Assembly: GCF_000429125.1 (NCBI RefSeq)
Contig: NZ_AUBG01000016.1
Span: forward strand, 1-64,000
DNA: 64,000 nucleotides
DNA from: Aequorivita capsosiphonis DSM 23843
Lineage (GTDB): Bacteria; Bacteroidota; Bacteroidia; Flavobacteriales; Flavobacteriaceae
Reading direction: 5' to 3'
The position numbers and the translations under genes are program-made. This document shows, one piece after another, positions 1 through 64,000 of the stretch (positions are counted from its first letter, which is position 1; the number at the start of each line of letters is the position of its first letter). The notes beneath the pieces are model-generated. The model was not told the origin of the DNA, did no database searches, and saw nothing but the letters and a program-made list of their open reading frames with translations.

Positions 1-11
1 GAGCACTCTAA

Positions 12-473
12 TCAAATAGGCTCATGAAAAATATAAGCCTCCTCATACTCCACCTCAAAATGTTTTAGGAGCTGCCTATACTCGTCCAAAAAACTTTGCT
101 TTTTGTGATGAGCTTCTTGGTTTTGAATATATCGATATACATTGTGAATAGCCGTTTTACTATAGGAAAAGGCACCAAAACCGCGCTGCCACTCGAATCT
201 ATGGGACAGAAATCTGCTGTCATTTATCCATTTGGAGGATTTAGCCTTCGCGCTTTTCATAACATCTGAAACGCTCAAAGAAGGATTAAGCGAAAAAAAG
301 CAATGGATATGGTCTTCAACACCATTTACAATCAAGGTTTTACAACCTGTCTCGTTGATTAAATTTCCTATCACACCACACAAATTTGGCTTCCAGTCTT
401 TCTGAATCAAGGCTTTCCTATACTTCACTGCAAACACAGTCTGTATATATATTTGATGGTAAGTATTAGACAT
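12..473 (-). CDS. tnpA: IS200/IS605-family TnpA (Y1 HUH transposase)
   Basis: This is a 153-residue single-strand DNA transposase of the Y1 family. The HUH metal-binding motif is visible as H55-I-H57 (in DHIHCFF), and the catalytic tyrosine is probably Y115 in a YxxxQ arrangement (Y115...Q119), followed by two histidines. Length and motif order match the short IS200-type TnpA that acts without an accessory TnpB; no tnpB is seen here, but the left side of the element lies at the window edge. Known members cut and paste single strands next to subterminal hairpins. I could not delimit the element ends from the 88 bp of AT-rich DNA upstream. Confidence 0.88.
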   Translation of the reverse strand: MSNTYHQIYIQTVFAVKYRKALIQKDWKPNLCGVIGNLINETGCKTLIVNGVEDHIHCFFSLNPSLSVSDVMKSAKAKSSKWINDSRFLSHRFEWQRGFGAFSYSKTAIHNVYRYIQNQEAHHKKQSFLDEYRQLLKHFEVEYEEAYIFHEPI

Positions 474-561
474 AACGTTGGAATATAAATTGCTAGAGTC
501 AATTTCGTTATACTTATATAAAGTTTAAAAATCAATGGATTAAATAAAATCTAAGATTTTT

Positions 562-1152
562 TTATGCCCGATCCTCATTCAACCACTTTGGAAGCATGCT
601 TGGTTTAAATTCCTCCATCTTCTCAAGAAGTCGTTCTGGATTGTTATCCACTAAAAGCAAATTATAGTTATCCATGGAGACAAAGCCTTTTCTAACCATG
701 GTCTCGAGCATTTTTATAAGATCGTTATAGAAACCATTTATATTCAAAAGACCGATTGGTTTTTGATGAAGCCCAAGCTGGAGCCAAGTAATAATTTCAA
801 AAAGTTCTTCCAAGGTGCCCATTCCACCAGGCAAAGCAATAAATCCATCACTTTCCTCTTGCATTTTTAGCTTGCGCTGGTGCATATTTTCGGTTGTAAT
901 CAATTTGGTAAGACCAAGATGGACCACTTCTTTCTTTTTCAGGAAATTTGGGATAATGCCTATAACTTTTCCTTTCTTGTCCAACACACTTTTGGCGATG
1001 TTTCCCATGACGCCTATTTTGGCTGCCCCGTAAACTAAAGTTATATTTCGACTGGCAAAAATTTCTCCCAGTTTTTTGGCTGCATCAGTAATTGCAAGAT
1101 CGTTGCCTTCGCTGCTACCGCAGAAAACGCATATTTTTTTAAGTTCGTTCAT
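562..1152 (-). CDS. LOG-family protein (TIGR00730), nucleoside 5'-monophosphate phosphoribohydrolase-like
   Basis: A 196-residue Rossmann-fold protein with the family signature PGGMGTLEE at about residues 108-116 and an N-terminal VFCGSS. Family members hydrolyse the N-glycosidic bond of (often N6-modified) AMP to release base and ribose 5-phosphate; the exact substrate here is unknown. I start the gene at the ATG at 1150-1152 (MNELKKICVFCGSS). The reading frame stays open for 24 more codons upstream, but that stretch is a dispersed intergenic repeat and not a plausible N-terminus. It is followed upstream by prmC on the same strand. Confidence 0.88.
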   Translation of the reverse strand: MNELKKICVFCGSSEGNDLAITDAAKKLGEIFASRNITLVYGAAKIGVMGNIAKSVLDKKGKVIGIIPNFLKKKEVVHLGLTKLITTENMHQRKLKMQEESDGFIALPGGMGTLEELFEIITWLQLGLHQKPIGLLNINGFYNDLIKMLETMVRKGFVSMDNYNLLLVDNNPERLLEKMEEFKPSMLPKWLNEDRA

Positions 1153-1231
1153 AGTAAATTTTCTTAGTGAAACTTTGTGTAAAAACTTTACCACTGAGTT
1201 GCACAAAGAAACACAGAGGTTCACAAAGGTT

Positions 1232-2077
1232 TTAGATAGTACATTTAATCATTCGGTCCTTCTCGAATATGTCTTTTTTTATTTCCACATCATGGAAACC
1301 TTCGCCTTTTAAAAGTGCAACCATCTCCTCTGCAAGGTACTCATTAATCTCGAAAAATAGTTTCCCGCTAAGCTTTAAATGCGTCCTTGCTAATTGAGAA
1401 ATCGCGCGATAAAAAAGTAAAGGGTCTTCATCGTGAACGTATAAAGCAGTATCTGGCTCGTACCTTAAAACGTTCTGTTGCATCAGTTTTTTTTCCAACT
1501 GCCGAACATAGGGTGGGTTTGAAACTATTACATCATACAACTGCGGAAGCGTTTTGGAATTTAAAACATCAGCTTGAAAGAAATTCACCTCGACTTTATT
1601 TATAGCTGCATTCTTTTTGGCGATATTCAGTGCTTCCTCAGAAATATCTAACGCAGAAATACTTGCTTGTGGAAGATTTTTCGCCAGTGATATTGCTATA
1701 CAACCTGAACCTGTGCCGATGTCCAAGATACCACTAACCAGCGAAGTCGGTACTTCAGACAAGATCCATTCTACCAGCTCTTCCGTTTCAGGACGGGGAA
1801 TTAGCGTGTGGTGATTGATTATAAAAGGAAGTCCATAAAATTCAGTTTCTCCAATTAAATATTGAATTGGCTCGAAATTTTTTAGACGAATCAACGCTGC
1901 TTGAAATTTTTCGGCATCTTTATCTGAAACTTCCTTTTCTGGATTTAAAGCAATTTCCAGTCTAGAAAGATTTAAGTACTTTTCAGAAAGAATATTAAAA
2001 AACGATTGTATTTCTTCCAAAGGATATAGTTCAGATATGGAACTTTGAAAGCTTTTTTTTAGTTGGTTTAATTTCAT
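1232..2077 (-). CDS. prmC: Peptide chain release factor N5-glutamine methyltransferase PrmC
   Basis: PrmC (HemK) methylates the glutamine of the GGQ motif in release factors RF1 and RF2, using S-adenosylmethionine. The 281-residue protein has an N-terminal helical domain, the SAM-binding motif DIGTGSGC at residues 119-126 and the diagnostic NPPY at residues 187-190. Length is normal for the family. It lies upstream of the LOG gene on the same strand and could be cotranscribed with it, although a repeat separates the two. Confidence 0.95.
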   Translation of the reverse strand: MKLNQLKKSFQSSISELYPLEEIQSFFNILSEKYLNLSRLEIALNPEKEVSDKDAEKFQAALIRLKNFEPIQYLIGETEFYGLPFIINHHTLIPRPETEELVEWILSEVPTSLVSGILDIGTGSGCIAISLAKNLPQASISALDISEEALNIAKKNAAINKVEVNFFQADVLNSKTLPQLYDVIVSNPPYVRQLEKKLMQQNVLRYEPDTALYVHDEDPLLFYRAISQLARTHLKLSGKLFFEINEYLAEEMVALLKGEGFHDVEIKKDIFEKDRMIKCTI

Positions 2078-2246
2078 AACGAGAATTTAGACTTACAGGT
2101 TTTCCTTTGGCATTTCCTAACAGGAAAACGGCCTGCAACTACAAGAAAAGCACACCTAACTTAAAAAGAGGCGGTTAATAATCTTTTTAAATTTGATTTT
2201 TATTATGCCTTGGTATTTTGATTTTTGGATTTTGGAATTTAGATAT
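2078..2246. other. Intergenic spacer with a hairpin
   Basis: 169 bp between two minus-strand genes. It has a GTTTTCCT / AGGAAAAC hairpin near 2100-2130 and a run of T-rich near-repeats (variants of GATTTTTGG) at 2190-2240. No gene is visible. Confidence 0.4.
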
Positions 2247-2732
2247 TTATAACCTTTTCAACATTTGCACAGGGCAGGAATAATGACCTGTATTTCCCAA
2301 CGGCCCCTCAAGGTTTTCAAAACCTGATAGTTTATAAAGTTTTTGGGCATGGGTCATATATTCCATGGTTTCGAGATATATTTTTTCGAAATCAAATTCG
2401 CGAGCTTTCGCCACGCAAAACTCCATCATTTGAGAGCCAATTCCTTTTCCGCGAGCTTCAGAAAGAAAATACATTTTCTGGAGTTCGCAGACATTACCAT
2501 CAAAGTTCTCCAGCTTTGCTACGCCAGCACCGCCAATTATTATATTATTTTTCTCAACAACAAAATATGCCGAATTTGGTTTTTGATAAGTTTCAAACAT
2601 ACAATTTAAAGCTTCATCTGCATAGGCTGTTCCAACTTTTGGAGCGCCAAGATCTTCCAATACACTGCGAATCACTTTAGCGATTTGCGGATTGTCTTTC
2701 TTTTCAATAAGTCGAATTATGGGCGTGTTCAT
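2247..2732 (-). CDS. GNAT-family N-acetyltransferase
   Basis: A 161-residue protein with the acetyl-CoA-binding loop of the GNAT fold, seen as EARGKGIGSQMMEF at roughly residues 92-105, and the preceding beta-strand VCELQKMYFL. It should transfer acetyl from acetyl-CoA to an amine; the substrate cannot be read from the sequence. It is divergent from ribD, with only 27 bp between the two start codons, so the promoters must overlap. Confidence 0.85.
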   Translation of the reverse strand: MNTPIIRLIEKKDNPQIAKVIRSVLEDLGAPKVGTAYADEALNCMFETYQKPNSAYFVVEKNNIIIGGAGVAKLENFDGNVCELQKMYFLSEARGKGIGSQMMEFCVAKAREFDFEKIYLETMEYMTHAQKLYKLSGFENLEGPLGNTGHYSCPVQMLKRL

Positions 2733-2759
2733 CTAATTAAATCCTTGTATTTTTACGCG

Positions 2760-3809
2760 GTGAAGTTACATGAAAAATATATGTCCCGATGTATCCAACT
2801 AGCCAAAAATGGTCTTGGAACCACCTATCCAAATCCGTTGGTGGGTAGCGTTATTGTTGAGAATGATCGAATAATTGGTGAAGGCTGGCATTATAAAGCC
2901 GGTGAACCTCATGCCGAAGTAAACGCCATTGGAAGCCTGAGGGAAGCAAACTTTTTGAAAAATGCAACAATTTACGTAAGTCTAGAACCTTGTAGCCACT
3001 ATGGTAAAACCCCACCCTGTGCCGATTTAATTATAGATACTGGCATCAAAAAAGTTTTTGTCGGAAGCTTAGACCCCAATCCAAAAGTTGCAGGAAGAGG
3101 AGTGAAAAAATTGATGGAAGCAGGTTGTGATGTGGTCGTCGGCGTTTTGGAAAAAGAATGTGACGCACTAAATAAACGATTTTTTACTTTTCACCAAAAA
3201 AAAAGACCTTATATTTTTCTAAAATGGGCGCAGACGGCCGACGGATTTATTTCGCCAAAAAACGAAACTCGAAGCGAGAAAAAACCAGTATGGATTACGA
3301 ATGAATATTCCCGTCAAATAGTTCATAAAATGCGTGCAACCGAAGCGGCGATTCTCGTTGGAAATACAACGGCACTTCAAGACAATCCATCGCTCACGGT
3401 TCGCGATTGGTCTGGCAACCATCCTGTTCGCCTGGTTCTTGATAAAGAATTAAAAATTCCAGCAAATTACTCGCTTTTGGATGGGCAAACAAAAACAATA
3501 ATCTTTAACGGAAAAGAGTCTTCAGAAAAAGGAAATACTACGTTTCTAAAGATTAATTTTTCCGAAGAAATAATTCCGCAAATCCTCGCTACTTTATACA
3601 AAAAAGAGCTGCAATCTGTCATCATTGAAGGCGGCGCCAAAACGTTGCAAACTTTTATTGATGCAAATCTATGGGACGAATCTTTTGTGTTTTCAGGAAA
3701 TACATCTTTTGGAGACGGCATTAAAGCGCCCAATTTCCAAGGATATTTAATTTCCGAAGACAAGATAAAAGAAGATACTTTACAAATCTTTAAAAACCTT
3801 AACTCTTGA
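2760..3809 (+). CDS. ribD: Bifunctional diaminohydroxyphosphoribosylaminopyrimidine deaminase / 5-amino-6-(5-phosphoribosylamino)uracil reductase RibD
   Basis: RibD carries out the second and third steps of riboflavin synthesis, a deamination and an NADPH-dependent reduction. The N-terminal deaminase domain shows the zinc ligands HAEVNAI (51-57) and PCSHYGKTPPC (77-87); the C-terminal half is the RibD_C reductase domain. I choose the GTG at 2760 (then KLHEKYMSRC), giving 349 residues. A longer frame starting at 2685 would run into the divergent GNAT gene. The next gene overlaps the stop codon, so the two are translationally coupled. Confidence 0.93.
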   Translation: MKLHEKYMSRCIQLAKNGLGTTYPNPLVGSVIVENDRIIGEGWHYKAGEPHAEVNAIGSLREANFLKNATIYVSLEPCSHYGKTPPCADLIIDTGIKKVFVGSLDPNPKVAGRGVKKLMEAGCDVVVGVLEKECDALNKRFFTFHQKKRPYIFLKWAQTADGFISPKNETRSEKKPVWITNEYSRQIVHKMRATEAAILVGNTTALQDNPSLTVRDWSGNHPVRLVLDKELKIPANYSLLDGQTKTIIFNGKESSEKGNTTFLKINFSEEIIPQILATLYKKELQSVIIEGGAKTLQTFIDANLWDESFVFSGNTSFGDGIKAPNFQGYLISEDKIKEDTLQIFKNLNS

Positions 3810-4684
3810 TATTCCTTGCCCTGAGTATTCTTTCTTCTACGGCGATTTTCCTCATTTTTAAACTGTTTTCAAAATTTAAGGTAAATACACTTCATGCCAT
3901 TGTGATGAACTATGTTACCGCAACTATTTGCGGTATCGTTTTTCAGAAAACCACCATACATATCGTTGATATTCCCCAATATTCCTGGTTTCCATATGCT
4001 CTAGTTTTAGGTGGTTTGTTTATTCTGGTATTTAATTTAATGGGCCTGACAACACAACGCAGCGGCCTTTCTGTAGTTTCCGTAGCAACGAAGATGAGTG
4101 TTGTTCTCCCCATCATTTTCGGCTTGGTTTATTATAGCGAAAGTCTTGGTTATTTTAAAATTATTGGGATTGTCTTAGCCTTGGCAGCTCTTTATTTGAC
4201 TTCCATAAAAACAAAAGATGGAATCAAGGTAAAGACTTCAAATATTATTTTTCCCATTCTTGTTTTTTTAGGAAGTGGGATTATTGACACAACAGTAAAA
4301 TATTTGGAGGGCGAATTTATAGCCAAAAACGACATTCCTATTTTCTCGGCAGTTATTTATGCGGTATCTGCCATAATTGGTTTCGGATTATTGGCCTTTC
4401 AAGCTTTAAAAGGAACGTTTAAGTTTCAATTAAAAAATGTAATTGGTGGAATCGCACTTGGCATTCCAAACTATTTTTCCATTTACTTCTTGGTACAAGC
4501 CTTCCGAAGTGGTATTTTAGACAGCTCGGGTATTTTCGCAATAAACAATGTCGCCATCGTTATGGCTTCTACCATTCTGGGCATCATGCTTTTCAAAGAA
4601 AAATTATTGCCAAAAAACTGGTTCGGAATTGGTCTGGCTGTTTTAAGTATTATTTTGATAGCTTTAGAGAGATTTGAGATGTGA
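3806..4684 (+). CDS. EamA/DMT-family transporter
   Basis: A 292-residue membrane protein with about ten hydrophobic segments, typical of the drug/metabolite transporter superfamily of small-molecule exporters or permeases. It starts with TTG at 3806, overlapping the TGA stop of ribD by four bases. Adjacency to ribD does not prove a role in flavin transport. The substrate is unknown. Confidence 0.82.
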   Translation: MIFLALSILSSTAIFLIFKLFSKFKVNTLHAIVMNYVTATICGIVFQKTTIHIVDIPQYSWFPYALVLGGLFILVFNLMGLTTQRSGLSVVSVATKMSVVLPIIFGLVYYSESLGYFKIIGIVLALAALYLTSIKTKDGIKVKTSNIIFPILVFLGSGIIDTTVKYLEGEFIAKNDIPIFSAVIYAVSAIIGFGLLAFQALKGTFKFQLKNVIGGIALGIPNYFSIYFLVQAFRSGILDSSGIFAINNVAIVMASTILGIMLFKEKLLPKNWFGIGLAVLSIILIALERFEM

Positions 4685-4740
4685 GACCTTCCTCCGGCAG
4701 GCAGGTGTGAGACTTGAGAAATTAGAAATTAGAAATTAGA
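4677..4740. repeat. Short tandem and dispersed intergenic repeat
   Basis: Two GTGTGAGA-type motifs flank a CCGGCAGGCAGG core, followed by three tandem AAATTAG units (about 4719-4740). A related GTGTGAGA/palindrome cluster is found at 53128-53190. The first bases overlap the end of the DMT gene. Confidence 0.6.
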
Positions 4741-4750
4741 AAAAATAAAT

Positions 4751-5368
4751 TTGGAGATAGAAAAAGACACATACAAAACAATTAAAAAGCCCGGCGAAGA
4801 GGCGCTTTACAAGGAAAAGGGAAGTAAATTCTTTGGTTATGCTTTTCCGGTAACCACAGAAGATCAAGTAAAAGAACATATTGAAGATCTCAAAAAGAAA
4901 CACCACAGTGCGCGCCATTGGTGTTATGCTTGGCAAATTGGCAAGAGTTATGAACATTATCGCGCCAATGACGATGGCGAGCCTTCCAACAGCGCTGGCA
5001 TGCCTATTTACGGCCAATTGCAATCATTCGACGTTACAAATGTACTTGTAATTGTAGTGCGTTATTTCGGGGGAACCAAGCTGGGCGTGGGCGGCTTGAT
5101 TCAAGCTTATAAAACCTCCGCACAAATGGCATTGGAAGCTTCAAAAATCGTTCAAAGAACAATTAATGAAACTTTTAGCCTAAAATTTGAATATCCAGAA
5201 ATGAATATCGTCATGCGGATTATAAACGACGAAAATATTTCCGTAGTCAATCGTAAAATGGAACTGCAATGCGAGTTCGAAATTTCTGTCCGACAAAAAG
5301 ATGCCGAACGAATTTTTGAAGTGTTTGAAAACACCTACAAAGTTTTAATAAAACGAATTGAAGACTAA
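4751..5368 (+). CDS. YigZ/IMPACT family protein (UPF0029)
   Basis: A 205-residue protein with the UPF0029/IMPACT signature: HSARHWCYAW followed by DDGEPSNSAGMPIY and VVRYFGGTKLGVGGL. A C-terminal DUF1949-type domain follows. Bacterial relatives are of unclear function; the eukaryotic IMPACT protein inhibits GCN2 activation. The start is a TTG at 4751, as no ATG lies near the conserved N-terminus. It converges with the thioesterase gene; the two stop codons abut. Confidence 0.88.
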   Translation: MEIEKDTYKTIKKPGEEALYKEKGSKFFGYAFPVTTEDQVKEHIEDLKKKHHSARHWCYAWQIGKSYEHYRANDDGEPSNSAGMPIYGQLQSFDVTNVLVIVVRYFGGTKLGVGGLIQAYKTSAQMALEASKIVQRTINETFSLKFEYPEMNIVMRIINDENISVVNRKMELQCEFEISVRQKDAERIFEVFENTYKVLIKRIED

Positions 5369-5770
5369 TTATTCTTCTATTAATTTCTCAATTAAATAAT
5401 CTGGTGCCTTCATCAATTTTTTTGTTGTGCTATTGATAAAAACTAAAATAGTGGTTGCAGTGGCCAAAAGTTGTTTGGATTCATTATAAATTTCATATTG
5501 AAATTCAATTTTTACCGTGGGCATTTTCTTTAATGTGGTTTTCACTGTCAACAGGTCATCATAAGCCGCTGGAAGCTTATAATCTATACTAAAGTGCACC
5601 ACCGGAAGCTGTACGTTGTTGGCTTCCATCCACTTGTAACTAAAGCCTAGTTCTCGAAGCCATTCGGTTCGGCCCTGCTCCAGGTATTGTGCATAGTTGC
5701 CGTAATAGACAACGCCCATTTGATCAGTTTCGCCATAGCGAACTCTAATGTCTGTAAGTGTATTCTTCAA
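5369..5770 (-). CDS. Acyl-CoA thioesterase, YbgC/4HBT hotdog family
   Basis: A 133-residue single hotdog domain with the 4-hydroxybenzoyl-CoA thioesterase-type motif RYGETDQMGVVYYGNYAQYLE near residues 10-31, where the Asp is the expected catalytic residue. It should hydrolyse short acyl-CoA thioesters. It lies head to head with dnaA across a 205-bp spacer. Confidence 0.9.
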   Translation of the reverse strand: MKNTLTDIRVRYGETDQMGVVYYGNYAQYLEQGRTEWLRELGFSYKWMEANNVQLPVVHFSIDYKLPAAYDDLLTVKTTLKKMPTVKIEFQYEIYNESKQLLATATTILVFINSTTKKLMKAPDYLIEKLIEE

Positions 5771-5975
5771 AATTTTATGGGGTTTAAAGAAAGTTTTTTT
5801 GTAGTTTTATCGAAAGTCAAGTATGACGAAAAAAAACTAATAATTCAACCCCAAAGTGGTTTTTTTTATAACTTTTTTGTTCACATATTTGCACTGTTAA
5901 GAAATAACGAGGAAAGACTCCAACCCCTATTTTTTGGCTAAAACTTTTTAATTAAACAGATCAGAATTTTTAACT
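5771..5975. other. dnaA upstream region
   Basis: 205 bp between the divergent thioesterase and dnaA genes, very T-rich. A weak -7-like element (CATATTTG, 5884-5891) lies about 85 bp before dnaA. I see no cluster of DnaA boxes of the form TTATNCACA, so there is no support for an origin here. Confidence 0.4.
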
Positions 5976-7403
5976 ATGAGCAAAACTGCAGAAACAGTTT
6001 GGAACAATTGTTTGGCCTTTATCGAAGATAACATTACTTCGCAAGCGTACAAAACTTGGTTCGAGCCTATTAAGGCAGTTAAGTTGACCGACAACGCTCT
6101 CAGTATTCAAGTTCCTAGTAAATTTTTTTACGAATGGCTTGAGGAACACTATGTTAAGATTTTAAAAGTGGCACTTACCAAAGAGTTGGGCTCTTCTGCC
6201 AAATTGGTTTACATCATCAAGATGGAAAATACCTACGGCAATAAACAACCGTTCACCGAAAAAATACCAAGCGCCAACCGAAGTAATTTACGATCACAAG
6301 ATGTTGACGTTCCTTTAAAAAACAAGAGTCCGGAATTGAGGAATCCATTTGTAATTCCAGGGATTAGAAATGTAAAGATTGAATCGCAACTAAACCCTAA
6401 TTACAACTTCGAGAATTTCCTTGAAGGGGAATCAAATAGATTGGCCCGTTCGGCAGGTTTAGCAGTCGCAAATAAGCCTGGAGGAACTTCATTTAATCCA
6501 CTACTTATTTTTGGTGGAGTTGGTTTAGGAAAAACACATTTGGGCCACGCAATTGGCGTTGATATAAAGGATAAATATCCGGAAAAAACCGTGTTGTATA
6601 TTTCTGCGGAAAAATTTACACAACAGTATATAGAATCCGTAAAAAAGAATAACCGAAACGACTTTATCCACTTCTATCAAATTATAGATGTATTGATCGT
6701 TGATGATATTCAATTGCTTTCTGGAAAAGCTGGAACACAGGATGTTTTCTTTCATATATTCAACCATTTGCACCAAAATGGAAAGCAGGTTATTTTAACT
6801 AGTGACAAGGCACCGGTAGATATGGTGGATATTGAGCAGCGCCTACTCTCTCGTTTTAAATGGGGACTTTCTGCGGAATTAAATCACCCAGATTACGATA
6901 CGCGTGTTGCTATCATTAAAAATAAACTTTATCGCGATGGTGTAGAAATGCCTGACGATATTGTTGAATTTTTGGCCAATAACATCAAAACGAATATTCG
7001 GGAATTGGAAGGTGCTATTATCTCATTAATTGCCCATTCCTCTTTCAACAAAAAGGAAATCACCATTGAGCTTGCGCGCAAGATTGTTGATAACTATGTG
7101 AAACATACCAAACGTGAAGTTTCCATAGATTATATCCAAAAAGTGGTGAGTGACTATTTTCAAATGGATGTGGATACTTTGCAATCAAAAACCCGTAAAA
7201 GACATATTGTGCAAGCACGCCAATTAGCCATGTTTTTTGCAAAGAAATTGACGAAAGCCTCCTTGGCTTCTATAGGCTCACAAATTGGACAGCGCGATCA
7301 CGCAACGGTACTTCACGCCTGTAAAACCGTTGACAACCTTTCAACCACCGACAAGCAATTCCGAAAATATGTGGAAGAACTCAATAAAAAACTGACACTT
7401 TAA
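5976..7403 (+). CDS. dnaA: Chromosomal replication initiator protein DnaA
   Basis: DnaA binds DnaA boxes at the origin and melts the duplex in its ATP form. The 475-residue protein has all four domains: an N-terminal helicase-loading domain, a linker, an AAA+ module with Walker A GGVGLGKTHL (from residue 180) and Walker B VLIVDDIQLL (about 240-249), and a C-terminal DNA-binding domain with the signature GQRDHATVLHA. The gene stands alone, with no dnaN next to it. Confidence 0.98.
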   Translation: MSKTAETVWNNCLAFIEDNITSQAYKTWFEPIKAVKLTDNALSIQVPSKFFYEWLEEHYVKILKVALTKELGSSAKLVYIIKMENTYGNKQPFTEKIPSANRSNLRSQDVDVPLKNKSPELRNPFVIPGIRNVKIESQLNPNYNFENFLEGESNRLARSAGLAVANKPGGTSFNPLLIFGGVGLGKTHLGHAIGVDIKDKYPEKTVLYISAEKFTQQYIESVKKNNRNDFIHFYQIIDVLIVDDIQLLSGKAGTQDVFFHIFNHLHQNGKQVILTSDKAPVDMVDIEQRLLSRFKWGLSAELNHPDYDTRVAIIKNKLYRDGVEMPDDIVEFLANNIKTNIRELEGAIISLIAHSSFNKKEITIELARKIVDNYVKHTKREVSIDYIQKVVSDYFQMDVDTLQSKTRKRHIVQARQLAMFFAKKLTKASLASIGSQIGQRDHATVLHACKTVDNLSTTDKQFRKYVEELNKKLTL

Positions 7404-7427
7404 AAATTCAAGGTTTAAAATTCAAGG

Positions 7428-7457
7428 TTGCAGGTTATTGACAACCTAATAACTTTG
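7428..7457 (+). promoter_or_regulatory. Bacteroidota-type promoter of the LMW phosphatase gene
   Basis: TTG at 7428-7430, a 19-bp spacer, then TAACTTTG at 7450-7457. This is a perfect match to the Bacteroidota -33/-7 form TTG-N19-TAnnTTTG. It shows that the in-frame TTG at 7428 is promoter sequence and not a start codon. Confidence 0.75.
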
Positions 7458-7484
7458 TATCTTAATAACAAAAATCCGAGAGCT

Positions 7485-7940
7485 TTGAAAAAACACAAAA
7501 TTCTTATGGTCTGTCTAGGCAATATTTGCCGTTCACCATTGGCAGAAGGTATCTTAAAGTCTAAAGTAGATCGTTCCAAAATATTGGTTGATTCCGCAGG
7601 AACTGGAGATTGGCATGTGGGTCAAGAACCAGATAGTCGAAGTATCGCTGTGGGTAAAAAGTACGACATTGATATAACACCCCAACGCGGAAGACAGTTT
7701 ACCGCCAAGGATTTCGAAGATTTTGATATAATTTACGTTATGGATAACTCCAATATGGAAAACGTGTTAGCACTGGCGGAAAACGATTCCCAAAAGAAAA
7801 AAGTGAAACTTATTCTAAATGAAATTTTTCCTGGGGAAAACGTGGATGTTCCTGATCCTTATTTTGGCGGAGATTTAGGTTTTGAAAATGTTTTCAAAAT
7901 GCTTGATGAGGCTTGCGACCAAATTGCCAATAGATTTTAA
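7485..7940 (+). CDS. Low-molecular-weight protein-tyrosine phosphatase
   Basis: A 151-residue phosphatase with the CX5R active-site loop C10-LGNIC-R16-S17 and the acid/base loop DVPDPYFGG, where an Asp protonates the leaving group. Likely substrates are phosphotyrosine proteins, but none is indicated. I start at the TTG at 7485 (KKHKILMVCLGN), 27 bp after the promoter -7 element. The open frame runs upstream to 7428 but includes the promoter. Confidence 0.92.
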   Translation: MKKHKILMVCLGNICRSPLAEGILKSKVDRSKILVDSAGTGDWHVGQEPDSRSIAVGKKYDIDITPQRGRQFTAKDFEDFDIIYVMDNSNMENVLALAENDSQKKKVKLILNEIFPGENVDVPDPYFGGDLGFENVFKMLDEACDQIANRF

Positions 7941-7993
7941 CGCTTATACTCGGCGCATTTTACTATATTTAGTAATTCCTAAAAAAAATGGCC

Positions 7994-9370
7994 ATGAGAA
8001 AGTTAATTCCTGCACTGCTACTTCTTTTTACTTCATGTATTGTTTTCGCTCAAGAAGTCACAATCGAATTGTTTAAAGATGGTTTTACCCAACCGCTTAG
8101 TTTACAACACGCTAATGATGAACGCCTTTTTATTGTTGAACAAGGTGGAAAAATAAAAATAATTCAAATTAACGGAACCGTAAACTCAATTCCTTTTCTC
8201 GATCTCTCAGGACAAATCTCCAATGGTGGAGAACGCGGACTTCTCGGTCTTGCCTTTCATCCTGATTATACCAACAACGGGTATTTTTATGTAAATTATA
8301 CCAAACCAAATGGAGACACTCAAATCTCAAGATTTTCTGTTAATTCTGGAAATCCTGATTTAGCCGATATGAATTCCGAATTACCTATACTTGATTATGA
8401 ACAACCATTTGCCAACCACAATGGTGGAAATTTGGCTTTTGGACCCGACGGATTTCTTTACATTTCTTCTGGTGATGGTGGCGGTGGCGGAGATCCTGGA
8501 AATCGCGCTCAAAATATTAATTTATTATTGGGGAAGTTATTACGAATAGATATTGATAATCCTTCCGGTGGAAATAATTACGGAATCCCTGCAGATAATC
8601 CCTTTGTTGACAATCCCAATGCACGCGAAGAAATATGGGCCTATGGTTTGAGAAATCCTTGGCGTTTTTCATTTGATTTTACCGATAATACTATTTGGAT
8701 AGCAGATGTTGGACAATCTGAATTAGAAGAAATAAATCGTGTCTCCACCATAGAAGGTGGCTTAAATTACGGTTGGCGTTGTTACGAAGGCTCACAACCT
8801 TTCCAAAACCAAAATTGCCCTCAAGCTTCAGAACTGACTTTTCCAATTGCCGAATATCCTCACACAAACGGAAAATGCTCTATAACCGGCGGGTATGTTT
8901 ACAGAGGAAGTTTATATCAATCGTTAAACGGTGACTACATTTTTGCTGATTTTTGTACTGGTGAAATTGGAAGCATACTAAGCGATGGCAATATAATGTG
9001 GAGTAGTAACTTACCTGGTAGCTGGGTTTCTTTTGGCGAAGATGTAAATAAAGAGTTGTATATAATCGATTTGAACGGAGGAATTTTTAAAATAAAACCC
9101 GCAGAACTTGGAACGGAAGAATTTTCAATTGAAAACAGCCTTAGTATGACTCCGAATCCTACGAGCGGAAATGTCCTTTTCAGTCTGAAAGATGATAGGC
9201 TACAAACAATTCTACTTTTAGACATTAGAGGTAGCTTAGTTTCTTCCAAAGAAAATATTTTTAGTAATAATCATAAAATTTCAACTGAATCAATAAATCC
9301 AGGGATTTACTTTGCAAAAGTAATTTCAGAAAAAGGGTTCTCTGCAGTTAAAAAGCTAATAATTCAATAA
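7994..9370 (+). CDS. Secreted PQQ-dependent sugar dehydrogenase-like protein with T9SS sorting domain
   Basis: A glucose/sorbosone dehydrogenase-type six-bladed beta-propeller (GSDH), with motifs GERGLLGLAFHPDY, NHNGGNLAFGPDGFLY and GLRNPWRFSFD. It begins with a signal peptide ending near VFAQE, and ends in about 75 residues of a type A T9SS sorting domain (MTPNPTSGNV...GIYFAKVISEKG...KKLIIQ). It is therefore predicted to be exported and attached at or released from the outer surface. An ATG six bases earlier (7988) is an alternative start. Family members oxidise aldoses with PQQ, but the true substrate and cofactor are not shown. Confidence 0.88.
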   Translation: MRKLIPALLLLFTSCIVFAQEVTIELFKDGFTQPLSLQHANDERLFIVEQGGKIKIIQINGTVNSIPFLDLSGQISNGGERGLLGLAFHPDYTNNGYFYVNYTKPNGDTQISRFSVNSGNPDLADMNSELPILDYEQPFANHNGGNLAFGPDGFLYISSGDGGGGGDPGNRAQNINLLLGKLLRIDIDNPSGGNNYGIPADNPFVDNPNAREEIWAYGLRNPWRFSFDFTDNTIWIADVGQSELEEINRVSTIEGGLNYGWRCYEGSQPFQNQNCPQASELTFPIAEYPHTNGKCSITGGYVYRGSLYQSLNGDYIFADFCTGEIGSILSDGNIMWSSNLPGSWVSFGEDVNKELYIIDLNGGIFKIKPAELGTEEFSIENSLSMTPNPTSGNVLFSLKDDRLQTILLLDIRGSLVSSKENIFSNNHKISTESINPGIYFAKVISEKGFSAVKKLIIQ

Positions 9371-9380
9371 TTTTTTTTAA

Positions 9381-10094
9381 ATGACTACAAGAAAAGGCAA
9401 TTTATATCTAATCCCTTGTCCACTGGGAGACGTATCCGCATTAGATGTTCTCCCAAATTCAGTAAAAAAAGCAATTGAAAACATTGACCATTATGTTGTG
9501 GAACACGAAAAAGATGCGCGTCGTTTTATAAAAAGTATCGTTCCCGAGAAGGGGCAGCCTTCTTTAAAAATTCAAGAGATAAATAAATACACGCAACCTG
9601 AAGAAATTCCACCTATGTTAACGCCTTGTTTAGAAGGCCTAGACGTGGGCATTATTAGCGATGCAGGATGTCCAGGAATCGCTGATCCTGGCGCTCGTGC
9701 AGTTCATTATGCACATGAAAAAGGTATAAAAGTGGTGCCTTTGGTTGGCCCATCTTCCATCCTACTCGCCATGATGGCGAGTGGCTTTAATGGCCAGAAT
9801 TTCGCCTTCAATGGCTATTTGCCAATTGATAAAGGCGAGCGAAAAGCGGAACTGAAACGTTTGGAGAAAATTTCGAAAGACTTTGACCAATCCCAACTAT
9901 TTATTGAAACGCCCTACCGCAACAATCAAATGCTGCAAAGTTTAACGGAAGACCTCAGTGCGCATACTCGAATCTGTGTAGCCTGTGACATAACCTTGCC
10001 ATCGGAATATATTAAAACGGCTTCAGTAGCATTATGGAAAAAAATAAAGGTGGACCTTCATAAAAGACCCACCTTATTTATCATTCACGGATAA
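9381..10094 (+). CDS. SAM-dependent methyltransferase, RsmI-like (tetrapyrrole methylase fold)
   Basis: A 237-residue protein with the RsmI/YraL signature SDAGCPGIADPGARAVHYAHE and VPLVGPSSILLAMMASGFNGQNFAFNGYLP split over two strands. RsmI 2'-O-methylates C1402 of 16S rRNA. This protein is shorter than classical RsmI (about 280 residues), and Bacteroidota often have two such genes, so the rRNA target is not certain. It lies 10 bp after the dehydrogenase gene and converges with the next gene. Confidence 0.82.
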   Translation: MTTRKGNLYLIPCPLGDVSALDVLPNSVKKAIENIDHYVVEHEKDARRFIKSIVPEKGQPSLKIQEINKYTQPEEIPPMLTPCLEGLDVGIISDAGCPGIADPGARAVHYAHEKGIKVVPLVGPSSILLAMMASGFNGQNFAFNGYLPIDKGERKAELKRLEKISKDFDQSQLFIETPYRNNQMLQSLTEDLSAHTRICVACDITLPSEYIKTASVALWKKIKVDLHKRPTLFIIHG

Positions 10095-10097
10095 CTT

Positions 10098-10745
10098 TTA
10101 CATTACTCGCGGTTTCTTATTTGCAACAATATGTGAGGTATCATAACCCGAAAATTTCCGCAAGTAATAACGAATTGAAGCGCCATTAGCATCTGCAAAT
10201 CCTAGTTCTCCAGCACTTCGTAGAAACTTTTTCACATTTCCTGCTCCAGCCAAATGCGCAGCTGCCAAAATTCCAGATTCGGTAACTTTAACACCACCAA
10301 CAGTTTTGCCCGTATAACGTTTTATGTCCCTTCTAAGAATCCACTTATTTCGTGAAGTGTAAGCTAAAAAAGCGGCCTCTTGTTGCTTAGTATCAAATAG
10401 AAAATTGTCAGTATTCTTAAAGCCCATCATTCTGAGGGTTGCTCTAGAAAATTGATATTTCCCCATATATCCATAATCATTTACAATATGGTAATCTCCT
10501 CTCGATTCCTTAAAACCAAGAGCTTCTTTAAACCCTACATAGGATTTCCCCAAAAACAAATAAAATTTCGGAGTCACAGGAGCTATTAAAGGAGCAAGTT
10601 CAGCCTCTGTGGGAACATCAAAGTTTAACTCCAATCCTTCTGTACTGAAAGCAGAAAAATCGGTGTTATCTTTTGAATTAAATCCTGTCCCTACTATTAC
10701 GGTAACAACAAGTAAAACTGCAATTAGATATATTCTTTTCTTCAT
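10098..10745 (-). CDS. Exported lytic-transglycosylase-like protein (paralog 1)
   Basis: A 215-residue protein with an N-terminal signal or anchor (MKKRIYLIAVLLVVTVIVG). The core has the arrangement ESRGDYHIVNDYGYMGKYQF at about residues 80-99, which resembles the Glu-containing motif of SLT-type lytic transglycosylases, and HLAGAGNVKKFL further on. I infer peptidoglycan cleavage in the periplasm. A close paralog lies next to it on the same strand. A -7-like TATCTTTG lies at 10791-10798 on the minus strand. Confidence 0.7.
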   Translation of the reverse strand: MKKRIYLIAVLLVVTVIVGTGFNSKDNTDFSAFSTEGLELNFDVPTEAELAPLIAPVTPKFYLFLGKSYVGFKEALGFKESRGDYHIVNDYGYMGKYQFSRATLRMMGFKNTDNFLFDTKQQEAAFLAYTSRNKWILRRDIKRYTGKTVGGVKVTESGILAAAHLAGAGNVKKFLRSAGELGFADANGASIRYYLRKFSGYDTSHIVANKKPRVM

Positions 10746-10847
10746 TACATTTAAAATTCGGGAATAGTATTATTCCTTCGTTTAAGCGCGCAAAGATACA
10801 TATTTTTTTAAAAATCTGATTTATAGGCTGTTAAAAAATCATTAAAT

Positions 10848-10877
10848 AAAAAACCAGGCTTGTCAACCTGGTTTTTT
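10848..10877 (-). terminator. Intrinsic terminator after paralog 2
   Basis: An AAAAAACCAGG / CCTGGTTTTTT hairpin with a nine-base loop directly follows the minus-strand gene at 10884. On the minus strand it ends in a run of T. Confidence 0.85.
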
Positions 10878-10883
10878 CAATAA

Positions 10884-11525
10884 TTATAATGTCGCTCTGG
10901 CGTTGTTGTCTGGGAGTATTCTAGAAACATCATAGTCAACAAAGCGTTTCATATACTTTGTAATAGGAATATGATTAGCATCTTTAAAGACATTTGCTCC
11001 CTTACTATCCAGAAATTTTTTCACATTTCCGGCTCCTCCCAAGTGTGCCGCGGCCAAAAGACCTGATTCTGTTATTTTAACACCATCAATGGTTTGGCCA
11101 CTAAATTCATCAATATAATCTCGTAATACCCATTTATTTTTAGAAATTAAAGCTTTAAAAGCTGCTTCCTGTAATAAAGGAGAATTTAAAAAGCGAGACG
11201 TATTATAAACCCCCACCCAACGAAGTGTGGAACGACCAAACTGGTATTTGCCTAAATAACCCAATCTATTCACGGCCCTGTAATTACCACTGCTTTCACT
11301 AAAGCCGAGGTCATAACAGAAACCTAAGAACGACTTCCCAAGAAATGGAATTTCATCTTGAGAACTCAAATTCACTTCATAGTCATAAGGAACATAAGCA
11401 ATGTTTCCTATAGTGTCTGTAGCGAAAATAGAACTGCTGTATTCTTCTTTTTTTGAAGAGAATGCCATAACGGTAAAAACCGTTAGAACAAGCAGCGCAG
11501 ACAATTTCATAAAACGTTTTGTCAT
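10884..11525 (-). CDS. Exported lytic-transglycosylase-like protein (paralog 2)
   Basis: A 213-residue paralog of the gene at 10098, with its own signal segment (MTKRFMKLSALLVLTVFTVMAF). It keeps the same core: GFSESSGNYRAVNRLGYLGK and HLGGAGNVKKFL. The pair presumably arose by tandem duplication. Each copy has its own spacer, and a terminator separates them, so they can be expressed independently. The glutamate in ESSGNY is the candidate catalytic residue. Confidence 0.7.
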   Translation of the reverse strand: MTKRFMKLSALLVLTVFTVMAFSSKKEEYSSSIFATDTIGNIAYVPYDYEVNLSSQDEIPFLGKSFLGFCYDLGFSESSGNYRAVNRLGYLGKYQFGRSTLRWVGVYNTSRFLNSPLLQEAAFKALISKNKWVLRDYIDEFSGQTIDGVKITESGLLAAAHLGGAGNVKKFLDSKGANVFKDANHIPITKYMKRFVDYDVSRILPDNNARATL

Positions 11526-11800
11526 GTTTTACTTAGTTTTAAATTATAATTATCGCGCCATCGCTTTGTACGTGACGAAATAAATTTTTAATTAGCAAAC
11601 ACACGTTTTTTATAAAAAGCATGCCCACTCCGCCGAATGAAATTAGTATACCAAAGAACGATTGAAAATCAATTTATTTACTGATTATCAATTATTTATG
11701 TATTATTAAGTTACAAGGAATTCATTAATTAAGAGGAGACTTAACATAATTTAACCTATTTTAATCATAGGTTTTAACAGAAAATGCAGTGGAGTAAACA
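11526..11800. other. AT-rich intergenic spacer
   Basis: 275 bp between the second transglycosylase-like gene and the mltG end. It contains a weak AACCTAT / ATAGGTT hairpin (11753-11774) that could end mltG transcription. No open frame or clear promoter is seen. Confidence 0.4.
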
Positions 11801-12844
11801 CTATCGCTTCAAACCTTGTGCATTTACCCAGCGCACATATTCAGCCTTATTGGCATTGTGTTGAGAAAGACTTTTGGCGAATTTGTGATATCCAAAATTG
11901 GTAACATCTGCTACAAAGTAATAATAATCGTGCTTTTCGGGATTCAAAACAGCGTCAATGGAAGAAATATCAGGCATGGCGATTGGTCCAGGAGGAACAC
12001 CCGCATATTTATAAGTGTTGTAGGGTGAATCCAGTTCTAAATCTTTATAGAGTACTCTTTTTATAATCTGATTATAATCACCGCTTTCGTGTTTTAGTGC
12101 ATAAATAACCGTTGGGTCGGCTTGCAAGAGCATTCCAACTTTCAATCTGTTGTAATATACTCCGGCAACTCTCGGCCTCTCTTCTACCTTTGCTGTTTCC
12201 TTTTGAACAATTGCCGCAAGTGACATTACTTGGTTTTTGGTTAAGTTTAAATCTTTTGCCTTTTGGGTTCTGGATTCATTCCAAAAACGTTCGTATTCGG
12301 TTTTCATTCTGCCGCGGAAAGTTTCTGCAGAACTGTTCCAATAAAATTCATAAGTGTTCGGAATGTACATAGAGAGAGCAGTTTCCTTAGTTAAAACAGC
12401 GTCTTTCAAGAATTCGGGATCTCGCATTGCCTCTATTAAAGATAGGCTGTCTGCTTCTATCTGCGTTGAAATATGACCTGCTAAATCTTCTAAGCGTTCC
12501 TGATTGTTGAACTTTATATTAATAGGAATGTTTCTACTTCTCAAGGCATTTATAATATCATTATTGGTCATTCCTTTGGTTATTATAAAATGACCTGGCT
12601 TAATATTCCCAGTATATTTCTTTTGATTAGCCACCGTATAGAAAGTCTCCGTATCCTTTAAAAGTGGCTCTAGCTCTTCCATTACATCATTTATTGAAGC
12701 ATTAGAAGGAATATAAACATGCGCTTCCTTATTATTAAAAGCCGTATTATTTGAAAAAGCAGTATGGGAAACATACCATGCAAATGCACCCATAGCGACA
12801 GCTCCAAGCAAAACAATGATTAGCAATATTTTTTTTATATACAT
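11801..12844 (-). CDS. mltG: Endolytic transglycosylase MltG
   Basis: MltG (YceG) cuts nascent glycan strands and acts as a terminase for peptidoglycan synthesis at the inner membrane. The 347-residue protein has an N-terminal transmembrane helix (residues 5-23), a LysM-like region, and the catalytic domain with the glutamate in VQKE (E216) and LQADPTVIYAL (240-250). It follows dapF and a GNAT gene on the same strand and is probably part of that operon. Confidence 0.95.
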   Translation of the reverse strand: MYIKKILLIIVLLGAVAMGAFAWYVSHTAFSNNTAFNNKEAHVYIPSNASINDVMEELEPLLKDTETFYTVANQKKYTGNIKPGHFIITKGMTNNDIINALRSRNIPINIKFNNQERLEDLAGHISTQIEADSLSLIEAMRDPEFLKDAVLTKETALSMYIPNTYEFYWNSSAETFRGRMKTEYERFWNESRTQKAKDLNLTKNQVMSLAAIVQKETAKVEERPRVAGVYYNRLKVGMLLQADPTVIYALKHESGDYNQIIKRVLYKDLELDSPYNTYKYAGVPPGPIAMPDISSIDAVLNPEKHDYYYFVADVTNFGYHKFAKSLSQHNANKAEYVRWVNAQGLKR

Positions 12845-12957
12845 TTTTTAGAATTGTGTAATGTAAATTTTGAATTCGTAAATACAAATTGATAAGAAAT
12901 CTGATGAATAATTATTAATACAAAGTACAAAAGAATGATTTTATTGAAAAATAAAAC

Positions 12958-13488
12958 TTATCGAATTAATTGGTAGAAATATTCACTTTTATAGTTCCCA
13001 TTTACGAAAATCCAATCTTTTTTGACACCACTTCTTTCGAAGCCTATATTTTCGAATAGTTTTATGCTTCCTTGGTTTCCTTCGGTAATTGCAGCGAATA
13101 TTTGATGTACGTTCAAATTCTTGAACGCGTATTTACAAACAAGTTCTATGGCTTCAGTTGCAATTCCCTTTCTTTTATCTTCTTCTGAAAAAATCACGAT
13201 ACCAACTCCAACCCTATGATGTTTCGGTTCAAAATCGAATAAATCAATAAAACCTACAGGTGCTTCATTTTCACTTTTGCAGATAACAAGGCGCAATTGT
13301 TTTACTTCATATATATCGCGATAGCTGTTTTCTAAATATTGCTTCAAAATATATCTGGAATACGGATGGGTTGTATTGCTTACTTCCCAAAGCGTTTCAT
13401 CATTCTCAAGTTCGTAAAGAAAGTCGAGATCCTCTGATTCCAATGCTCGAAGAAATATATTGTTTCCTTTTAGTGTCATAACTTCCAT
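12958..13488 (-). CDS. GNAT N-acetyltransferase, RimJ/RimL type
   Basis: A 176-residue acetyltransferase with the RimJ/RimL-like pattern FLRALESEDLDFLYELEND at the start, and the acetyl-CoA loop DKRKGIATEAIELVCKYAF. The substrate could be an N-terminal or side-chain amine and is not known. Its start overlaps the end of dapF by 13 bases (or by none if the second Met at 13479 is used), so the two are translationally coupled. Confidence 0.85.
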   Translation of the reverse strand: MEVMTLKGNNIFLRALESEDLDFLYELENDETLWEVSNTTHPYSRYILKQYLENSYRDIYEVKQLRLVICKSENEAPVGFIDLFDFEPKHHRVGVGIVIFSEEDKRKGIATEAIELVCKYAFKNLNVHQIFAAITEGNQGSIKLFENIGFERSGVKKDWIFVNGNYKSEYFYQLIR

Positions 13489-14270
13489 TTTCCTTTAAAA
13501 ACCTGAATGGCTGGACCCTTCAAATATACATTATTATAATTGACGCCCTCCTTATTAAAATGCACTTCCAACTGTCCACCTAGAGTATTCAAGGTAATTG
13601 TGTTTTCTGAAGTTTTCCCTGTTTCAAACATGGCAAGAGCAACAGCTGTAACGCCAGTACCACACGAAAGTGTTTCGTCTTCCACTCCCCTTTCGTATGT
13701 TCGGACCGAAAAAACGGCATCATCAACCTGTTCCACAAAATTTACGTTGCTACCTTTCTTTCCGTAAACTGCATTGCGAATATTTCTTCCAGTATTAAAA
13801 ACATCAAAATCTTTCAGTCCGGAAACTACCTCAACATGATGAGGCGATCCTGTGTTTAAAAAAGTGTAATTTTTAGATTTAGTGATTGCTTCAACATCAT
13901 TCATTTTTAAGGAAACCCAATCGTTTTTTACAGTAGCTTGATGCATTCCGTCAACCGCTTCAAAAGTAGCTTCTTCAGAAATAATCCCAAGAAATTTTGC
14001 GAAATGGGCAATACATCTTCCGCCGTTTCCACACATAGAACTAAGGTTGCCATCGGAATTATAATACACCATAGTAAAATCTGCCAAAGTCGTGCTGTGA
14101 AGGCAGGAATGGTTTTCCAATAAGATTAAACCATCGGCACCTATGCCAAAACGGCGGTCGCACATTTTGGCCACCAACTCGGTATTTTCTTTCGGAAAAA
14201 CCCCTTCTCGATTGTCAATAATGACGAAATCGTTGCCAGTGCCTTGATATTTGTAAAAAACGAATTCCAT
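13476..14270 (-). CDS. dapF: Diaminopimelate epimerase DapF
   Basis: DapF converts LL- to meso-diaminopimelate for lysine and peptidoglycan synthesis. The 264-residue protein has the two catalytic cysteines C80 (MCGNGGRC) and C203 (ETLSCGTG). I start at the ATG at 14268-14270 (MEFVFYKYQGTGNDF); the frame is open 23 codons further, but that part covers the promoter. The GNAT gene overlaps its end and mltG follows. Confidence 0.96.
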   Translation of the reverse strand: MEFVFYKYQGTGNDFVIIDNREGVFPKENTELVAKMCDRRFGIGADGLILLENHSCLHSTTLADFTMVYYNSDGNLSSMCGNGGRCIAHFAKFLGIISEEATFEAVDGMHQATVKNDWVSLKMNDVEAITKSKNYTFLNTGSPHHVEVVSGLKDFDVFNTGRNIRNAVYGKKGSNVNFVEQVDDAVFSVRTYERGVEDETLSCGTGVTAVALAMFETGKTSENTITLNTLGGQLEVHFNKEGVNYNNVYLKGPAIQVFKGKWKL

Positions 14271-14277
14271 ATTCGCG

Positions 14278-14306
14278 CAAAGATATAACAAACTATCTAG
14301 CGGCAA
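14278..14306 (-). promoter_or_regulatory. Promoter of dapF, possibly leaderless
   Basis: On the minus strand TTG (14306-14304), an 18-bp spacer, then TATCTTTG (14285-14278). Only seven bases separate the -7 element from the dapF ATG, so transcription would start at or next to the start codon. Confidence 0.65.
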
Positions 14307-14599
14307 TAACCCGCGAGATAGTAAAATTTCAAAAAACAAATTCCAAATACCAAAGATTAAACCTCAAAGAAAATATAATTCCAAGAAAGAAAGGACAACA
14401 AGTATTGGAATAGTATTCACGTTAAATGCAAGTTAAATACGGCTTTATGGCATACTTTTTTAGGTTGATGCTTGTTAAATTTGTATAGCTATTCGAAATA
14501 TGAAGATTCAAGTAAAAAACTCAATTTTCAATGAAAAAATCTTTTTTATAGCTAATTATTTACGCAACTCTAAATATTATTAATAAAAATAAATTTAAA
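14307..14599. promoter_or_regulatory. Upstream region of the HtrA protease gene
   Basis: About 290 bp without a gene. A perfect -7 form TAAATTTG sits at 14476-14483 on the plus strand, about 115 bp before the htrA start, but no TTG is found at the right distance. The 5' leader would be long and AT-rich. Nothing else is recognised. Confidence 0.4.
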
Positions 14600-15988
14600 A
14601 TGAAACAGACATTTCGTTTATTCCTGGTAGCACTGTTTGCAGGTGCAATCACACTCGGAGGCTATAAATACTTCGAAAAAAAAGAGCATATTAGCTTTGA
14701 ACCAGAGCAAAGTTCTCCATTTATGAATACTAGCTTCTCATCAAATGGAGCTGAAATGAACACCGATTTTACCGATGCTGCAGAGAAAACAGTTCACGCT
14801 GTTGTTCACGTTAAAAATATTACCGTAAGCCGGCAGCCTACCAACATATTTGAATATTTCCAGGGAGGAGGGCAGCCCAAAGCTATGATTGGCAGCGGAA
14901 GTGGCGTAATAATTTCACCAGACGGTTATATTGTTACCAATAACCACGTAATTGCAAATGCCACAGATCTTGAGGTAACGCTGAACAATAATAAAACCTA
15001 TACGGGCAAATTGATAGGCACCGACCCAGCAACCGACATCGCATTGATTAAAATTGACGGCGACGAAGATTTTCCGTTTATCCCTTTTGGCGACTCTAAC
15101 AATGTAAAGATTGGAGAATGGGTGCTTGCAGTTGGAAATCCATTTAACCTAACCTCAACAGTTACCGCAGGTATTATAAGTGCGAAAGCGCGAGATCTCA
15201 ATCAATTTGATGGAAACCCACAATCCTTTATACAGACAGATGCTGCGGTAAATCGCGGAAATAGCGGTGGTGCGTTGGTAAACACAAGAGGCGAATTGAT
15301 TGGTATAAACACCGCAATTACTTCGGAAACAGGAAGTTTTATTGGGTATTCATTTGCGGTTCCCTCCAACAATGCCCGAAAAGTAATTGAAGATATTTTG
15401 GAATACGGAAACGTACAACGTGGCATTCTTGGAATTCAAGTTGGAAATATTAGCCAAGAAATAGCTGGGAAATACGGAATCAACGAAACCGAGGGCGTAT
15501 TTGTTGGCGGTCTTGAAAAAGGAAGTGGCGCCGATAAAGCAGGAATAAAAGAAGGAGACATTATTAAAATGCTAGATAGAGTTCGCGTTACAAAGTTCTC
15601 AGATCTCTCAGGATATCTAGGCTCAAAAAGACCAAATGATGTGGTTCAGGTAACTGTACTTCGCAACGGAAAAGAAAAGGTGATTCCCGTAACCCTTGTA
15701 AAACTTGAAACCTTTTCAATCGATAATTTAGGATTGGAAGTCAAGAACACAACTTCGGCAGAGCTAAAAGAACGCGGTTTAACTAATGGCGTGGTGGTTA
15801 CCCGAGCCCTTACTCCAGAAGTTGCCCGATACAAACTAGAAGGAATAATAATCACCCAATTAAATGACGAGCCGATAAAAGACATAAACGACGTTAGGAG
15901 GATTATGACAGAGCGAGACCCACGTACGCCAATCAAAATGACATTTATGGATGGCGCAGGAAATATAAATTCCTTTATATTTAGGTAA
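14600..15988 (+). CDS. Periplasmic serine protease of the DegP/HtrA family
   Basis: A 462-residue Do-like protease that degrades or refolds damaged envelope proteins. An N-terminal membrane anchor or signal (residues 5-24) is followed by a trypsin-like domain with the triad H116 (VTNNHVIA), D146 (ATDIALIKID) and S222 (GNSGGAL). Two PDZ domains fill the C-terminal half. A strong terminator follows, so the gene is transcribed alone. Confidence 0.95.
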   Translation: MKQTFRLFLVALFAGAITLGGYKYFEKKEHISFEPEQSSPFMNTSFSSNGAEMNTDFTDAAEKTVHAVVHVKNITVSRQPTNIFEYFQGGGQPKAMIGSGSGVIISPDGYIVTNNHVIANATDLEVTLNNNKTYTGKLIGTDPATDIALIKIDGDEDFPFIPFGDSNNVKIGEWVLAVGNPFNLTSTVTAGIISAKARDLNQFDGNPQSFIQTDAAVNRGNSGGALVNTRGELIGINTAITSETGSFIGYSFAVPSNNARKVIEDILEYGNVQRGILGIQVGNISQEIAGKYGINETEGVFVGGLEKGSGADKAGIKEGDIIKMLDRVRVTKFSDLSGYLGSKRPNDVVQVTVLRNGKEKVIPVTLVKLETFSIDNLGLEVKNTTSAELKERGLTNGVVVTRALTPEVARYKLEGIIITQLNDEPIKDINDVRRIMTERDPRTPIKMTFMDGAGNINSFIFR

Positions 15989-16008
15989 AACCGAAAAAAC
16001 CATGTTTA

Positions 16009-16047
16009 CAACACCGCTGAAAATCAAAACTTTCAGCGGTGTTTTTA
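16009..16047 (+). terminator. Intrinsic terminator after the HtrA gene
   Basis: A 12-bp perfect stem (ACACCGCTGAAA / TTTCAGCGGTGT) with an eight-base loop is followed by a T-rich tail. Confidence 0.9.
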
Positions 16048-16084
16048 TTTTCCTTAATAATTTCCCCAAGCCGATGAAAATAAG

Positions 16085-16092
16085 TAATTTTG
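16085..16092 (+). promoter_or_regulatory. -7 element of the GAPDH gene
   Basis: TAATTTTG matches TAnnTTTG and lies 33 bp before the start codon. No clear TTG is present at the -33 position. Confidence 0.5.
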
Positions 16093-16125
16093 CACAAAAT
16101 TTAAACCCTTTAAAAATCCATCCTT

Positions 16126-17574
16126 ATGAGTTTTGATGACGTTTATGAAAAAGAACTGTCTTTTCAAACTGACCGCAGGAAAGCCTCAGTAGAATTTATT
16201 AAAATCATTAGCGACCTTTGGTATGACAAGTCCATTGAATTGGTACTTTTCCGTAACCAACTTATCGACCGCAATGTGAGTGAAATTTTAAACCTTCACG
16301 AATATGCAGGCGAATTCGTCCAAAAGCCTATCTCAATTTTCGACTCTGTTGAAATTGCACAGGCCATTAAAACTTTGGATCTTCCACCAGCAAAATTGGA
16401 TATTGGTAAACTTACCTACGAATTCCATTTGGAAGACGATAAATACTCCAACGCTTTGGCATTCGTTTCAGCTAAATTAAAAGATGCCAAAGAAGCAAAA
16501 ACAGTAGTCCCAAAAGACGTAGTGCTTTACGGTTTTGGCCGTATTGGCCGCTTGTTGGCACGTGAGCTTATGACGCGTACAGGACAAGGAAACCAACTCC
16601 GTCTTCGTGCCATCGTGGTACGCGGCAATATGGACCAATCTGTTTTAGACAAAAGAGCTTCCTTGCTTCAATATGATTCTGTTCACGGAGATTTTTTAGG
16701 AACTGTTAGTACAGATCTTGAAAACAGCGCGCTGATTATCAACGGAACTACGGTTCACGTTATTTCGGCAAACAATCCTGAGGATATAGATTACACAAAA
16801 TACGGAATTGATGACGCATTAATCATTGATAATACCGGTGCTTTCCGTGATGAGGAAGCTTTGGGCCGTCATTTAAAAGCGAAAGGTGCTGCAAAAGTAT
16901 TGCTTACCGCTCCAGGGAAAGGAGTTCCAAATATCGTTCACGGTGTAAACCAAAACGAATACGACCCAAATACAGTTGATATTTTCTCAGCTGCTTCCTG
17001 TACAACAAATGCTATTACTCCTGTCTTAAAAGCGGTAGAAGATTCATTCGGCGTAGTTCGTGGACATTTAGAAACAATTCACGCCTATACCAACGACCAG
17101 AATTTGGTAGATAACATGCATAGCAAATACCGTCGTGGTCGCGCTGCAGCATTAAACATGGTAATTACAGAAACCGGCGCTGGAAAAGCAGTTGCAAAAG
17201 CCTTACCTATTTTGGATGGCAAACTGACTTCCAATGCAATTCGTGTTCCTGTTCCTAATGGTTCTTTGGTAGTTTTAAATCTTGAAGTAGCGAAGCCTAC
17301 CTCAGTAGCCGAAATGAATGCAACTATGAAGAAATATGCTTTGGAAGGCGACTTGGTAGAGCAGATAAAATATTCCATGAGCAATGAACTTGTTTCAAGC
17401 GATATTGTTGGCACTTCGGCGCCGGCTATTTACGACAGCAAGGCGACCATTGTTACTGAAGACGGTAAAAATGTGGTACTATATATTTGGTATGATAACG
17501 AATACGGTTATAGCCATCAAGTAATTCGTTTGGCGAAATATATTGCTCAAGTTAGAAGATATACTTACTACTAA
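16126..17574 (+). CDS. gap: Glyceraldehyde-3-phosphate dehydrogenase, long Bacteroidota form
   Basis: This enzyme oxidises glyceraldehyde 3-phosphate to 1,3-bisphosphoglycerate in glycolysis, or the reverse in gluconeogenesis. The catalytic cysteine is C292 in SAASCTTNAITP, and the NAD-binding GFGRIGRLLARE begins near residue 136. At 482 residues it is about 140 longer than the usual enzyme because of an N-terminal extension of unknown role. Such long forms are common in this phylum. Confidence 0.95.
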   Translation: MSFDDVYEKELSFQTDRRKASVEFIKIISDLWYDKSIELVLFRNQLIDRNVSEILNLHEYAGEFVQKPISIFDSVEIAQAIKTLDLPPAKLDIGKLTYEFHLEDDKYSNALAFVSAKLKDAKEAKTVVPKDVVLYGFGRIGRLLARELMTRTGQGNQLRLRAIVVRGNMDQSVLDKRASLLQYDSVHGDFLGTVSTDLENSALIINGTTVHVISANNPEDIDYTKYGIDDALIIDNTGAFRDEEALGRHLKAKGAAKVLLTAPGKGVPNIVHGVNQNEYDPNTVDIFSAASCTTNAITPVLKAVEDSFGVVRGHLETIHAYTNDQNLVDNMHSKYRRGRAAALNMVITETGAGKAVAKALPILDGKLTSNAIRVPVPNGSLVVLNLEVAKPTSVAEMNATMKKYALEGDLVEQIKYSMSNELVSSDIVGTSAPAIYDSKATIVTEDGKNVVLYIWYDNEYGYSHQVIRLAKYIAQVRRYTYY

Positions 17575-17596
17575 TAGGTATTAAAAATTTGATTGA

Positions 17597-17630
17597 AAAA
17601 ATCCTGTTACGTGAGTAACGGGATTTTTTA
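17597..17630 (+). terminator. Intrinsic terminator after the GAPDH gene
   Basis: AATCCTGTTAC pairs with GTAACGGGATT (one wobble) around a GTGA loop, followed by six T. The promoter of the next gene starts directly behind it. Confidence 0.85.
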
Positions 17631-17632
17631 TT

Positions 17633-17640
17633 TATATTTG
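17633..17640 (+). promoter_or_regulatory. -7 element of the tandem lipoprotein cluster
   Basis: TATATTTG, a perfect -7 form, sits 30 bp before the ATG at 17671. The -33 position falls inside the upstream terminator hairpin and reads GTG instead of TTG. Confidence 0.55.
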
Positions 17641-17670
17641 GATACTCACCATTTTAACATTTCATTAATA

Positions 17671-19104
17671 ATGCGATTCTCACTAAATAACAGCTTTTCG
17701 ATATTACTTTTTTTTTCAGTGTTCACCTTCATTTCCTGCTCAAAAGACAGTGATGAACCAGAACAAATCGAAACTCAAATAACAGTTACCACTCAGGATT
17801 TTTCAACCACCATGGATGAAAATCCAACAAATGGACAAGTAATCGGAACCGTTCAAGGAAATACAAACCAAGGATCTATTACTTTTTCAATCACGGAACA
17901 AAATCCTTCGGAAGCTTTTTCTATTGATGCTGCTTCTGGTGAATTGAAGGTTACGGATGGAATGCTTTTTGATTTTGAAATCAATCCAACAATTACGGGA
18001 ACAGTGAAGGTGGCAAATGGGACGGTTTCTAAAATTGCAGTAGTTACTATTTCATTAAATGATATAAGCACTGAAAATATATATGATGGTGATGTATATT
18101 TAAGCTCCCAAGATGAAGTAAACACCTTTGGGGCCAGCAATTACGTTCGCATTACCGGATTTCTCTTTATAGGAAAAGATTCTGAAACTGAATTAAGTAA
18201 TATTTCAGATTTAACGCCTTTAGAAAGTCTGAATAGAATTGATGGCGACTTTACTATTTATCGTAATGGCGAATTATCAAATACGCTAGGACTTGGGAAT
18301 ATTGAAGACATTGGCAGTAATCTTATAATAGGGGAAAACCCCATTTTGATAAGTGTTAGCGATTTAAATAATATTACTTCTGTTCAAAATGATTTATCTA
18401 TAAATGAAAATCCGTTACTAGAAGATATGGAGGGATTGAGCAACATAACCAATGTTAGTGGAAATTTATTTTTCTACAATAACCCCTTAACTCCCAATTT
18501 GAATTGGATGAGGAATTTATCCTCAATTGGAAAAGACCTTTATATCGGGGGATGTAAGCTGATCAGAACTTTAAATGGGCTTAATAGTTTAAGAAATGTT
18601 GGTCCATATATTACAATTGAGAATAATGAATTACTCGAGAACTTAAATGGTTTGGAAAATTTAATCGCTACGATTGAAGTATTAAAAATAAATAACAATG
18701 CCTCATTATTAAATATCGCGGATCTTAATAATATCACAGTAACTTTTGAAATAATCATTTCAAATAATAAAAAACTACAAAATTTAATTGGTTTATCAAA
18801 AATAACGTATCTTACTTTTGGCGCCTATATTGTTAAAAATAATTCATTAATCGATTTAACAGGACTAGATAATCTTATATCTAGCGGTTTAACCGTGAAA
18901 CAAAATCAGAGCTTGATAAACTTAAATGGATTAAATGGTTTACAATATGCTGAACAATTAATATTTTATTCTAACCCTTCTCTTTCTGATTTTTGCGCCC
19001 TCCAAAATTCATTAATCACAAACCTCAATATATACTATTCTGTAGCGGGTAATGGTTTTGACCCAACTCAACAGGATTTAATAGATGGCAATTGCAGTCT
19101 TTAA
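17671..19104 (+). CDS. Surface lipoprotein with cadherin-like and L-domain-like repeats (copy 1)
   Basis: A 477-residue predicted lipoprotein. The signal ends in FISCSKDSDEPEQ, where the Cys is the lipidation site and the acidic stretch resembles a lipoprotein export signal. Residues of about 35-135 form a cadherin-like fold (DENPTNGQVIG, SIDAASGELKV). The rest is a solenoid of roughly 25-residue units of the type L.nI.GL.nL..I...L.I..N, similar to the receptor L domain. It ends in a cap DPTQQDLIDGNCSL. I start at the ATG at 17671, which gives the proper signal. The ligand is unknown. Confidence 0.8.
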   Translation: MRFSLNNSFSILLFFSVFTFISCSKDSDEPEQIETQITVTTQDFSTTMDENPTNGQVIGTVQGNTNQGSITFSITEQNPSEAFSIDAASGELKVTDGMLFDFEINPTITGTVKVANGTVSKIAVVTISLNDISTENIYDGDVYLSSQDEVNTFGASNYVRITGFLFIGKDSETELSNISDLTPLESLNRIDGDFTIYRNGELSNTLGLGNIEDIGSNLIIGENPILISVSDLNNITSVQNDLSINENPLLEDMEGLSNITNVSGNLFFYNNPLTPNLNWMRNLSSIGKDLYIGGCKLIRTLNGLNSLRNVGPYITIENNELLENLNGLENLIATIEVLKINNNASLLNIADLNNITVTFEIIISNNKKLQNLIGLSKITYLTFGAYIVKNNSLIDLTGLDNLISSGLTVKQNQSLINLNGLNGLQYAEQLIFYSNPSLSDFCALQNSLITNLNIYYSVAGNGFDPTQQDLIDGNCSL

Positions 19105-19115
19105 AAAATAAAATT

Positions 19116-20531
19116 ATGAATAGAATTCTACCTTTTAAAATAATAGCGTTCATTGCTCTCTTCACTTTTATTTCCTGCTCAAAAGATAGTGATGAACCGG
19201 AACAAATCGAAAAGAATGTACTTACTCAGGATTTTTCAACAACAATGGATGAAAACCCAACAAATGGCCAGTTAATAGGTACTATATCCGGGACCACTAA
19301 CCAAGGCACTGTTACATTTTCAGTTATTGAACAATCTCCAGAAGATGCCTTTTCCATTGATTCTTCCACTGGGGAATTAAAGGTTGCAGAAGCAAGCATT
19401 TTTAATTTTGAGATAAACCCCACAATAACCGGTACAATAAAAGTGGCAAATGAAACTTTATTTGAAATAGCTACAGTAACCATTAATCTAAACGATTTAG
19501 AGGAAGATAGACCTTTCCAAGGGGATGTGTTTTTGAGAAGCCAAAGTGAAATAAATGATTTCGGAAATTTAGGTTATACACGTATAATAGGAAATTTAAA
19601 TATTGGGAATTATGATTATGATGACATTGTGGACTTAACCCCTTTATTAAATTTAGAAAAGATAGATGATTATTTATCTATATACAACTGTTCTCAACTT
19701 GCTACAATCAATGGGTTGAGAAACCTTTCACATATTGGATCAAATTTTCTAATAATTGCAAATCCTTCGCTTAAAAAAATACACGATTTGCAAAGTCTCA
19801 CTTCAATAGAAGGAACGCTGGATATATCTTTAAGTTTGCAATTAACAGATATTAGTGGGTTCAATTCTTTGGAAAGTATTGGAAATGAGATGTTAATTGA
19901 TCAAATAGGTCTTGCCAACTTGGATGATTTTGAGAATCTAAAAGCTATAGGAGGAAATTTAAATATTTCGTATTGTGCTAATCTAAAAAATATCGATGGA
20001 TTGTCCAACTTAGAAAATATAGGCCCCACATTAAGTATCATTTCGAACGATATCTTGATCAATCTAAACGGATTTGCAAATTTAACCGACACTGTTTTAG
20101 AATTGAAGGTTAGTGGTAATCATATACTTCAAAATATATCCGGACTGCAAAATATTGATGTTTCGGAAAATATTAGTATCAGTGACAATTCTCTTTTGAA
20201 AAACATCGACGGTCTTTCAAGAATCAGCAGTCTATCAAGTGTTACTTTGTTAAAAAACAACTCATTGAAAAATATAGATGGGCTGTCCAACCTTAATACT
20301 ATAAGTAATGACATTAAGATTACAAGAAATAAAAGTTTGTCTAATTTAAACGCTCTTACTGGGTTAACAAGGGTTGATGGACTTATGGAGATTTCGCAAA
20401 ACTTATTGTTGAGAGATTTTTGTGGACTACAAAATTTTATGACAAGTGGCACTTTGGGATCTTACGAGATTTCAGACAATTTATTTAATCCAACTAAACA
20501 AGATATTATAGATGGGAACTGCAGTATTTAA
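19116..20531 (+). CDS. Surface lipoprotein with cadherin-like and L-domain-like repeats (copy 2)
   Basis: A 471-residue paralog beginning 11 bp after copy 1. The signal peptide end and the following residues (FTFISCSKDSDEPEQIE) are identical to copy 1, also nearly so in DNA, while the solenoid has diverged strongly. The same cap closes the protein (NPTKQDIIDGNCSI). I start at the ATG at 19116 for the lipoprotein signal. It is cotranscribed with its neighbours by position. Confidence 0.8.
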   Translation: MNRILPFKIIAFIALFTFISCSKDSDEPEQIEKNVLTQDFSTTMDENPTNGQLIGTISGTTNQGTVTFSVIEQSPEDAFSIDSSTGELKVAEASIFNFEINPTITGTIKVANETLFEIATVTINLNDLEEDRPFQGDVFLRSQSEINDFGNLGYTRIIGNLNIGNYDYDDIVDLTPLLNLEKIDDYLSIYNCSQLATINGLRNLSHIGSNFLIIANPSLKKIHDLQSLTSIEGTLDISLSLQLTDISGFNSLESIGNEMLIDQIGLANLDDFENLKAIGGNLNISYCANLKNIDGLSNLENIGPTLSIISNDILINLNGFANLTDTVLELKVSGNHILQNISGLQNIDVSENISISDNSLLKNIDGLSRISSLSSVTLLKNNSLKNIDGLSNLNTISNDIKITRNKSLSNLNALTGLTRVDGLMEISQNLLLRDFCGLQNFMTSGTLGSYEISDNLFNPTKQDIIDGNCSI

Positions 20532-20562
20532 AATTAAACAATATTTCCGAAGCTCTAATTTT

Positions 20563-22140
20563 ATGAAAGTATTAAATAAGATCAATAAATATCAACTCGT
20601 TTTGTTTTTAGCAAGTTTTTTTATCATTTCTTGTTCAACTGATGAGGATTCCACCACTCCCATTCAAACAGTTATCACCACTTATGACTTCTCAAAAACA
20701 ATAGATGAAAATCCTGCACAAGGATTCGAGATAGGCAATGTCTTGGCAAGTACAAACCAAGGAGATCTAACTTTTTCTTTGACCGAACAAACCCCAGCAG
20801 GTGCAATGAACATTGGTTTAGAAACTGGAATACTGACAGTTGCAAACCCTAGTGTTTTTATTTTTGAAACTAACCCCACAATTACAGGATTGGTAACCGT
20901 TACCAATGGTGCGGTCTCTAAAAGTACAAACATCAATATCTCCCTTAACGACATAACAGAAGATAATATATATATTGGCTCAATAAACCTTAGAAGCCAA
21001 GCAGAAGTTGAGGCCTTTGGAGCTAATAATTATACTCATATTTCTAGCACCTTAAATATTGGAAAATATCTTGATTATGAAGTTTCGGATATTAATGATC
21101 TCTCACCGCTTTCGTCCTTAACCAGTATTGGTGTAAATTTATTAGTTGGCCTCAATCCAAATCTTCAAAATTTGAATGGTCTGGAAAATTTAACAAACGT
21201 TACGAATACAATTCTCATTGCCCAAAATGAGTCACTTACTACAATTCAAAGTCTAAGCGAAGTAAATTCCGATTACATTTCTATTAACATTTTAGAAAAT
21301 AATAATCTTCAAAACCTAGATGGCCTGGAAAAGATCAAGATATTAATTGGTCTGGAGATTTCTGAAAACTCCTCATTACAAAACATAGATGGACTCGCCA
21401 ATGTAACACAAACCTACAGCTTAAAAATTAATGAAAACCCAGAATTGACAAACATTGACGGACTTCAAAATCTCACAAGTGCCAATGGTGGGATTATGAT
21501 TCGCAATAATAAAAGTCTAACCAACCTTGATTCTTTAGAAAACCTCAAATATTTAGAAGATAATCTAACAATAATTGAGAATCAGTCTTTATTGAATATT
21601 GATGGTATTAGAAATCTGGTTTTGAGACCTAAACTCATCTATATTAGAGATAATGCATCACTTAATAGCATCGCTGGATTACTCGGCATTGAAGTTTCGG
21701 GAGCTTTGGCGATAAGCGATAATCCATCTTTACTTAATCTCGTAGGTCTGAATAATCTTAAAACAGCTTCTTTAAGTTTAGAGATAATTGGTAATTCGAG
21801 TATTCAAAACATTGACGAATTGAGCAATCTTGAATCCGCAGACAAGCTTAGATTGAATAATAATAGTGGTTTGCAGAATATCAACGGTCTTTCCAATTTA
21901 AAGTCCATAACCCAAGATCTTGATATAAAGGATAATAATTCAATTCTGAACTTAAATGGATTACAAAATCTCTACTATTTAAAGAGAAACCTAAGAGTTA
22001 CTGGAAATACATCTCTAGCAGATTTATGTGCTCTGCAACTTCTTCTTGTTAGTGATGGTTTGGGTGGTAATTTTACTGTAAACAATAATGCCTATAACCC
22101 AACGAAACAAGATATCATAAACGGCAATTGCAGTTTGTAA
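20563..22140 (+). CDS. Surface lipoprotein with cadherin-like and L-domain-like repeats (copy 3)
   Basis: A 525-residue third paralog, 31 bp after copy 2. The signal ends at FFIISCSTDEDS. The cadherin-like part (DENPAQGFEIG, ...TNPTITGLVTVTNG) and the cap (NPTKQDIINGNCSL) are kept, and the solenoid has more repeat units than in copies 1 and 2. Repeats of the form NLDGLEN or NIDGLxNL recur about every 22-25 residues. The start is the ATG at 20563. Confidence 0.8.
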   Translation: MKVLNKINKYQLVLFLASFFIISCSTDEDSTTPIQTVITTYDFSKTIDENPAQGFEIGNVLASTNQGDLTFSLTEQTPAGAMNIGLETGILTVANPSVFIFETNPTITGLVTVTNGAVSKSTNINISLNDITEDNIYIGSINLRSQAEVEAFGANNYTHISSTLNIGKYLDYEVSDINDLSPLSSLTSIGVNLLVGLNPNLQNLNGLENLTNVTNTILIAQNESLTTIQSLSEVNSDYISINILENNNLQNLDGLEKIKILIGLEISENSSLQNIDGLANVTQTYSLKINENPELTNIDGLQNLTSANGGIMIRNNKSLTNLDSLENLKYLEDNLTIIENQSLLNIDGIRNLVLRPKLIYIRDNASLNSIAGLLGIEVSGALAISDNPSLLNLVGLNNLKTASLSLEIIGNSSIQNIDELSNLESADKLRLNNNSGLQNINGLSNLKSITQDLDIKDNNSILNLNGLQNLYYLKRNLRVTGNTSLADLCALQLLLVSDGLGGNFTVNNNAYNPTKQDIINGNCSL

Positions 22141-22159
22141 ATGTCTCCCACCATAATTT

Positions 22160-22200
22160 TCCCTTACTCTCTGTGCCTCTGTGTTAAATTTAACCGCGCT
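22160..22200. repeat. Dispersed CACAGAG-type intergenic repeat
   Basis: The segment with CTCTGTGCCTCTGTGTTAA is the reverse orientation of a repeat also seen at 1187-1232 and 46339-46385. It lies in the 151-bp gap after copy 3. Confidence 0.55.
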
Positions 22201-22291
22201 GCCATAAAGGAGGTTTATCTTTTTTATGACTTCATTAACTGAGTATTCCCAAGCTTTCAATCAAATTTGTTTAAATCATTTATTTTAAAAA

Positions 22292-23467
22292 ATGTCAGAA
22301 ACAAATAAGAGAAGCAGGTTTAAAAAGAAGCGATATACAATTCCGATTATCATTTTAATCCTTCTTATAGCTTTTAGAATATATCTTCCCACGTTAGTAA
22401 AAAAGAATGTCAACAAAGTCTTGGCAGACATTCCCGGCTATTACGGCCAAGTGGATGATATTGATATTTCACTGATACGAGGGGCTTATGTGATTAAGGG
22501 AATGTATTTAAACAAAGGGACCGCAGACTCCCAAGTTCCCTTTCTCAGTTTCCCGAAAAGTGAAATTTCCATGGAATGGAAATCACTTTTTAAAGGAAAA
22601 ATAGTAAGTGAGATCATAATGACCAGTCCTGAAGTAGTGTACGTTTTTGAAGATCAAAAAGAAGAAAGCGGAGACGCAGATGTTGATGATTGGACAAAAG
22701 CACTAACAGAACTCGTTCCCATAGACATAAACCACTTTGAAGTACACGATGGTAAAATTGCTTTTGTTCAGCTTTCGGCAGATCCTAATATCGATTTGCA
22801 GATAGCCAAATTAGAACTTACCGCAGATAACTTACGCAACGTGGTGGAAAAAGAGCGCATTCTCCCCTCACCTATCCGCGCTACAGGAGTTTCCATCGGA
22901 AATGGAAAAGTCTCCTTGGAAGGAAATATGAACCTGGTTAAGGAAATTCCAGACATGGATCTTTCCTTTTCTCTAGAAAATGCAGATGTAACTGCGTTAA
23001 ATGATTTCACAAATTATTACGCTGGTCTGGATTTCGACAAAGGAACATTCGGCCTTTATAGTGAAGTAGCAATCGCTGATGGGCATTTAATTGGTTATAT
23101 AAAACCATTGCTTACAGACACCAAATTAATAGGTGAAGGCGACAGTTTTCTCGATGTTTTATGGGAAGGCTTTGCTGGGCTCTTTAAATTTATATTGAAA
23201 AATCAGGGAACTGATACCGTGGCCACAAAAGTTCCTATTGAAGGCGATTTAAACAATGTTGATGCTGGGGTTTGGCCTACCGTATTGGGCATTTTTAAAA
23301 ATGGATGGATAAAAGCATTTACAGATCAAGTTGATGATGATATAAATTACAAGGATGCCTTTAAAGCTGGAGATATCACTAGAAAAGAAAAACGTGAATT
23401 GCGCAAAAAGGAACGCCAAGAAGAAAGAGCAAAACGGAAAAAAGAGCGCGAGATTAATAAAGGTTGA
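22292..23467 (+). CDS. DUF748 domain-containing membrane protein
   Basis: A 391-residue protein with a single N-terminal membrane helix (about 17-30) followed by a beta-rich region of the AsmA/DUF748 type (DIPGYYGQVDDIDISLIRGAY as its opening). It ends in a very basic, charged tail (RKEKRELRKKERQEERAKRK). AsmA-like proteins are linked to envelope lipid or outer-membrane biogenesis; the role here is not established. Confidence 0.75.
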   Translation: MSETNKRSRFKKKRYTIPIIILILLIAFRIYLPTLVKKNVNKVLADIPGYYGQVDDIDISLIRGAYVIKGMYLNKGTADSQVPFLSFPKSEISMEWKSLFKGKIVSEIIMTSPEVVYVFEDQKEESGDADVDDWTKALTELVPIDINHFEVHDGKIAFVQLSADPNIDLQIAKLELTADNLRNVVEKERILPSPIRATGVSIGNGKVSLEGNMNLVKEIPDMDLSFSLENADVTALNDFTNYYAGLDFDKGTFGLYSEVAIADGHLIGYIKPLLTDTKLIGEGDSFLDVLWEGFAGLFKFILKNQGTDTVATKVPIEGDLNNVDAGVWPTVLGIFKNGWIKAFTDQVDDDINYKDAFKAGDITRKEKRELRKKERQEERAKRKKEREINKG

Positions 23468-23789
23468 TTTTTAAATAGGACTTAGGACTAAAGGACTTAA
23501 GACATAAGACCTTTACGTTGCGGGAAAATTTAAACTGTTATAATACTTTTTAGTCATACATTATATGTCTTACTGTCTATCATCTAACTACATTTATAAC
23601 AGACTGATATTTAATAATCTACATATATAAGGATAAAGAGATGACTAAACGATTTTGTTTCTGCACTAATATTACAGCGCATTCTAAGCAGACTGAAAGT
23701 CTGTTGCATTAGTGAAATTCAAAGCGCCCTGATTGCGTCATCATTTTTCGAGGAAAGATTGAATTAGTGTATATTAGTGATCCCGATAG
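23468..23789. other. Non-coding left flank of the IS110 element
   Basis: About 320 bp with GGACTTA near-repeats at 23478-23510, a CAGACT / AGTCTG hairpin at 23689-23703 and no open frame. It ends in TCCCGATAG (23781-23789), one half of the palindrome that the element split. Confidence 0.6.
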
Positions 23790-23850
23790 ATTCTGTGTTA
23801 ACTAACAAGAGATTTTCTCTTTTTTTTATTATTTTTGTTATTCAAGACGG

Positions 23851-24912
23851 CTATAAGCTAGTCTGTAAAAGGATACTTTCTGCATTTGCATTTAGTGTCC
23901 TTTTTTGTTGATAATCATTCTCAAACTTAGTTTTATCCTTATCTATAACAAATATAAGTTCCAGCATTTTTCTCTGCACAGCTATCAGTGCTTTCATTTT
24001 AACCCCACTTTTGGCAACTATTCGGGTATATAGGTCTCTATGGAATTTATTATACTTTACGGATGACAGAGAAGGTAGGTGCATTGATTTTCTAAGATGC
24101 CTATTCCCTTTTTTTGATATCCGCGGTTTACCCTTTACAGATGTGCTCGATTGTTTTTCCCTAACATCCAGGCCCGCATAACCGGTCAATTGTTTTTTGT
24201 TTCTTATCAGCTCGAACCCATTGGTCTCAGCTAATACGATGACCGCGGTCAGCTCTCCCACGCCTGGTATGGAACAAATATTTTTTATTCTTTCCCTAAT
24301 ATCCGGATAATCCTTTAGCAATGTGGCTATATCCATCTTGATTTCTTTCTCCTGACCGTTGAGAAATTTGATTCTCTCAGCAATACGTTCAAGGCTTCTT
24401 TGGTTAGGCATAGCCTCCGCTTTTTCCGCGTGTAGCTGATTTTTGACCATAGATCTCTGATCAACTATTTGGTCACGCTCCCGGGTTAATTGCTTGAGCC
24501 GTCTATAAACTCCTTTTGGGCGATTCCAGTTATCTAGTCTACGTTCAAGACCGAATCTCATAATAGCTTGTGATGCTGTCTTATCAGTAATCGTGTTTAT
24601 GTCCAATGTCCTAAAAAAATTACTGATCTTATTGGGCAATACAATGCTCAGATCAAAACCACTTTCAGCAAGGCCATAGGCAAGTTTTTCATGATAGACT
24701 CCGGTCGCTTCCATGACATATCTAACGCTATCTGCATTGTTACTGTGGCCAGCAACCCAATCGATCAAAGATTTTATACCGTTGTCAGTGTTTTTAAACA
24801 CTTTGTACGATATGATTTCAATGTCCAAATCCTCATAGAGCCTTCCCAGAGATACAACTAATTCCTTTTGGGCTACATCAATACCCGCAACTTCCTTTAA
24901 AACTTTTTTCAT
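23851..24912 (-). CDS. IS110-family transposase (DEDD recombinase)
   Basis: A 353-residue transposase with an N-terminal RuvC-like DEDD domain (first acid D12 in AGIDVAQKELVV) and a C-terminal Transposase_20 domain (SIPGVGELTAVIVLAE, then LTGYAGLDVREKQS and ISKKGNRHLRKSMH). The serine-rich stretch SSTS after DVREKQ is where the nucleophilic serine is expected. A helical linker lies between the domains. The frame is intact and of full length, so the enzyme may be active. Confidence 0.95.
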   Translation of the reverse strand: MKKVLKEVAGIDVAQKELVVSLGRLYEDLDIEIISYKVFKNTDNGIKSLIDWVAGHSNNADSVRYVMEATGVYHEKLAYGLAESGFDLSIVLPNKISNFFRTLDINTITDKTASQAIMRFGLERRLDNWNRPKGVYRRLKQLTRERDQIVDQRSMVKNQLHAEKAEAMPNQRSLERIAERIKFLNGQEKEIKMDIATLLKDYPDIRERIKNICSIPGVGELTAVIVLAETNGFELIRNKKQLTGYAGLDVREKQSSTSVKGKPRISKKGNRHLRKSMHLPSLSSVKYNKFHRDLYTRIVAKSGVKMKALIAVQRKMLELIFVIDKDKTKFENDYQQKRTLNANAESILLQTSL

Positions 24913-24939
24913 GTGTTCGATTTTTAAAATTACAAATGA

Positions 24940-25129
24940 AAAATCTCTGTCCGTTTTTTCTCCTGGTTGGATATTCTGGATACCGTTGAGGTTCCTTACA
25001 TTCTGTTCAAACTCTACGAGATATAAAAGGATAAGGTCATATCTATCGGTCGGTATATCTTAAGATTACCTAGCCATCGGTTGACTCTTACCCTCTTTCA
25101 CTTATATTTGTAAAACTAAAAATTTATTT
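24940..25129 (-). ncRNA. Predicted IS110 bridge RNA (target- and donor-binding loops)
   Basis: A predicted RNA on the transposase strand in the left end. The target loop has an outer stem GGGTAAGAGTCA (25093-25082) / TGACCTTATCC (25039-25029), 11 bp with one bulged A. Inside are guide 1, CCGATGGCT (25080-25072), a small hairpin with a TTAA loop, and guide 2, CCGATAG (25049-25043). Guide 1 pairs across the left target and CT core with one G-T wobble; guide 2 pairs with the right target and core. Downstream, ACAGAAT (25006-25000) and AGGAG (24964-24960) match the two element ends and form a tentative donor loop. The 5' and 3' ends are estimates. Confidence 0.75.
25081..25110 (+). promoter_or_regulatory. 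Outward-facing promoter in the IS110 left end
   Basis: TTG (25081-25083), a 19-bp spacer, then TATATTTG (25103-25110) on the plus strand. This is a perfect Bacteroidota promoter pointing out of the element to the GNAT gene at 25261 and antisense to the start of the predicted bridge RNA. Confidence 0.65.
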
Positions 25130-25135
25130 CCAAAG

Positions 25136-25164
25136 CAAACATAGGAGCTATCGGGACGTGGCAA
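25136..25164 (-). promoter_or_regulatory. Junction promoter for bridge RNA and transposase
   Basis: The element starts with CTCC then TATGTTTG (25143-25136), a perfect -7 form. In this insertion a flanking TTG (25164-25162) lies 18 bp before it. In a circle, the right end would supply TTG 20 bp before it. Confidence 0.6.
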
Positions 25165-25260
25165 TACTTTGAAGCCGAGTTAGATAAGGTTCGTGATCTC
25201 GGGCGATCCCCGGCGAGAGACTTAAGTCAAAATTCTAATATTTCTTAATCTAATCATATT

Positions 25261-25701
25261 ATGAAAGTAATAACAGCATCCATTGAAAATATAGAACAGA
25301 TAGTGCCATTATTTAATGCCTACCGAGTTTTTTACAAACAAGCATCCAACCTAGAAGCAGCCAGGAAATTTTTAAAAGAAAGGTTTACAAAACAAGATTC
25401 AGTCATATTCCTATGTCTGGATGCTTCTGGAAAGGGCTTAGGTTTCACACAACTATACCCAAGTTTTTCTTCAGTTTCAATGCAACGTATTTATATTTTA
25501 AACGATCTATTCGTAACTTCAGAAGCCAGAAAACAAGGCGTAGGCGAAGCGCTGATGGAACGTGCAAAAAAGTTAGCTATAAAAGAAGGCTGCAGAGGAA
25601 TCACCTTAGAAACTGATACTGAAAATCCCGCCCAATCCCTTTATAAAAGATTGGGCTGGAAAAATGATGTTAACGTAAATCATTATACTTGGGAAGTGTA
25701 G
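25261..25701 (+). CDS. GNAT-family N-acetyltransferase
   Basis: A 146-residue acetyltransferase with the acetyl-CoA loop SEARKQGVGEALMERAKKLA and the typical end LYKRLGWKNDVNVNHYTW. The substrate is unknown. It lies 114 bp outside the IS110 element, whose outward promoter could drive it. No other promoter is visible between the insertion and the gene. Confidence 0.85.
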   Translation: MKVITASIENIEQIVPLFNAYRVFYKQASNLEAARKFLKERFTKQDSVIFLCLDASGKGLGFTQLYPSFSSVSMQRIYILNDLFVTSEARKQGVGEALMERAKKLAIKEGCRGITLETDTENPAQSLYKRLGWKNDVNVNHYTWEV

Positions 25702-25717
25702 TCCGTTTCAATTAGCG

Positions 25718-25725
25718 TATTTTTG
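25718..25725 (+). promoter_or_regulatory. -7 element before the small frame and trmD
   Basis: TATTTTTG matches TAnnTTTG, 20 bp before the ATG at 25745. No TTG lies at 17-23 bp upstream. Confidence 0.4.
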
Positions 25726-25744
25726 TATTTTTATCACTATTTCT

Positions 25745-25867
25745 ATGGACTCTATCACTCTTCTTGAAGTAGTTGAAAAATATGTTTTGAACCCTTTTGA
25801 CCATGGTTTTTCGAGAGGCAAAAAAGTCTCCATTAATCAATGTAACTTGAAAAAAGATTTTCTATAA
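25745..25867 (+). CDS. 40-codon open frame coupled to trmD
   Basis: This short frame ([10 protein letters not shown]...NLKKDFL) begins 20 bp after a -7-like element and its TAA stop overlaps the trmD ATG by one base (TAATG). It is not recognised as any family. It could be a small protein, a leader peptide that couples translation to trmD, or the remnant of a larger gene. Residues are of mixed character, without a membrane segment. Confidence 0.4.
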
Positions 25868-26541
25868 TGCGAATAGACATAATTACCGTTGTTCCTGAAT
25901 TACTTCAAAGTCCGTTTGAAGTATCAATTTTAAAGCGTGCCATCGAAAAAGGCATCGTGGAAGTTCATACCCATAATCTTCGCGATTGGTCCACTAACGC
26001 CTATAAACAAATAGACGATTATCAATTTGGCGGTGGCGCGGGAATGGTAATGATGATTGAACCTATTGATAAATGCATTTCAGAATTGAAAGCGCAACGC
26101 GATTATGACGAGATCATCTATATGACGCCCGACGGCAAAACCTTCAATCAACAAACTGCAAACACACTTTCACTTAAAGAAAACATCATCATACTTTGCG
26201 GACATTATAAAGGCGTGGATCAACGTGTTCGAGATCATTTTATAACGATGGAAATCTCTGTAGGCGACTTTGTTCTCAGTGGCGGCGAGCTTGCTGCGGC
26301 GCTTGTTTGTGATGCAGTGATCCGTTTAATTCCTGGCGTTTTAGGAAATGAAACTAGCGCATTAACAGATTCTTTTCAAGATGATTTATTAGCTCCACCA
26401 ATATATACACGTCCTGCCGAATATAAAGGTTGGACCGTACCTGATATATTAACGAGCGGCCATACCGGCAAAATCGAGGAATGGCGGGAGGATCAGGCTT
26501 ACAAACGCACAAAGGAGCGTAGGCCAGATTTGTTGGAGTGA
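25867..26541 (+). CDS. trmD: tRNA (guanine-N1-)-methyltransferase TrmD
   Basis: TrmD methylates G37 of tRNAs that read codons starting with C, and so prevents +1 frameshifting. The 224-residue SPOUT protein has the knot motifs [11 protein letters not shown] and [13 protein letters not shown], and a C-terminal domain ending in RRPDLLE. Length is normal. In many bacteria rplS follows directly; here an sdpR-sdpI pair sits between them. Confidence 0.97.
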
Positions 26542-26582
26542 CCCGCTAATTTACTGTCAATCAACTTTTTTTAATAAAATAA

Positions 26583-26622
26583 TTTGTTTCTTAAAAACAG
26601 TATTTAGATATTTGTCTAAATA
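26583..26622 (+). promoter_or_regulatory. sdpR promoter overlapped by a palindromic operator
   Basis: TTTG (26583-26586), a 20-bp spacer, then GATATTTG (26607-26614), one base off the -7 form. A perfect inverted repeat TATTTAGA / TCTAAATA with a six-base spacer (26601-26622) covers the -7 element. It is the likely binding site for the repressor encoded next. Confidence 0.6.
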
Positions 26623-26634
26623 ACTAAATATATA

Positions 26635-26889
26635 GTGAAAGACATTTTCAAAGCATTAAACGATGAAACAAGAAGGGAAATCCTAGAACTTTTGAAAAAA
26701 GAGGATTTGACCGCGGGAGAAATCGCAGACAATTTCAGTATTTCAAAACCCAGCATTTCGCACCATCTTGACATTTTACAGCGAGCAGATTTGATTGCTG
26801 GAGAAAAAAAAGGGCAGTTTATCCACTATTCGATCAACACAACTATTCTCGACGATGTTTTTACTTGGCTACTAACCCTCAAAAAATAA
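26635..26889 (+). CDS. SdpR-like ArsR-family autorepressor
   Basis: An 84-residue winged-helix regulator of the ArsR/SmtB type: MKDIFKALNDETRREILELL, then the recognition region ISKPSISHHLDILQ and the wing EKKGQFIHYSIN. There are no metal-binding cysteines. In Bacillus, SdpR represses its own operon with sdpI and is sequestered at the membrane by SdpI; the same gene order is seen here. The start is GTG at 26635. Confidence 0.88.
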   Translation: MKDIFKALNDETRREILELLKKEDLTAGEIADNFSISKPSISHHLDILQRADLIAGEKKGQFIHYSINTTILDDVFTWLLTLKK

Positions 26890-26894
26890 ATTTT

Positions 26895-27551
26895 ATGAAA
26901 TTCAATTTAAAAAAAGAGCTTCCCTTGCTCCTACTTTCGGTTTTGCCAGCTTTCTTTCTGGCGTATGTTTGGAACAGCTTACCAGTCAAAGTCCCTTTGC
27001 AATGGGGATTAAATGGTGAAGTTAATCGATATGGAAACAAAATGGAATTGCTAATTGTAGGCCTACTTCCAGTATTTCTATATGCGCTGTTTTTGTTTAT
27101 TCCCTTAATTGATCCTAAGAGGCGCTTGAATACGATGGGCAATAAATATTATACCATCCGCCTTCTTATCGCAGTATTTATAGCGGTGCTTTTCATGTAT
27201 GTGATCTATTCGGTAAAAGAACAATCACTTAGCAATCCGAACTATTTATTTATGATTATCGGTGGCTTTTTTGTACTGCTGGGAAATTATTTTAAAACGA
27301 TAAAACCAAATTACTTTGTAGGTATACGTACTCCATGGACTTTAGAAAACGAGGATATCTGGAAAAAAACCCATAAGCTTGCAGGGAAATTATGGGTTGC
27401 CGGTGGACTATTGATAATCATTTTCTGTTTCATTTTCAATGAACAAACTGCATTGACACTGTTTTTAATAATTACGGGAATAATTACATTAATTCCTATT
27501 GCGCATTCGTACATTCAATTTAAAAACCTGCCCAAGGAGTCTATTTCCTAA
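26895..27551 (+). CDS. SdpI-family membrane protein
   Basis: A 218-residue membrane protein with six or so hydrophobic segments. It has the DUF1648 signature (LPVKVPLQWGLNGEVNRYG) and the SdpI-type second half (IGIRTPWTLENEDIWKKTHKLAGK, with the window reading VGIRTPWT). In Bacillus SdpI gives immunity to the SDP toxin and signals to SdpR. No toxin gene is visible here, so a wider stress-sensing role is possible. I start at the ATG at 26895. Confidence 0.87.
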   Translation: MKFNLKKELPLLLLSVLPAFFLAYVWNSLPVKVPLQWGLNGEVNRYGNKMELLIVGLLPVFLYALFLFIPLIDPKRRLNTMGNKYYTIRLLIAVFIAVLFMYVIYSVKEQSLSNPNYLFMIIGGFFVLLGNYFKTIKPNYFVGIRTPWTLENEDIWKKTHKLAGKLWVAGGLLIIIFCFIFNEQTALTLFLIITGIITLIPIAHSYIQFKNLPKESIS

Positions 27552-27612
27552 TATGAAAATTAACCCCAAAGGCCTCGATTCAATTACTTATTGCATTTAA
27601 ATTGAAAAGCAC

Positions 27613-27642
27613 TTGCCACATTATATAAATTCCTTACTTTTG
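27613..27642 (+). promoter_or_regulatory. rplS promoter
   Basis: TTG (27613-27615), a 19-bp spacer, then TACTTTTG (27635-27642): a perfect Bacteroidota promoter, 71 bp before the rplS start. Confidence 0.8.
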
Positions 27643-27713
27643 CAGCCACTTAATCCAACCTCTGGCGAAAACCGCGAATGTTGTTTTAACTCAAACCTTA
27701 TCAAATTAACAAA

Positions 27714-28064
27714 ATGGAAGAGTTAATTAAATTTGTAGAAGACGAATTTGTTACTAAAAATGAATTTCCTGAATTCGGGGCTGGTGATACCATTACTGTG
27801 TATTACGAAATCCGTGAAGGCGAAAAAACAAGAACACAGTTTTTTAGAGGTGTTGTAATTCAAGTAAAAGGTACTGGAACTACTAAAACTTTTACAATCC
27901 GTAAAATGAGTGGAACTATTGGTGTGGAACGTATTTTCCCACTAAATATGCCAGCACTTCAAAAAATTGAGATCAATAAAAAAGGTAGTGTACGTAGAGC
28001 ACGTATTTATTACTTTAGAGGTCTTACCGGTAAAAAAGCCCGTATCAAAGAAAAACGTTCATAA
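27714..28064 (+). CDS. rplS: 50S ribosomal protein L19
   Basis: A 116-residue L19, located at the interface of the ribosomal subunits. Recognisable parts are FGAGDTITVYYEI, FRGVVIQVKGTGTTKTFTIRK and the C-terminal RRARIYYFRGLTGKKARIKEK. It has its own promoter and terminator. Confidence 0.98.
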   Translation: MEELIKFVEDEFVTKNEFPEFGAGDTITVYYEIREGEKTRTQFFRGVVIQVKGTGTTKTFTIRKMSGTIGVERIFPLNMPALQKIEINKKGSVRRARIYYFRGLTGKKARIKEKRS

Positions 28065-28087
28065 CTTTCTCTTTGTTGAAAACTCTC

Positions 28088-28117
28088 AAAAGCCCTGTGA
28101 TTACAGGGCTTTTTTTA
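28088..28117 (+). terminator. Intrinsic terminator after rplS
   Basis: AAAGCCCTGT pairs with ACAGGGCTTT around GATT, followed by seven T. Confidence 0.92.
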
Positions 28118-28567
28118 TGAACAATTGTTAACAAGCAATGTTCGTAAACTGTGGATTCTTAGTGGGTTAAACAAGCTTGAAAATCCAATTCTTCGTCTTA
28201 TATTAGCTATATCAAAATGGTGTTACAGCCAGATTGATAAATTAAAGTTAAGTTCTTTTACATCTTTTTTCCGAATTGCTTACGAAACTAACGCTTGAAA
28301 AACTGCTAGTATCCAGATTTAGAAAAAATTAAAAGAACCACTTTAATTGCTTTTTTTGGTTGCCTGAGATACTCAAGATCTTTAGTTTATTAGTATCGAG
28401 ATCAAAAAAAGTTTATGAGTCAATTTTTTATAAGACGGAGACGCTTTACAGCATACCCGAAACTAGAAAAATTTGAACTCTGTGAGTAAATCACATTTGC
28501 AAGATTATAATCATCCTGCAGTAAGTCAGCCTTCGGCAGACAAGTGGTAACGATTTACTTTACAAGG
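28118..28567. other. Long non-coding stretch between rplS and icd
   Basis: About 450 bp with no plausible coding frame, no tRNA-like fold and no clear promoter, but ending in a strong terminator (next entry). It may hold a small RNA or the decayed remains of a gene. Confidence 0.4.
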
Positions 28568-28606
28568 AGCCATATCAAAAGTATTTATACTTTGATATGG
28601 CTTTTC
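28568..28606 (+). terminator. Intrinsic terminator without an upstream gene
   Basis: AGCCATATCAAAAGTA pairs with TACTTTGATATGGCT (15 bp, one bulged A), followed by TTTT on the plus strand. The nearest upstream gene already has its own terminator 450 bp away. Confidence 0.75.
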
Positions 28607-28672
28607 TTGATTATAGCCAATAGTTCCAACTTTACTCCTAAGTTTTTTTGACTTGATTCCATGTAAGCTCCC

Positions 28673-28705
28673 AAACCCTCCTTCGGCGGCCAAGCTTTTA
28701 AACTG
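28673..28705 (+). repeat. 33-bp dispersed repeat with GGCGGCC core
   Basis: This 33-bp segment occurs again in inverted orientation at 50390-50422 with 31 of 33 bases identical. Both copies lie in intergenic DNA. Confidence 0.8.
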
Positions 28706-28738
28706 TTAAACTCCCTTTTAAAAGCGCCGCCAAATCGC

Positions 28739-28746
28739 TATATTTG
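28739..28746 (+). promoter_or_regulatory. -7 element of icd
   Basis: TATATTTG, a perfect -7 form, lies 46 bp before the icd start. The -33 region reads TTT instead of TTG. Confidence 0.55.
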
Positions 28747-28756
28747 CACCTGTTAA

Positions 28757-31039
<2,283 letters not shown>

Positions 31040-31058
31040 AAGTCAACACGTTTTTTAT

Positions 31059-31088
31059 AAACCTCCAGCATCCACTGGAGGTTTTTTT
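31059..31088 (+). terminator. Intrinsic terminator after icd
   Basis: ACCTCCAG pairs with CTGGAGGT around a six-base loop, followed by a run of T. Confidence 0.9.
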
Positions 31089-31089
31089 A

Positions 31090-31456
31090 TGTTAAAAAAT
31101 AACGCAGAACTCCATATAATACTGATTTAAGCGTGTAGCTTGTGCTAAAGGTTGAAGGTTATATCTACAAGATCCAAAGGAGACCTTGCAGGAATGTCCA
31201 AGTAATTTTTTATACGCTCTAAATTATTCATGCGCCTCTGCTTTCGCAACCAGAATTTTAGTATCTTTTTAAAAATAAATTGATTCAGAAACGACGCTGG
31301 TAGTTTCTATCTTGCTAGATGTCATCGGGCGGTAAGAAGGAATCCTCTTAAGGCTTGTTGAAGAGTTTAGAAGTTTGAAGATTATACAAAAGAAACCTTG
31401 CAGGAAGACTCAAAAAAGACCTTGCTTGAATTTCAATTTACGTTAAAACGATACTT
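31090..31456. other. Non-coding stretch with ACCTTGCAGGAA near-repeats
   Basis: About 365 bp without a gene. Three related motifs, ACCTTGCAGGAATG, ACCTTGCAGGAAGA and ACCTTGCTTGAAT, occur at about 31184, 31400 and 31423. No promoter is clear. Confidence 0.5.
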
Positions 31457-32575
31457 ATGAAAAAATATATTTCTATTGCAATGGCATTTGTTGTTTTTGC
31501 CTCCTGTGCCCAACAGAAAAAGGAAAACGATATCGCGTTAAAAATGGAAGCGCAAACCTACAAAATTGAAGAAGTTGTAAAAAACCTTTCTATTCCTTGG
31601 GGAATGGTTTGGCTTCCCGATGGCAGTATGCTTATCACCGAAAAAGATGGGCGATTGATTCATTTTAAAGATGGTAAAAAGGTATCAATAGCAAATGTTC
31701 CTAAAGTTTACAACAGTGGCCAAGGGGGATTGTTGGACATCGAATTACATCCAGATTATAAGGACAACGGCTGGATCTATATTACTTATGCTTCCGAAGA
31801 AGGTGCTGAAAAAGGCGGCCATACCGCTTTAATGCGATGCAAACTGGATGGTAACTCCCTTACCAATCTAGAAAAACTTTATAAAGCTGAACCCAACACT
31901 ACTGCTGGCCAACATTTTGGTTCACGGATTGAGTTTGACGATGATGATTTCCTGTATTTCTCCATTGGAGAGCGTGGAGAACGAGATGTAAATCCGCAAG
32001 ACATTACACGCGACGGTGGAAAAATTTACCGATTGAATGATGATGGAAGCATCCCTGAAGACAATCCTTTTTACAACGAACCCAATGCGAAAAAGGCGAT
32101 TTACACCTATGGAAATCGGAACCCACAAGGAATGGCGAAGAACCCTGAAACAGGAAAGATCTGGATTCACGAGCACGGCCCAAAAGGCGGCGATGAAATA
32201 AACATAGTTAAAAATGGTGCGAATTATGGCTGGCCAACTGTAACTTATGGAATCAATTACAGCGGAACAAAAATCACTGACGAAACCTCCAGCCCAGAGA
32301 TTGAGTCTCCTGTTTACTATTGGGTTCCTTCAATCGCTCCCTCCGGCATGGCATTTGTTACAAGCGATAAATACCCGAATTGGAAAGGGAAGTTGTTAGT
32401 AGGTTCCTTAAAATTCGCATATGTAGAATTGCTAACATTGGAAGGAGAAAAGGTAATCAATAGAGAGAAAATTGCGCAAGATATTGGTCGTGTTCGCAAT
32501 GTAAAAATGGGGCCTAACGGTTTGATTTATATTGCAGTTGAAGGGCAGGGAATTTTTAGATTGATTCCTGAATAA
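31457..32575 (+). CDS. PQQ-dependent sugar dehydrogenase-like lipoprotein (YliI type)
   Basis: A 372-residue beta-propeller of the glucose/sorbosone dehydrogenase family, related to the soluble aldose dehydrogenase YliI. The lipoprotein signal ends at FASCAQQKK. Conserved parts include IPWGMVWLPDGSMLITEKDG, QGGLLDIELHPDY, and HEHGPKGGDEIN. It lacks a T9SS tail, unlike the protein at 7994. Substrate and cofactor are inferred from the family only. Confidence 0.88.
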   Translation: MKKYISIAMAFVVFASCAQQKKENDIALKMEAQTYKIEEVVKNLSIPWGMVWLPDGSMLITEKDGRLIHFKDGKKVSIANVPKVYNSGQGGLLDIELHPDYKDNGWIYITYASEEGAEKGGHTALMRCKLDGNSLTNLEKLYKAEPNTTAGQHFGSRIEFDDDDFLYFSIGERGERDVNPQDITRDGGKIYRLNDDGSIPEDNPFYNEPNAKKAIYTYGNRNPQGMAKNPETGKIWIHEHGPKGGDEINIVKNGANYGWPTVTYGINYSGTKITDETSSPEIESPVYYWVPSIAPSGMAFVTSDKYPNWKGKLLVGSLKFAYVELLTLEGEKVINREKIAQDIGRVRNVKMGPNGLIYIAVEGQGIFRLIPE

Positions 32576-32576
32576 A

Positions 32577-32734
32577 GATAGCCACGAAGGCACGAATCTC
32601 CTGTGGGGGTGTAGGTTAAAAAATTATTTCAACTGTCTGCTGCGTGCAAAGGAGTGTCGTAGCTTTTTTATTTTATCTTTTAGCTCCTTTTTTTACAAAA
32701 AATCAAAAGCTTATCAATTTTAAACCTAAGAAAT
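32577..32734. repeat. Intergenic spacer with CACGAAGGCACGAAT repeat
   Basis: 158 bp. It begins with a short CCACGAAGGCACGAAT motif that recurs in variants near 33150 and, inverted, near 33330. Confidence 0.45.
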
Positions 32735-33127
32735 ATGAAGATGAAAATTGACCCGATAATCGCAGTAAAAGATGTTGAAGCCAGTTCTAAATGGTATCAA
32801 TCAGTCTTTGAATGTAGAAGCAAGCACGGCGGAAAAACTTTTGATATATTGGTCTCCGATAATGATGACGTTTTAATATGCCTTCATAAATGGGGAGAGC
32901 ACGAACATCCTACAATGCAAAGTCCTTCCATAACCCCTGGTAACGGACTTATTCTATATTTCAGGACTAAAAAAATGAATACAATTAGAAAAAACGTCGA
33001 AAAACTAAGCTATCCTATTGAAGAAGAAATTCACTTAAACCCAAATTCCCTCAAAAAGGAGTTTTCATTAAGAGATCCAGATGGGTACTACATAAGCATA
33101 ACTGAATTTCATAGCTATGAAGGTTAA
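32735..33127 (+). CDS. VOC-family (glyoxalase-like) protein
   Basis: A 130-residue single-domain member of the vicinal oxygen chelate fold. It opens with MKIDPIIAVKDVEASSKWYQSVF and closes with LRDPDGYYISITEF, the usual pair of beta-alpha-beta modules. Such proteins include glyoxalases, dioxygenases and antibiotic-binding proteins; no substrate can be chosen here. Confidence 0.8.
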   Translation: MKMKIDPIIAVKDVEASSKWYQSVFECRSKHGGKTFDILVSDNDDVLICLHKWGEHEHPTMQSPSITPGNGLILYFRTKKMNTIRKNVEKLSYPIEEEIHLNPNSLKKEFSLRDPDGYYISITEFHSYEG

Positions 33128-33351
33128 ATAGTTTCTGAATAAAGGTCACCACGAATACACGAATATTTTTGAATAAGGCTCTAGTTTAATAAAGCACTGT
33201 TTTTTTAAACCGCTGATTAATTACACCCCATTTTTGATGTCAAAGCCATTTCAAATTGATTCCCAAATCAGCTCCCTTCCCTCAGGGAAGGGCTGGGGAT
33301 GGGACTTAGCAAAAGACTTAAATAATCATTCGTGCATTCGTGGCAAATATT
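33128..33351. repeat. Intergenic spacer with a CCCTTCCCT palindrome
   Basis: It contains CCCTTCCCT / AGGGAAGGG (33274-33292, one-base loop) followed by a GGGGATGGG motif, and two copies of the CACGAAT repeat in opposite orientation (near 33150 and 33330). Confidence 0.55.
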
Positions 33352-34911
33352 TTACTTTTTAGCCCCTTTCTTTCTTTTTCTCCAGAAATCAAAAGCGAAC
33401 CAACCTATTACCACAATAACAAAGTACATCAAATAAGAAACTGGTTTTCCACTTCCACCAACGGTAGTAAATAGTCTATCCCAACGTACTTTTTTATTGA
33501 TTCCATCCCAGCTCATCCACACAAATACAGGCTTTCCAACCACGTGATTGAAAGGCACAAAACCCCACGTACGAGCATCCTCGCTATTGTTTCGGTTGTC
33601 ACCCATCATCCAATAGTAATCCATTTTAAAGGTATAGTCCGTAATTGCTTTTCCATTCAATAGAACTTCGGTGCCGGACTGTGTTATTTTATTATCTACC
33701 CCCAACTCACTGCCTTCATAAACTTCAATTAATCGTTTATAGAATGGTAATGATTCTGGAGTTATAGCAACAGTTACGCCTTTCTTAGGAATATATAAGG
33801 GTCCGAAGAAATCATTGTTCCAAGCATATCTTTGATTATTCGGAAAAATACTTCGGTCCCATTCTCCTTTTCCACTGCTAAGACGCGTAATATCAACAAC
33901 ATTCGGGTTGTTGCTAAGCATATTCATAGACTCTTCCGAAATAGCCGCAAATCGATATGTATTGTTTCCAAAGCCATAACGATCGGTAATATTGTATCGG
34001 TTGTGAAGCATTTCAGGATTTAATTGTCCGTTTACTTTCACTTCATACGAAAATTGGATTTTTGCGCGATCTGGCAAATCATTCTTTTTTCCGTTGATAA
34101 AAACATAGCCATCTCGAACCTCCAATGAATCGCCTGGCATCCCTACACAACGCTTTACATAGTTCGATTTTTTATCGATTGGTTTGTAATAGTATTTCCC
34201 ATCACCATACTGCTGAAACGCATTTACCGTATCAACCGGCCAGTTGAAAACTACGATATCGTTCCGCTTGATTTTTTGAAAACCTGGTAGTCTGAAATAT
34301 GGAATTTGAGGATACGTAAGATATGATTTTGTATGAATCAAAGGAATAGTATCATGCACCATCGGGAAAGCAATAGGCGTCATAGGTGCACGTGCCCCAT
34401 AATGGAACTTGCTCACAAAAAGGAAATCGCCCACCAACAAGGTTTTTTCCAACGAAGAAGTTGGAATAGTAAAAGGTTGCATTACATAGGTGTGAACAAT
34501 AGTCGCCGCAACTACTGCGAACAGAATCGAACTTACCCACTCTCCCGTTGAAGTACGTGGCTTTAAGCTTCTGTCTTTTATATAATCGAGTTTTTGGGTG
34601 TAATTAATGTAATAAATATACAGCCCCAAAGTCACAATTCCCAAAATGGTATCGGTTGTTGAATTACGGCCAAAACTGCGCAATGTTTCCACCCAAACTA
34701 CGGGGAACATAATTAAATTCACAATAGGTATAAAAAGTAAGATGGTCCACCACCACGGACGATTGATGATTTTCATTAAAACCACTGCGTTGTAAACCGG
34801 TACAGCCGCTTCCCATCCTTTCCTTCCTGCAGCTTCGTAAAGCTTCCAAGTTCCGGCAAAATGGATTAATTGTACTACTAAAAAAACTATAAACCAACCT
34901 GTCCAACTCAT
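33352..34911 (-). CDS. lepB: Signal peptidase I, extended Bacteroidota form
   Basis: This membrane protease cuts signal peptides from secreted proteins. The catalytic pair is S153 (IPTSSLEKTL) and K253 (YVKRCVGMPGD), with the late motif MMGDNRNNSEDARTWG. At 519 residues it is much longer than the E. coli enzyme. The first 110 residues form extra hydrophobic segments, and a large insertion separates the catalytic boxes. It ends a minus-strand run parA-parB-DUF5683-dapB-lepB. Confidence 0.95.
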   Translation of the reverse strand: MSWTGWFIVFLVVQLIHFAGTWKLYEAAGRKGWEAAVPVYNAVVLMKIINRPWWWTILLFIPIVNLIMFPVVWVETLRSFGRNSTTDTILGIVTLGLYIYYINYTQKLDYIKDRSLKPRTSTGEWVSSILFAVVAATIVHTYVMQPFTIPTSSLEKTLLVGDFLFVSKFHYGARAPMTPIAFPMVHDTIPLIHTKSYLTYPQIPYFRLPGFQKIKRNDIVVFNWPVDTVNAFQQYGDGKYYYKPIDKKSNYVKRCVGMPGDSLEVRDGYVFINGKKNDLPDRAKIQFSYEVKVNGQLNPEMLHNRYNITDRYGFGNNTYRFAAISEESMNMLSNNPNVVDITRLSSGKGEWDRSIFPNNQRYAWNNDFFGPLYIPKKGVTVAITPESLPFYKRLIEVYEGSELGVDNKITQSGTEVLLNGKAITDYTFKMDYYWMMGDNRNNSEDARTWGFVPFNHVVGKPVFVWMSWDGINKKVRWDRLFTTVGGSGKPVSYLMYFVIVVIGWFAFDFWRKRKKGAKK

Positions 34912-34995
34912 CGCTTATTCTTTATTCCTTATTACTATTTTTTATTATTATTTATATTATTGACCTTGAATTTTTAATGCGTCAATAATCAATAT

Positions 34996-35709
34996 TCAAT
35001 TCCATTCCCCCTCGGGGGCTAATACGTCCTTCATTGTAAAAACACCTTTTTTATCTTTCAGCCATTCAGCCGCTAGGATTGCCCCTTTTGCGAAACCTTC
35101 ACGATTGTGAGCTTCATGTTTAAATGAAATTGTGTCTATGGGAGAATCGTATAAAACTGTATGCGTTCCTTTTACATCCTTTTCTCTTTTTGCTGTGATA
35201 TTCAAACTATTTTCCGAAGAAGAATTCAACTTCCAATTATTTTTTTCGCTATGCTTTAAGATTCCTTCGGCAATGGTAATTGCTGTTCCACTTGGCGCAT
35301 CTTTTTTTTCAAGGTGATGAATCTCTTCAACTGAAACATCATATTCCTTCCAAGGAGCCATCAACTTAGCGGCATATTCATTTATGCTAAAAAAAAGATT
35401 AACACCTACGCTGAAGTTGGACGCATAAATGAAGCTTCCGTTACGGTTTTCACATAAGTTTACCATTTCATCATAGTTCTCCAACCAACCTGTAGTTCCA
35501 GAAATTATTGGAATTCCAGCTTCTAAAGCCTTCGAAATATTGCTAACCGCAGCATCCGGTGAGGAAAAATCTATAGCCACCTCAGCATCCCTAAAATTTC
35601 CTTCGGAAGATTCGCTGGTGCTTTTAAAAACCACGGAATGACCTTTTTCCAGAGCCAATTTTTCAATGATCTTACCCATTTTACCGTATCCTAGGAGTGC
35701 TATCTTCAT
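34996..35709 (-). CDS. dapB: 4-hydroxy-tetrahydrodipicolinate reductase DapB
   Basis: DapB reduces hydroxy-tetrahydrodipicolinate in the lysine/diaminopimelate pathway. The 237-residue protein has the nucleotide-binding GYGKMGK near the N-terminus and the signature EIHHLEKKDAPSGTA around residue 130. It precedes lepB by 84 bp on the same strand. Confidence 0.95.
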   Translation of the reverse strand: MKIALLGYGKMGKIIEKLALEKGHSVVFKSTSESSEGNFRDAEVAIDFSSPDAAVSNISKALEAGIPIISGTTGWLENYDEMVNLCENRNGSFIYASNFSVGVNLFFSINEYAAKLMAPWKEYDVSVEEIHHLEKKDAPSGTAITIAEGILKHSEKNNWKLNSSSENSLNITAKREKDVKGTHTVLYDSPIDTISFKHEAHNREGFAKGAILAAEWLKDKKGVFTMKDVLAPEGEWN

Positions 35710-35885
35710 ATTATCTCTCGCAAAGGCGCAAAGGCGCTAAGTTGAATTTCATCAAAATGATGTGAAGGTTCTTTCTGTTCTGTCTTTTGATTCTTGTGCC
35801 CCGCTCCTTTCATCTTTACTCTTTTGTCTTTCTTCTTTATTCTTTCTTCTCTACCCTCTAACAACTACCGTCTAAAGTCTACCAA
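35710..35885. other. Intergenic spacer with repeats
   Basis: 176 bp with CAAAGGCG twice in tandem (35716-35735) followed by a CT-rich tract (35800-35870). This tract could not be tied to a function. Confidence 0.4.
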
Positions 35886-36467
35886 CTATTTAAACCGATA
35901 CGTCAACGACATTCCATACTGTGGCTTTGCGCTAAATTGATTATAATCAAAACTGGGTTGTAGCGATAGGTCTTCACTTACTTCATATTGACGTAAATGC
36001 GCATCTACATTGGCATCTACAATATTTAGAAAATAAAACGCGGCCGTAACAATAATACTAATGCTTTTGTTTTTTTGGGCAGTCTTTTGGGCGTTTATCA
36101 GTCGGTCATTAGAAATTCCTTGAAACTCATCATCCGTGTAGCCTGCAAGTCTTCTTTTATAAGCATTTCGGAAACGATCATAATCATCATCCTGTTGCTT
36201 GTAAAAATAAACCCCCGCCGCCATTCCGGCATAAATAATCGGAATTTTCCAATACCTTTTATTGTAAACCTGTCCCAATCCCGGTAATACGGCCGAATAG
36301 AATGCCGCTTTTGCTGGTGCCAGTGGATTGTACTCCTCTTTTGGCAAGATAGAATCGTTTACAACAATTACCTTTTTCTCCTTTTTTACCGTTAAGGAAT
36401 CAGGAGTCTGCGCAAACAAAGATGTGGCGAAGATTAAAAAAAAAATATATAGGAAGTTACTTTTCAC
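35886..36467 (-). CDS. DUF5683 domain-containing membrane protein
   Basis: A 193-residue protein with an N-terminal signal peptide (ending at LFAQ) and the DUF5683 core: AAFYSAVLPGLGQVYNKRYWKIPIIYAG. It has hydrophobic segments at about 70-90 and 135-150. Function is unknown. It overlaps the parB end by 11 bases and so is cotranscribed with parAB, a common order in Flavobacteriaceae. Confidence 0.82.
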   Translation of the reverse strand: MKSNFLYIFFLIFATSLFAQTPDSLTVKKEKKVIVVNDSILPKEEYNPLAPAKAAFYSAVLPGLGQVYNKRYWKIPIIYAGMAAGVYFYKQQDDDYDRFRNAYKRRLAGYTDDEFQGISNDRLINAQKTAQKNKSISIIVTAAFYFLNIVDANVDAHLRQYEVSEDLSLQPSFDYNQFSAKPQYGMSLTYRFK

Positions 36468-37356
36468 TTTTTATCAGCTTCAAAATACGTTCGAAGTCAT
36501 CTTGATTTTTAAAAGGAACTACCAGTTGCCCTTTTCCCGACTTAGAAACCTTAACATCTACAGAAGTTTCAAAAATATCTGTCAATTCTTTTTTTGCTTT
36601 TTTGGCGAAGGCTGGTGCGCTCACTTTCTGTGGGGCCGCTTTTTCACTAGGATTTTTAAAATTCCGAACCAAAGCTTCTGTCTCGCGAACGGACAGATTT
36701 TGGCTTAAAACCTTTTCATAAATATCCAATTGATCACTTAAATCATCCACATTGATCAACGCACGACCGTGGCCCATACTAATGAAACCATCACGCATTC
36801 CGGTTTGGATAATTGGATCTAATTTCAGCAATCGTAAATAGTTGGCAATGGTAGAACGGTTCTTCCCCACTCTATCGCTCAACTCTTCTTGGGTGACGTT
36901 AATTTCTTCAATTAATCGTTGATATGAAATTGCAATTTCAATGGGATCCAGATCTTGCCTTTGGATATTTTCAACCAAAGCCATCTCCAGGGATTCCTGA
37001 TCGTTTGCAATTCGAATATATGCCGGAATGGTTTTTAACCCGATCAATTTTGAAGCTCGAAAACGACGTTCCCCGCTTACCAATTGATATTTATTAAAGT
37101 CGAGTTTACGAACGGTGATTGGCTGAATTACGCCGAGTTCCTTAATCGAGGAAGCCAGTTCCCGAAGGGAATCTTCGTTAAAACTGGTTCGCGGCTGAAA
37201 AGGGTTTACTTCAATACTGCCCAAATCCAGTTCCACAATGCTGCCAACAACTTGATCGGCATTTTTATCGGAAACTGATTTTATATCATTGGAAGGATCT
37301 TTCAACAATGCTGAAAGTCCGCGGCCTAATGCTTGTTTTTTGGTCGCTTTCGCCAT
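36457..37356 (-). CDS. parB: Chromosome-partitioning protein ParB
   Basis: ParB binds parS and loads SMC by acting as a CTP-dependent clamp. The 299-residue protein has box I NPFQPR, box II GERRFRA and the helix-turn-helix region that starts after ITVRKL. It directly abuts parA, with no bases between the parA stop and the parB start codon. Confidence 0.96.
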   Translation of the reverse strand: MAKATKKQALGRGLSALLKDPSNDIKSVSDKNADQVVGSIVELDLGSIEVNPFQPRTSFNEDSLRELASSIKELGVIQPITVRKLDFNKYQLVSGERRFRASKLIGLKTIPAYIRIANDQESLEMALVENIQRQDLDPIEIAISYQRLIEEINVTQEELSDRVGKNRSTIANYLRLLKLDPIIQTGMRDGFISMGHGRALINVDDLSDQLDIYEKVLSQNLSVRETEALVRNFKNPSEKAAPQKVSAPAFAKKAKKELTDIFETSVDVKVSKSGKGQLVVPFKNQDDFERILKLIKSEK

Positions 37357-38127
37357 TTACTCTTTTTCGTTTTTCTTGATTAATTCGTGAGCCAAACTCA
37401 AATAATTGTCGGCTCCTTTGCTGGAAGCATCATAACTAATAATACTTTCACCATAACTGGGTGCTTCACTTAAACGCACATTGCGCATAATGATTGTTTC
37501 AAAAACCATTTCATCAAAATGCTTCTTCACCTCATCTACCACTTGGTTTGAAAGTCGCAGACGCTGATCGAACATGGTAAGCAACAAGCCTTCAATATCA
37601 AGGTTTTGATTGTGAATTTTTTGAACACTTTTAATGGTGTTCAAAAGTTTTCCAAGACCTTCCAAAGCGAAATATTCACATTGAATAGGAATAATAACGG
37701 AATCTGCCGCTGTTAGGGCATTCAGCGTTAGCAAACCTAATGACGGCGCACAATCTATAAGTATATAATCGTAATCTGCTTTTAGACCTTCAATAGCTTT
37801 TTTCAGCATATACTCACGATTCTCCACATCCACCAATTCAATTTCTATCGCAACCAAATCTATGTGCGATGGAATTAAATCTAAATTGGGTGAATTTGTC
37901 GCAATGACAGCCTCTTTTGCAGTGGCACTGTGCTCAAGCAATTGGTAAGTCCCCAACTCAACTCCCTCCACATCAACACCTAATCCCGAAGTTGCATTGG
38001 CTTGTGGGTCCGCATCTATAAGTAGTACTTTTTTCTCAAGAACGCCCAATGATGCAGCTAAATTTACTGAGGTCGTGGTCTTGCCAACGCCTCCTTTTTG
38101 ATTTGCAATTGCAATTATTTTACCCAT
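37357..38127 (-). CDS. parA: Chromosome-partitioning ATPase ParA
   Basis: A 256-residue deviant Walker ATPase (KGGVGKTT at 11-18, DADPQANATSGLG, IDCAPSLG) that moves ParB-parS complexes. It is the short chromosomal form without an N-terminal DNA-binding extension. It starts the block parA-parB-DUF5683-dapB-lepB. Confidence 0.96.
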   Translation of the reverse strand: MGKIIAIANQKGGVGKTTTSVNLAASLGVLEKKVLLIDADPQANATSGLGVDVEGVELGTYQLLEHSATAKEAVIATNSPNLDLIPSHIDLVAIEIELVDVENREYMLKKAIEGLKADYDYILIDCAPSLGLLTLNALTAADSVIIPIQCEYFALEGLGKLLNTIKSVQKIHNQNLDIEGLLLTMFDQRLRLSNQVVDEVKKHFDEMVFETIIMRNVRLSEAPSYGESIISYDASSKGADNYLSLAHELIKKNEKE

Positions 38128-38355
38128 TAATTTGCTTGGAATTTTAGCAGATAAAAGTACGATTAATTATGTGGATAGAAAATCATTTTTGTTAACAGAA
38201 CCCCGTTGACGAAAATTTCAAATTCCAATATCCAAATTCCAAATAAAAATCAACCTTTAAAAAAACAAAAAATCAAAGTAATCATCTCCATGTATTCTTT
38301 GGAAATTTTTAAAGGCTATATTTCTTATCTTTTGGAATTTGGTACTTGAAATATG

Positions 38356-39237
38356 TTATTTGGTTTTCTGCTGACGTATCATAGATTCCAACATATCCCA
38401 CATTTGTTGTGGTACTTCTTCAAGCTGATTCATTTGTCCTGCGCCTTTTAACCATTCGCCGCCGTCTATAACTACTACTTCGCCGTTGATATATGCCGAA
38501 AAATCTGAAACAAGATAAGCAGCAAGATTCGCGAGTTCTTGGTGTTCACCAACTCTTTTAACGGGTACTTTTTTAGCCGGATCAAATTTTTCTTTTAAAT
38601 CGCCTGGCAACAATCTATCCCAAGCTCCTTTTGTTGGGAATGGTCCAGGAGCAATAGCATTAAATCGAATTCCGTATTTGGCCCATTCAACAGCTAAAGA
38701 ACGCGTCATGGCCAGAACTCCTGCTTTTGCAGTAGCGCTTGGAACCACATAAGCTGAACCTGTAAAAGCATACGTGGTAACTATGTTTAAAACAGTTTTA
38801 TCAGTTTCCTTCTTATCAATCCAATATTTTCCGAAAGCAAGGGTACAGTTTTTTGTTCCCTTTAAAACGATATCAATTATAGTATCAAAAGCATTTGCTG
38901 AAAGCCTTTCCGTAGGTGAAATAAAGTTACCCGCGGCATTGTTCAGCAGTACATCAACAGTTCCAAATTCCTTTACCGAGGCTGCAAGCATTGCTTCTAC
39001 TTCGTCATAATTTCGAACATCACATTGCACAGGCAATACTTTTCCCCCAGTGGCTTCTTCGAGTTCTTTTTTTACGGTTTGTAACTTTTCTATATTTCGG
39101 GATGTAATCACCACATTGGCACCCAGCTCTAAAAAATAAGTGGTCATCGCCTTTCCAAGACCGCTTCCACCGCCAGTTACAACTATTGTTTTTCCTTTAA
39201 GCGCATCATCGCGCAGCATTTTTTTAGTGTAGTCCAT
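38356..39237 (-). CDS. SDR-family oxidoreductase, 2,4-dienoyl-CoA reductase-like
   Basis: A 293-residue classical short-chain dehydrogenase: cofactor loop TGGGSGLG, NNAAGNF, and an Rossmann core whose active-site region reads TTYAFTGSAYVVPSATAKAG. The usual Tyr of YxxxK is replaced here by Ser in SATAK, as in peroxisomal and bacterial 2,4-dienoyl-CoA reductases, which fits a role in oxidation of unsaturated fatty acids. I start at the ATG at 39237. Confidence 0.82.
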   Translation of the reverse strand: MDYTKKMLRDDALKGKTIVVTGGGSGLGKAMTTYFLELGANVVITSRNIEKLQTVKKELEEATGGKVLPVQCDVRNYDEVEAMLAASVKEFGTVDVLLNNAAGNFISPTERLSANAFDTIIDIVLKGTKNCTLAFGKYWIDKKETDKTVLNIVTTYAFTGSAYVVPSATAKAGVLAMTRSLAVEWAKYGIRFNAIAPGPFPTKGAWDRLLPGDLKEKFDPAKKVPVKRVGEHQELANLAAYLVSDFSAYINGEVVVIDGGEWLKGAGQMNQLEEVPQQMWDMLESMIRQQKTK

Positions 39238-39255
39238 AGATATATAATTGAAGCG

Positions 39256-39263
39256 CAAAAATA
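39256..39263 (-). promoter_or_regulatory. -7 element of the SDR gene
   Basis: TATTTTTG on the minus strand, 18 bp before the ATG at 39237, matches TAnnTTTG. No TTG is found at the expected distance. Confidence 0.5.
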
Positions 39264-39438
39264 CATATAATTGTACAACAACCCCATTTTATAAGGCTTT
39301 TCAGTTCGTCAATAACACGAATGCAAATTCTAAGGAAGCTATAATTCCCTGTTAAATAATCTCTAAACCCCCAATCTCAGCGCCTCCTTTTTTTTATCTT
39401 CCCACATAAACACGTTAAAACTATTCAAAAAAGAAAAC

Positions 39439-41277
39439 ATGAAGGCAAGTGCTACCTCCAAAGAAGTAGAAATTTTAGATGAATTGAAACCAGGTGAAAG
39501 AACCATTAAAGAGCTTCCTCACGACGGTTATCTCTTTTTGGAACACGACGTGCCCTTCTTGATTATCTACCGTAACATTCCAAATGACCAGGCAACGATG
39601 CGACTGGCCAGAACAGGAGCCTCTTACTTAATTGTTGGGAAAGATCATTTTGAATATTTCAAGGAATTTGTAAAAGAGCTTACCGAAAAAATGAGCGCTC
39701 GTTTTGGTTCGTTTATTTTAATGGAAATATATAGTGGATCGCCCGGAAGTACGGAATTTGTAATTCGTGGCCCTTCTCATAAACTTCCAGTTTCTCTAGA
39801 TGTTTTAAAACAGGAATTGGATAAAGTAGAAAGTAGAAGGTACGGAGGTCAGGACCTCAGTGCAAGAATTGAACAAAGCAAACAGCGACAGCCCCAAACT
39901 AAGCAAGCTTTTTGTAGTATTGAAGAAATTAAGGAATGCGGTGGAACATTGATTGGTCTTGAAGTGCCTCCCGTATATAGAAATGAGGAAGGAATTGTTT
40001 ATCCCCTGTATTTTCGAAAATTTAGAGAAGGGTTTGCCGCTGCCATACATAAAGCAGTTTTTGAATTTATTCGAGTTCAGACTTCTTCAAATTTGGAAAG
40101 TTTTGCAGCTTTGGGAAAACGTGAAATTCACAAAGAAGTCTATAAGATTGATAAAGAACTCACGAAAATTGAAAGCAACTATCAGTTTTTATTATTGGTT
40201 TCACCCGTGAATATTCAATCCATGCGCGAATGCTTCTTTAAAACCAATTTCAAGGAATTAAACGCGTACCACTACCGGCTTCTCCCGATAGATCCAGATA
40301 TTTTAAAACGCAGGCTTTACGATTTACGCATTGATGAAATTGACGATCCGGCCCTTTCTTTTCTCTTTGATGAAAAACGAGAGGAAATCGATCAGCAATT
40401 AACCATGTTAAAGGAACGCGGATCAAAGAATTTCTTTTACCGGAGCGTTCGTCTTTATCAAGGACTTGATCAAAACATTGTATCTGAAGCAAAATTGATA
40501 CTTCAGAATATTTCGGAAGACACCTACCAAGAAAAAGTAAAGACCTTAGATGCCAAAGCCTTCGGGAAAATGGCGGAAGCGGAATTTGATTTTTTTAGAA
40601 CACAAGCCGCGGATTATACTTGTAATGTTCATATTCGTGAAGATGTAAATGTGATGATGGTTTCCAGAGGCGAACTTTATCTTCCGGAGGATTATACACT
40701 TACAAAACCCGAAGCCTCCGCACTAATCCAGCACGAGGTTGGTACGCATGCGCTCACCTATTACAATGGAAGTCAACAGCCGCTAAGTCAGCTTTCGCAA
40801 GGCTTGGCAGATTATGATTCGCTGCAGGAAGGAATAGCAGTGCTTTCAGAATATTTAATTGGAGGACTCACAGGAAATAGATTGCGAACACTGGCTGGCC
40901 GAGTAATTGCAGGACAGGCACTTTTAGACGGAGCGGATTTTAAGGAAGTTTTCAATTTGCTTTACGTTACGTATAACTTTTCAAAAGAACCAGCTTTCAA
41001 TATTACTTCCCGAATATTTCAAGGCGGCGGATTTCTAAAAGATATTATTTATCTGAAGGGTCTTGTCGAGCTTCGAGATTATTTAGTAAGAGGTGGAGAT
41101 TTAGAGTTTTTGCTTGCTGGAAAATTCGCCTTAAAACACGTGCCGATGATCAAAGACCTAACCGATCGCGGATTGCTACATCCACCAAAAATAAAACCGA
41201 GATATCTAAAAGACGAAATGTTTAATGGACGAATGTCCAAATTACGACAGGGAATTTCCCTTTCTGAAATGGTATAA
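39439..41277 (+). CDS. DUF1704 / MATCAP-like zinc metallopeptidase (QEGLA-motif protein)
   Basis: A 612-residue protein of the family annotated as flavohemoglobin expression-modulating QEGLA motif protein. It has the zinc motif H432-E-V-G-T-H436 and the QEGIA motif at 463-467, in place of QEGLA. Eukaryotic relatives (MATCAP) remove the C-terminal residue of tubulin, so carboxypeptidase activity is a reasonable inference. No bacterial substrate is known to me. It is followed by a GshB-like ligase and an AspA-like deacylase on the same strand. Confidence 0.82.
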   Translation: MKASATSKEVEILDELKPGERTIKELPHDGYLFLEHDVPFLIIYRNIPNDQATMRLARTGASYLIVGKDHFEYFKEFVKELTEKMSARFGSFILMEIYSGSPGSTEFVIRGPSHKLPVSLDVLKQELDKVESRRYGGQDLSARIEQSKQRQPQTKQAFCSIEEIKECGGTLIGLEVPPVYRNEEGIVYPLYFRKFREGFAAAIHKAVFEFIRVQTSSNLESFAALGKREIHKEVYKIDKELTKIESNYQFLLLVSPVNIQSMRECFFKTNFKELNAYHYRLLPIDPDILKRRLYDLRIDEIDDPALSFLFDEKREEIDQQLTMLKERGSKNFFYRSVRLYQGLDQNIVSEAKLILQNISEDTYQEKVKTLDAKAFGKMAEAEFDFFRTQAADYTCNVHIREDVNVMMVSRGELYLPEDYTLTKPEASALIQHEVGTHALTYYNGSQQPLSQLSQGLADYDSLQEGIAVLSEYLIGGLTGNRLRTLAGRVIAGQALLDGADFKEVFNLLYVTYNFSKEPAFNITSRIFQGGGFLKDIIYLKGLVELRDYLVRGGDLEFLLAGKFALKHVPMIKDLTDRGLLHPPKIKPRYLKDEMFNGRMSKLRQGISLSEMV

Positions 41278-41367
41278 AAAAAATAAATTGCCCACGAAAA
41301 AGAAAATCATAAACAAGATAAAGCGAAACAAAGGGCATTTCGCTTTCCTTTAAAACAAGCCAAAAAA

Positions 41368-42420
41368 ATGAAAATATGTTTTGTATTAAGCGACGTTAAA
41401 ACCGAAGCCTGCGGGACTTCGGTAGTTATTTTAAAAAAAGCACACGAGCGTGGCCACGAAGTCTATGTGATGAGCGTTGGCGATTTCATCTTCCATCGGG
41501 ACGAGGATATAAGTCTGCGTTGTAAAAAAATTCCAGCTTCGGTAAAAGAAGAGAAAGTAGAAGATTTTTGGGAACAAGTACAGGATGACAAATTAAAAAC
41601 AAAGTCTGTGCCTAGTACAAATATGGATATCCTTTTTCTTCGGAATAACCCTACCGAAGAGACTTCCGATAGACATTGGGCAGAACACAGTGGAATTGCT
41701 TTTGCCCGAATGATTCAACAGTTGGGTGTTTTGGTACTGAACGATGCTTTCGCAATGAGCCATGCTTTTATTGATAAATTGTATTTCGAGGAATTGCCTG
41801 CAGAAATTAAACCCAATAGTTTGATTACTCGAAACACAGACGATTTGATGAAATTCTGGGAAAAGAATGGCAAGAAAATGGTGCTAAAACCATTGGAGGG
41901 AAGTGGCGGTCAAGACGTTTACTTAATAGACAAGGACAAGAAAAACCTTAACCAAATTATAGAAACACTTAGCGCAAAAGGATATATTATAGCGCAAGAA
42001 TTTTTACCCGAAGTAAGTAAGGGTGACGTTCGAGTTATTTTAATGAATGGTAAAATTTTGGAAGAGAACGGCCAAAAAGCAGTTATACGAAGAGTAAGTT
42101 CAGATAAAAGCGAATTCCGAAGCAACTTGTCATTGGGAGCTAAAGCAAAAAAAGCAAAGCTCACACCTGAAATGGAGCATATTGTTTCCCTGACCGCCCC
42201 CAAACTTATCCGCGATGGGCTCTTTTTTGTGGGCTTGGACATCGTGGATGACAAATTGATAGAAATAAACGTCTTGAGCCCAGGCGGTTTAGACTATTGT
42301 GAGGATATAGGGCTTCCTGCATTTACTGATACTATTATTGACGCTTTAGAACGTAAAATGCAATACATTAAATATTACAAAAACAGTTTGAGCAATAGAT
42401 CCTTGGCCACCATGGATTAA
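41368..42420 (+). CDS. GshB-like ATP-grasp ligase
   Basis: A 350-residue ATP-grasp enzyme similar to glutathione synthetase: pre-ATP-grasp domain, ATP loop MVLKPLEGSGGQDVYL, GDVRVILMNGKIL and the metal/substrate motif EINVLSPGG. Such enzymes join a carboxylate to an amine with ATP. No gshA is found nearby, and the neighbours are hydrolases, so I do not assign glutathione synthesis. It begins 90 bp after the DUF1704 gene. Confidence 0.8.
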   Translation: MKICFVLSDVKTEACGTSVVILKKAHERGHEVYVMSVGDFIFHRDEDISLRCKKIPASVKEEKVEDFWEQVQDDKLKTKSVPSTNMDILFLRNNPTEETSDRHWAEHSGIAFARMIQQLGVLVLNDAFAMSHAFIDKLYFEELPAEIKPNSLITRNTDDLMKFWEKNGKKMVLKPLEGSGGQDVYLIDKDKKNLNQIIETLSAKGYIIAQEFLPEVSKGDVRVILMNGKILEENGQKAVIRRVSSDKSEFRSNLSLGAKAKKAKLTPEMEHIVSLTAPKLIRDGLFFVGLDIVDDKLIEINVLSPGGLDYCEDIGLPAFTDTIIDALERKMQYIKYYKNSLSNRSLATMD

Positions 42421-42462
42421 GACTGAATGAATAATTTTTTATAAATAAAAGCACAATAATAA

Positions 42463-43365
42463 ATGAAAGATATACCAAGAATTATAGGAAAGTATGATAG
42501 TGGACAAAATGGACCGTTGCTTTTTATAACAGCCGGTGTTCATGGAAACGAACCCAGCGGCGTGGTCGCTTTAAAAGAGGTTTTTACCATCCTGGAAAAT
42601 GAAAAACCCAATATTAAAGGGATGGTTATTGGCGTTTCCGGAAACCAAGAAGCATTAAAAAAGGATGTCCGCTATATTGATGAAGATTTAAACCGAACTT
42701 GGACCAAAGAGAACATACCTTCGGGAGAAAAGGATTCACATGAAAAGAAAGAGATGTTTGAAATAATAGACGTTCTAAAAAAATATCCGGAAAGCAATTT
42801 TACAAAACGTTATTTTTTAGATTGTCACACTACTTCGGCGGCAAGTGCCCCTTATATTTCGGTTCAGGAAGTGAACGATAATGATTCTTGGGCCCATAAG
42901 TTTCCCACGTACATAATTCGCGGATTCTCTGATATTGTTTTGGGTTGTATTGATCATTATGAAAGTAGAATAGGGATTACGGGCTTTGTTTTTGAAGGTG
43001 GGCAGCACGAGAGCAAAATTTCAGAAAAGAACCACGAAGGAATGATTTGGTTAGCACTTAATCACGCTTGTAAATTGGATTTTAATCTATTAAAAAATTA
43101 TCCTGAAGCGGCCAAAATGCTCGAAGCTAAAAGAGACTCAAGAAAGACTTTTGAAATAAAATACCGTCACGGCATCAAAGATGAAGATGACTTTAAAATG
43201 GAACCCGATTACAGTAATTTTCAGCCAATTAAAAAAGGAGAGTTATTGGCCCATCAAAATGGAAAGCCTGTTTATAGTGAATGGGATGCTTATATTTTTA
43301 TGCCACTGTATCAAAGTCAAGGAAACGATGGCTTTTTCGTGGTAGAAGAAGTTGCTGTTGATTGA
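42463..43365 (+). CDS. Succinylglutamate desuccinylase / aspartoacylase-family zinc hydrolase
   Basis: A 300-residue member of the AstE/AspA family, related to M14 carboxypeptidases. Zinc ligands are seen in GVHGNEPSG (His, Glu) and LDCHTT (His), with the substrate Arg in DEDLNRTW and a likely catalytic Glu in FEGGQHE. These enzymes remove acyl groups from amino acids or cut terminal residues. It is the third gene of the DUF1704-ligase-hydrolase set, 42 bp after the ligase gene. Confidence 0.82.
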   Translation: MKDIPRIIGKYDSGQNGPLLFITAGVHGNEPSGVVALKEVFTILENEKPNIKGMVIGVSGNQEALKKDVRYIDEDLNRTWTKENIPSGEKDSHEKKEMFEIIDVLKKYPESNFTKRYFLDCHTTSAASAPYISVQEVNDNDSWAHKFPTYIIRGFSDIVLGCIDHYESRIGITGFVFEGGQHESKISEKNHEGMIWLALNHACKLDFNLLKNYPEAAKMLEAKRDSRKTFEIKYRHGIKDEDDFKMEPDYSNFQPIKKGELLAHQNGKPVYSEWDAYIFMPLYQSQGNDGFFVVEEVAVD

Positions 43366-43468
43366 CAATAGCTTTATTGAAGTTAAAATTTTTTCAAAAT
43401 TGTTTTATAGAGGGTTAAAGATTGCCAAATGATAGTCTTAGGCTCTCGTATAATTGTATCTTAAATCT

Positions 43469-44095
43469 ATGGAAAAAGTATTAGTAGCCGGTGCACATGG
43501 CACCACAGGAAAAAAGATAATTTCAATTTTAAAAGAATCAAATAAATATGAGCCTTTTGCAATGGTTCGGAAGAAAGAACAAGCTGAAGGATTTGAAAAA
43601 GAGAGTGTAAAAACAATTCTCGCAGATCTGGAACAAGATGTTAGCGGAACTACCAAAGGCATGGATCGCGTGATTTTTGCAGCGGGTTCTGGCGGAAAGA
43701 ATGTAATGGGAGTAGATCAAGAAGGAGCCAAAAAACTTATGGATGCTTCCAAAAAAGATGGTATTAAAAAGTTTGTAATGCTAAGCTCTATGGGCGCTGA
43801 CAATCCGGAAGAAGCTACAGAATTAAAAGACTATCTAAAAGCCAAACACAATGCCGATGAACATCTTAAAAGTTTAGGCATGGAATATTCCATCGTTCGT
43901 CCGGGAACTTTAAATAATGAAACGGGTAACGGCAAGATCCAATTGGAGAATAAGCTCCACAAACGAGGCGAAATCTCGCGTCAAGATGTTGCCGAAACTT
44001 TAGTTGGATCTTTGGAAGGTTCCGTAGCAAGGAATAAAACCTTTGAAATTTTGCAGGGTGAAACCCAAATTAAATCTGCCTTGGAAAAGATTTAA
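43469..44095 (+). CDS. Atypical SDR / NAD(P)-binding oxidoreductase (YwnB/NmrA-like)
   Basis: A 208-residue Rossmann protein with VLVAGAHGTTGKKI at the N-terminus and the region SSMGADNPEE...DYLKAKHNADEHLKSLGMEYSIVRPG split over two segments. It belongs to the atypical SDR_a5 group, whose members often reduce flavins or quinones or act as sensors. The start is the ATG at 43469, 14 bp after a near-consensus -7 element (TATAATTG). Confidence 0.8.
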   Translation: MEKVLVAGAHGTTGKKIISILKESNKYEPFAMVRKKEQAEGFEKESVKTILADLEQDVSGTTKGMDRVIFAAGSGGKNVMGVDQEGAKKLMDASKKDGIKKFVMLSSMGADNPEEATELKDYLKAKHNADEHLKSLGMEYSIVRPGTLNNETGNGKIQLENKLHKRGEISRQDVAETLVGSLEGSVARNKTFEILQGETQIKSALEKI

Positions 44096-44116
44096 AAACT
44101 CCAACACCATCAATAT

Positions 44117-44155
44117 AAAAAAAGCACGTGAAAAAACTTCACGTGCTTTTTTTAT
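44117..44155. terminator. Bidirectional terminator
   Basis: AAAGCACGTGAA pairs with TTCACGTGCTTT around a five-base loop, with A-runs on the left and T-runs on the right. It lies between convergent genes. Confidence 0.9.
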
Positions 44156-44173
44156 ATTTAGTATGAAGCTTAA

Positions 44174-44857
44174 CTATTCAGATTTCCAAAGGGATTTCTG
44201 CGCCGTTCCGTGGTCGCCCAATTGATAAATACTAATTGATGTCGCTTTAAAAGGAATTGGCTTAAAAACGTTTTCGGCCAAACTATCCAATAAAGTTCTT
44301 TGGGCCACCCCTAAACTAATATGTGGATCAAAGTTTTCATAGCTGTGTTTTTCAACAAATTCGGGGACATAGGTTAAAGTAGATTCACCAATTGGGCTAT
44401 TATCTGGGTTTTGCACAAAAGATTCTGGGTTACCGTTATAAACTATAAACGGCTTTACCAATTCAATTGCTTTCTCGTGAAGTTTCAATAATTGATCATT
44501 CTTCTCAACAGCAATCATCGCAAAGCTCTCTTCTTTTTCTTTATAGTAGAAAAGACTTTCAGCCTTGAGCGTATCATTTTTAATTTCATCATAAAGTCCG
44601 TGCAAAGACCTTCTTACTTTCGGCAAGTCTTCTTCCTTAATAAAACATTGCAAAAGCGTGATATGCGGGATGTGATTTTCGTCTAATGTGAGGGTTTCAG
44701 GATTATTCTGCTTCATTAATTCATTTAGCTGAAGCGCTTGCGCATGCATTTCTTCCGAAGGTGTCAACAACACATCTATTGCGATTATTGTTTCCTTTTT
44801 TGGCGTACAGGAAAGTGCCAACAAGCCTAAACCGATTGCCATTGCGTATTTTTTCAT
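44174..44857 (-). CDS. 2H phosphoesterase-family lipoprotein (LigT/2'-5' RNA ligase-like)
   Basis: A 227-residue protein with a lipoprotein signal (LLALSCTPKK) followed by a two-histidine phosphoesterase fold: first motif HITLLQ, second motif HISLGV. Such enzymes hydrolyse cyclic phosphates or 2'-5' linkages and are normally cytoplasmic. Here the export signal places it in the envelope, so an RNA-ligase role is unlikely. The substrate is unknown. Confidence 0.8.
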   Translation of the reverse strand: MKKYAMAIGLGLLALSCTPKKETIIAIDVLLTPSEEMHAQALQLNELMKQNNPETLTLDENHIPHITLLQCFIKEEDLPKVRRSLHGLYDEIKNDTLKAESLFYYKEKEESFAMIAVEKNDQLLKLHEKAIELVKPFIVYNGNPESFVQNPDNSPIGESTLTYVPEFVEKHSYENFDPHISLGVAQRTLLDSLAENVFKPIPFKATSISIYQLGDHGTAQKSLWKSE

Positions 44858-44950
44858 ATTAATTTAGCTGTATTGAAAATTATTTTTCGGCAAGATACTG
44901 AAACTCTTTTTTTAGAGGAAATGAAGCCTGAAATTATATTCCTTGGAAGA

Positions 44951-46312
44951 TTAAAATTTCAAAAACCATCGCATCAATTTCAATCGAAATGGCGTATGTG
45001 GATAATAGCGAATGGAGGGATCAAGCCAAGTTGGTTTATCCATTACACTTTTAAAGTGGGTAAAAGCCTTAAACCCTGCTTCGCCGTGATAATTTCCGGT
45101 TCCACTAAAACCTACTCCACCAAAAGGCAGGTTTGCGTTAGTGATATGCATAACGGTTTCATTTATTGCCCCGCCACCAAAAGATATTTCGTTTAAAACC
45201 TTCTTTTTCACGAAATTGCTTTTCGTAAATAAATAGCAGGATAAAGGTTTCGGAAGACTGTTTACTTTAGCAATTGCCTCCTCTATGGTTTCGTAAGTAA
45301 TAACCGGAAGAATCGGCCCAAAGATTTCTTCCTGCATAACAGGATCATCAAAGCTTACATTTTGCATTATTGTGGGCTGAATGTAGCGGGTTTCCGCATT
45401 CGTTTCTCCCCCGAAATATATTTTTTCTGGCTGAATCATTTTAGTTAGACGCTCAAAATTGCCATTATTAATGATCTGTAAGAAATTATCATTTTCAAAA
45501 GCAAAATGTTGGCTGATAATTTCTTGCTTCGTCTGTTCAAGAAATTGCTGTTCTATACTTTTATGAACCAGCACATAATCTGGAGCAATGCAGGTTTGGC
45601 CGGCGTTTAAGAACTTACCCCAAACTATTCGTTTCACTGAAATTTTAAGGTTGCAATTTTCTGTGACAATGGCTGGACTTTTTCCACCGAGTTCCAAGGT
45701 TACCGGAGTGAGGTTTTCGGCGGCAGCTTTATAAACTATCTTCCCAACTTTTGTGCTTCCTGTAAAAAATATTTTATCGAATTTCTGCTTTAGCAATTCT
45801 TGGGTTTCTTCTACGCCACCTTCCATAACGGTGAAAAAAGCCGGATCGAAATTCTCTTTTACAATCTTCGAAATTGCAGCTGCAGTATTAGCTGGCAATT
45901 CACTAGGCTTTAGCACCACGGTATTTCCAGCAGCGATTGCGGCAATAACAGGTGCAAAAGAAAGTTGATATGGATAATTCCACGCACCAATAACCAAGCA
46001 AACCCCCAAAGGTTCAGGGATAATATAACTGGAAGCAGGAAAATTTAGAATGCCCGTGGAAACTTTCTCTTTCCGAGTCCATTTAAAAATCATTTTTCGG
46101 GCTTCTTTGATGTCTTTGTAAAGCAGTGAAAGTTCAGTGCTGTAATTATCAAACTCCGACTTTTTGAAGTCTTTGTAAATTGCTTCGTGAAGTAAACCCT
46201 CACTTTGCTTTAATGCCTTTTCAAGAATCTTTAGCTGTTTTCTTCTGAAGTGGATATTTTTTGTTGCGTGCGTATTGAAGAAGTTGCGTTGGGCGTTGAT
46301 GATTTGCTTCAT
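44951..46312 (-). CDS. Aldehyde dehydrogenase family protein
   Basis: A 453-residue NAD(P)-dependent aldehyde dehydrogenase of the shorter class 3-like type. The catalytic Cys is C241 (GQTCIAPDY) and the general base E207 (VTLELGGKS), with the fold markers IGAWNYPYQL and FTGSTKVGK. The C-terminus has a hydrophobic, basic tail (RLKLMRWFLKF). It probably oxidises medium- or long-chain aldehydes; this is inferred from the family. Confidence 0.92.
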   Translation of the reverse strand: MKQIINAQRNFFNTHATKNIHFRRKQLKILEKALKQSEGLLHEAIYKDFKKSEFDNYSTELSLLYKDIKEARKMIFKWTRKEKVSTGILNFPASSYIIPEPLGVCLVIGAWNYPYQLSFAPVIAAIAAGNTVVLKPSELPANTAAAISKIVKENFDPAFFTVMEGGVEETQELLKQKFDKIFFTGSTKVGKIVYKAAAENLTPVTLELGGKSPAIVTENCNLKISVKRIVWGKFLNAGQTCIAPDYVLVHKSIEQQFLEQTKQEIISQHFAFENDNFLQIINNGNFERLTKMIQPEKIYFGGETNAETRYIQPTIMQNVSFDDPVMQEEIFGPILPVITYETIEEAIAKVNSLPKPLSCYLFTKSNFVKKKVLNEISFGGGAINETVMHITNANLPFGGVGFSGTGNYHGEAGFKAFTHFKSVMDKPTWLDPSIRYYPHTPFRLKLMRWFLKF

Positions 46313-46338
46313 AGTTTAATGTTTTGAGGAAAAGTTAT

Positions 46339-46385
46339 AACACCGAGTTTTACAAAGAAACGCAGAGTAACACATAGAAAAAAAA
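46339..46385. repeat. Dispersed CACAGAG-type intergenic repeat
   Basis: The segment with AACACCGAGTTTTACAAAG is a diverged copy of the repeat at 1187-1232. Confidence 0.5.
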
Positions 46386-46399
46386 AGACTCTGGAGTAA

Positions 46400-46528
46400 T
46401 TACATCATTAACTTCTCCCAATATCTATCAGCATCTTTTTCATTCAAGTACGAATAAAAGTCCCTAAGCAGATCCGAAGGACGTTTTCGATTTCTCCCGA
46501 TAGTTATCGGGATCAGTTTCGATTTCAG
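46400..46528 (-). pseudogene. Possible C-terminal gene remnant
   Basis: About 42 codons without an ATG, ending RPSDLLRDFYSYLNEKDADR...EKLMM. The sequence reads like a protein C-terminus, but the frame is cut upstream by a palindromic repeat (46495-46512) and by a stop. The family is not recognised. Confidence 0.3.
46495..46512. repeat. Intact TCCCGATA palindrome
   Basis: TCCCGATAGTTATCGGGA differs in one base from the site reconstructed for the IS110 insertion. The minus strand reads CT at the position of the IS110 core. Confidence 0.8.
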
Positions 46529-46533
46529 TTTCC

Positions 46534-47298
46534 CTATTTATCCCTATTCAAAACCTTATACTCTTCATAACATCCACTGATAGCGTCAAGAATCTGCAAA
46601 TCGTTGGCAGTGCGGATAAAGTCTTTGGAAAAGCTACATTTGTTCAATATCTCATCAATATCAACACGCTCCAATTGAAGTACTGCCATTAACGTTTCAC
46701 GGTCAAATTTACTCTGAAGTAGGTTTCTGATTTCGTCACTCTCCTTCATTTGTCGGAGTTTTTTCATCTGTTTGGGTCGTTTCCCAAAAACGTTATAAAG
46801 AAAATCCGCAGGATTGAAAATAGAGTTCAAAACCTTACTTACTGCGCCAGGCTGACTGTTTCCGGCTTCATAGCCTGTGCTAAGTCCCGAAATTCGATAA
46901 CGATAATTATCATAAACAGGAATCAACTTGGCATCTATTTCAACGTAACCCGTAAGTTGGATTGGCCTAATGACCACTTCTTCCAAAGCAATACCAAGCT
47001 CAGTCATCTTTACTTTAATGTCGCCAAATCGAAGCCAGTCATTAGTCACTCTAACACGAAGAGACTTAAAGCCAAGATAGGAGAAAAACAGCGTATCATT
47101 TACGGCAGCTTTAATTGAAAACTCCCCTTTTTCATTGGTTATAGTTCCTTTTACCTGATTTAGGTTTACGATATTCACGTTTTCCATTAAATTGTCGTTG
47201 GCATCGTTCATAACGACTCCTTTGATTGTAGCATTATCCTGTGCAAAAGAATAAGCTGCGATAAAAAGAAGGGCAATAAGTAGGATATATTTTTTCAT
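46534..47298 (-). CDS. Exported carboxypeptidase-like regulatory-domain protein
   Basis: A 254-residue protein with a signal peptide ending at YSFAQ, then a CarboxypepD_reg-like beta-sandwich (IKGVVMNDANDNLMENVNIVN, GTITNEKGEFSIKA, LFFSYLGFKSLRV) like the N-terminal domain of TonB-dependent receptors. No receptor barrel follows; the C-terminal half is a separate alpha-rich part. I start at the ATG at 47298. The function is unknown. Confidence 0.78.
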   Translation of the reverse strand: MKKYILLIALLFIAAYSFAQDNATIKGVVMNDANDNLMENVNIVNLNQVKGTITNEKGEFSIKAAVNDTLFFSYLGFKSLRVRVTNDWLRFGDIKVKMTELGIALEEVVIRPIQLTGYVEIDAKLIPVYDNYRYRISGLSTGYEAGNSQPGAVSKVLNSIFNPADFLYNVFGKRPKQMKKLRQMKESDEIRNLLQSKFDRETLMAVLQLERVDIDEILNKCSFSKDFIRTANDLQILDAISGCYEEYKVLNRDK

Positions 47299-47474
47299 AA
47301 ATAGTATAAGATTGCGCGTACTGACATTACAGAAGGCAATCTTAATCAAATTTTTGGTTGCTTCAACCCTAAAGGAAACAATTATTTTAGTCGCGATTCA
47401 ATATTAAAAGAAGCCTATCTTTTAGGGAGAAGATAGAGACTCGTTCGAATTTCAATTTAATATATCGAAAAATT

Positions 47475-48095
47475 TTACTGGGGCAAAATCTTCCGCTCTT
47501 TTTCAATTTTAGAGTTCACTAGTTCTTTTACGCCGTTAAACCATTCCTCTCTTAAAATGCTTAAAACAATGCTATCTCTTCTACCTTTAGGTGCTACGCA
47601 ATTGCTTCGTAAAATTCCCTCTTCGGTACAGCCAATACTTTTCATTGCTGCAATGCTACGCGCATTGTTTGCATCGGCCCTAAACTCTACACGCTCTATG
47701 CCAAGTTTTTCAAAAGCGAACTCCAGCATCAATAATTTACAAATTTTATTGAGTCCTGTTCCTTGAAATTCCTTCCCATACCAAGTATAACCGAGTTGAA
47801 CGGTATTATGTTTTTTCTGAAAATCGTAGAAACGGGTGCTCCCAGCAACCTTTTGGCTGCGTTTATCAAAAACAATAAACGGGTATGCTGTTTCCGCTTT
47901 TCTTACTTCCAAAGCAAAATCTATATACATCTTTAAGTTTTCCAAACCACTCGCCGGCTGCTGAGAATATTTCCATATTTCAGGTTGATTTAAAGCGAAG
48001 TCTTGAAGCGTTTCAAAATCTTGCATTTCAAGCGGACGTAAACGAACACGGTCGTTTTCTAATATATATTCCTCTTGAAAATTGAAGCTTTGCAT
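47475..48095 (-). CDS. GNAT N-acetyltransferase, RimJ/RimL type
   Basis: A 206-residue acetyltransferase with VRLRPLEMQDFETLQDFA at the start and the acetyl-CoA region GKEFQGTGLNKICKLLMLEFAF, then VEFRADANNARSIAAMKSIG. This is the pattern of ribosomal-protein-acetyltransferase relatives, but the substrate is unknown. A terminator of the upstream helicase gene lies directly before its start. Confidence 0.85.
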   Translation of the reverse strand: MQSFNFQEEYILENDRVRLRPLEMQDFETLQDFALNQPEIWKYSQQPASGLENLKMYIDFALEVRKAETAYPFIVFDKRSQKVAGSTRFYDFQKKHNTVQLGYTWYGKEFQGTGLNKICKLLMLEFAFEKLGIERVEFRADANNARSIAAMKSIGCTEEGILRSNCVAPKGRRDSIVLSILREEWFNGVKELVNSKIEKERKILPQ

Positions 48096-48099
48096 AGGT

Positions 48100-48137
48100 C
48101 TTAAAAAAAATACGGGCCTCTTTAATAGAGACCCGTA
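48100..48137 (-). terminator. Intrinsic terminator after the DEAD-box helicase gene
   Basis: On the minus strand ACGGGTCTCT pairs with AGAGGCCCGT (one mismatch or wobble) around ATTAA, followed by an A and eight T. It lies five bases before the next gene's start codon. Confidence 0.8.
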
Positions 48138-48280
48138 AAGATACTTATATAGAATATTTTGATAAAGTTTAATGTTTTAAAATCGAAATTAAAAACCGAA
48201 AATCAAAGGTTTAGAGAAGTTCAGGAGAACATTTCTATCGCTAAACTCATCGACTTCTAAACGCATCAACACAAAACTCT

Positions 48281-50128
48281 CTAGTCTCTCCTTCTACGTC
48301 TTCCGCCGGTTCCTTTCGTGTCTGGACGATCGCTACTTCTACGGCTTCTACCTTTAAAGCCAGATTTGTTGCCATCGCCTGAACCAGCGCTTCGTTTTTT
48401 AAAGTTTCCTTTTCTATCGCTTCCGCGGTCTCCACGATCTCCTCTGTCGCTTCTATCACTTCTTTCGCTTCTTCTTTTTCCGCGATCACGTCCGCCGCCT
48501 CCTCCGCCGCTTCTGCTTCTACCTCCGCCACCTCCTCCGGTGTCTTTGGAAATTTCAACATTTATCTGTCTTCCTTCAAGTTTGAAATCCTTGAAGATGC
48601 TCATTACCAATTCCTGATGTTTTGTATCGGTATTGAAAAACGAGAAGCTATCTTTTACATCAACCTTATAAAGGTCGTCTTTTCCTAGTTGCAATAAATC
48701 GCGAAGGAAATCTTTTAGGCTCATCCAATCGAAATCGTCTTTGCTTCCAACGTTTAGAAAATAGCGCGTACTATCAGCATTATGTTCTGACTGACTGCGA
48801 TCTCCAGAAACATTTAAATCTTTACTATTTTTATAGTAATTCAAGAAGCGTGTAAATTCTACTGAAAACACCTTTTTGATAAGCTCCTCCTTTGTGAAGT
48901 CTTCCAAAACTTCATTGATGTTCGGAAGATACGCGTTAATCTCAGGATTTATTTCAGTGTCCTTTATATTGTTCGCCAAATGGAACATCTGGACTTCACA
49001 GATTTCCATTCCTGAAGGAATTTCCTTGGCTACAAACTGCTTTTGAATGATTTTTTCAATGCTTCGTAATTTTCTAACTTCACTCTTAGAAACAATAACA
49101 ATAGAAATTCCAGTTTTTCCGGCACGACCGGTACGGCCACTTCGGTGTGTATAGATTTCAGGTTCGTCCGGTAATTGATAGTTTATAACGTGTGTAATGT
49201 TATCTACATCAATTCCACGTGCGGCAACATCTGTTGCAACAAGCATTTGGATTTGACGATTCCGGAAAGATTTCATTACCGTATCTCGTTGGCTTTGGCT
49301 TAAATCGCCGTGTATGGCAGCCGCGTTATAACCATCTTCAATAAGTTGTTCGGCAACTTTTTGAGTGTCGCGTTTTGTTCTACAGAATATTACAGAAAAG
49401 ATTTCAGGATTTGCATCCGCCAAACGCTTTAATGCGTTGTAGCGATCTCTTGCGTTTACCAAATAATATTCGTGCGAAACTTGGTCTGAACCAACGTTTT
49501 TCGTACCCACGGTAATTTCCACAGGAGTATGCATGAATTTTTTGGCGATGGTAGAAACCTCTTTCGGCATGGTCGCGCTAAAAAGCCAAGTGCTCTTTTC
49601 TTTTGGAGAGTGTGAAAGAATCTCCGTAATGTCTTCATAAAAGCCCATATTGAGCATTTCATCGGCCTCATCAAGAACGCAGTATTCAATTTTTGATATA
49701 TCAATCAATCCACGACCTATCATATCTTTCATACGACCTGGAGTGGCAACTATTATTTGCGAACCTCTTTTAATCTGGCGCGCTTGATCTGTAATACTTG
49801 CGCCTCCATAAATAGCCGTAACGTTTAAGCCTGGCATATATTTACCATAAGCTATCATTTCATTCGTAATTTGAAGACAAAGTTCGCGCGTTGGCGAAAG
49901 GATAAGACCTTGAGTTGTACGACTGTTTACATCAATTTTTTGCAACATAGGAAAACCAAATGCTGCGGTTTTACCGGTTCCTGTTTGTGCGAGGGAAACC
50001 ATATCGGTTTCGCGATCTAAAAGGATTGGAATTGCTTTTTCTTGTACTTCCGAAGGGGTTTCAAAACCCATGTCGGCGATGGCTTTTAGAAGATGTTCTT
50101 CCAAGCCGAGTGCTTTAAATGCTGTCAT
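48281..50128 (-). CDS. DEAD-box RNA helicase (CsdA/DbpA-like)
   Basis: A 615-residue ATP-dependent RNA helicase for ribosome assembly and RNA turnover. It has the Q motif near residues 21-29, motif I AQTGTGKT (47-54), motif II DEAD (153-156), motif III SAT and motif VI HRSGRTGRAG. A DbpA-type RNA-binding domain follows, then a tail of about 80 residues rich in Gly, Arg, Ser and Asp. Its promoter lies about 140 bp upstream, behind a structured leader. Confidence 0.95.
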   Translation of the reverse strand: MTAFKALGLEEHLLKAIADMGFETPSEVQEKAIPILLDRETDMVSLAQTGTGKTAAFGFPMLQKIDVNSRTTQGLILSPTRELCLQITNEMIAYGKYMPGLNVTAIYGGASITDQARQIKRGSQIIVATPGRMKDMIGRGLIDISKIEYCVLDEADEMLNMGFYEDITEILSHSPKEKSTWLFSATMPKEVSTIAKKFMHTPVEITVGTKNVGSDQVSHEYYLVNARDRYNALKRLADANPEIFSVIFCRTKRDTQKVAEQLIEDGYNAAAIHGDLSQSQRDTVMKSFRNRQIQMLVATDVAARGIDVDNITHVINYQLPDEPEIYTHRSGRTGRAGKTGISIVIVSKSEVRKLRSIEKIIQKQFVAKEIPSGMEICEVQMFHLANNIKDTEINPEINAYLPNINEVLEDFTKEELIKKVFSVEFTRFLNYYKNSKDLNVSGDRSQSEHNADSTRYFLNVGSKDDFDWMSLKDFLRDLLQLGKDDLYKVDVKDSFSFFNTDTKHQELVMSIFKDFKLEGRQINVEISKDTGGGGGGRSRSGGGGGGRDRGKRRSERSDRSDRGDRGDRGSDRKGNFKKRSAGSGDGNKSGFKGRSRRSSDRPDTKGTGGRRRRRD

Positions 50129-50270
50129 TTTTTTAAAATAAATTTTTATATATGTGTGCTAACGGGAAGCGACTGGACATATAAAAAACGGACAGCTTCA
50201 CTATAACACCCCTCACCCTGAGGACTTTTCTCTAAAGCAAGGATATTTAACCTTGTGTTTTTAGAGGGCG
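50129..50270 (-). promoter_or_regulatory. Structured 5' leader of the helicase gene
   Basis: A leader of about 135 nt from the predicted start point to the ATG. Its 5' part has a two-tier hairpin: CTCTAAA (50266-50260) / TTTAGAG (50236-50230), enclosing CAAGG / CCTTG. A CCTC / GAGG stem follows. Such leaders often mediate cold-shock or autoregulation; this is inferred. Confidence 0.5.
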
Positions 50271-50300
50271 CAAAAGTAACTTAAAGTTTTCAGTTATCAA
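50271..50300 (-). promoter_or_regulatory. Helicase gene promoter
   Basis: TTG (50300-50298), a 19-bp spacer, then TACTTTTG (50278-50271) on the minus strand: a perfect Bacteroidota promoter. Confidence 0.75.
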
Positions 50301-50351
50301 TAACTGTTGGCAATTATTTTAGAAAGAGGCTGAATTAAGGGGGTAGGGTTA

Positions 50352-50390
50352 AGTGGCAGTATTCAGTGGCAGTATTCAGTGGCAGTAGGC
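50352..50390. repeat. Three tandem 13-bp units
   Basis: AGTGGCAGTATTC occurs twice, followed by a third unit ending in AGGC. Confidence 0.85.
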
Positions 50391-50455
50391 AGTTTAAAAG
50401 CTTGGCCGCCGTAGGAGGATTTAGGAGCCTGCCCGCCGTAGGAGGGTTTAGGAGG
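50390..50455 (-). repeat. 33-bp dispersed repeat plus degenerate copy
   Basis: 50390-50422 is the inverted copy of 28673-28705 (31 of 33 bases). Behind it lies a shortened second unit with CCGCCGTAGGAGG. Confidence 0.75.
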
Positions 50456-50484
50456 AAATTAAAAAAACCAAAGAATTAGTGAAA

Positions 50485-51866
50485 CTATTTTTTCACGATT
50501 TTAACTAGTTGTGAATTTTCTTCGGAAACAAGCTTCATTATATATATGCCAGAAGTATACTTGCTATAATCCAAAGCCACCGACTTTTGATGATAAGAAT
50601 TACGCTCAATAAGTTGACCTATAATAGTGTAAATTTCAATGCTATAAATAACAAGAGGTGAAGTAATATTTAAAATATCAGTTACCGGATTAGGGTAAAC
50701 GGCTATGCCTATGGATGGATTTTCTGATACATTTATCAAGTTTAAGTTCTCGTACCAAGCAATTTTATTGTCTGCAATAGAAGCCGATAGCACGTCATTG
50801 TCTCCATCATTATCAATATCCGCAGCATATACAGACCGTGGATTGTCCGTAAGTGTTGAAATAACTTTTTCTGTACTAAAAGTTCCGACTCCATCTATGT
50901 TTTCAAACCAAACTACCTTGTCATCGGTGCCAGAGGCAGATAGCACATCTACATCGCCATCATTATCCAGATCTATCGAAAAAACCATAAAAGGTGTAAT
51001 AAGGGTGGAAGTAATAATTTGCTGTGGGCCAAAAGTAGCTAAGCCATCTGTATTCTCAAACCAAGATAGTGTATCCCCTCCAAACTCCGCGGCAAGCACG
51101 TCATTATCATCATCGCCATCAATATCTATGGCAAAAACCGAAACAAAGCCTCCATAATCCAATGTTTCAACAATGAGTTGGTCTGGGCCAAAAGTTCCCA
51201 AACCATCCAGGTTTTCGTACCAATACAAGCGTTTGTTACCGGAAGAGGTTGCCACCAAATCTATATCCATATCTCCATCAAGATCTGCTGCATAAACAGA
51301 AAGACCCGACATTGCACCATTGGTAATGGTTTGTTTAGGACCAAAATCCCCAAGACCATTTGTATTTTCAAACCATATAATGGCATTTTCGCCACGAGAA
51401 GAAATAACGACATCCTTATCGCCGTCATCATCTAAATCTGCTGTAATGATTTCACTTGGCAAAATAGTGGAGGCGTCAATAATGCGCTGTGAACTAAAAT
51501 TACCTAATCCGTCCATATTTTCAAACCAAACTATCAAATTTCCAAAACCTGATATTCCCAAAACATCCATGTCTCCATCCCCGTCAATATCTGCAGCTGC
51601 AACATAAACGGTTTGATCTAATGAAGTTGTAATCATTTGCTGAGGGCCAAAAGTACCAAGCCCGTCCAAGTTTTCCTGCCAAGCTATGGTATCGCTTCCC
51701 CTAGAGGCCGAGGCAATGTCCATATCACCGTCGCCATCAATATCTACCGCAATGACCAGTTCAACTCCTATGGCCTCATCAGTAATAAGTTGCTGGGGTC
51801 CAAACTGGGCTGAGGCTACTACGCATAAAAAATAAAAAAAATAGAAAAATAAGTCCGCATTGCCAT
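50485..51866 (-). pseudogene. Secreted FG-GAP/VCBS repeat protein with T9SS domain, frameshifted in the signal peptide
   Basis: The mature part has seven repeats of about 50 residues (pattern ADIDGDGDxDVLSAS...WFENxDGLGxFGPQQ), a calcium-binding beta-propeller type. It ends in a type A T9SS sorting domain (VYPNPVTDIL...GIYIMKLVSEENSQLVKIVKK). The signal peptide starts at the ATG at 51866 (MAMRTYFSIFF) but lies in another frame: one base is missing in a poly-T run near 51834-51841. With one added T the protein is about 460 residues and its signal would end at VVASAQ. The longest uninterrupted ATG frame covers only 50485-51723. A sequencing error is also possible. Confidence 0.75.
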
Positions 51867-51871
51867 AGCTT

Positions 51872-52144
51872 TTAGTTATTCTCTTTATAAATTACGGTTT
51901 CTTCGTTAGCTCCATCTATAAAAACTCTTTCAATTTTGTACAAGCCCGGTTGTAATGTATTTATTAAATTAGGGTTGTTAATCCCTAAAGAATCTTGCGG
52001 CGTTACCGTAATATTGGAATTAAATATATTATCGTTAAACTTGGTAATACTTCCTCCACTGGGAGTACGATTAAAGTTATCATAACATCTCTCAACTTTA
52101 GTGGTCTCAAAGGCAATATCAACCTCTTCGATATTTAAAAGATT
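51872..52144 (-). pseudogene. Start-less open frame of 90 codons
   Basis: A frame without any Met, ending LQPGLYKIERVFIDGANEE...YKENN, directly upstream of the FG-GAP gene. Its composition looks coding (SLGINNPNLINTLQPG). A stop codon blocks it at the 5' side. It is probably the 3' part of a truncated or frameshifted gene. The family is not recognised. Confidence 0.45.
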
Positions 52145-52423
52145 TTAGAGTGTACGTTACTAAGGTAAAGTATTTTATACTGTAAAAAGTGTGTAGCTTC
52201 AAATATTTTCTAAGGGTAGATTCAACTAGTTAATGCAACAATTGGATTTAAATTTTGTTAGAACACTTAATTTGGAGTTTTTATATCCCAATCGCTTTAT
52301 TGGTTTACTATTTAACCTGTTGATAATTATGTGTATTGTTTCGTGGTTTATAGTGTTAAATTCGAACAATAAGAAATCATATTTAGTCAAGCTGAAATCG
52401 TTGAGCATTTAGAGGGTTAACCC
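52145..52423. other. Non-coding AT-rich stretch
   Basis: About 280 bp upstream of the start-less frame. A minus-strand near -7 element TACTTTAC lies at about 52167-52174. Nothing else is recognised. Confidence 0.35.
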
Positions 52424-52466
52424 ATCAACTATCGCATAGCCTTTCCGCGGTGGCCGTTAATTTTAA
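52424..52466 (-). pseudogene. Decayed copy of the rdgB 3' end
   Basis: The minus strand reads KINGHRGKAMR followed by a stop, nearly the same as the rdgB C-terminus KIGHRGKAMRQLI. The copy lies 135 bp downstream of the real one and in the same orientation. Confidence 0.65.
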
Positions 52467-52512
52467 AAAAATATTCAAGACACCGAAAGTTTTAAAAACC
52501 TTTGGGGTCTTA
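52467..52512 (-). terminator. Intrinsic terminator after rdgB
   Basis: On the minus strand AAGACCCCAAAG pairs with CTTTCGGTGTCTT (one bulge and one mismatch), followed by a T-rich tail. Confidence 0.65.
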
Positions 52513-52540
52513 TACTACAACTGCAACTGCCCACTGCTAC

Positions 52541-53113
52541 TTATTCAGAAAGATAACTAATCAACTGCCGCATGGCTTTCCCACGGTGGCCGATTTTACT
52601 TTTTTGCTGAAGTGTCATCTCGGCAAAGGTTTTATCGAAGTCTTTAGGTTGGAAAATTGGATCGTACCCAAACCCAGAATCTCCACGCGGTTCTTGGGTT
52701 ATTTCACCTTCACATATACCTAAAAACATAACTTCAGAATGGTTCATGGAAAGTGCTATTGCCGTTTTAAACCTTGCTGAACGAACTTCTTCGCCTTGAA
52801 GATTTTTCAGCAGCTTTTCCATATTGGCCTTTGAATTGTGCGAATCTCCCGCATATCTTGCACTGTAAACTCCAGGTTCGTTATTGAGGGATTTTACTTC
52901 CAATCCGGTGTCATCAGCAAAGCAATCTAGGTTGTAATGATCGCGTACATAGTTTGCTTTTAAAATTGCATTCCCCTCAATAGTATCAGCAGTTTCTTCA
53001 ATATCTTCATTACAGCCAATATCGTCCAGGCTTAATAATTCAATATGGTGTGGAAGCATTGCTTTTACTTCGGTGAATTTATTTTTGTTGTGGGTGGCGA
53101 AGACGAGTTTCAT
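52541..53113 (-). CDS. rdgB: Non-canonical purine NTP pyrophosphatase RdgB/HAM1
   Basis: This enzyme hydrolyses ITP, dITP and XTP to keep them out of nucleic acids. The 190-residue protein has THNKNKFTEVK at the N-terminus, FADDTGLEV around residue 66-74 and GDSGFGYDPIF near residue 148. The length is normal. A repeat cluster separates it from the upstream methylase gene. Confidence 0.95.
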   Translation of the reverse strand: MKLVFATHNKNKFTEVKAMLPHHIELLSLDDIGCNEDIEETADTIEGNAILKANYVRDHYNLDCFADDTGLEVKSLNNEPGVYSARYAGDSHNSKANMEKLLKNLQGEEVRSARFKTAIALSMNHSEVMFLGICEGEITQEPRGDSGFGYDPIFQPKDFDKTFAEMTLQQKSKIGHRGKAMRQLISYLSE

Positions 53114-53114
53114 T

Positions 53115-53190
53115 GTTTTAGATTTTAGACCTGCCTGCCGGCAGGCTGGTGTGAGATGTGAGATTTTAGACGTGTGTACGTTGAGATGTG
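53115..53190. repeat. Palindromic and GTGTGAGA repeat cluster
   Basis: A perfect 14-bp palindrome GCCTGCCGGCAGGC (53133-53146) is followed by several GAGATGTGAGAT units. A related cluster lies at 4677-4740. Confidence 0.65.
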
Positions 53191-53215
53191 AGATACTTTT
53201 CTGAATTTTGAATTT

Positions 53216-53875
53216 TTATTTGGGATTTTCAGAATGATATCGCTCAATAATCTCATCCGAGGCTTTAATGGTTCTTTTAACCCATTCCATTTCAATTTCA
53301 GGGATTTCTTCTTCGGAAAGCTGCCATTTAACGTCGCTCTGCTTCAGTTTTGTAACCACGCTTTGCAGAATAATTGCTGCTGAAACCGAAATATTCAAAC
53401 TTTCGGTGAAACCGTACATTGGGATTTTCAGAAAACCATCAGCCGCATGCATCACCGTATCACTCAAACCTTCACTTTCTTTTCCGAAGAAAAAAGCACT
53501 TTTCTTTGAAACATCAAAGTCGTGCAGCATGGTTGAGTCATTGTGAGGCGTTGTTGCGATAATTTGATATCCTGAATCTTTCAAAGTCTTTATACATTCC
53601 TTTATAGAATTATACCTATTGAAATTCACCCACTTTTGAGCGCCCATGGCAATTTCCTTATCAATTCGCTTGCTTACTTTTTCTTCCACCACGTGCAGAT
53701 CCTGAATTCCATAAACATCACAAGTCCGCATTACGGCACTGGTATTGTGAAGTTGATAAACATCTTCGGTAACTACGGTGAAATGTCGCGTTCTTTCGGA
53801 AAGCACTTTTTTAAAGCGGTTTTTTCTGCGTTCGGTAAGGTAACTTTCTAAATATTTTAATAGTTCTAAATCCAT
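53216..53875 (-). CDS. TrmH-family tRNA/rRNA 2'-O-methyltransferase (SpoU)
   Basis: A 219-residue SPOUT methylase with the three SpoU motifs: NTSAVMRTCDVYG, FFFGKESEGLSD and IPMYGFTESLNISVSAAIIL. The N-terminal TERRKNRFKKVLSER resembles TrmH, which methylates G18 of tRNA. TrmH is the best match, but a different RNA target cannot be excluded. Confidence 0.88.
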   Translation of the reverse strand: MDLELLKYLESYLTERRKNRFKKVLSERTRHFTVVTEDVYQLHNTSAVMRTCDVYGIQDLHVVEEKVSKRIDKEIAMGAQKWVNFNRYNSIKECIKTLKDSGYQIIATTPHNDSTMLHDFDVSKKSAFFFGKESEGLSDTVMHAADGFLKIPMYGFTESLNISVSAAIILQSVVTKLKQSDVKWQLSEEEIPEIEMEWVKRTIKASDEIIERYHSENPK

Positions 53876-54039
53876 ACTTCGTCTTCGCTCAGTAACCGAA
53901 TTGAAAAAAGTTACTGGGTTAATAAGTTATTGGTTATTACTTACTTTTTCTATATTTTGCTAAGATAAAAGTTATTGGTTTAACTAGTTCTTTCTTAAGT
54001 ACAGATTTTTGAATAACTTAGTAACTAAATAATTTTAAA

Positions 54040-54711
54040 ATGAAAATTGCAGTATTGACAGGCGCCGGTGTAAGCGCAGAAAGCGGAATAAAAACATTTA
54101 GGGACAGTGATGGACTCTGGGAAGGCCATGATGTAATGGAAGTGGCCTCCCCCGAAGGTTTTGCCCATAATCCTGCTGCTGTGCTGGATTTTTACAATCA
54201 ACGCAGAAGACAACTCTTAACGGTACAGCCCAATGAGGCGCACAAAGCACTGGCAGAACTAGAAAAAACCCACGATGTTAGCATCATAACCCAAAACGTG
54301 GACGATCTGCACGAACGTGCAGGAAGTACAAACGTAATCCACCTCCACGGGGAACTATTGAAAGTGCGAAGTACTTTTGATGAAGATTTAATTTTTGATT
54401 GGAAAAAGGATCTTAATCTCGGAGATTTCTGTGAGCACAATCATCAATTGCGACCACATATCGTTTGGTTTGGCGAAATGGTACCGATGATTGAAGTGGC
54501 AGCCGAAATTGTAGAAAAAGCTGATGCCGTTATCATCGTTGGCACCTCCATGCAGGTCTATCCTGCGGCTGGTTTGATGCAATATGCACAGGAAGGTGCC
54601 CCTATTTATTTTGTAGACCCTAAACCTTCAATCTCAGAAAGTAAGAGAATTTCGGTTTTTGCTGAAAATGCCTCTACAGGGGTGCCAAAGGTTGTTGAAC
54701 TTTTAAAATAG
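54040..54711 (+). CDS. Sirtuin, class III NAD-dependent deacylase (CobB-like)
   Basis: A 223-residue sirtuin: GAGVSAESGI, FRDSDGLW, TQNVDDLHERAG and the catalytic HLHGEL. The Tyr and Arg of FYNQRR form the YxxR pair that marks deacylases able to remove succinyl groups. The zinc-ribbon cysteines are missing: only one Cys (DFCEHN) is left where two pairs are usual. The gene is followed after 7 bp by a helical-repeat protein. Confidence 0.9.
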   Translation: MKIAVLTGAGVSAESGIKTFRDSDGLWEGHDVMEVASPEGFAHNPAAVLDFYNQRRRQLLTVQPNEAHKALAELEKTHDVSIITQNVDDLHERAGSTNVIHLHGELLKVRSTFDEDLIFDWKKDLNLGDFCEHNHQLRPHIVWFGEMVPMIEVAAEIVEKADAVIIVGTSMQVYPAAGLMQYAQEGAPIYFVDPKPSISESKRISVFAENASTGVPKVVELLK

Positions 54712-54718
54712 AAACGAT

Positions 54719-55282
54719 ATGCTTCCCGAAGATTTAAAAGAAAAACTAATGGAGGTTGACAGCAGTCTAAAAAAGAGACAGGAAGTCGCTTATTGGATAG
54801 TCAAAAAACCGCATTACGTACGCGAAACCCTGCAATGGTGCTTCATTCCAGAAAGTGAACTTTTGGTTAATGCCGCTTGGGCTCTAGAGATTATTGCTAA
54901 AAATAAACCGAAGCTTTTCTTTAAATATATGCGTCTATTCTTTGAACAGCTTCCAAATATTAAAAATGATTCAGCCCTTCGTTCTTCTGCCAAAATTTGC
55001 GAAATGTTATGCTATCACCATTATATGCTTAAATACACTTATTTCAGAGATATTATGAGTGAAAACCAGCGAAAGATAATGACCGATTGTTGTTTTGAGT
55101 GGCTAATTACCGATCAGAAAGTAGCCTGCCAGGCTCCAGCAATGAGTGCGCTGTATTATTTGGGAAAAGATAAATTTGGCAAATGGATTTATCCTGAATT
55201 AAAACATCTTCTTACAAAAGATGCTCCAAACAAAAGCGCTGGCTATCAAGCACGCGCTCGCAAAATATTAAAAAGATTATAA
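54719..55282 (+). CDS. Alpha-helical repeat protein of unknown function
   Basis: A 187-residue protein of alternating helices, suggestive of a HEAT/ARM-like solenoid (ELLVNAAWALEIIAKNKPKLF, ACQAPAMSALYYLGKDKF). No catalytic motif is visible. The close spacing to the sirtuin gene suggests cotranscription. Relatives in databases are sometimes labelled adenylosuccinate lyase, but no lyase motif is present here. Confidence 0.6.
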   Translation: MLPEDLKEKLMEVDSSLKKRQEVAYWIVKKPHYVRETLQWCFIPESELLVNAAWALEIIAKNKPKLFFKYMRLFFEQLPNIKNDSALRSSAKICEMLCYHHYMLKYTYFRDIMSENQRKIMTDCCFEWLITDQKVACQAPAMSALYYLGKDKFGKWIYPELKHLLTKDAPNKSAGYQARARKILKRL

Positions 55283-55442
55283 TTTAATTCCGTATTCTTC
55301 GCGAAAAACCACAAGCCTACAATTAAACTGTAAAAGAGACAAATACAATCATAAAATGTATTAACATAAGCTTTTACTTGGTAGTTTCATTTCATTAACA
55401 TAATTTTAAAACATTGCCCCACATTCTCAAATTTATGTTGTT

Positions 55443-57551
55443 TTGAAGCTACACCTACCTACTAATTTCTTTTCAAAAAAGAAAGCCCAAAGCATTGCTA
55501 ATAGCACGCTTCTACTATTAATCCTTTGGTCTTCTTGCGGATTGTTCGCCCAGACAGACACACGGGTTGACAGTCTTAGAACTTCTTTTAAAAATGAGAC
55601 CAATGATTCACTTAAGGTCATTTACGAAATAACTTTATCAAGAGAAACGCATCGAAGACAGCACAACGCAGAGATAGAGTACAAACATGCACAAGGCGCT
55701 ATTGACCGAGCACTCGGACTTAAAGATTCACTATTATACGCAAGGGCCTTAGACAACCTAGGATTACTTTACCGATATCACCAACAATACGATCGGGCTT
55801 TAACATTTCATACTCGCGCCTATGAACTGATAAAAGAGAAAGATGTAAAACCTATTTTTAAAATGATTATCGCGAACAATGCAGGTGTGGCAGGACGTTA
55901 TAATCATAACTATGACACAGCTTTTTTTTATTATATGCAGGCGTTAAAGATAGCCGAATCCGTAAATGACGTTAAGAATATAGCTATCTCGAGCAACGGA
56001 ATTGGTAATACTTTAGGTAACATACCAAATCGTAAAAATGAAGCTCTACCCTATTTTTTACGGTCCATGGAGGCCCAGGAAAAAATGGGAAATAGTTTGG
56101 GAGTTGCGATGAACCTTCTTTCGATCAGTGGATATTATATTGACAAAGGAGACTATCAAACTGCAAACAAATATCTGGATAAATTACTTGCACTTAACCA
56201 GGAAAGGGAAGATTTGTTCGGCTTAGCGATCACGTATGAATTCAGAGGCGTATTGTATCTAAAGGAAGGTAAGAGCCTTGATAAAGCGATATCATACTTT
56301 CAAAAGTCCATCGAAGAATTTAAGACTCTTAACGACGAGCACAAACAAGCAGAACTTCTTATTCACCTAGGAGATACTTACTTTAAAAAAGAAAAACTTA
56401 ATAGAGCCGAAGAGTATTATAGTCAATCACTAAATCTTTCAAAAAAAATGAACGAGTTAGAGTTGATCAGTACAAACGCGAACAAATTATCAAAAGTTTC
56501 AGAAAAAAGAAACGATTATAAATCAGCGCTATCTTACTTTAAACTATCTCAAGCATACAAGGACAGTGTAAATCTTGACGAGCAAAACATCAAGATAGAA
56601 GCATTGACCCAAGAATACAATCTCGAGAAAAAAGAAAACCATATACAGCTTCTAGAAAAAGACAAGGCACTGCAAGAAGCAACGTTGAATACCCAAAAAG
56701 AACAACTGGAAAGAAAACAGATCATCACCATTTTTTTAGCCATCGGTCTGGGAGCAATCTTGATTATTTTTCTCTTACAATACAGAAATTATCGAACTAA
56801 AAAAATAACTAATGAACGCTTAACCAAAGCTGAGAAGGACAAAATGAATACTATTTATGAGCGCAATCTAGCACAAGCCGAGATTCTTGTAACTCGTTTG
56901 CGCGTTAATCCACATTTTTTGTTTAACAGTCTTAACGCCATTACCTACCTTGTTCAAAGCGAGCAGAACTCCAAAGCCATTCAATATCTTGAAATCTTTA
57001 GCCAATATACCAGAATGGTTCTAGAAACCTCTAAACAACAAGTTATCAGCTTGCAAGAAGAAATTGAATTGGCCGAACATTATCTCACTCTGGAAGAAAA
57101 TCGTTTTGCTCAAGACTTTAAATTTTACATTTCAGGCAATGAAAACTCTGAAATTGAAAATGTCTGTATTCCTCCCCTATTGCTTCAACCATTTTTGGAA
57201 AATGCAATTTGGCATGGATTGTTGGTAAGTCCACGTGAGGAAAAAATCTTGCGGATCCAAATTGTTCATGACGAAGAAAGAATTCAAATTATTATCGACG
57301 ATAATGGTGCTGGCAGAAAAGCCAAGGAGACTCAAAATACCATAAAAACACATAAAAGCATGGGGATGCAAATCATTAAAGAACGAATTGAATTGTATAA
57401 TAAAACCTATGAGGGGAAAATCAGCTATAAAATAATTGATAAAAAGGATAATGACGGGAAGCCCTTAGGCACAAAAATTATTTTAGATCTTAAAAACACG
57501 GTTAATCATTTCCCATTCTATAACGGAAAATCCGAGGTTGTTGAGGCCTAA
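55443..57551 (+). CDS. TPR-containing LytS-type sensor histidine kinase
   Basis: A 702-residue kinase. After a signal peptide (ending near GLFAQ) come about six TPR-like repeats (residues 60-390), a coiled coil, one membrane helix (about 427-445) and a His_kinase domain with H491 (RVNPHFLFNSLNAI) and an HATPase domain (NAIWHGLL, DDNGAG). This architecture usually pairs with a LytTR regulator, but none is encoded next to it. The start is a TTG at 55443. Confidence 0.9.
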   Translation: MKLHLPTNFFSKKKAQSIANSTLLLLILWSSCGLFAQTDTRVDSLRTSFKNETNDSLKVIYEITLSRETHRRQHNAEIEYKHAQGAIDRALGLKDSLLYARALDNLGLLYRYHQQYDRALTFHTRAYELIKEKDVKPIFKMIIANNAGVAGRYNHNYDTAFFYYMQALKIAESVNDVKNIAISSNGIGNTLGNIPNRKNEALPYFLRSMEAQEKMGNSLGVAMNLLSISGYYIDKGDYQTANKYLDKLLALNQEREDLFGLAITYEFRGVLYLKEGKSLDKAISYFQKSIEEFKTLNDEHKQAELLIHLGDTYFKKEKLNRAEEYYSQSLNLSKKMNELELISTNANKLSKVSEKRNDYKSALSYFKLSQAYKDSVNLDEQNIKIEALTQEYNLEKKENHIQLLEKDKALQEATLNTQKEQLERKQIITIFLAIGLGAILIIFLLQYRNYRTKKITNERLTKAEKDKMNTIYERNLAQAEILVTRLRVNPHFLFNSLNAITYLVQSEQNSKAIQYLEIFSQYTRMVLETSKQQVISLQEEIELAEHYLTLEENRFAQDFKFYISGNENSEIENVCIPPLLLQPFLENAIWHGLLVSPREEKILRIQIVHDEERIQIIIDDNGAGRKAKETQNTIKTHKSMGMQIIKERIELYNKTYEGKISYKIIDKKDNDGKPLGTKIILDLKNTVNHFPFYNGKSEVVEA

Positions 57552-57724
57552 GATTATAAGGTGTTTTATGAATGCCAAACGGCGGCTGAAATGGGTTTCG
57601 CATATAAATCATCCTATTGCAGATCTTGGATATTAGACATTAAAGCTTCTGTTAAAATAACTATAAGCCCTTAATGAGACCGTGAATATTTCATTAGCTT
57701 TATATTCCATTAAAAACCAAGCTC

Positions 57725-58219
57725 ATGAAATTTAGAACCATACTTTTAGTCGCTTTTCTATCTATATCGCTTCTCTCCTGCAAAGACACCAATAAGGAAA
57801 CAAGAAAAGAAACGAGCGAACCCATCACCCCAGCCGAAACTCGTTCAACGATGGAGTACAATGAAAATCGCCTTGATTCAATTCCTAAAAACACCACTAG
57901 TGGTCACGATTTTAAAGGTGGTGGAGATGAGCCGTTTTGGAGTATTGAAATTTCTGATAAAAAAATACATTTCCAATCTCCCGATATAAACTATAAATCT
58001 ATCACGGCAGTTATAAATACAATAGATACGTCTGGCAATACCATTACTTTCAATTCAGAAAATGAAGGCGAAACAATAAAGGTTGCACTTCTTGAGCAAG
58101 AATGCAAAGACAGAATGAGCGGTAAAAAGAACTCCCATAAAGTGGAGGTTTTAATAAAACGTAAGTCGGAAAAAGATCCCAGAACTTATGACGGTTGCGG
58201 GTCTTTTGTAAATAAATAA
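57725..58219 (+). CDS. COG3650-like lipoprotein
   Basis: A 164-residue lipoprotein (signal ending LLSCKDTN). The mature part has GGDEPFWSIEI, then C-KDRMSG and a final GCG, a pattern I associate with COG3650-type envelope proteins (EPFW...C..xMSG...GCG). The function is unknown. It is transcribed alone, with a terminator directly behind. Confidence 0.65.
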   Translation: MKFRTILLVAFLSISLLSCKDTNKETRKETSEPITPAETRSTMEYNENRLDSIPKNTTSGHDFKGGGDEPFWSIEISDKKIHFQSPDINYKSITAVINTIDTSGNTITFNSENEGETIKVALLEQECKDRMSGKKNSHKVEVLIKRKSEKDPRTYDGCGSFVNK

Positions 58220-58250
58220 ACTTGGAGAAGATCTAACTCCTATTAAAAGA

Positions 58251-58286
58251 ACCTCACAGACTTTTAAAAATCTGTGAGGTTTTTCT
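58251..58286. terminator. Bidirectional terminator
   Basis: ACCTCACAGA pairs with TCTGTGAGGT around a ten-base loop, with T-rich tails on both strands. It separates convergent genes. Confidence 0.9.
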
Positions 58287-58302
58287 TTTACTAGAAAATG
58301 TA

Positions 58303-58446
58303 TTAGGCATTATCTCTTGGCTGGTGTTTTTGCTGGCGCTCCGCTTCTTGTTGATTAATTTCTTTCCCGTCCGTAGCTTTTTTATTGATCGCCTGTTCTT
58401 TTTTACTTTGCTTTTCCTTTTCTACATTTTTTTCATTCTTGTCCAT
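58303..58446 (-). CDS. Small charged hydrophilic protein (47 residues)
   Basis: A 47-residue frame from the ATG at 58446 (MDKNEKNVEKEKQSKKEQ...HQPRDNA), rich in Lys, Glu and Gln and without hydrophobic segments. It lies between a terminator and DUF421 on the same strand. The composition suggests a disordered or stress-related small protein, but no family is recognised. Confidence 0.55.
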   Translation of the reverse strand: MDKNEKNVEKEKQSKKEQAINKKATDGKEINQQEAERQQKHQPRDNA

Positions 58447-58522
58447 AACTTTTCTTTTTTATTGAAATTATAAGATACGGAACTTTCAAGTGCTGGTCAA
58501 AATTTTAAAATAGAATTAACAC

Positions 58523-59044
58523 CTACTTTTGGACTCCTTTCAACAACCAATCCTCTACTTCAACATCAGCATCTTTTGTATGCAACACAGCAATATCTCC
58601 GGTAGCTTCGAATATAACAGCTCTTACCTGTGAAAGTTCTAAAACATTTGCCTCTCTTAGTTTAGATCGTAAATCTGCTTCAGTTACACGAGCCCTTATC
58701 AAATTTTGGTGAAGTATTTTCTCCCCTATCATAAGCAATAGTGGTTTATTATCAACAATGTCCTGGACAATTCTAAAACGCCTTAATGTTGCTATGAAAA
58801 TCTGGAGTGCATAGACAATTGCAATACCAACTATACCTTGTATTAAACTAACGGATTTTGACAAAACTGTGGTGGCTATCAAAGAACCAATTGCAACGGT
58901 CATAGCAAAATCAAAACTGCTCATTTTGGAAAAGCTGCGTTTCCCAGCAAGTCTTGTGAAAATTATTGTAGCTATATAAATTCCTATAGCAGTTAGAATA
59001 ATTGCAATTAAAGATGTTGTAGAAGCCTCGAACCATTTTTCCAT
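58523..59044 (-). CDS. DUF421 (YetF/YcaP-like) membrane protein
   Basis: A 173-residue protein with three N-terminal membrane helices (residues about 12-32, 43-62, 68-88) and a small soluble domain of the YetF type (NKPLLLMIGEKILHQNLIRARVTEADLRSKLRE... split here for brevity). DUF421 proteins have no firmly known role. It is next to an FAD oxidoreductase and the small charged frame on the same strand. Confidence 0.85.
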   Translation of the reverse strand: MEKWFEASTTSLIAIILTAIGIYIATIIFTRLAGKRSFSKMSSFDFAMTVAIGSLIATTVLSKSVSLIQGIVGIAIVYALQIFIATLRRFRIVQDIVDNKPLLLMIGEKILHQNLIRARVTEADLRSKLREANVLELSQVRAVIFEATGDIAVLHTKDADVEVEDWLLKGVQK

Positions 59045-59072
59045 ATTGATCGGATTTAGTATTTATTAATAA

Positions 59073-60272
59073 TTACCTTTTAAATTTATAATACTCCAAA
59101 AATGAATGCGGAGTTTTGTTGATTGAGTTTATAACTGCCTCCATTCCCATTACACTAAAAGTAATTCCATTGCCACCGAAACCCAAGATATAATGTTCAC
59201 TCTTTTCAGGATCTGTCTTACCGAAATACGGCAATCCATCTTTTGTTTCGCCAAAAGTACCGGCCCAAGAATAATCTGCAATAAAAGAAATTTCGGAAAA
59301 ACATTTTTTAAAGCTTTTGGTCAATTCTTTTTCCTTACGCGGAAGTAGTGCATCCCGATGTTTCGCATTCTTAAAATCTCTATCGCCACCCCCCATCACA
59401 ATACGATTATCAGCAGTACTTCTAAAGTATAAATAAGGTTCATCAGTATTCCAATAAATTCTATTTTTAAAAGCTTGTGGAATTTTTTCATAAGCTTCAG
59501 AAGCTAAGGCGAAGGTACTCTTCAGGTTTACAATATTCTCTTTGATAGTTTTTACACTTTCATAGCCAGAACAGTGAACTACATCGTCAACTTCAATAAT
59601 ATGGCCCTCTTTCGTTGTAGCCATTGTTTTTTCATTTTTAGCTTTCACCTCTTCAATAGATGTTCTATCGTATATTTCCAATCCTTTGCCACAGCAATAA
59701 TTTAATAAATCATTCGTGAATTTATAAATGTCCATCACGGCACCAGATTTTGATTCAATTGCAGCGAAAGCATTAAGTCCGATTTTCTCTATTTCTTCCT
59801 TCGAAAGCCATTTCACATTAAAACCGTGCGCTTGTCGTGCTTCAAATTCATCCTTCAGAAACGAAATATCCTTTTTTGAAGAAGTGAAGTAAACGCTCTT
59901 CTTATATTCAAAGCCACAGTTACTTTTTATCTTATCAACTATTTTTTTTAGATCGGTAATAGTCTTTTCACAATTCTGATAGCTGGAAACGGCACAGGTT
60001 AAACCTACTTGTTCAATTAATTTATGTAGAGGCACATCTATCTCGTATTGGAGCATGGAAGTACTCGCTGCAGTACTGCCATTACATACATCCCGACGAT
60101 CTACCATTATTACTTTTTTCCCTTCATTAATGAGCTTATAGGCTACTAAGGCTCCCGTAATACCCGCGCCAATAATGAGCACTTCCGATGAAATTGATTT
60201 TTGTAGCCTGGGATAGCTATAGGGAAGCGAATTTACAATAAGCCAGTATGGCTCGTTTGAACGAATATCCAT
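59073..60272 (-). CDS. FAD-dependent oxidoreductase (DAO family)
   Basis: A 399-residue protein with the FAD-binding motif VLIIGAGITGALVAYKLI near residues 31-48, STAASTSMLQYEID and the C-terminal GFGGNGITFSVMG. It belongs to the D-amino-acid oxidase-like group, which oxidises amines or amino acids. No Rieske domain is attached. The substrate is unknown. Confidence 0.88.
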   Translation of the reverse strand: MDIRSNEPYWLIVNSLPYSYPRLQKSISSEVLIIGAGITGALVAYKLINEGKKVIMVDRRDVCNGSTAASTSMLQYEIDVPLHKLIEQVGLTCAVSSYQNCEKTITDLKKIVDKIKSNCGFEYKKSVYFTSSKKDISFLKDEFEARQAHGFNVKWLSKEEIEKIGLNAFAAIESKSGAVMDIYKFTNDLLNYCCGKGLEIYDRTSIEEVKAKNEKTMATTKEGHIIEVDDVVHCSGYESVKTIKENIVNLKSTFALASEAYEKIPQAFKNRIYWNTDEPYLYFRSTADNRIVMGGGDRDFKNAKHRDALLPRKEKELTKSFKKCFSEISFIADYSWAGTFGETKDGLPYFGKTDPEKSEHYILGFGGNGITFSVMGMEAVINSINKTPHSFLEYYKFKR

Positions 60273-60468
60273 AGATTTTTTATCGAAAGATAATCAATAA
60301 AACGGATTATTTATGGATCAAAAAGTGCCTTTTATTCCGTGAACTTGCAATTGTCTTTATACTTAAAATAAATTTTAACACAATAGTTAAACACTTCTCA
60401 ATTGTGAAATTGATAAGATTTTTTATTCACTCAGAAAAGTACCTTTATAGAAATCAAAATAAAAAACT

Positions 60469-60948
60469 ATGAAAACTACGAACGAAAAAGCTAATGAACA
60501 AAATCACGACAAACTGGTAGGTAATCTTCAAGAGCTTTTGGAAAAAAACTACGATGCACAAAAAGGTTTTACCAAAGCTATGGAAGATGCTAAAAACCCG
60601 AGATTAAAGGGTTTCCTACAACAACAGGCAGCACAAAGAAGTCGCTTTTCAAATGAGCTGACTAATGAACTTCGCAACCTTAATGAGGAACCAAAAGACA
60701 GCGGAAGCCTAACTGGCGATCTTCACCGTACATGGATAGATATTAAAAGCGCTGTAACTGGCAACGAAGATGAAGCAGTACTTGAGGAATGTATTCGTGG
60801 CGAAAAAGCTAGCTGGGATGAATATGAGAACAAATTAAAAGAAGAAAATTTCCCTCCAAATATCGCTAGTATGCTTCAAAAGCAAGCTTCCGAGATCAAT
60901 GGAACGTTGAATAAAGTGAAAACTTTAGAAGACATTGCCGATAGGTAG
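60469..60948 (+). CDS. PA2169-type four-helix-bundle protein (DUF2383)
   Basis: A 159-residue helical protein matching DUF2383: KLVGNLQELLEKNYDAQKGF, then LKGFLQQQAAQRSRF and ECIRGEKASWDEYE. The ferritin-like bundle has no clear metal site. Relatives are commonly linked to general stress response; the function is not known. It is followed by a bidirectional terminator. Confidence 0.85.
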   Translation: MKTTNEKANEQNHDKLVGNLQELLEKNYDAQKGFTKAMEDAKNPRLKGFLQQQAAQRSRFSNELTNELRNLNEEPKDSGSLTGDLHRTWIDIKSAVTGNEDEAVLEECIRGEKASWDEYENKLKEENFPPNIASMLQKQASEINGTLNKVKTLEDIADR

Positions 60949-60979
60949 AAAGACAATAATTGAAAAAGAAGAAAAGCAG

Positions 60980-61016
60980 AAAGCCCCAAAAAACTAAGTT
61001 TTTCGGGGCTTTCTAA
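60980..61016. terminator. Bidirectional terminator
   Basis: AAAGCCCC pairs with GGGGCTTT, extended by AAAACT / AGTTTT inside. It lies between convergent genes. Confidence 0.88.
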
Positions 61017-61037
61017 TTAGTATAAATATTTATTGTT

Positions 61038-62423
61038 TCAATCCTCAATGGGAATACCAGCTTCTTTAATGGCAGCAAATCCACCTGCAACATCCACTAC
61101 ATTATGGATTCCACGACTCTTTAAAATAGAGGCTGCAATAACAGAGCGATAACCACCCGCACAGTGTAAATAAAACTTTTCATTTTTCGGAAGTTCTTCC
61201 AAATGATCATTTAAAAAACCAAGTGGTGCGTGAACAGCTTTAGGGATATGGCTATTGGAAAATTCTCCATCATTACGGACATCAATAACCGGCACATCAT
61301 TTTGCAATATGCTCTTTAATGATTCCGCATCTATAGATTCCAACACATCAATCTCTTTTCCTGCTTCCTTCCATTTGTCAATTCCTCCTTGTAAATAGCC
61401 GAGAGTTCTGTCAAAACCAACTCTAGCCAATCGGGTAACCGCCTCTTCTTCTCTTCCCGGAGAAACTACTAAAAGTATTTCCTGTTCAACATCAGCTAGC
61501 AATGCACCAACCCATGGTGCAAAACCACCATCTAAACCAATAAATATAGAACGTGGAATATGGCCGTCTATAAATTCAATTTGATTTCGAACATCTAAAA
61601 CAATCGCCCCAGTTTCATTTGCTATTCTTTCAAAGGAATCTGGATCTAGCGGTCGCGTTCCCTGTGCCATCACCTCATCAAAAGAAGTATAGCCTTCGCG
61701 ATTCATTTTCACATTCATCGGAAAATATAACGGCGGTGGCGCCAAGCCGTCAGTAACTTCTTTAATAAATTCATCACGGGTCATATCAGCACGTAAGGCG
61801 TAATTCATTTTCTTTTGGTTTCCCAAGGTGTCCACCGTTTCTTTCATCATATTTTTTCCACAGGCAGAACCAGCGCCGTGTGCGGGGTAAACGATTACAT
61901 CATCGGCCAAGGGCATAATTTTATTTCGAAGGCTATCAAAAAGAATTCCTGCAAGATCTTCTTGGGTAACTTCATTTGCTTTTTGCGCCAAATCCGGACG
62001 GCCAACATCACCTAAAAATAAGGTGTCTCCACTAAAAATAGCATAGTCCTTACCGTTTTCATCTTTTAATAAAAATGTAGTGCTTTCCATGGTATGTCCA
62101 GGCGTGTGAATTGCGGTAATAGTTACATCTCCCAATTTATAAACCTCTTCATCTTTTGCTAATAATACTTCAAAAGTAGGATTGGCGTGCGGTCCATAAA
62201 TAATTGACGCTCCCGTTTGTTCGGCTAACGTGATATGTCCGCTCACAAAATCCGCATGAAAATGAGTCTCGAAAATATATTTTATTTTAGCATTATCTTT
62301 TTTCGCACGCTCCAGATATGGCTTGGTTTCACGTAACGGATCAATGATTGCGGCTTCCCCGTTGCTCTCTATATAATAAGCCCCTTGGGAAAGGCATCCA
62401 GTGTAAATTTGTTCTACCTTCAT
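61038..62423 (-). CDS. MBL-fold hydrolase with two rhodanese domains (persulfide dioxygenase-like)
   Basis: A 461-residue protein. The N-terminal metallo-beta-lactamase domain has THFHADFVSGH and HTPGHTMEST, as in ETHE1-type persulfide dioxygenases. Two rhodanese domains follow. The second has a catalytic Cys (LHCAGGYRS); the first has Ser in this place (VVSPGREEE) and is probably inactive. It should act on persulfides or polysulfides. A minus-strand -7 element TATATTTG lies 18 bp upstream. Confidence 0.9.
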   Translation of the reverse strand: MKVEQIYTGCLSQGAYYIESNGEAAIIDPLRETKPYLERAKKDNAKIKYIFETHFHADFVSGHITLAEQTGASIIYGPHANPTFEVLLAKDEEVYKLGDVTITAIHTPGHTMESTTFLLKDENGKDYAIFSGDTLFLGDVGRPDLAQKANEVTQEDLAGILFDSLRNKIMPLADDVIVYPAHGAGSACGKNMMKETVDTLGNQKKMNYALRADMTRDEFIKEVTDGLAPPPLYFPMNVKMNREGYTSFDEVMAQGTRPLDPDSFERIANETGAIVLDVRNQIEFIDGHIPRSIFIGLDGGFAPWVGALLADVEQEILLVVSPGREEEAVTRLARVGFDRTLGYLQGGIDKWKEAGKEIDVLESIDAESLKSILQNDVPVIDVRNDGEFSNSHIPKAVHAPLGFLNDHLEELPKNEKFYLHCAGGYRSVIAASILKSRGIHNVVDVAGGFAAIKEAGIPIED

Positions 62424-62440
62424 CGTTTTTCTGTTTTAAG

Positions 62441-62448
62441 CAAATATA
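62441..62448 (-). promoter_or_regulatory. -7 element of the MBL-rhodanese gene
   Basis: TATATTTG on the minus strand, a perfect -7 form, 17 bp before the start codon. No TTG is visible at the -33 position. Confidence 0.55.
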
Positions 62449-62535
62449 AGGATTGTATTTTCTATATTTTTCCGAAGTATCGTCCAAAAATATACATTTC
62501 ACAAAACTTTTGCATTTAAGCGGTTTAACTTCTTT

Positions 62536-62543
62536 TATCTTTA
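62536..62543 (+). promoter_or_regulatory. -7 element of the lipoprotein gene
   Basis: TATCTTTA, one base off TAnnTTTG, lies 23 bp after TTG (62510-62512) and 23 bp before the ATG. Confidence 0.35.
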
Positions 62544-62566
62544 CCAGTTAACCTAATAAATTAATT

Positions 62567-62899
62567 ATGAAAAAAATAGCCTTTATTTTAATGACATTGC
62601 TAATTGTTTCCTGTGCTACTGAAAACAAAAGCGATGAAGTAGTTCGAGATCTTGCCAAAAAAGACATTATTGAAAAAATGGACCTTCCTGAAGGCACTAA
62701 ATTCAACGATCAAGATGTTGAGGTAACAGAAACCCAAGCAGCAGAAGGTTCTTTAGGAGTTGTCTATATTGTGAAAATAACAATAAAATCACAAGATCGC
62801 GAAGGGAATGAGGTAATAAAAACCCATACCATGAACTACAAAAAAGTTGGCGACGGTAGTCTATCTGCAAAAGATTACGAACTTATTTCTTTCGAATAA
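62567..62899 (+). CDS. Small lipoprotein of unknown function
   Basis: A 110-residue protein with a lipoprotein signal (LIVSCATENK). The mature part is a small alpha/beta domain rich in Asp, Glu and Lys, with no motif I recognise. It is 18 bp before the M28 peptidase gene and probably cotranscribed with it. Confidence 0.65.
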   Translation: MKKIAFILMTLLIVSCATENKSDEVVRDLAKKDIIEKMDLPEGTKFNDQDVEVTETQAAEGSLGVVYIVKITIKSQDREGNEVIKTHTMNYKKVGDGSLSAKDYELISFE

Positions 62900-62917
62900 T
62901 TATTAGTAAAACACTAT

Positions 62918-63928
62918 ATGAAATTTATACTATTTTTAATTTTCTCCCCTTTTATTCTCTCGTGTAATGCAACGCAAAACACAAAAGGACCCAAAAAAAA
63001 GAATATTGATTATGCCAATACAATAACTGCAAAAGAGCTAAAAGAGCATCTTTACACTTATGCTGGTGACGCCATGGAGGGTCGGATGACTGGCTCAAAA
63101 GGCCAACGAATGGCTGCAGATTATATTCGCGACTTTTATATAAAAGAAGGAATTGCCCCAGCACCTGGAACTGATAATTATTTTCAACATATTCCCGTTA
63201 GTTTTTTTGCCGGAAAAAATGATCCAAAAGCTTCTGAAAATGTGATAGCCTATATAAAAGGGTCTGAAAAGCCCGATGAGGTTATTGTAATTTCTGCACA
63301 TTTGGACCACGTAGGAATTGACAAGAACGGAAATATCTTTAACGGTGCAGACGACGATGGCAGTGGAACGGTCTCCGTGATGGAAATGGCACAGGCTTTC
63401 CAACAGGCAGTGAAGGATGGCAACGGACCCAAGCGATCTATTTTATTTCTACACGTAACTGGAGAAGAAATAGGACTTTACGGATCACGCTATTATACTG
63501 AAAATCCATTGTTTCCATTGGAAAATACGGTTGCGGATTTGAATATTGATATGATTGGCAGAATCGATCCTAACAAAAAAGATAATCCCGATTATTTATA
63601 TTTAATAGGAAGTGATATGCTTAGCCAAGAATTACAAGATGTTTCAACTAGTGTAAATGATAAATACACCAAGTTGGAATTGGATTATAAATTTGACGAT
63701 CCTGACGATCCAAATCGTTTTTACTACCGAAGTGATCACTATAATTTTGCCAAAAACAATATTCCCGTCATCTTTTATTTCAATGGCGTACACGAAGATT
63801 ATCACAAAATAACCGATACACCTGATAAGATTGAATATGAATTAATGGCAAAACGCGCCAAACTTATCTTTTTGACCGCGTGGGAATTGGCGAATCGCGA
63901 AAAGAGAATTGCTTTAGATAAGAAATAA
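62918..63928 (+). CDS. M28-family zinc aminopeptidase lipoprotein
   Basis: A 336-residue exported peptidase with a lipoprotein signal (FILSCNATQN). Zinc ligands of family M28 are seen in ISAHLDHVG (His, Asp), NGADDDGSGTVSVMEMA, HVTGEEIGLYGSRYY (Glu pair) and NIDMIGR (Asp), with a final His in the YEDYH-like segment (VHEDYHKITDTPD). It should release N-terminal amino acids in the periplasm or at the cell surface. The window ends 72 bp after its stop. Confidence 0.93.
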   Translation: MKFILFLIFSPFILSCNATQNTKGPKKKNIDYANTITAKELKEHLYTYAGDAMEGRMTGSKGQRMAADYIRDFYIKEGIAPAPGTDNYFQHIPVSFFAGKNDPKASENVIAYIKGSEKPDEVIVISAHLDHVGIDKNGNIFNGADDDGSGTVSVMEMAQAFQQAVKDGNGPKRSILFLHVTGEEIGLYGSRYYTENPLFPLENTVADLNIDMIGRIDPNKKDNPDYLYLIGSDMLSQELQDVSTSVNDKYTKLELDYKFDDPDDPNRFYYRSDHYNFAKNNIPVIFYFNGVHEDYHKITDTPDKIEYELMAKRAKLIFLTAWELANREKRIALDKK

Positions 63929-64000
63929 TCAAGGCTTGTTCCAATTTTTAAATGAAAGAACTCACATAAAAAGGAATCCCGCGCCAAGCTTGGAACCTTG

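Follow-up and report, generated by a model that had tools for sequence, protein, structure and literature searches.

Does the left end of the IS110-group element in Aequorivita capsosiphonis DSM 23843 encode a bridge RNA, and do the guides of this RNA read the site in which the element is inserted? The element is located in the window, the whole 64,000-nt stretch of DNA that was analysed, and is a single copy in the 4.04-Mb host genome. It consists of a left end of 235 nt (25147-24913), one transposase gene on the minus strand (24912-23851) and a right end of 61 nt. A long left end, a short right end and a CT core, present in all 54 elements found by a CT-holding end motif, are the end architecture of the IS110 group. 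Since the flanks are CCCGATAG on the left and ATCGGG on the right after a second copy of the CT core, the unoccupied site reads CCCGATAGCTATCGGG. The original prediction assigned a bridge RNA to this left end, and the fold, the conserved stems and the co-variation of guides with insertion sites were all found. The assignment is new for this copy; it is not new for the kind, as bridge RNAs were published in 2024. The features are compiled in Table 1.

Table 1. Features of the IS110-group element and its predicted bridge RNA, with positions in the window.
Feature	Position	Strand	Basis or remark
IS110-group element	23790..25147	-	1358 bp with one CT core counted; ends CTCCTATGTTTG and AACACAGAATCT common to relatives
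Left target CCCGATAG	25148..25155	-	sequence; half of a palindrome with 23 intact genome copies
CT core, left end	25146..25147	-	CT in 54/54 elements; elements found by CT-holding end motif with at most 2 mismatches
TATGTTTG, predicted -7 box	25136..25143	-	left-end motif; fits Flavobacterium TAnnTTTG
Predicted bridge RNA	24934..25131	-	model matches 24927-25107; start inferred from -7 box, end = closing helix
Closing helix P0, 5' strand AAGTGA	25098..25103	-	also in unsupervised consensus fold of 24 relatives
Target-binding-loop stem, 5' strand	25082..25097	-	helix 2; bulged A 25086 invariant in 61/61
Left target guide (LTG) CCGATGGCT	25072..25080	-	sequence and comparison with flanks
Hairpin between target guides	25052..25070	-	helix 3; double changes in 7/7 pairs
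Right target guide (RTG) CCGATAG	25043..25049	-	sequence and comparison with flanks
Candidate handshake guide AT	25041..25042	-	first base A in 60/61; facing donor base T in 54/54
Target-binding-loop stem, 3' strand	25025..25039	-	compensatory pairing on 61 left ends
Donor-binding-loop stem, 5' strands	25009..25022 (25022-25018 and 25012-25009)	-	helices 4 and 5
Left donor guide ACAGAAT	25000..25006	-	identical to right end just before core
Hairpin between donor guides	24978..24995	-	helix 6; bulged A 24981; double changes in 6/6 pairs
Right donor guide AGGAG	24960..24964	-	pairs CT core and CCT of left end
Donor-binding-loop stem, 3' strands	24943..24956 (24947-24943 and 24956-24953)	-	helices 4 and 5
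Closing helix P0, 3' strand TCATTT	24934..24939	-	also in unsupervised consensus fold of 24 relatives
IS110 recombinase, 353 aa	23851..24912	-	PF01548 E = 2.7e-19, PF02371 E = 6.7e-20, both above cut-off
TTG, predicted -33 box	23806..23808	-	exactly 20 nt before TATGTTTG with ends joined in 45/53 elements
Right target ATCGGG	23782..23787	-	sequence; follows second CT core copy 23788-23789

The locus was compared with that of congeners by means of the neighbouring acetyltransferase gene, which was detected at E <= 1e-30 in 6 of 27 congeners. In all 6, CCGATAG and CTATCGG were absent from the 420 bases before this gene, and no element was seen there by eye. What the congeners show is an unoccupied locus, not an empty target. 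The host genome also contains a second, distant IS110 recombinase (35% identity; G000:C10:4659-5564).

Relatives were fetched with the protein as query and the best 80 of 331 loci were taken; among these 80, only an Ignavibacteria bin (L029) carries a title outside the Bacteroidota. Within the family, 37 of 397 genomes, own included, had a protein match at E <= 1e-40. Left ends were taken only from loci with a plus-strand match, 94 of 109. The remaining 15 were not used for left ends; 14 of them provided proteins that were read for the active site only, and L097 gave none. Twelve loci had no left-end motif, L083 was skipped as a copy of L002, and L043, L085, L089 and L091 were left out. After merging identical left ends, 61 distinct sequences including the window formed alignment A1. 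Three loci with broken genes (L003, L041 and L065) contributed their ends alone, as they stand. The left ends of L044 and L076 contain a second, partial target-loop segment upstream of the transposase, as if a kin element had jumped into the left end of another. Right ends amounted to 54 distinct sequences, 53 of these with TATGTT[TA][GA]. The ends were found by motifs with at most two mismatches, so conservation of the end motifs, including TATGTTTG, is partly by choice; the TTG of the right end lies outside the search motifs. Guide tests were restricted to elements with sufficient flank, 59 for LTG and 50 for RTG. For the recombinase, 66 distinct proteins remained once those with an inner stop or fewer than 300 amino acids had been removed and duplicates collapsed.

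On the transposase strand, the left end folds into the predicted target-binding loop, with every element of the fold present in the sequence. Its outer stem, proposed as 25093-25082 with 25039-25029, has indeed 11 pairs and one bulged A (25086) and can be drawn with 15 pairs (25097-25082 with 25039-25025). The two innermost of these 15 pairs are not conserved and are unpaired in 23 and 30 of the 61 left ends. The TTAA-loop hairpin expected between the target guides is present with 7 bp and a bulged A at 25056. The fold of the donor loop, described as less clear in the original prediction, is now resolved into a two-part stem, two guides and a hairpin between them. The bridge RNA is predicted to be shorter than the whole left end, with a start at about 25131 and the last pair of the closing helix at 24934.

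Conservation of this structure is strong. Applied to the 61 left ends, the window-derived structure gave a standard pair in 94.3% of 2,601 cells, a figure somewhat favoured because the structure was drawn from one of the 61 sequences. Controls gave 44-50% with the partners slid by 1-3 columns and 83% after shuffling. Compensatory change had altered both sides in 38 of 43 pairs, with 358 double-change cells in comparison to a shuffled mean of 101. None of 500 shuffles matched any of the five structure measures. The fold of the window as a single sequence is not exceptional (z -2.2; 5 of 200 shuffles equally good).

As a check, a set of 24 relatives served to build two covariance models; the set leaves out the window and its close kin L002-L005, and also L022 and L041, whose guides are those of the window. 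R1 used the window-derived structure and R2 the RNAalifold consensus fold of the 24 alone; the stretch of each relative was cut using the alignment to the window. R1 detected the window RNA on the minus strand at 24927-25107 with 157.3 bits (E = 3e-33; next match E = 1.6) and, in a search of the whole genome, with E = 1.9e-31 (next match E = 1.9). R2 located the same positions with 153.8 bits (E = 3.7e-33; next match E = 0.11). The covariance check for conserved stems is thereby answered: a model made from relatives only finds the window RNA, and the 61 left ends show compensatory change. Two stem-loops with internal guide loops, maintained by compensatory change, are the structure found in bridge RNAs and in these left ends. 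Of 28 loci that the alignment did not include, most of them IS110 loci at a greater distance, 11 were matched by R1 at E <= 1 and 17 had no match at this threshold. Rfam gave no match on the left end at gathering score. Elsewhere in the window, at 27656-27683, an L19-Flavobacteria ribosomal protein leader (RF03130) is located.

The closing helix P0 was tested apart because RNAalifold did not draw it on all 61 left ends. RNAalifold did draw it on the 24 relatives (A2), and it is also part of the minimum-energy fold of the window. On the 61 left ends, 91.1% of the P0 cells are paired, versus 31-52% in slid and 88.3% in shuffled controls. Double-change cells number 11 versus 2.5 in shuffles, and two slid versions reach 12. 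The P0 value was reached by 4 of 500 shuffles on one measure and by none on the other four. P0 is the weakest helix of the alignment. In an alignment-free test, own ends scored 16.7 versus 13.6 for swapped ends, a value equalled in 0 of 20,000 cases; L063 and L075, in which both P0 strands are altered together, contribute to the own-end score. No 5' stem-loop was found ahead of the target loop in the window, where the 28-nt leader is unfolded. Across the 61 left ends, the leader that precedes P0 can shrink to 9 nt, counted from the predicted start, and in 22 of 61 it folds with -3 kcal/mol or less.

The target guides are the part of the RNA that can be compared with DNA outside the element. 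As predicted, the LTG CCGATGGCT pairs with its target CCGATAGCT with a single wobble (8 identities and one G·T), and CCGATAG fits the right target plus core at 7 of 7 positions. Among the 6,724 CT dinucleotides on both strands of the window, which do not include the real site as it is interrupted, 3 fit the LTG as well and 8 fit the RTG at 7 of 7 positions. For the relatives, the position of the guide was fixed by the alignment and compared with the flank beside the core in each element. On average, 4.89 of the 5 non-core bases of the RTG matched its own site and 2.07 matched swapped sites (n = 50); the own site was unbeaten in 47 of 50. The LTG had 4.36 of 7 matches with its own site and 2.51 with swapped sites (n = 59), and the own site was unbeaten in 25 of 59. 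For neither guide did any of 100,000 permutations equal the own-site value, so that the co-variation of guides and flanks proposed as a check is clearly present on both sides. In a position-free search, the best RTG match coincided exactly with the guide position in 41 of 50 elements. The best LTG match did so in 27 of 59 elements and fell within 2 nt of the guide position in 38. Of the two guides, the LTG fits its site less tightly. By eye, one extra base was seen between the core and the LTG match in L008, L010, L045 and L077, and two extra bases in L009. The RTG still fits in the first four; the right flank of L009 is unreadable. In some other elements the last core base of the LTG is not T. 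The closest relative, L002 (89% identical), has a right flank that fits the guide and a left flank, CAACGGACT, that does not, perhaps due to a rearranged or imprecise junction.

Could such matches arise by chance or as a by-product of the palindromic site? If CCGATAG is common in this genome, any copy near the element would look like a guide. Half-sites are indeed frequent as the palindrome is repeated, which is reflected in the 8 RTG fits mentioned above. This origin of the matches is barely conceivable: none of the CT sites in the window matches the two guides at once, the same co-variation recurs at the same place of the RNA in elements whose sites are very unlike, and the swap test contradicts chance. 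Target guides that co-vary with both target halves are a hallmark of bridge RNAs. In terms of sequence, the anatomy of the RNA, the co-variation of its stems and that of guides and sites are demonstrated.

Intact copies of the palindrome CCCGATAG|CT|ATCGGG number 23 in the host genome; the reversed control has 0. The palindrome is present in 84 of 299 family genomes, own included. Of 15 copies examined among the 23, 14 are located outside frames of at least 100 amino acids. Elements L003, L004, L022 and L023 are inserted in the same palindrome or one base pair off, and L041 in an imperfect one. All five have the core guides of the window, CCGATGG and CCGATAG. The host of L022, whose element has the same core guides and site as the window, carries 40 copies. 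REP palindromes are described as targets of IS621 (PMC11208160). The data agree only in part with the idea of guides directed at repeats of high copy number: besides the palindrome, the 14-base site of L066 has 9 copies, and for L012, also with a 14-base site, no intact copy was found in the 8.3-Mb host genome. A near copy of the palindrome, CCGATAACTATCGGGA, is located on the minus strand of the window at 46495-46510. In the literature searched, to which most subscription papers and bioRxiv do not belong, no report on the palindrome or on palindromic IS110 target sites in flavobacteria was found.

The two stretches originally proposed as donor guides, ACAGAAT and AGGAG, do match the element's own ends. 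Donor guides and ends are both nearly invariant. Where the donor continues with CT, the left donor guide continues with GT, and this G and T are invariant in 61 of 61 left ends. The core is not fully paired by the left donor guide because the core C meets an RNA G. The second candidate handshake base is a T, capable of pairing, in only 29 of 61. Four adenines of alignment A1 (A22, A52, A95 and A127) are invariant in 61 of 61. By their position they are taken for the putative counterparts of A43, A67, A116 and A150, which are described as flipped out in the IS621 bridge RNA (PMC11208158).

A conserved RNA directly upstream of the transposase gene, on the same strand and with its last helix ending 21 nt before the start codon, may also be a leader that controls the expression of this gene and not a guide. 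We regard this function as very unlikely, as the flank-matching stretches vary within a well conserved RNA and change with the flanks. The match of the donor guides to the element's own ends likewise speaks against a leader and for a bridge RNA.

Transcription of the bridge RNA may depend on the joining of the two ends. Bacteroidota promoters have a -33 box of the sequence TTG or TTTG. In the right ends, TTG stands out at positions -21 to -19, counted from the end of the core, with 1.87, 1.47 and 1.77 bits; the five preceding columns have 0.38-1.0 and the five following columns 0.31-1.39 bits. The -7 box of sigma-A promoters in Flavobacterium psychrophilum is reported as TAnnTTTG at -12 to -5 (PMC9723704). 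This spacing places the predicted RNA start near 25131. Junction promoters were already known in IS110 elements (PMC11208160, PMC11187229), and the predicted addition here is a phylum-specific form.

The recombinase has the domains of the IS110 group, the RuvC-like PF01548 and the Tnp domain PF02371, and matches IS621 with E = 1.2e-31. In the alignment to IS621, whose chain numbers are 2 ahead of the published numbering, E68 corresponds to E60, D110 to D102 and A113 to D105; S255 and S256 are also aligned. D12 lies before the start of this alignment and was placed by conservation. All 66 proteins retain D12, E68 and D110, and 65 of 66 retain the catalytic serine. The DEDD tetrad of the window enzyme is incomplete, with alanine (A113) at the fourth position. 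This is a property of a clade, defined as the 59 of the 66 distinct proteins, window included, with at least 53% identity to the window protein. The fourth Asp is absent in 58 of these 59 and replaced by Ala (27), Cys (26), Ser (3) or Met (2). It is present in L075, in all 7 distant proteins of the 66 and in 13 of 13 further distant proteins (20 of 20 distant). A lysine five residues before accompanies it: 8 of 8 proteins with Asp have this lysine, as do the further 13, and 0 of 58 without. L075 from Brumimicrobium aurantiacum is the sole clade member with the fourth Asp, and the lysine is found there too. The tree places L075 inside the clade, with the placement of the long distant rows unsure; its Asp may be a regain or a retention. 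A glutamate, E17, is present in 57 of 58 clade proteins, and as a guess it may be the substitute carboxylate. In the literature searched, again with most subscription papers and bioRxiv outside, nothing was found on IS110 with DEDD in Bacteroidetes.

Mutation of D105 is reported to abolish recombination by IS621 (PMC11208158). A clade that has lost this residue could be catalytically dead and be moved in trans by other IS110 enzymes. This is improbable in view of the genomes. In five genomes, elements with identical left ends occupy 2, 2, 3, 5 and at least 5 sites. The last count is that of the M. pedocola element: its 10 contig ends comprise five distinct flanks on the left and five on the right, and hence at least 5 sites. 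These copies are evidence for mobility of the clade, not for its biochemistry. Two of the five genomes, those that host L022 and L019, gave 3 and 6 IS110 homologues at E <= 1e-8, every one of them with 53-60% identity to the clade query; five fragments or copies from these hosts were read, and they have Cys at the fourth DEDD position. Conservation of the other three carboxylates and the serine also speaks against a dead clade.

The individual copy in the window is a different matter. Its S256 (codon 24145-24147) replaces the glycine found in 57 of 57 other clade proteins and in 65 of 66 overall. It is the only window-specific departure at clade columns conserved to at least 95%. Because the exchange is beside the catalytic serine, the copy may be immobile by its own enzyme. 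It might be a relic with an intact RNA and a disabled enzyme, mobile only in trans, and for this we see an even chance. The matching IS621 residue, G242, is described as contacted by D102 (PMC11208158), and the element is single-copy in its genome. Against this, S255 is present, the frame has full length, the remaining conserved columns are intact and Ser is a small residue; little can be concluded from the presence of only one copy, and an assembly error is possible. A relic is compatible with a left end that encodes a bridge RNA.

Taken together, the left end of the element very probably encodes a bridge RNA, and the following cycle as a whole is the best explanation of the data. We infer its transcription, binding and recombination steps from sequence. 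The element would excise as a circle. Joining of right end, CT and left end would put the TTG -33 box 20 nt before the TATGTTTG -7 box, and the resulting Bacteroidota-type junction promoter would start a transcript near 25131 that is about 190-200 nt long. This transcript would close on itself via P0 and hold two arms. In the donor arm, ACAGAAT and AGGAG would pair with the two ends of the element as joined in the circle. The target of the RNA-loaded RuvC-Tnp recombinase would be CCCGATAG|CT|ATCGGG, a palindrome whose scattered copies are mostly intergenic, and the circle would be recombined with it. As the site is palindromic and the same half-sequence is read by both guides, insertion in either orientation should be possible. 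With less confidence, we lean towards three particularities of the clade, nearly all of whose sampled members come from Bacteroidota: three DEDD carboxylates would suffice, D105 and the lysine having been exchanged together; the RNA ends would pair into a three-way junction; and a phylum-specific promoter would exist in the circle only.

Bridge recombinases are under development as programmable tools for DNA rearrangement. The clade offers many natural pairs of guide and site together with a differently built RNA, and it challenges the need for all four DEDD residues. A junction promoter would explain how such elements in Bacteroidota could be quiet when integrated and active as circles.

The element has much in common with the published accounts of IS621 from E. 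coli (PMC11208160, PMC11208158). In both, the RNA is encoded by the left end, with the target loop followed by the donor loop. Order and strand of LTG and RTG and of the left and right donor guides agree, with the LTG pairing to the bottom strand and the RTG to the top strand, both including the CT core. Further likenesses are the four conserved adenines, the candidate handshake base, the junction promoter, an rG:dT wobble in the LTG, a REP-like palindromic target and the RuvC and Tnp domains. The seekRNA of ISEc21 and other IS110/IS1111 elements is described in similar terms (PMC11187229): an RNA encoded, in the IS110 type, by the long non-coding stretch ahead of tnp matches both target strands, and a circle forms a promoter at its junction. 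The phylogeny of that study is described as limited to ISfinder proteins with the DEDD motif, so a clade without the fourth Asp would have been left out. Among solved structures, the ISCro4 recombinase (9t56) is the best match (E = 1.7e-33, residues 36-331), a likeness of the protein only. It has Asp at the third and fourth DEDD positions, and its first Asp is outside the alignment. By homology and mode of action the element belongs with IS110; by a strict DEDD definition it stands outside. The published IS621 RNA starts with a 5' stem-loop (PMC11208160), whereas a helix is predicted to join both ends of the RNA here. The predicted promoter is of the Bacteroidota type in contrast to the sigma-70 type described for IS621, the left donor guide leaves the core C unpaired, and the fourth Asp, D105 in IS621, is an alanine. 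As far as sequence can tell, the clade departs from IS621 in how the RNA is closed, in the type of promoter and in the active site.
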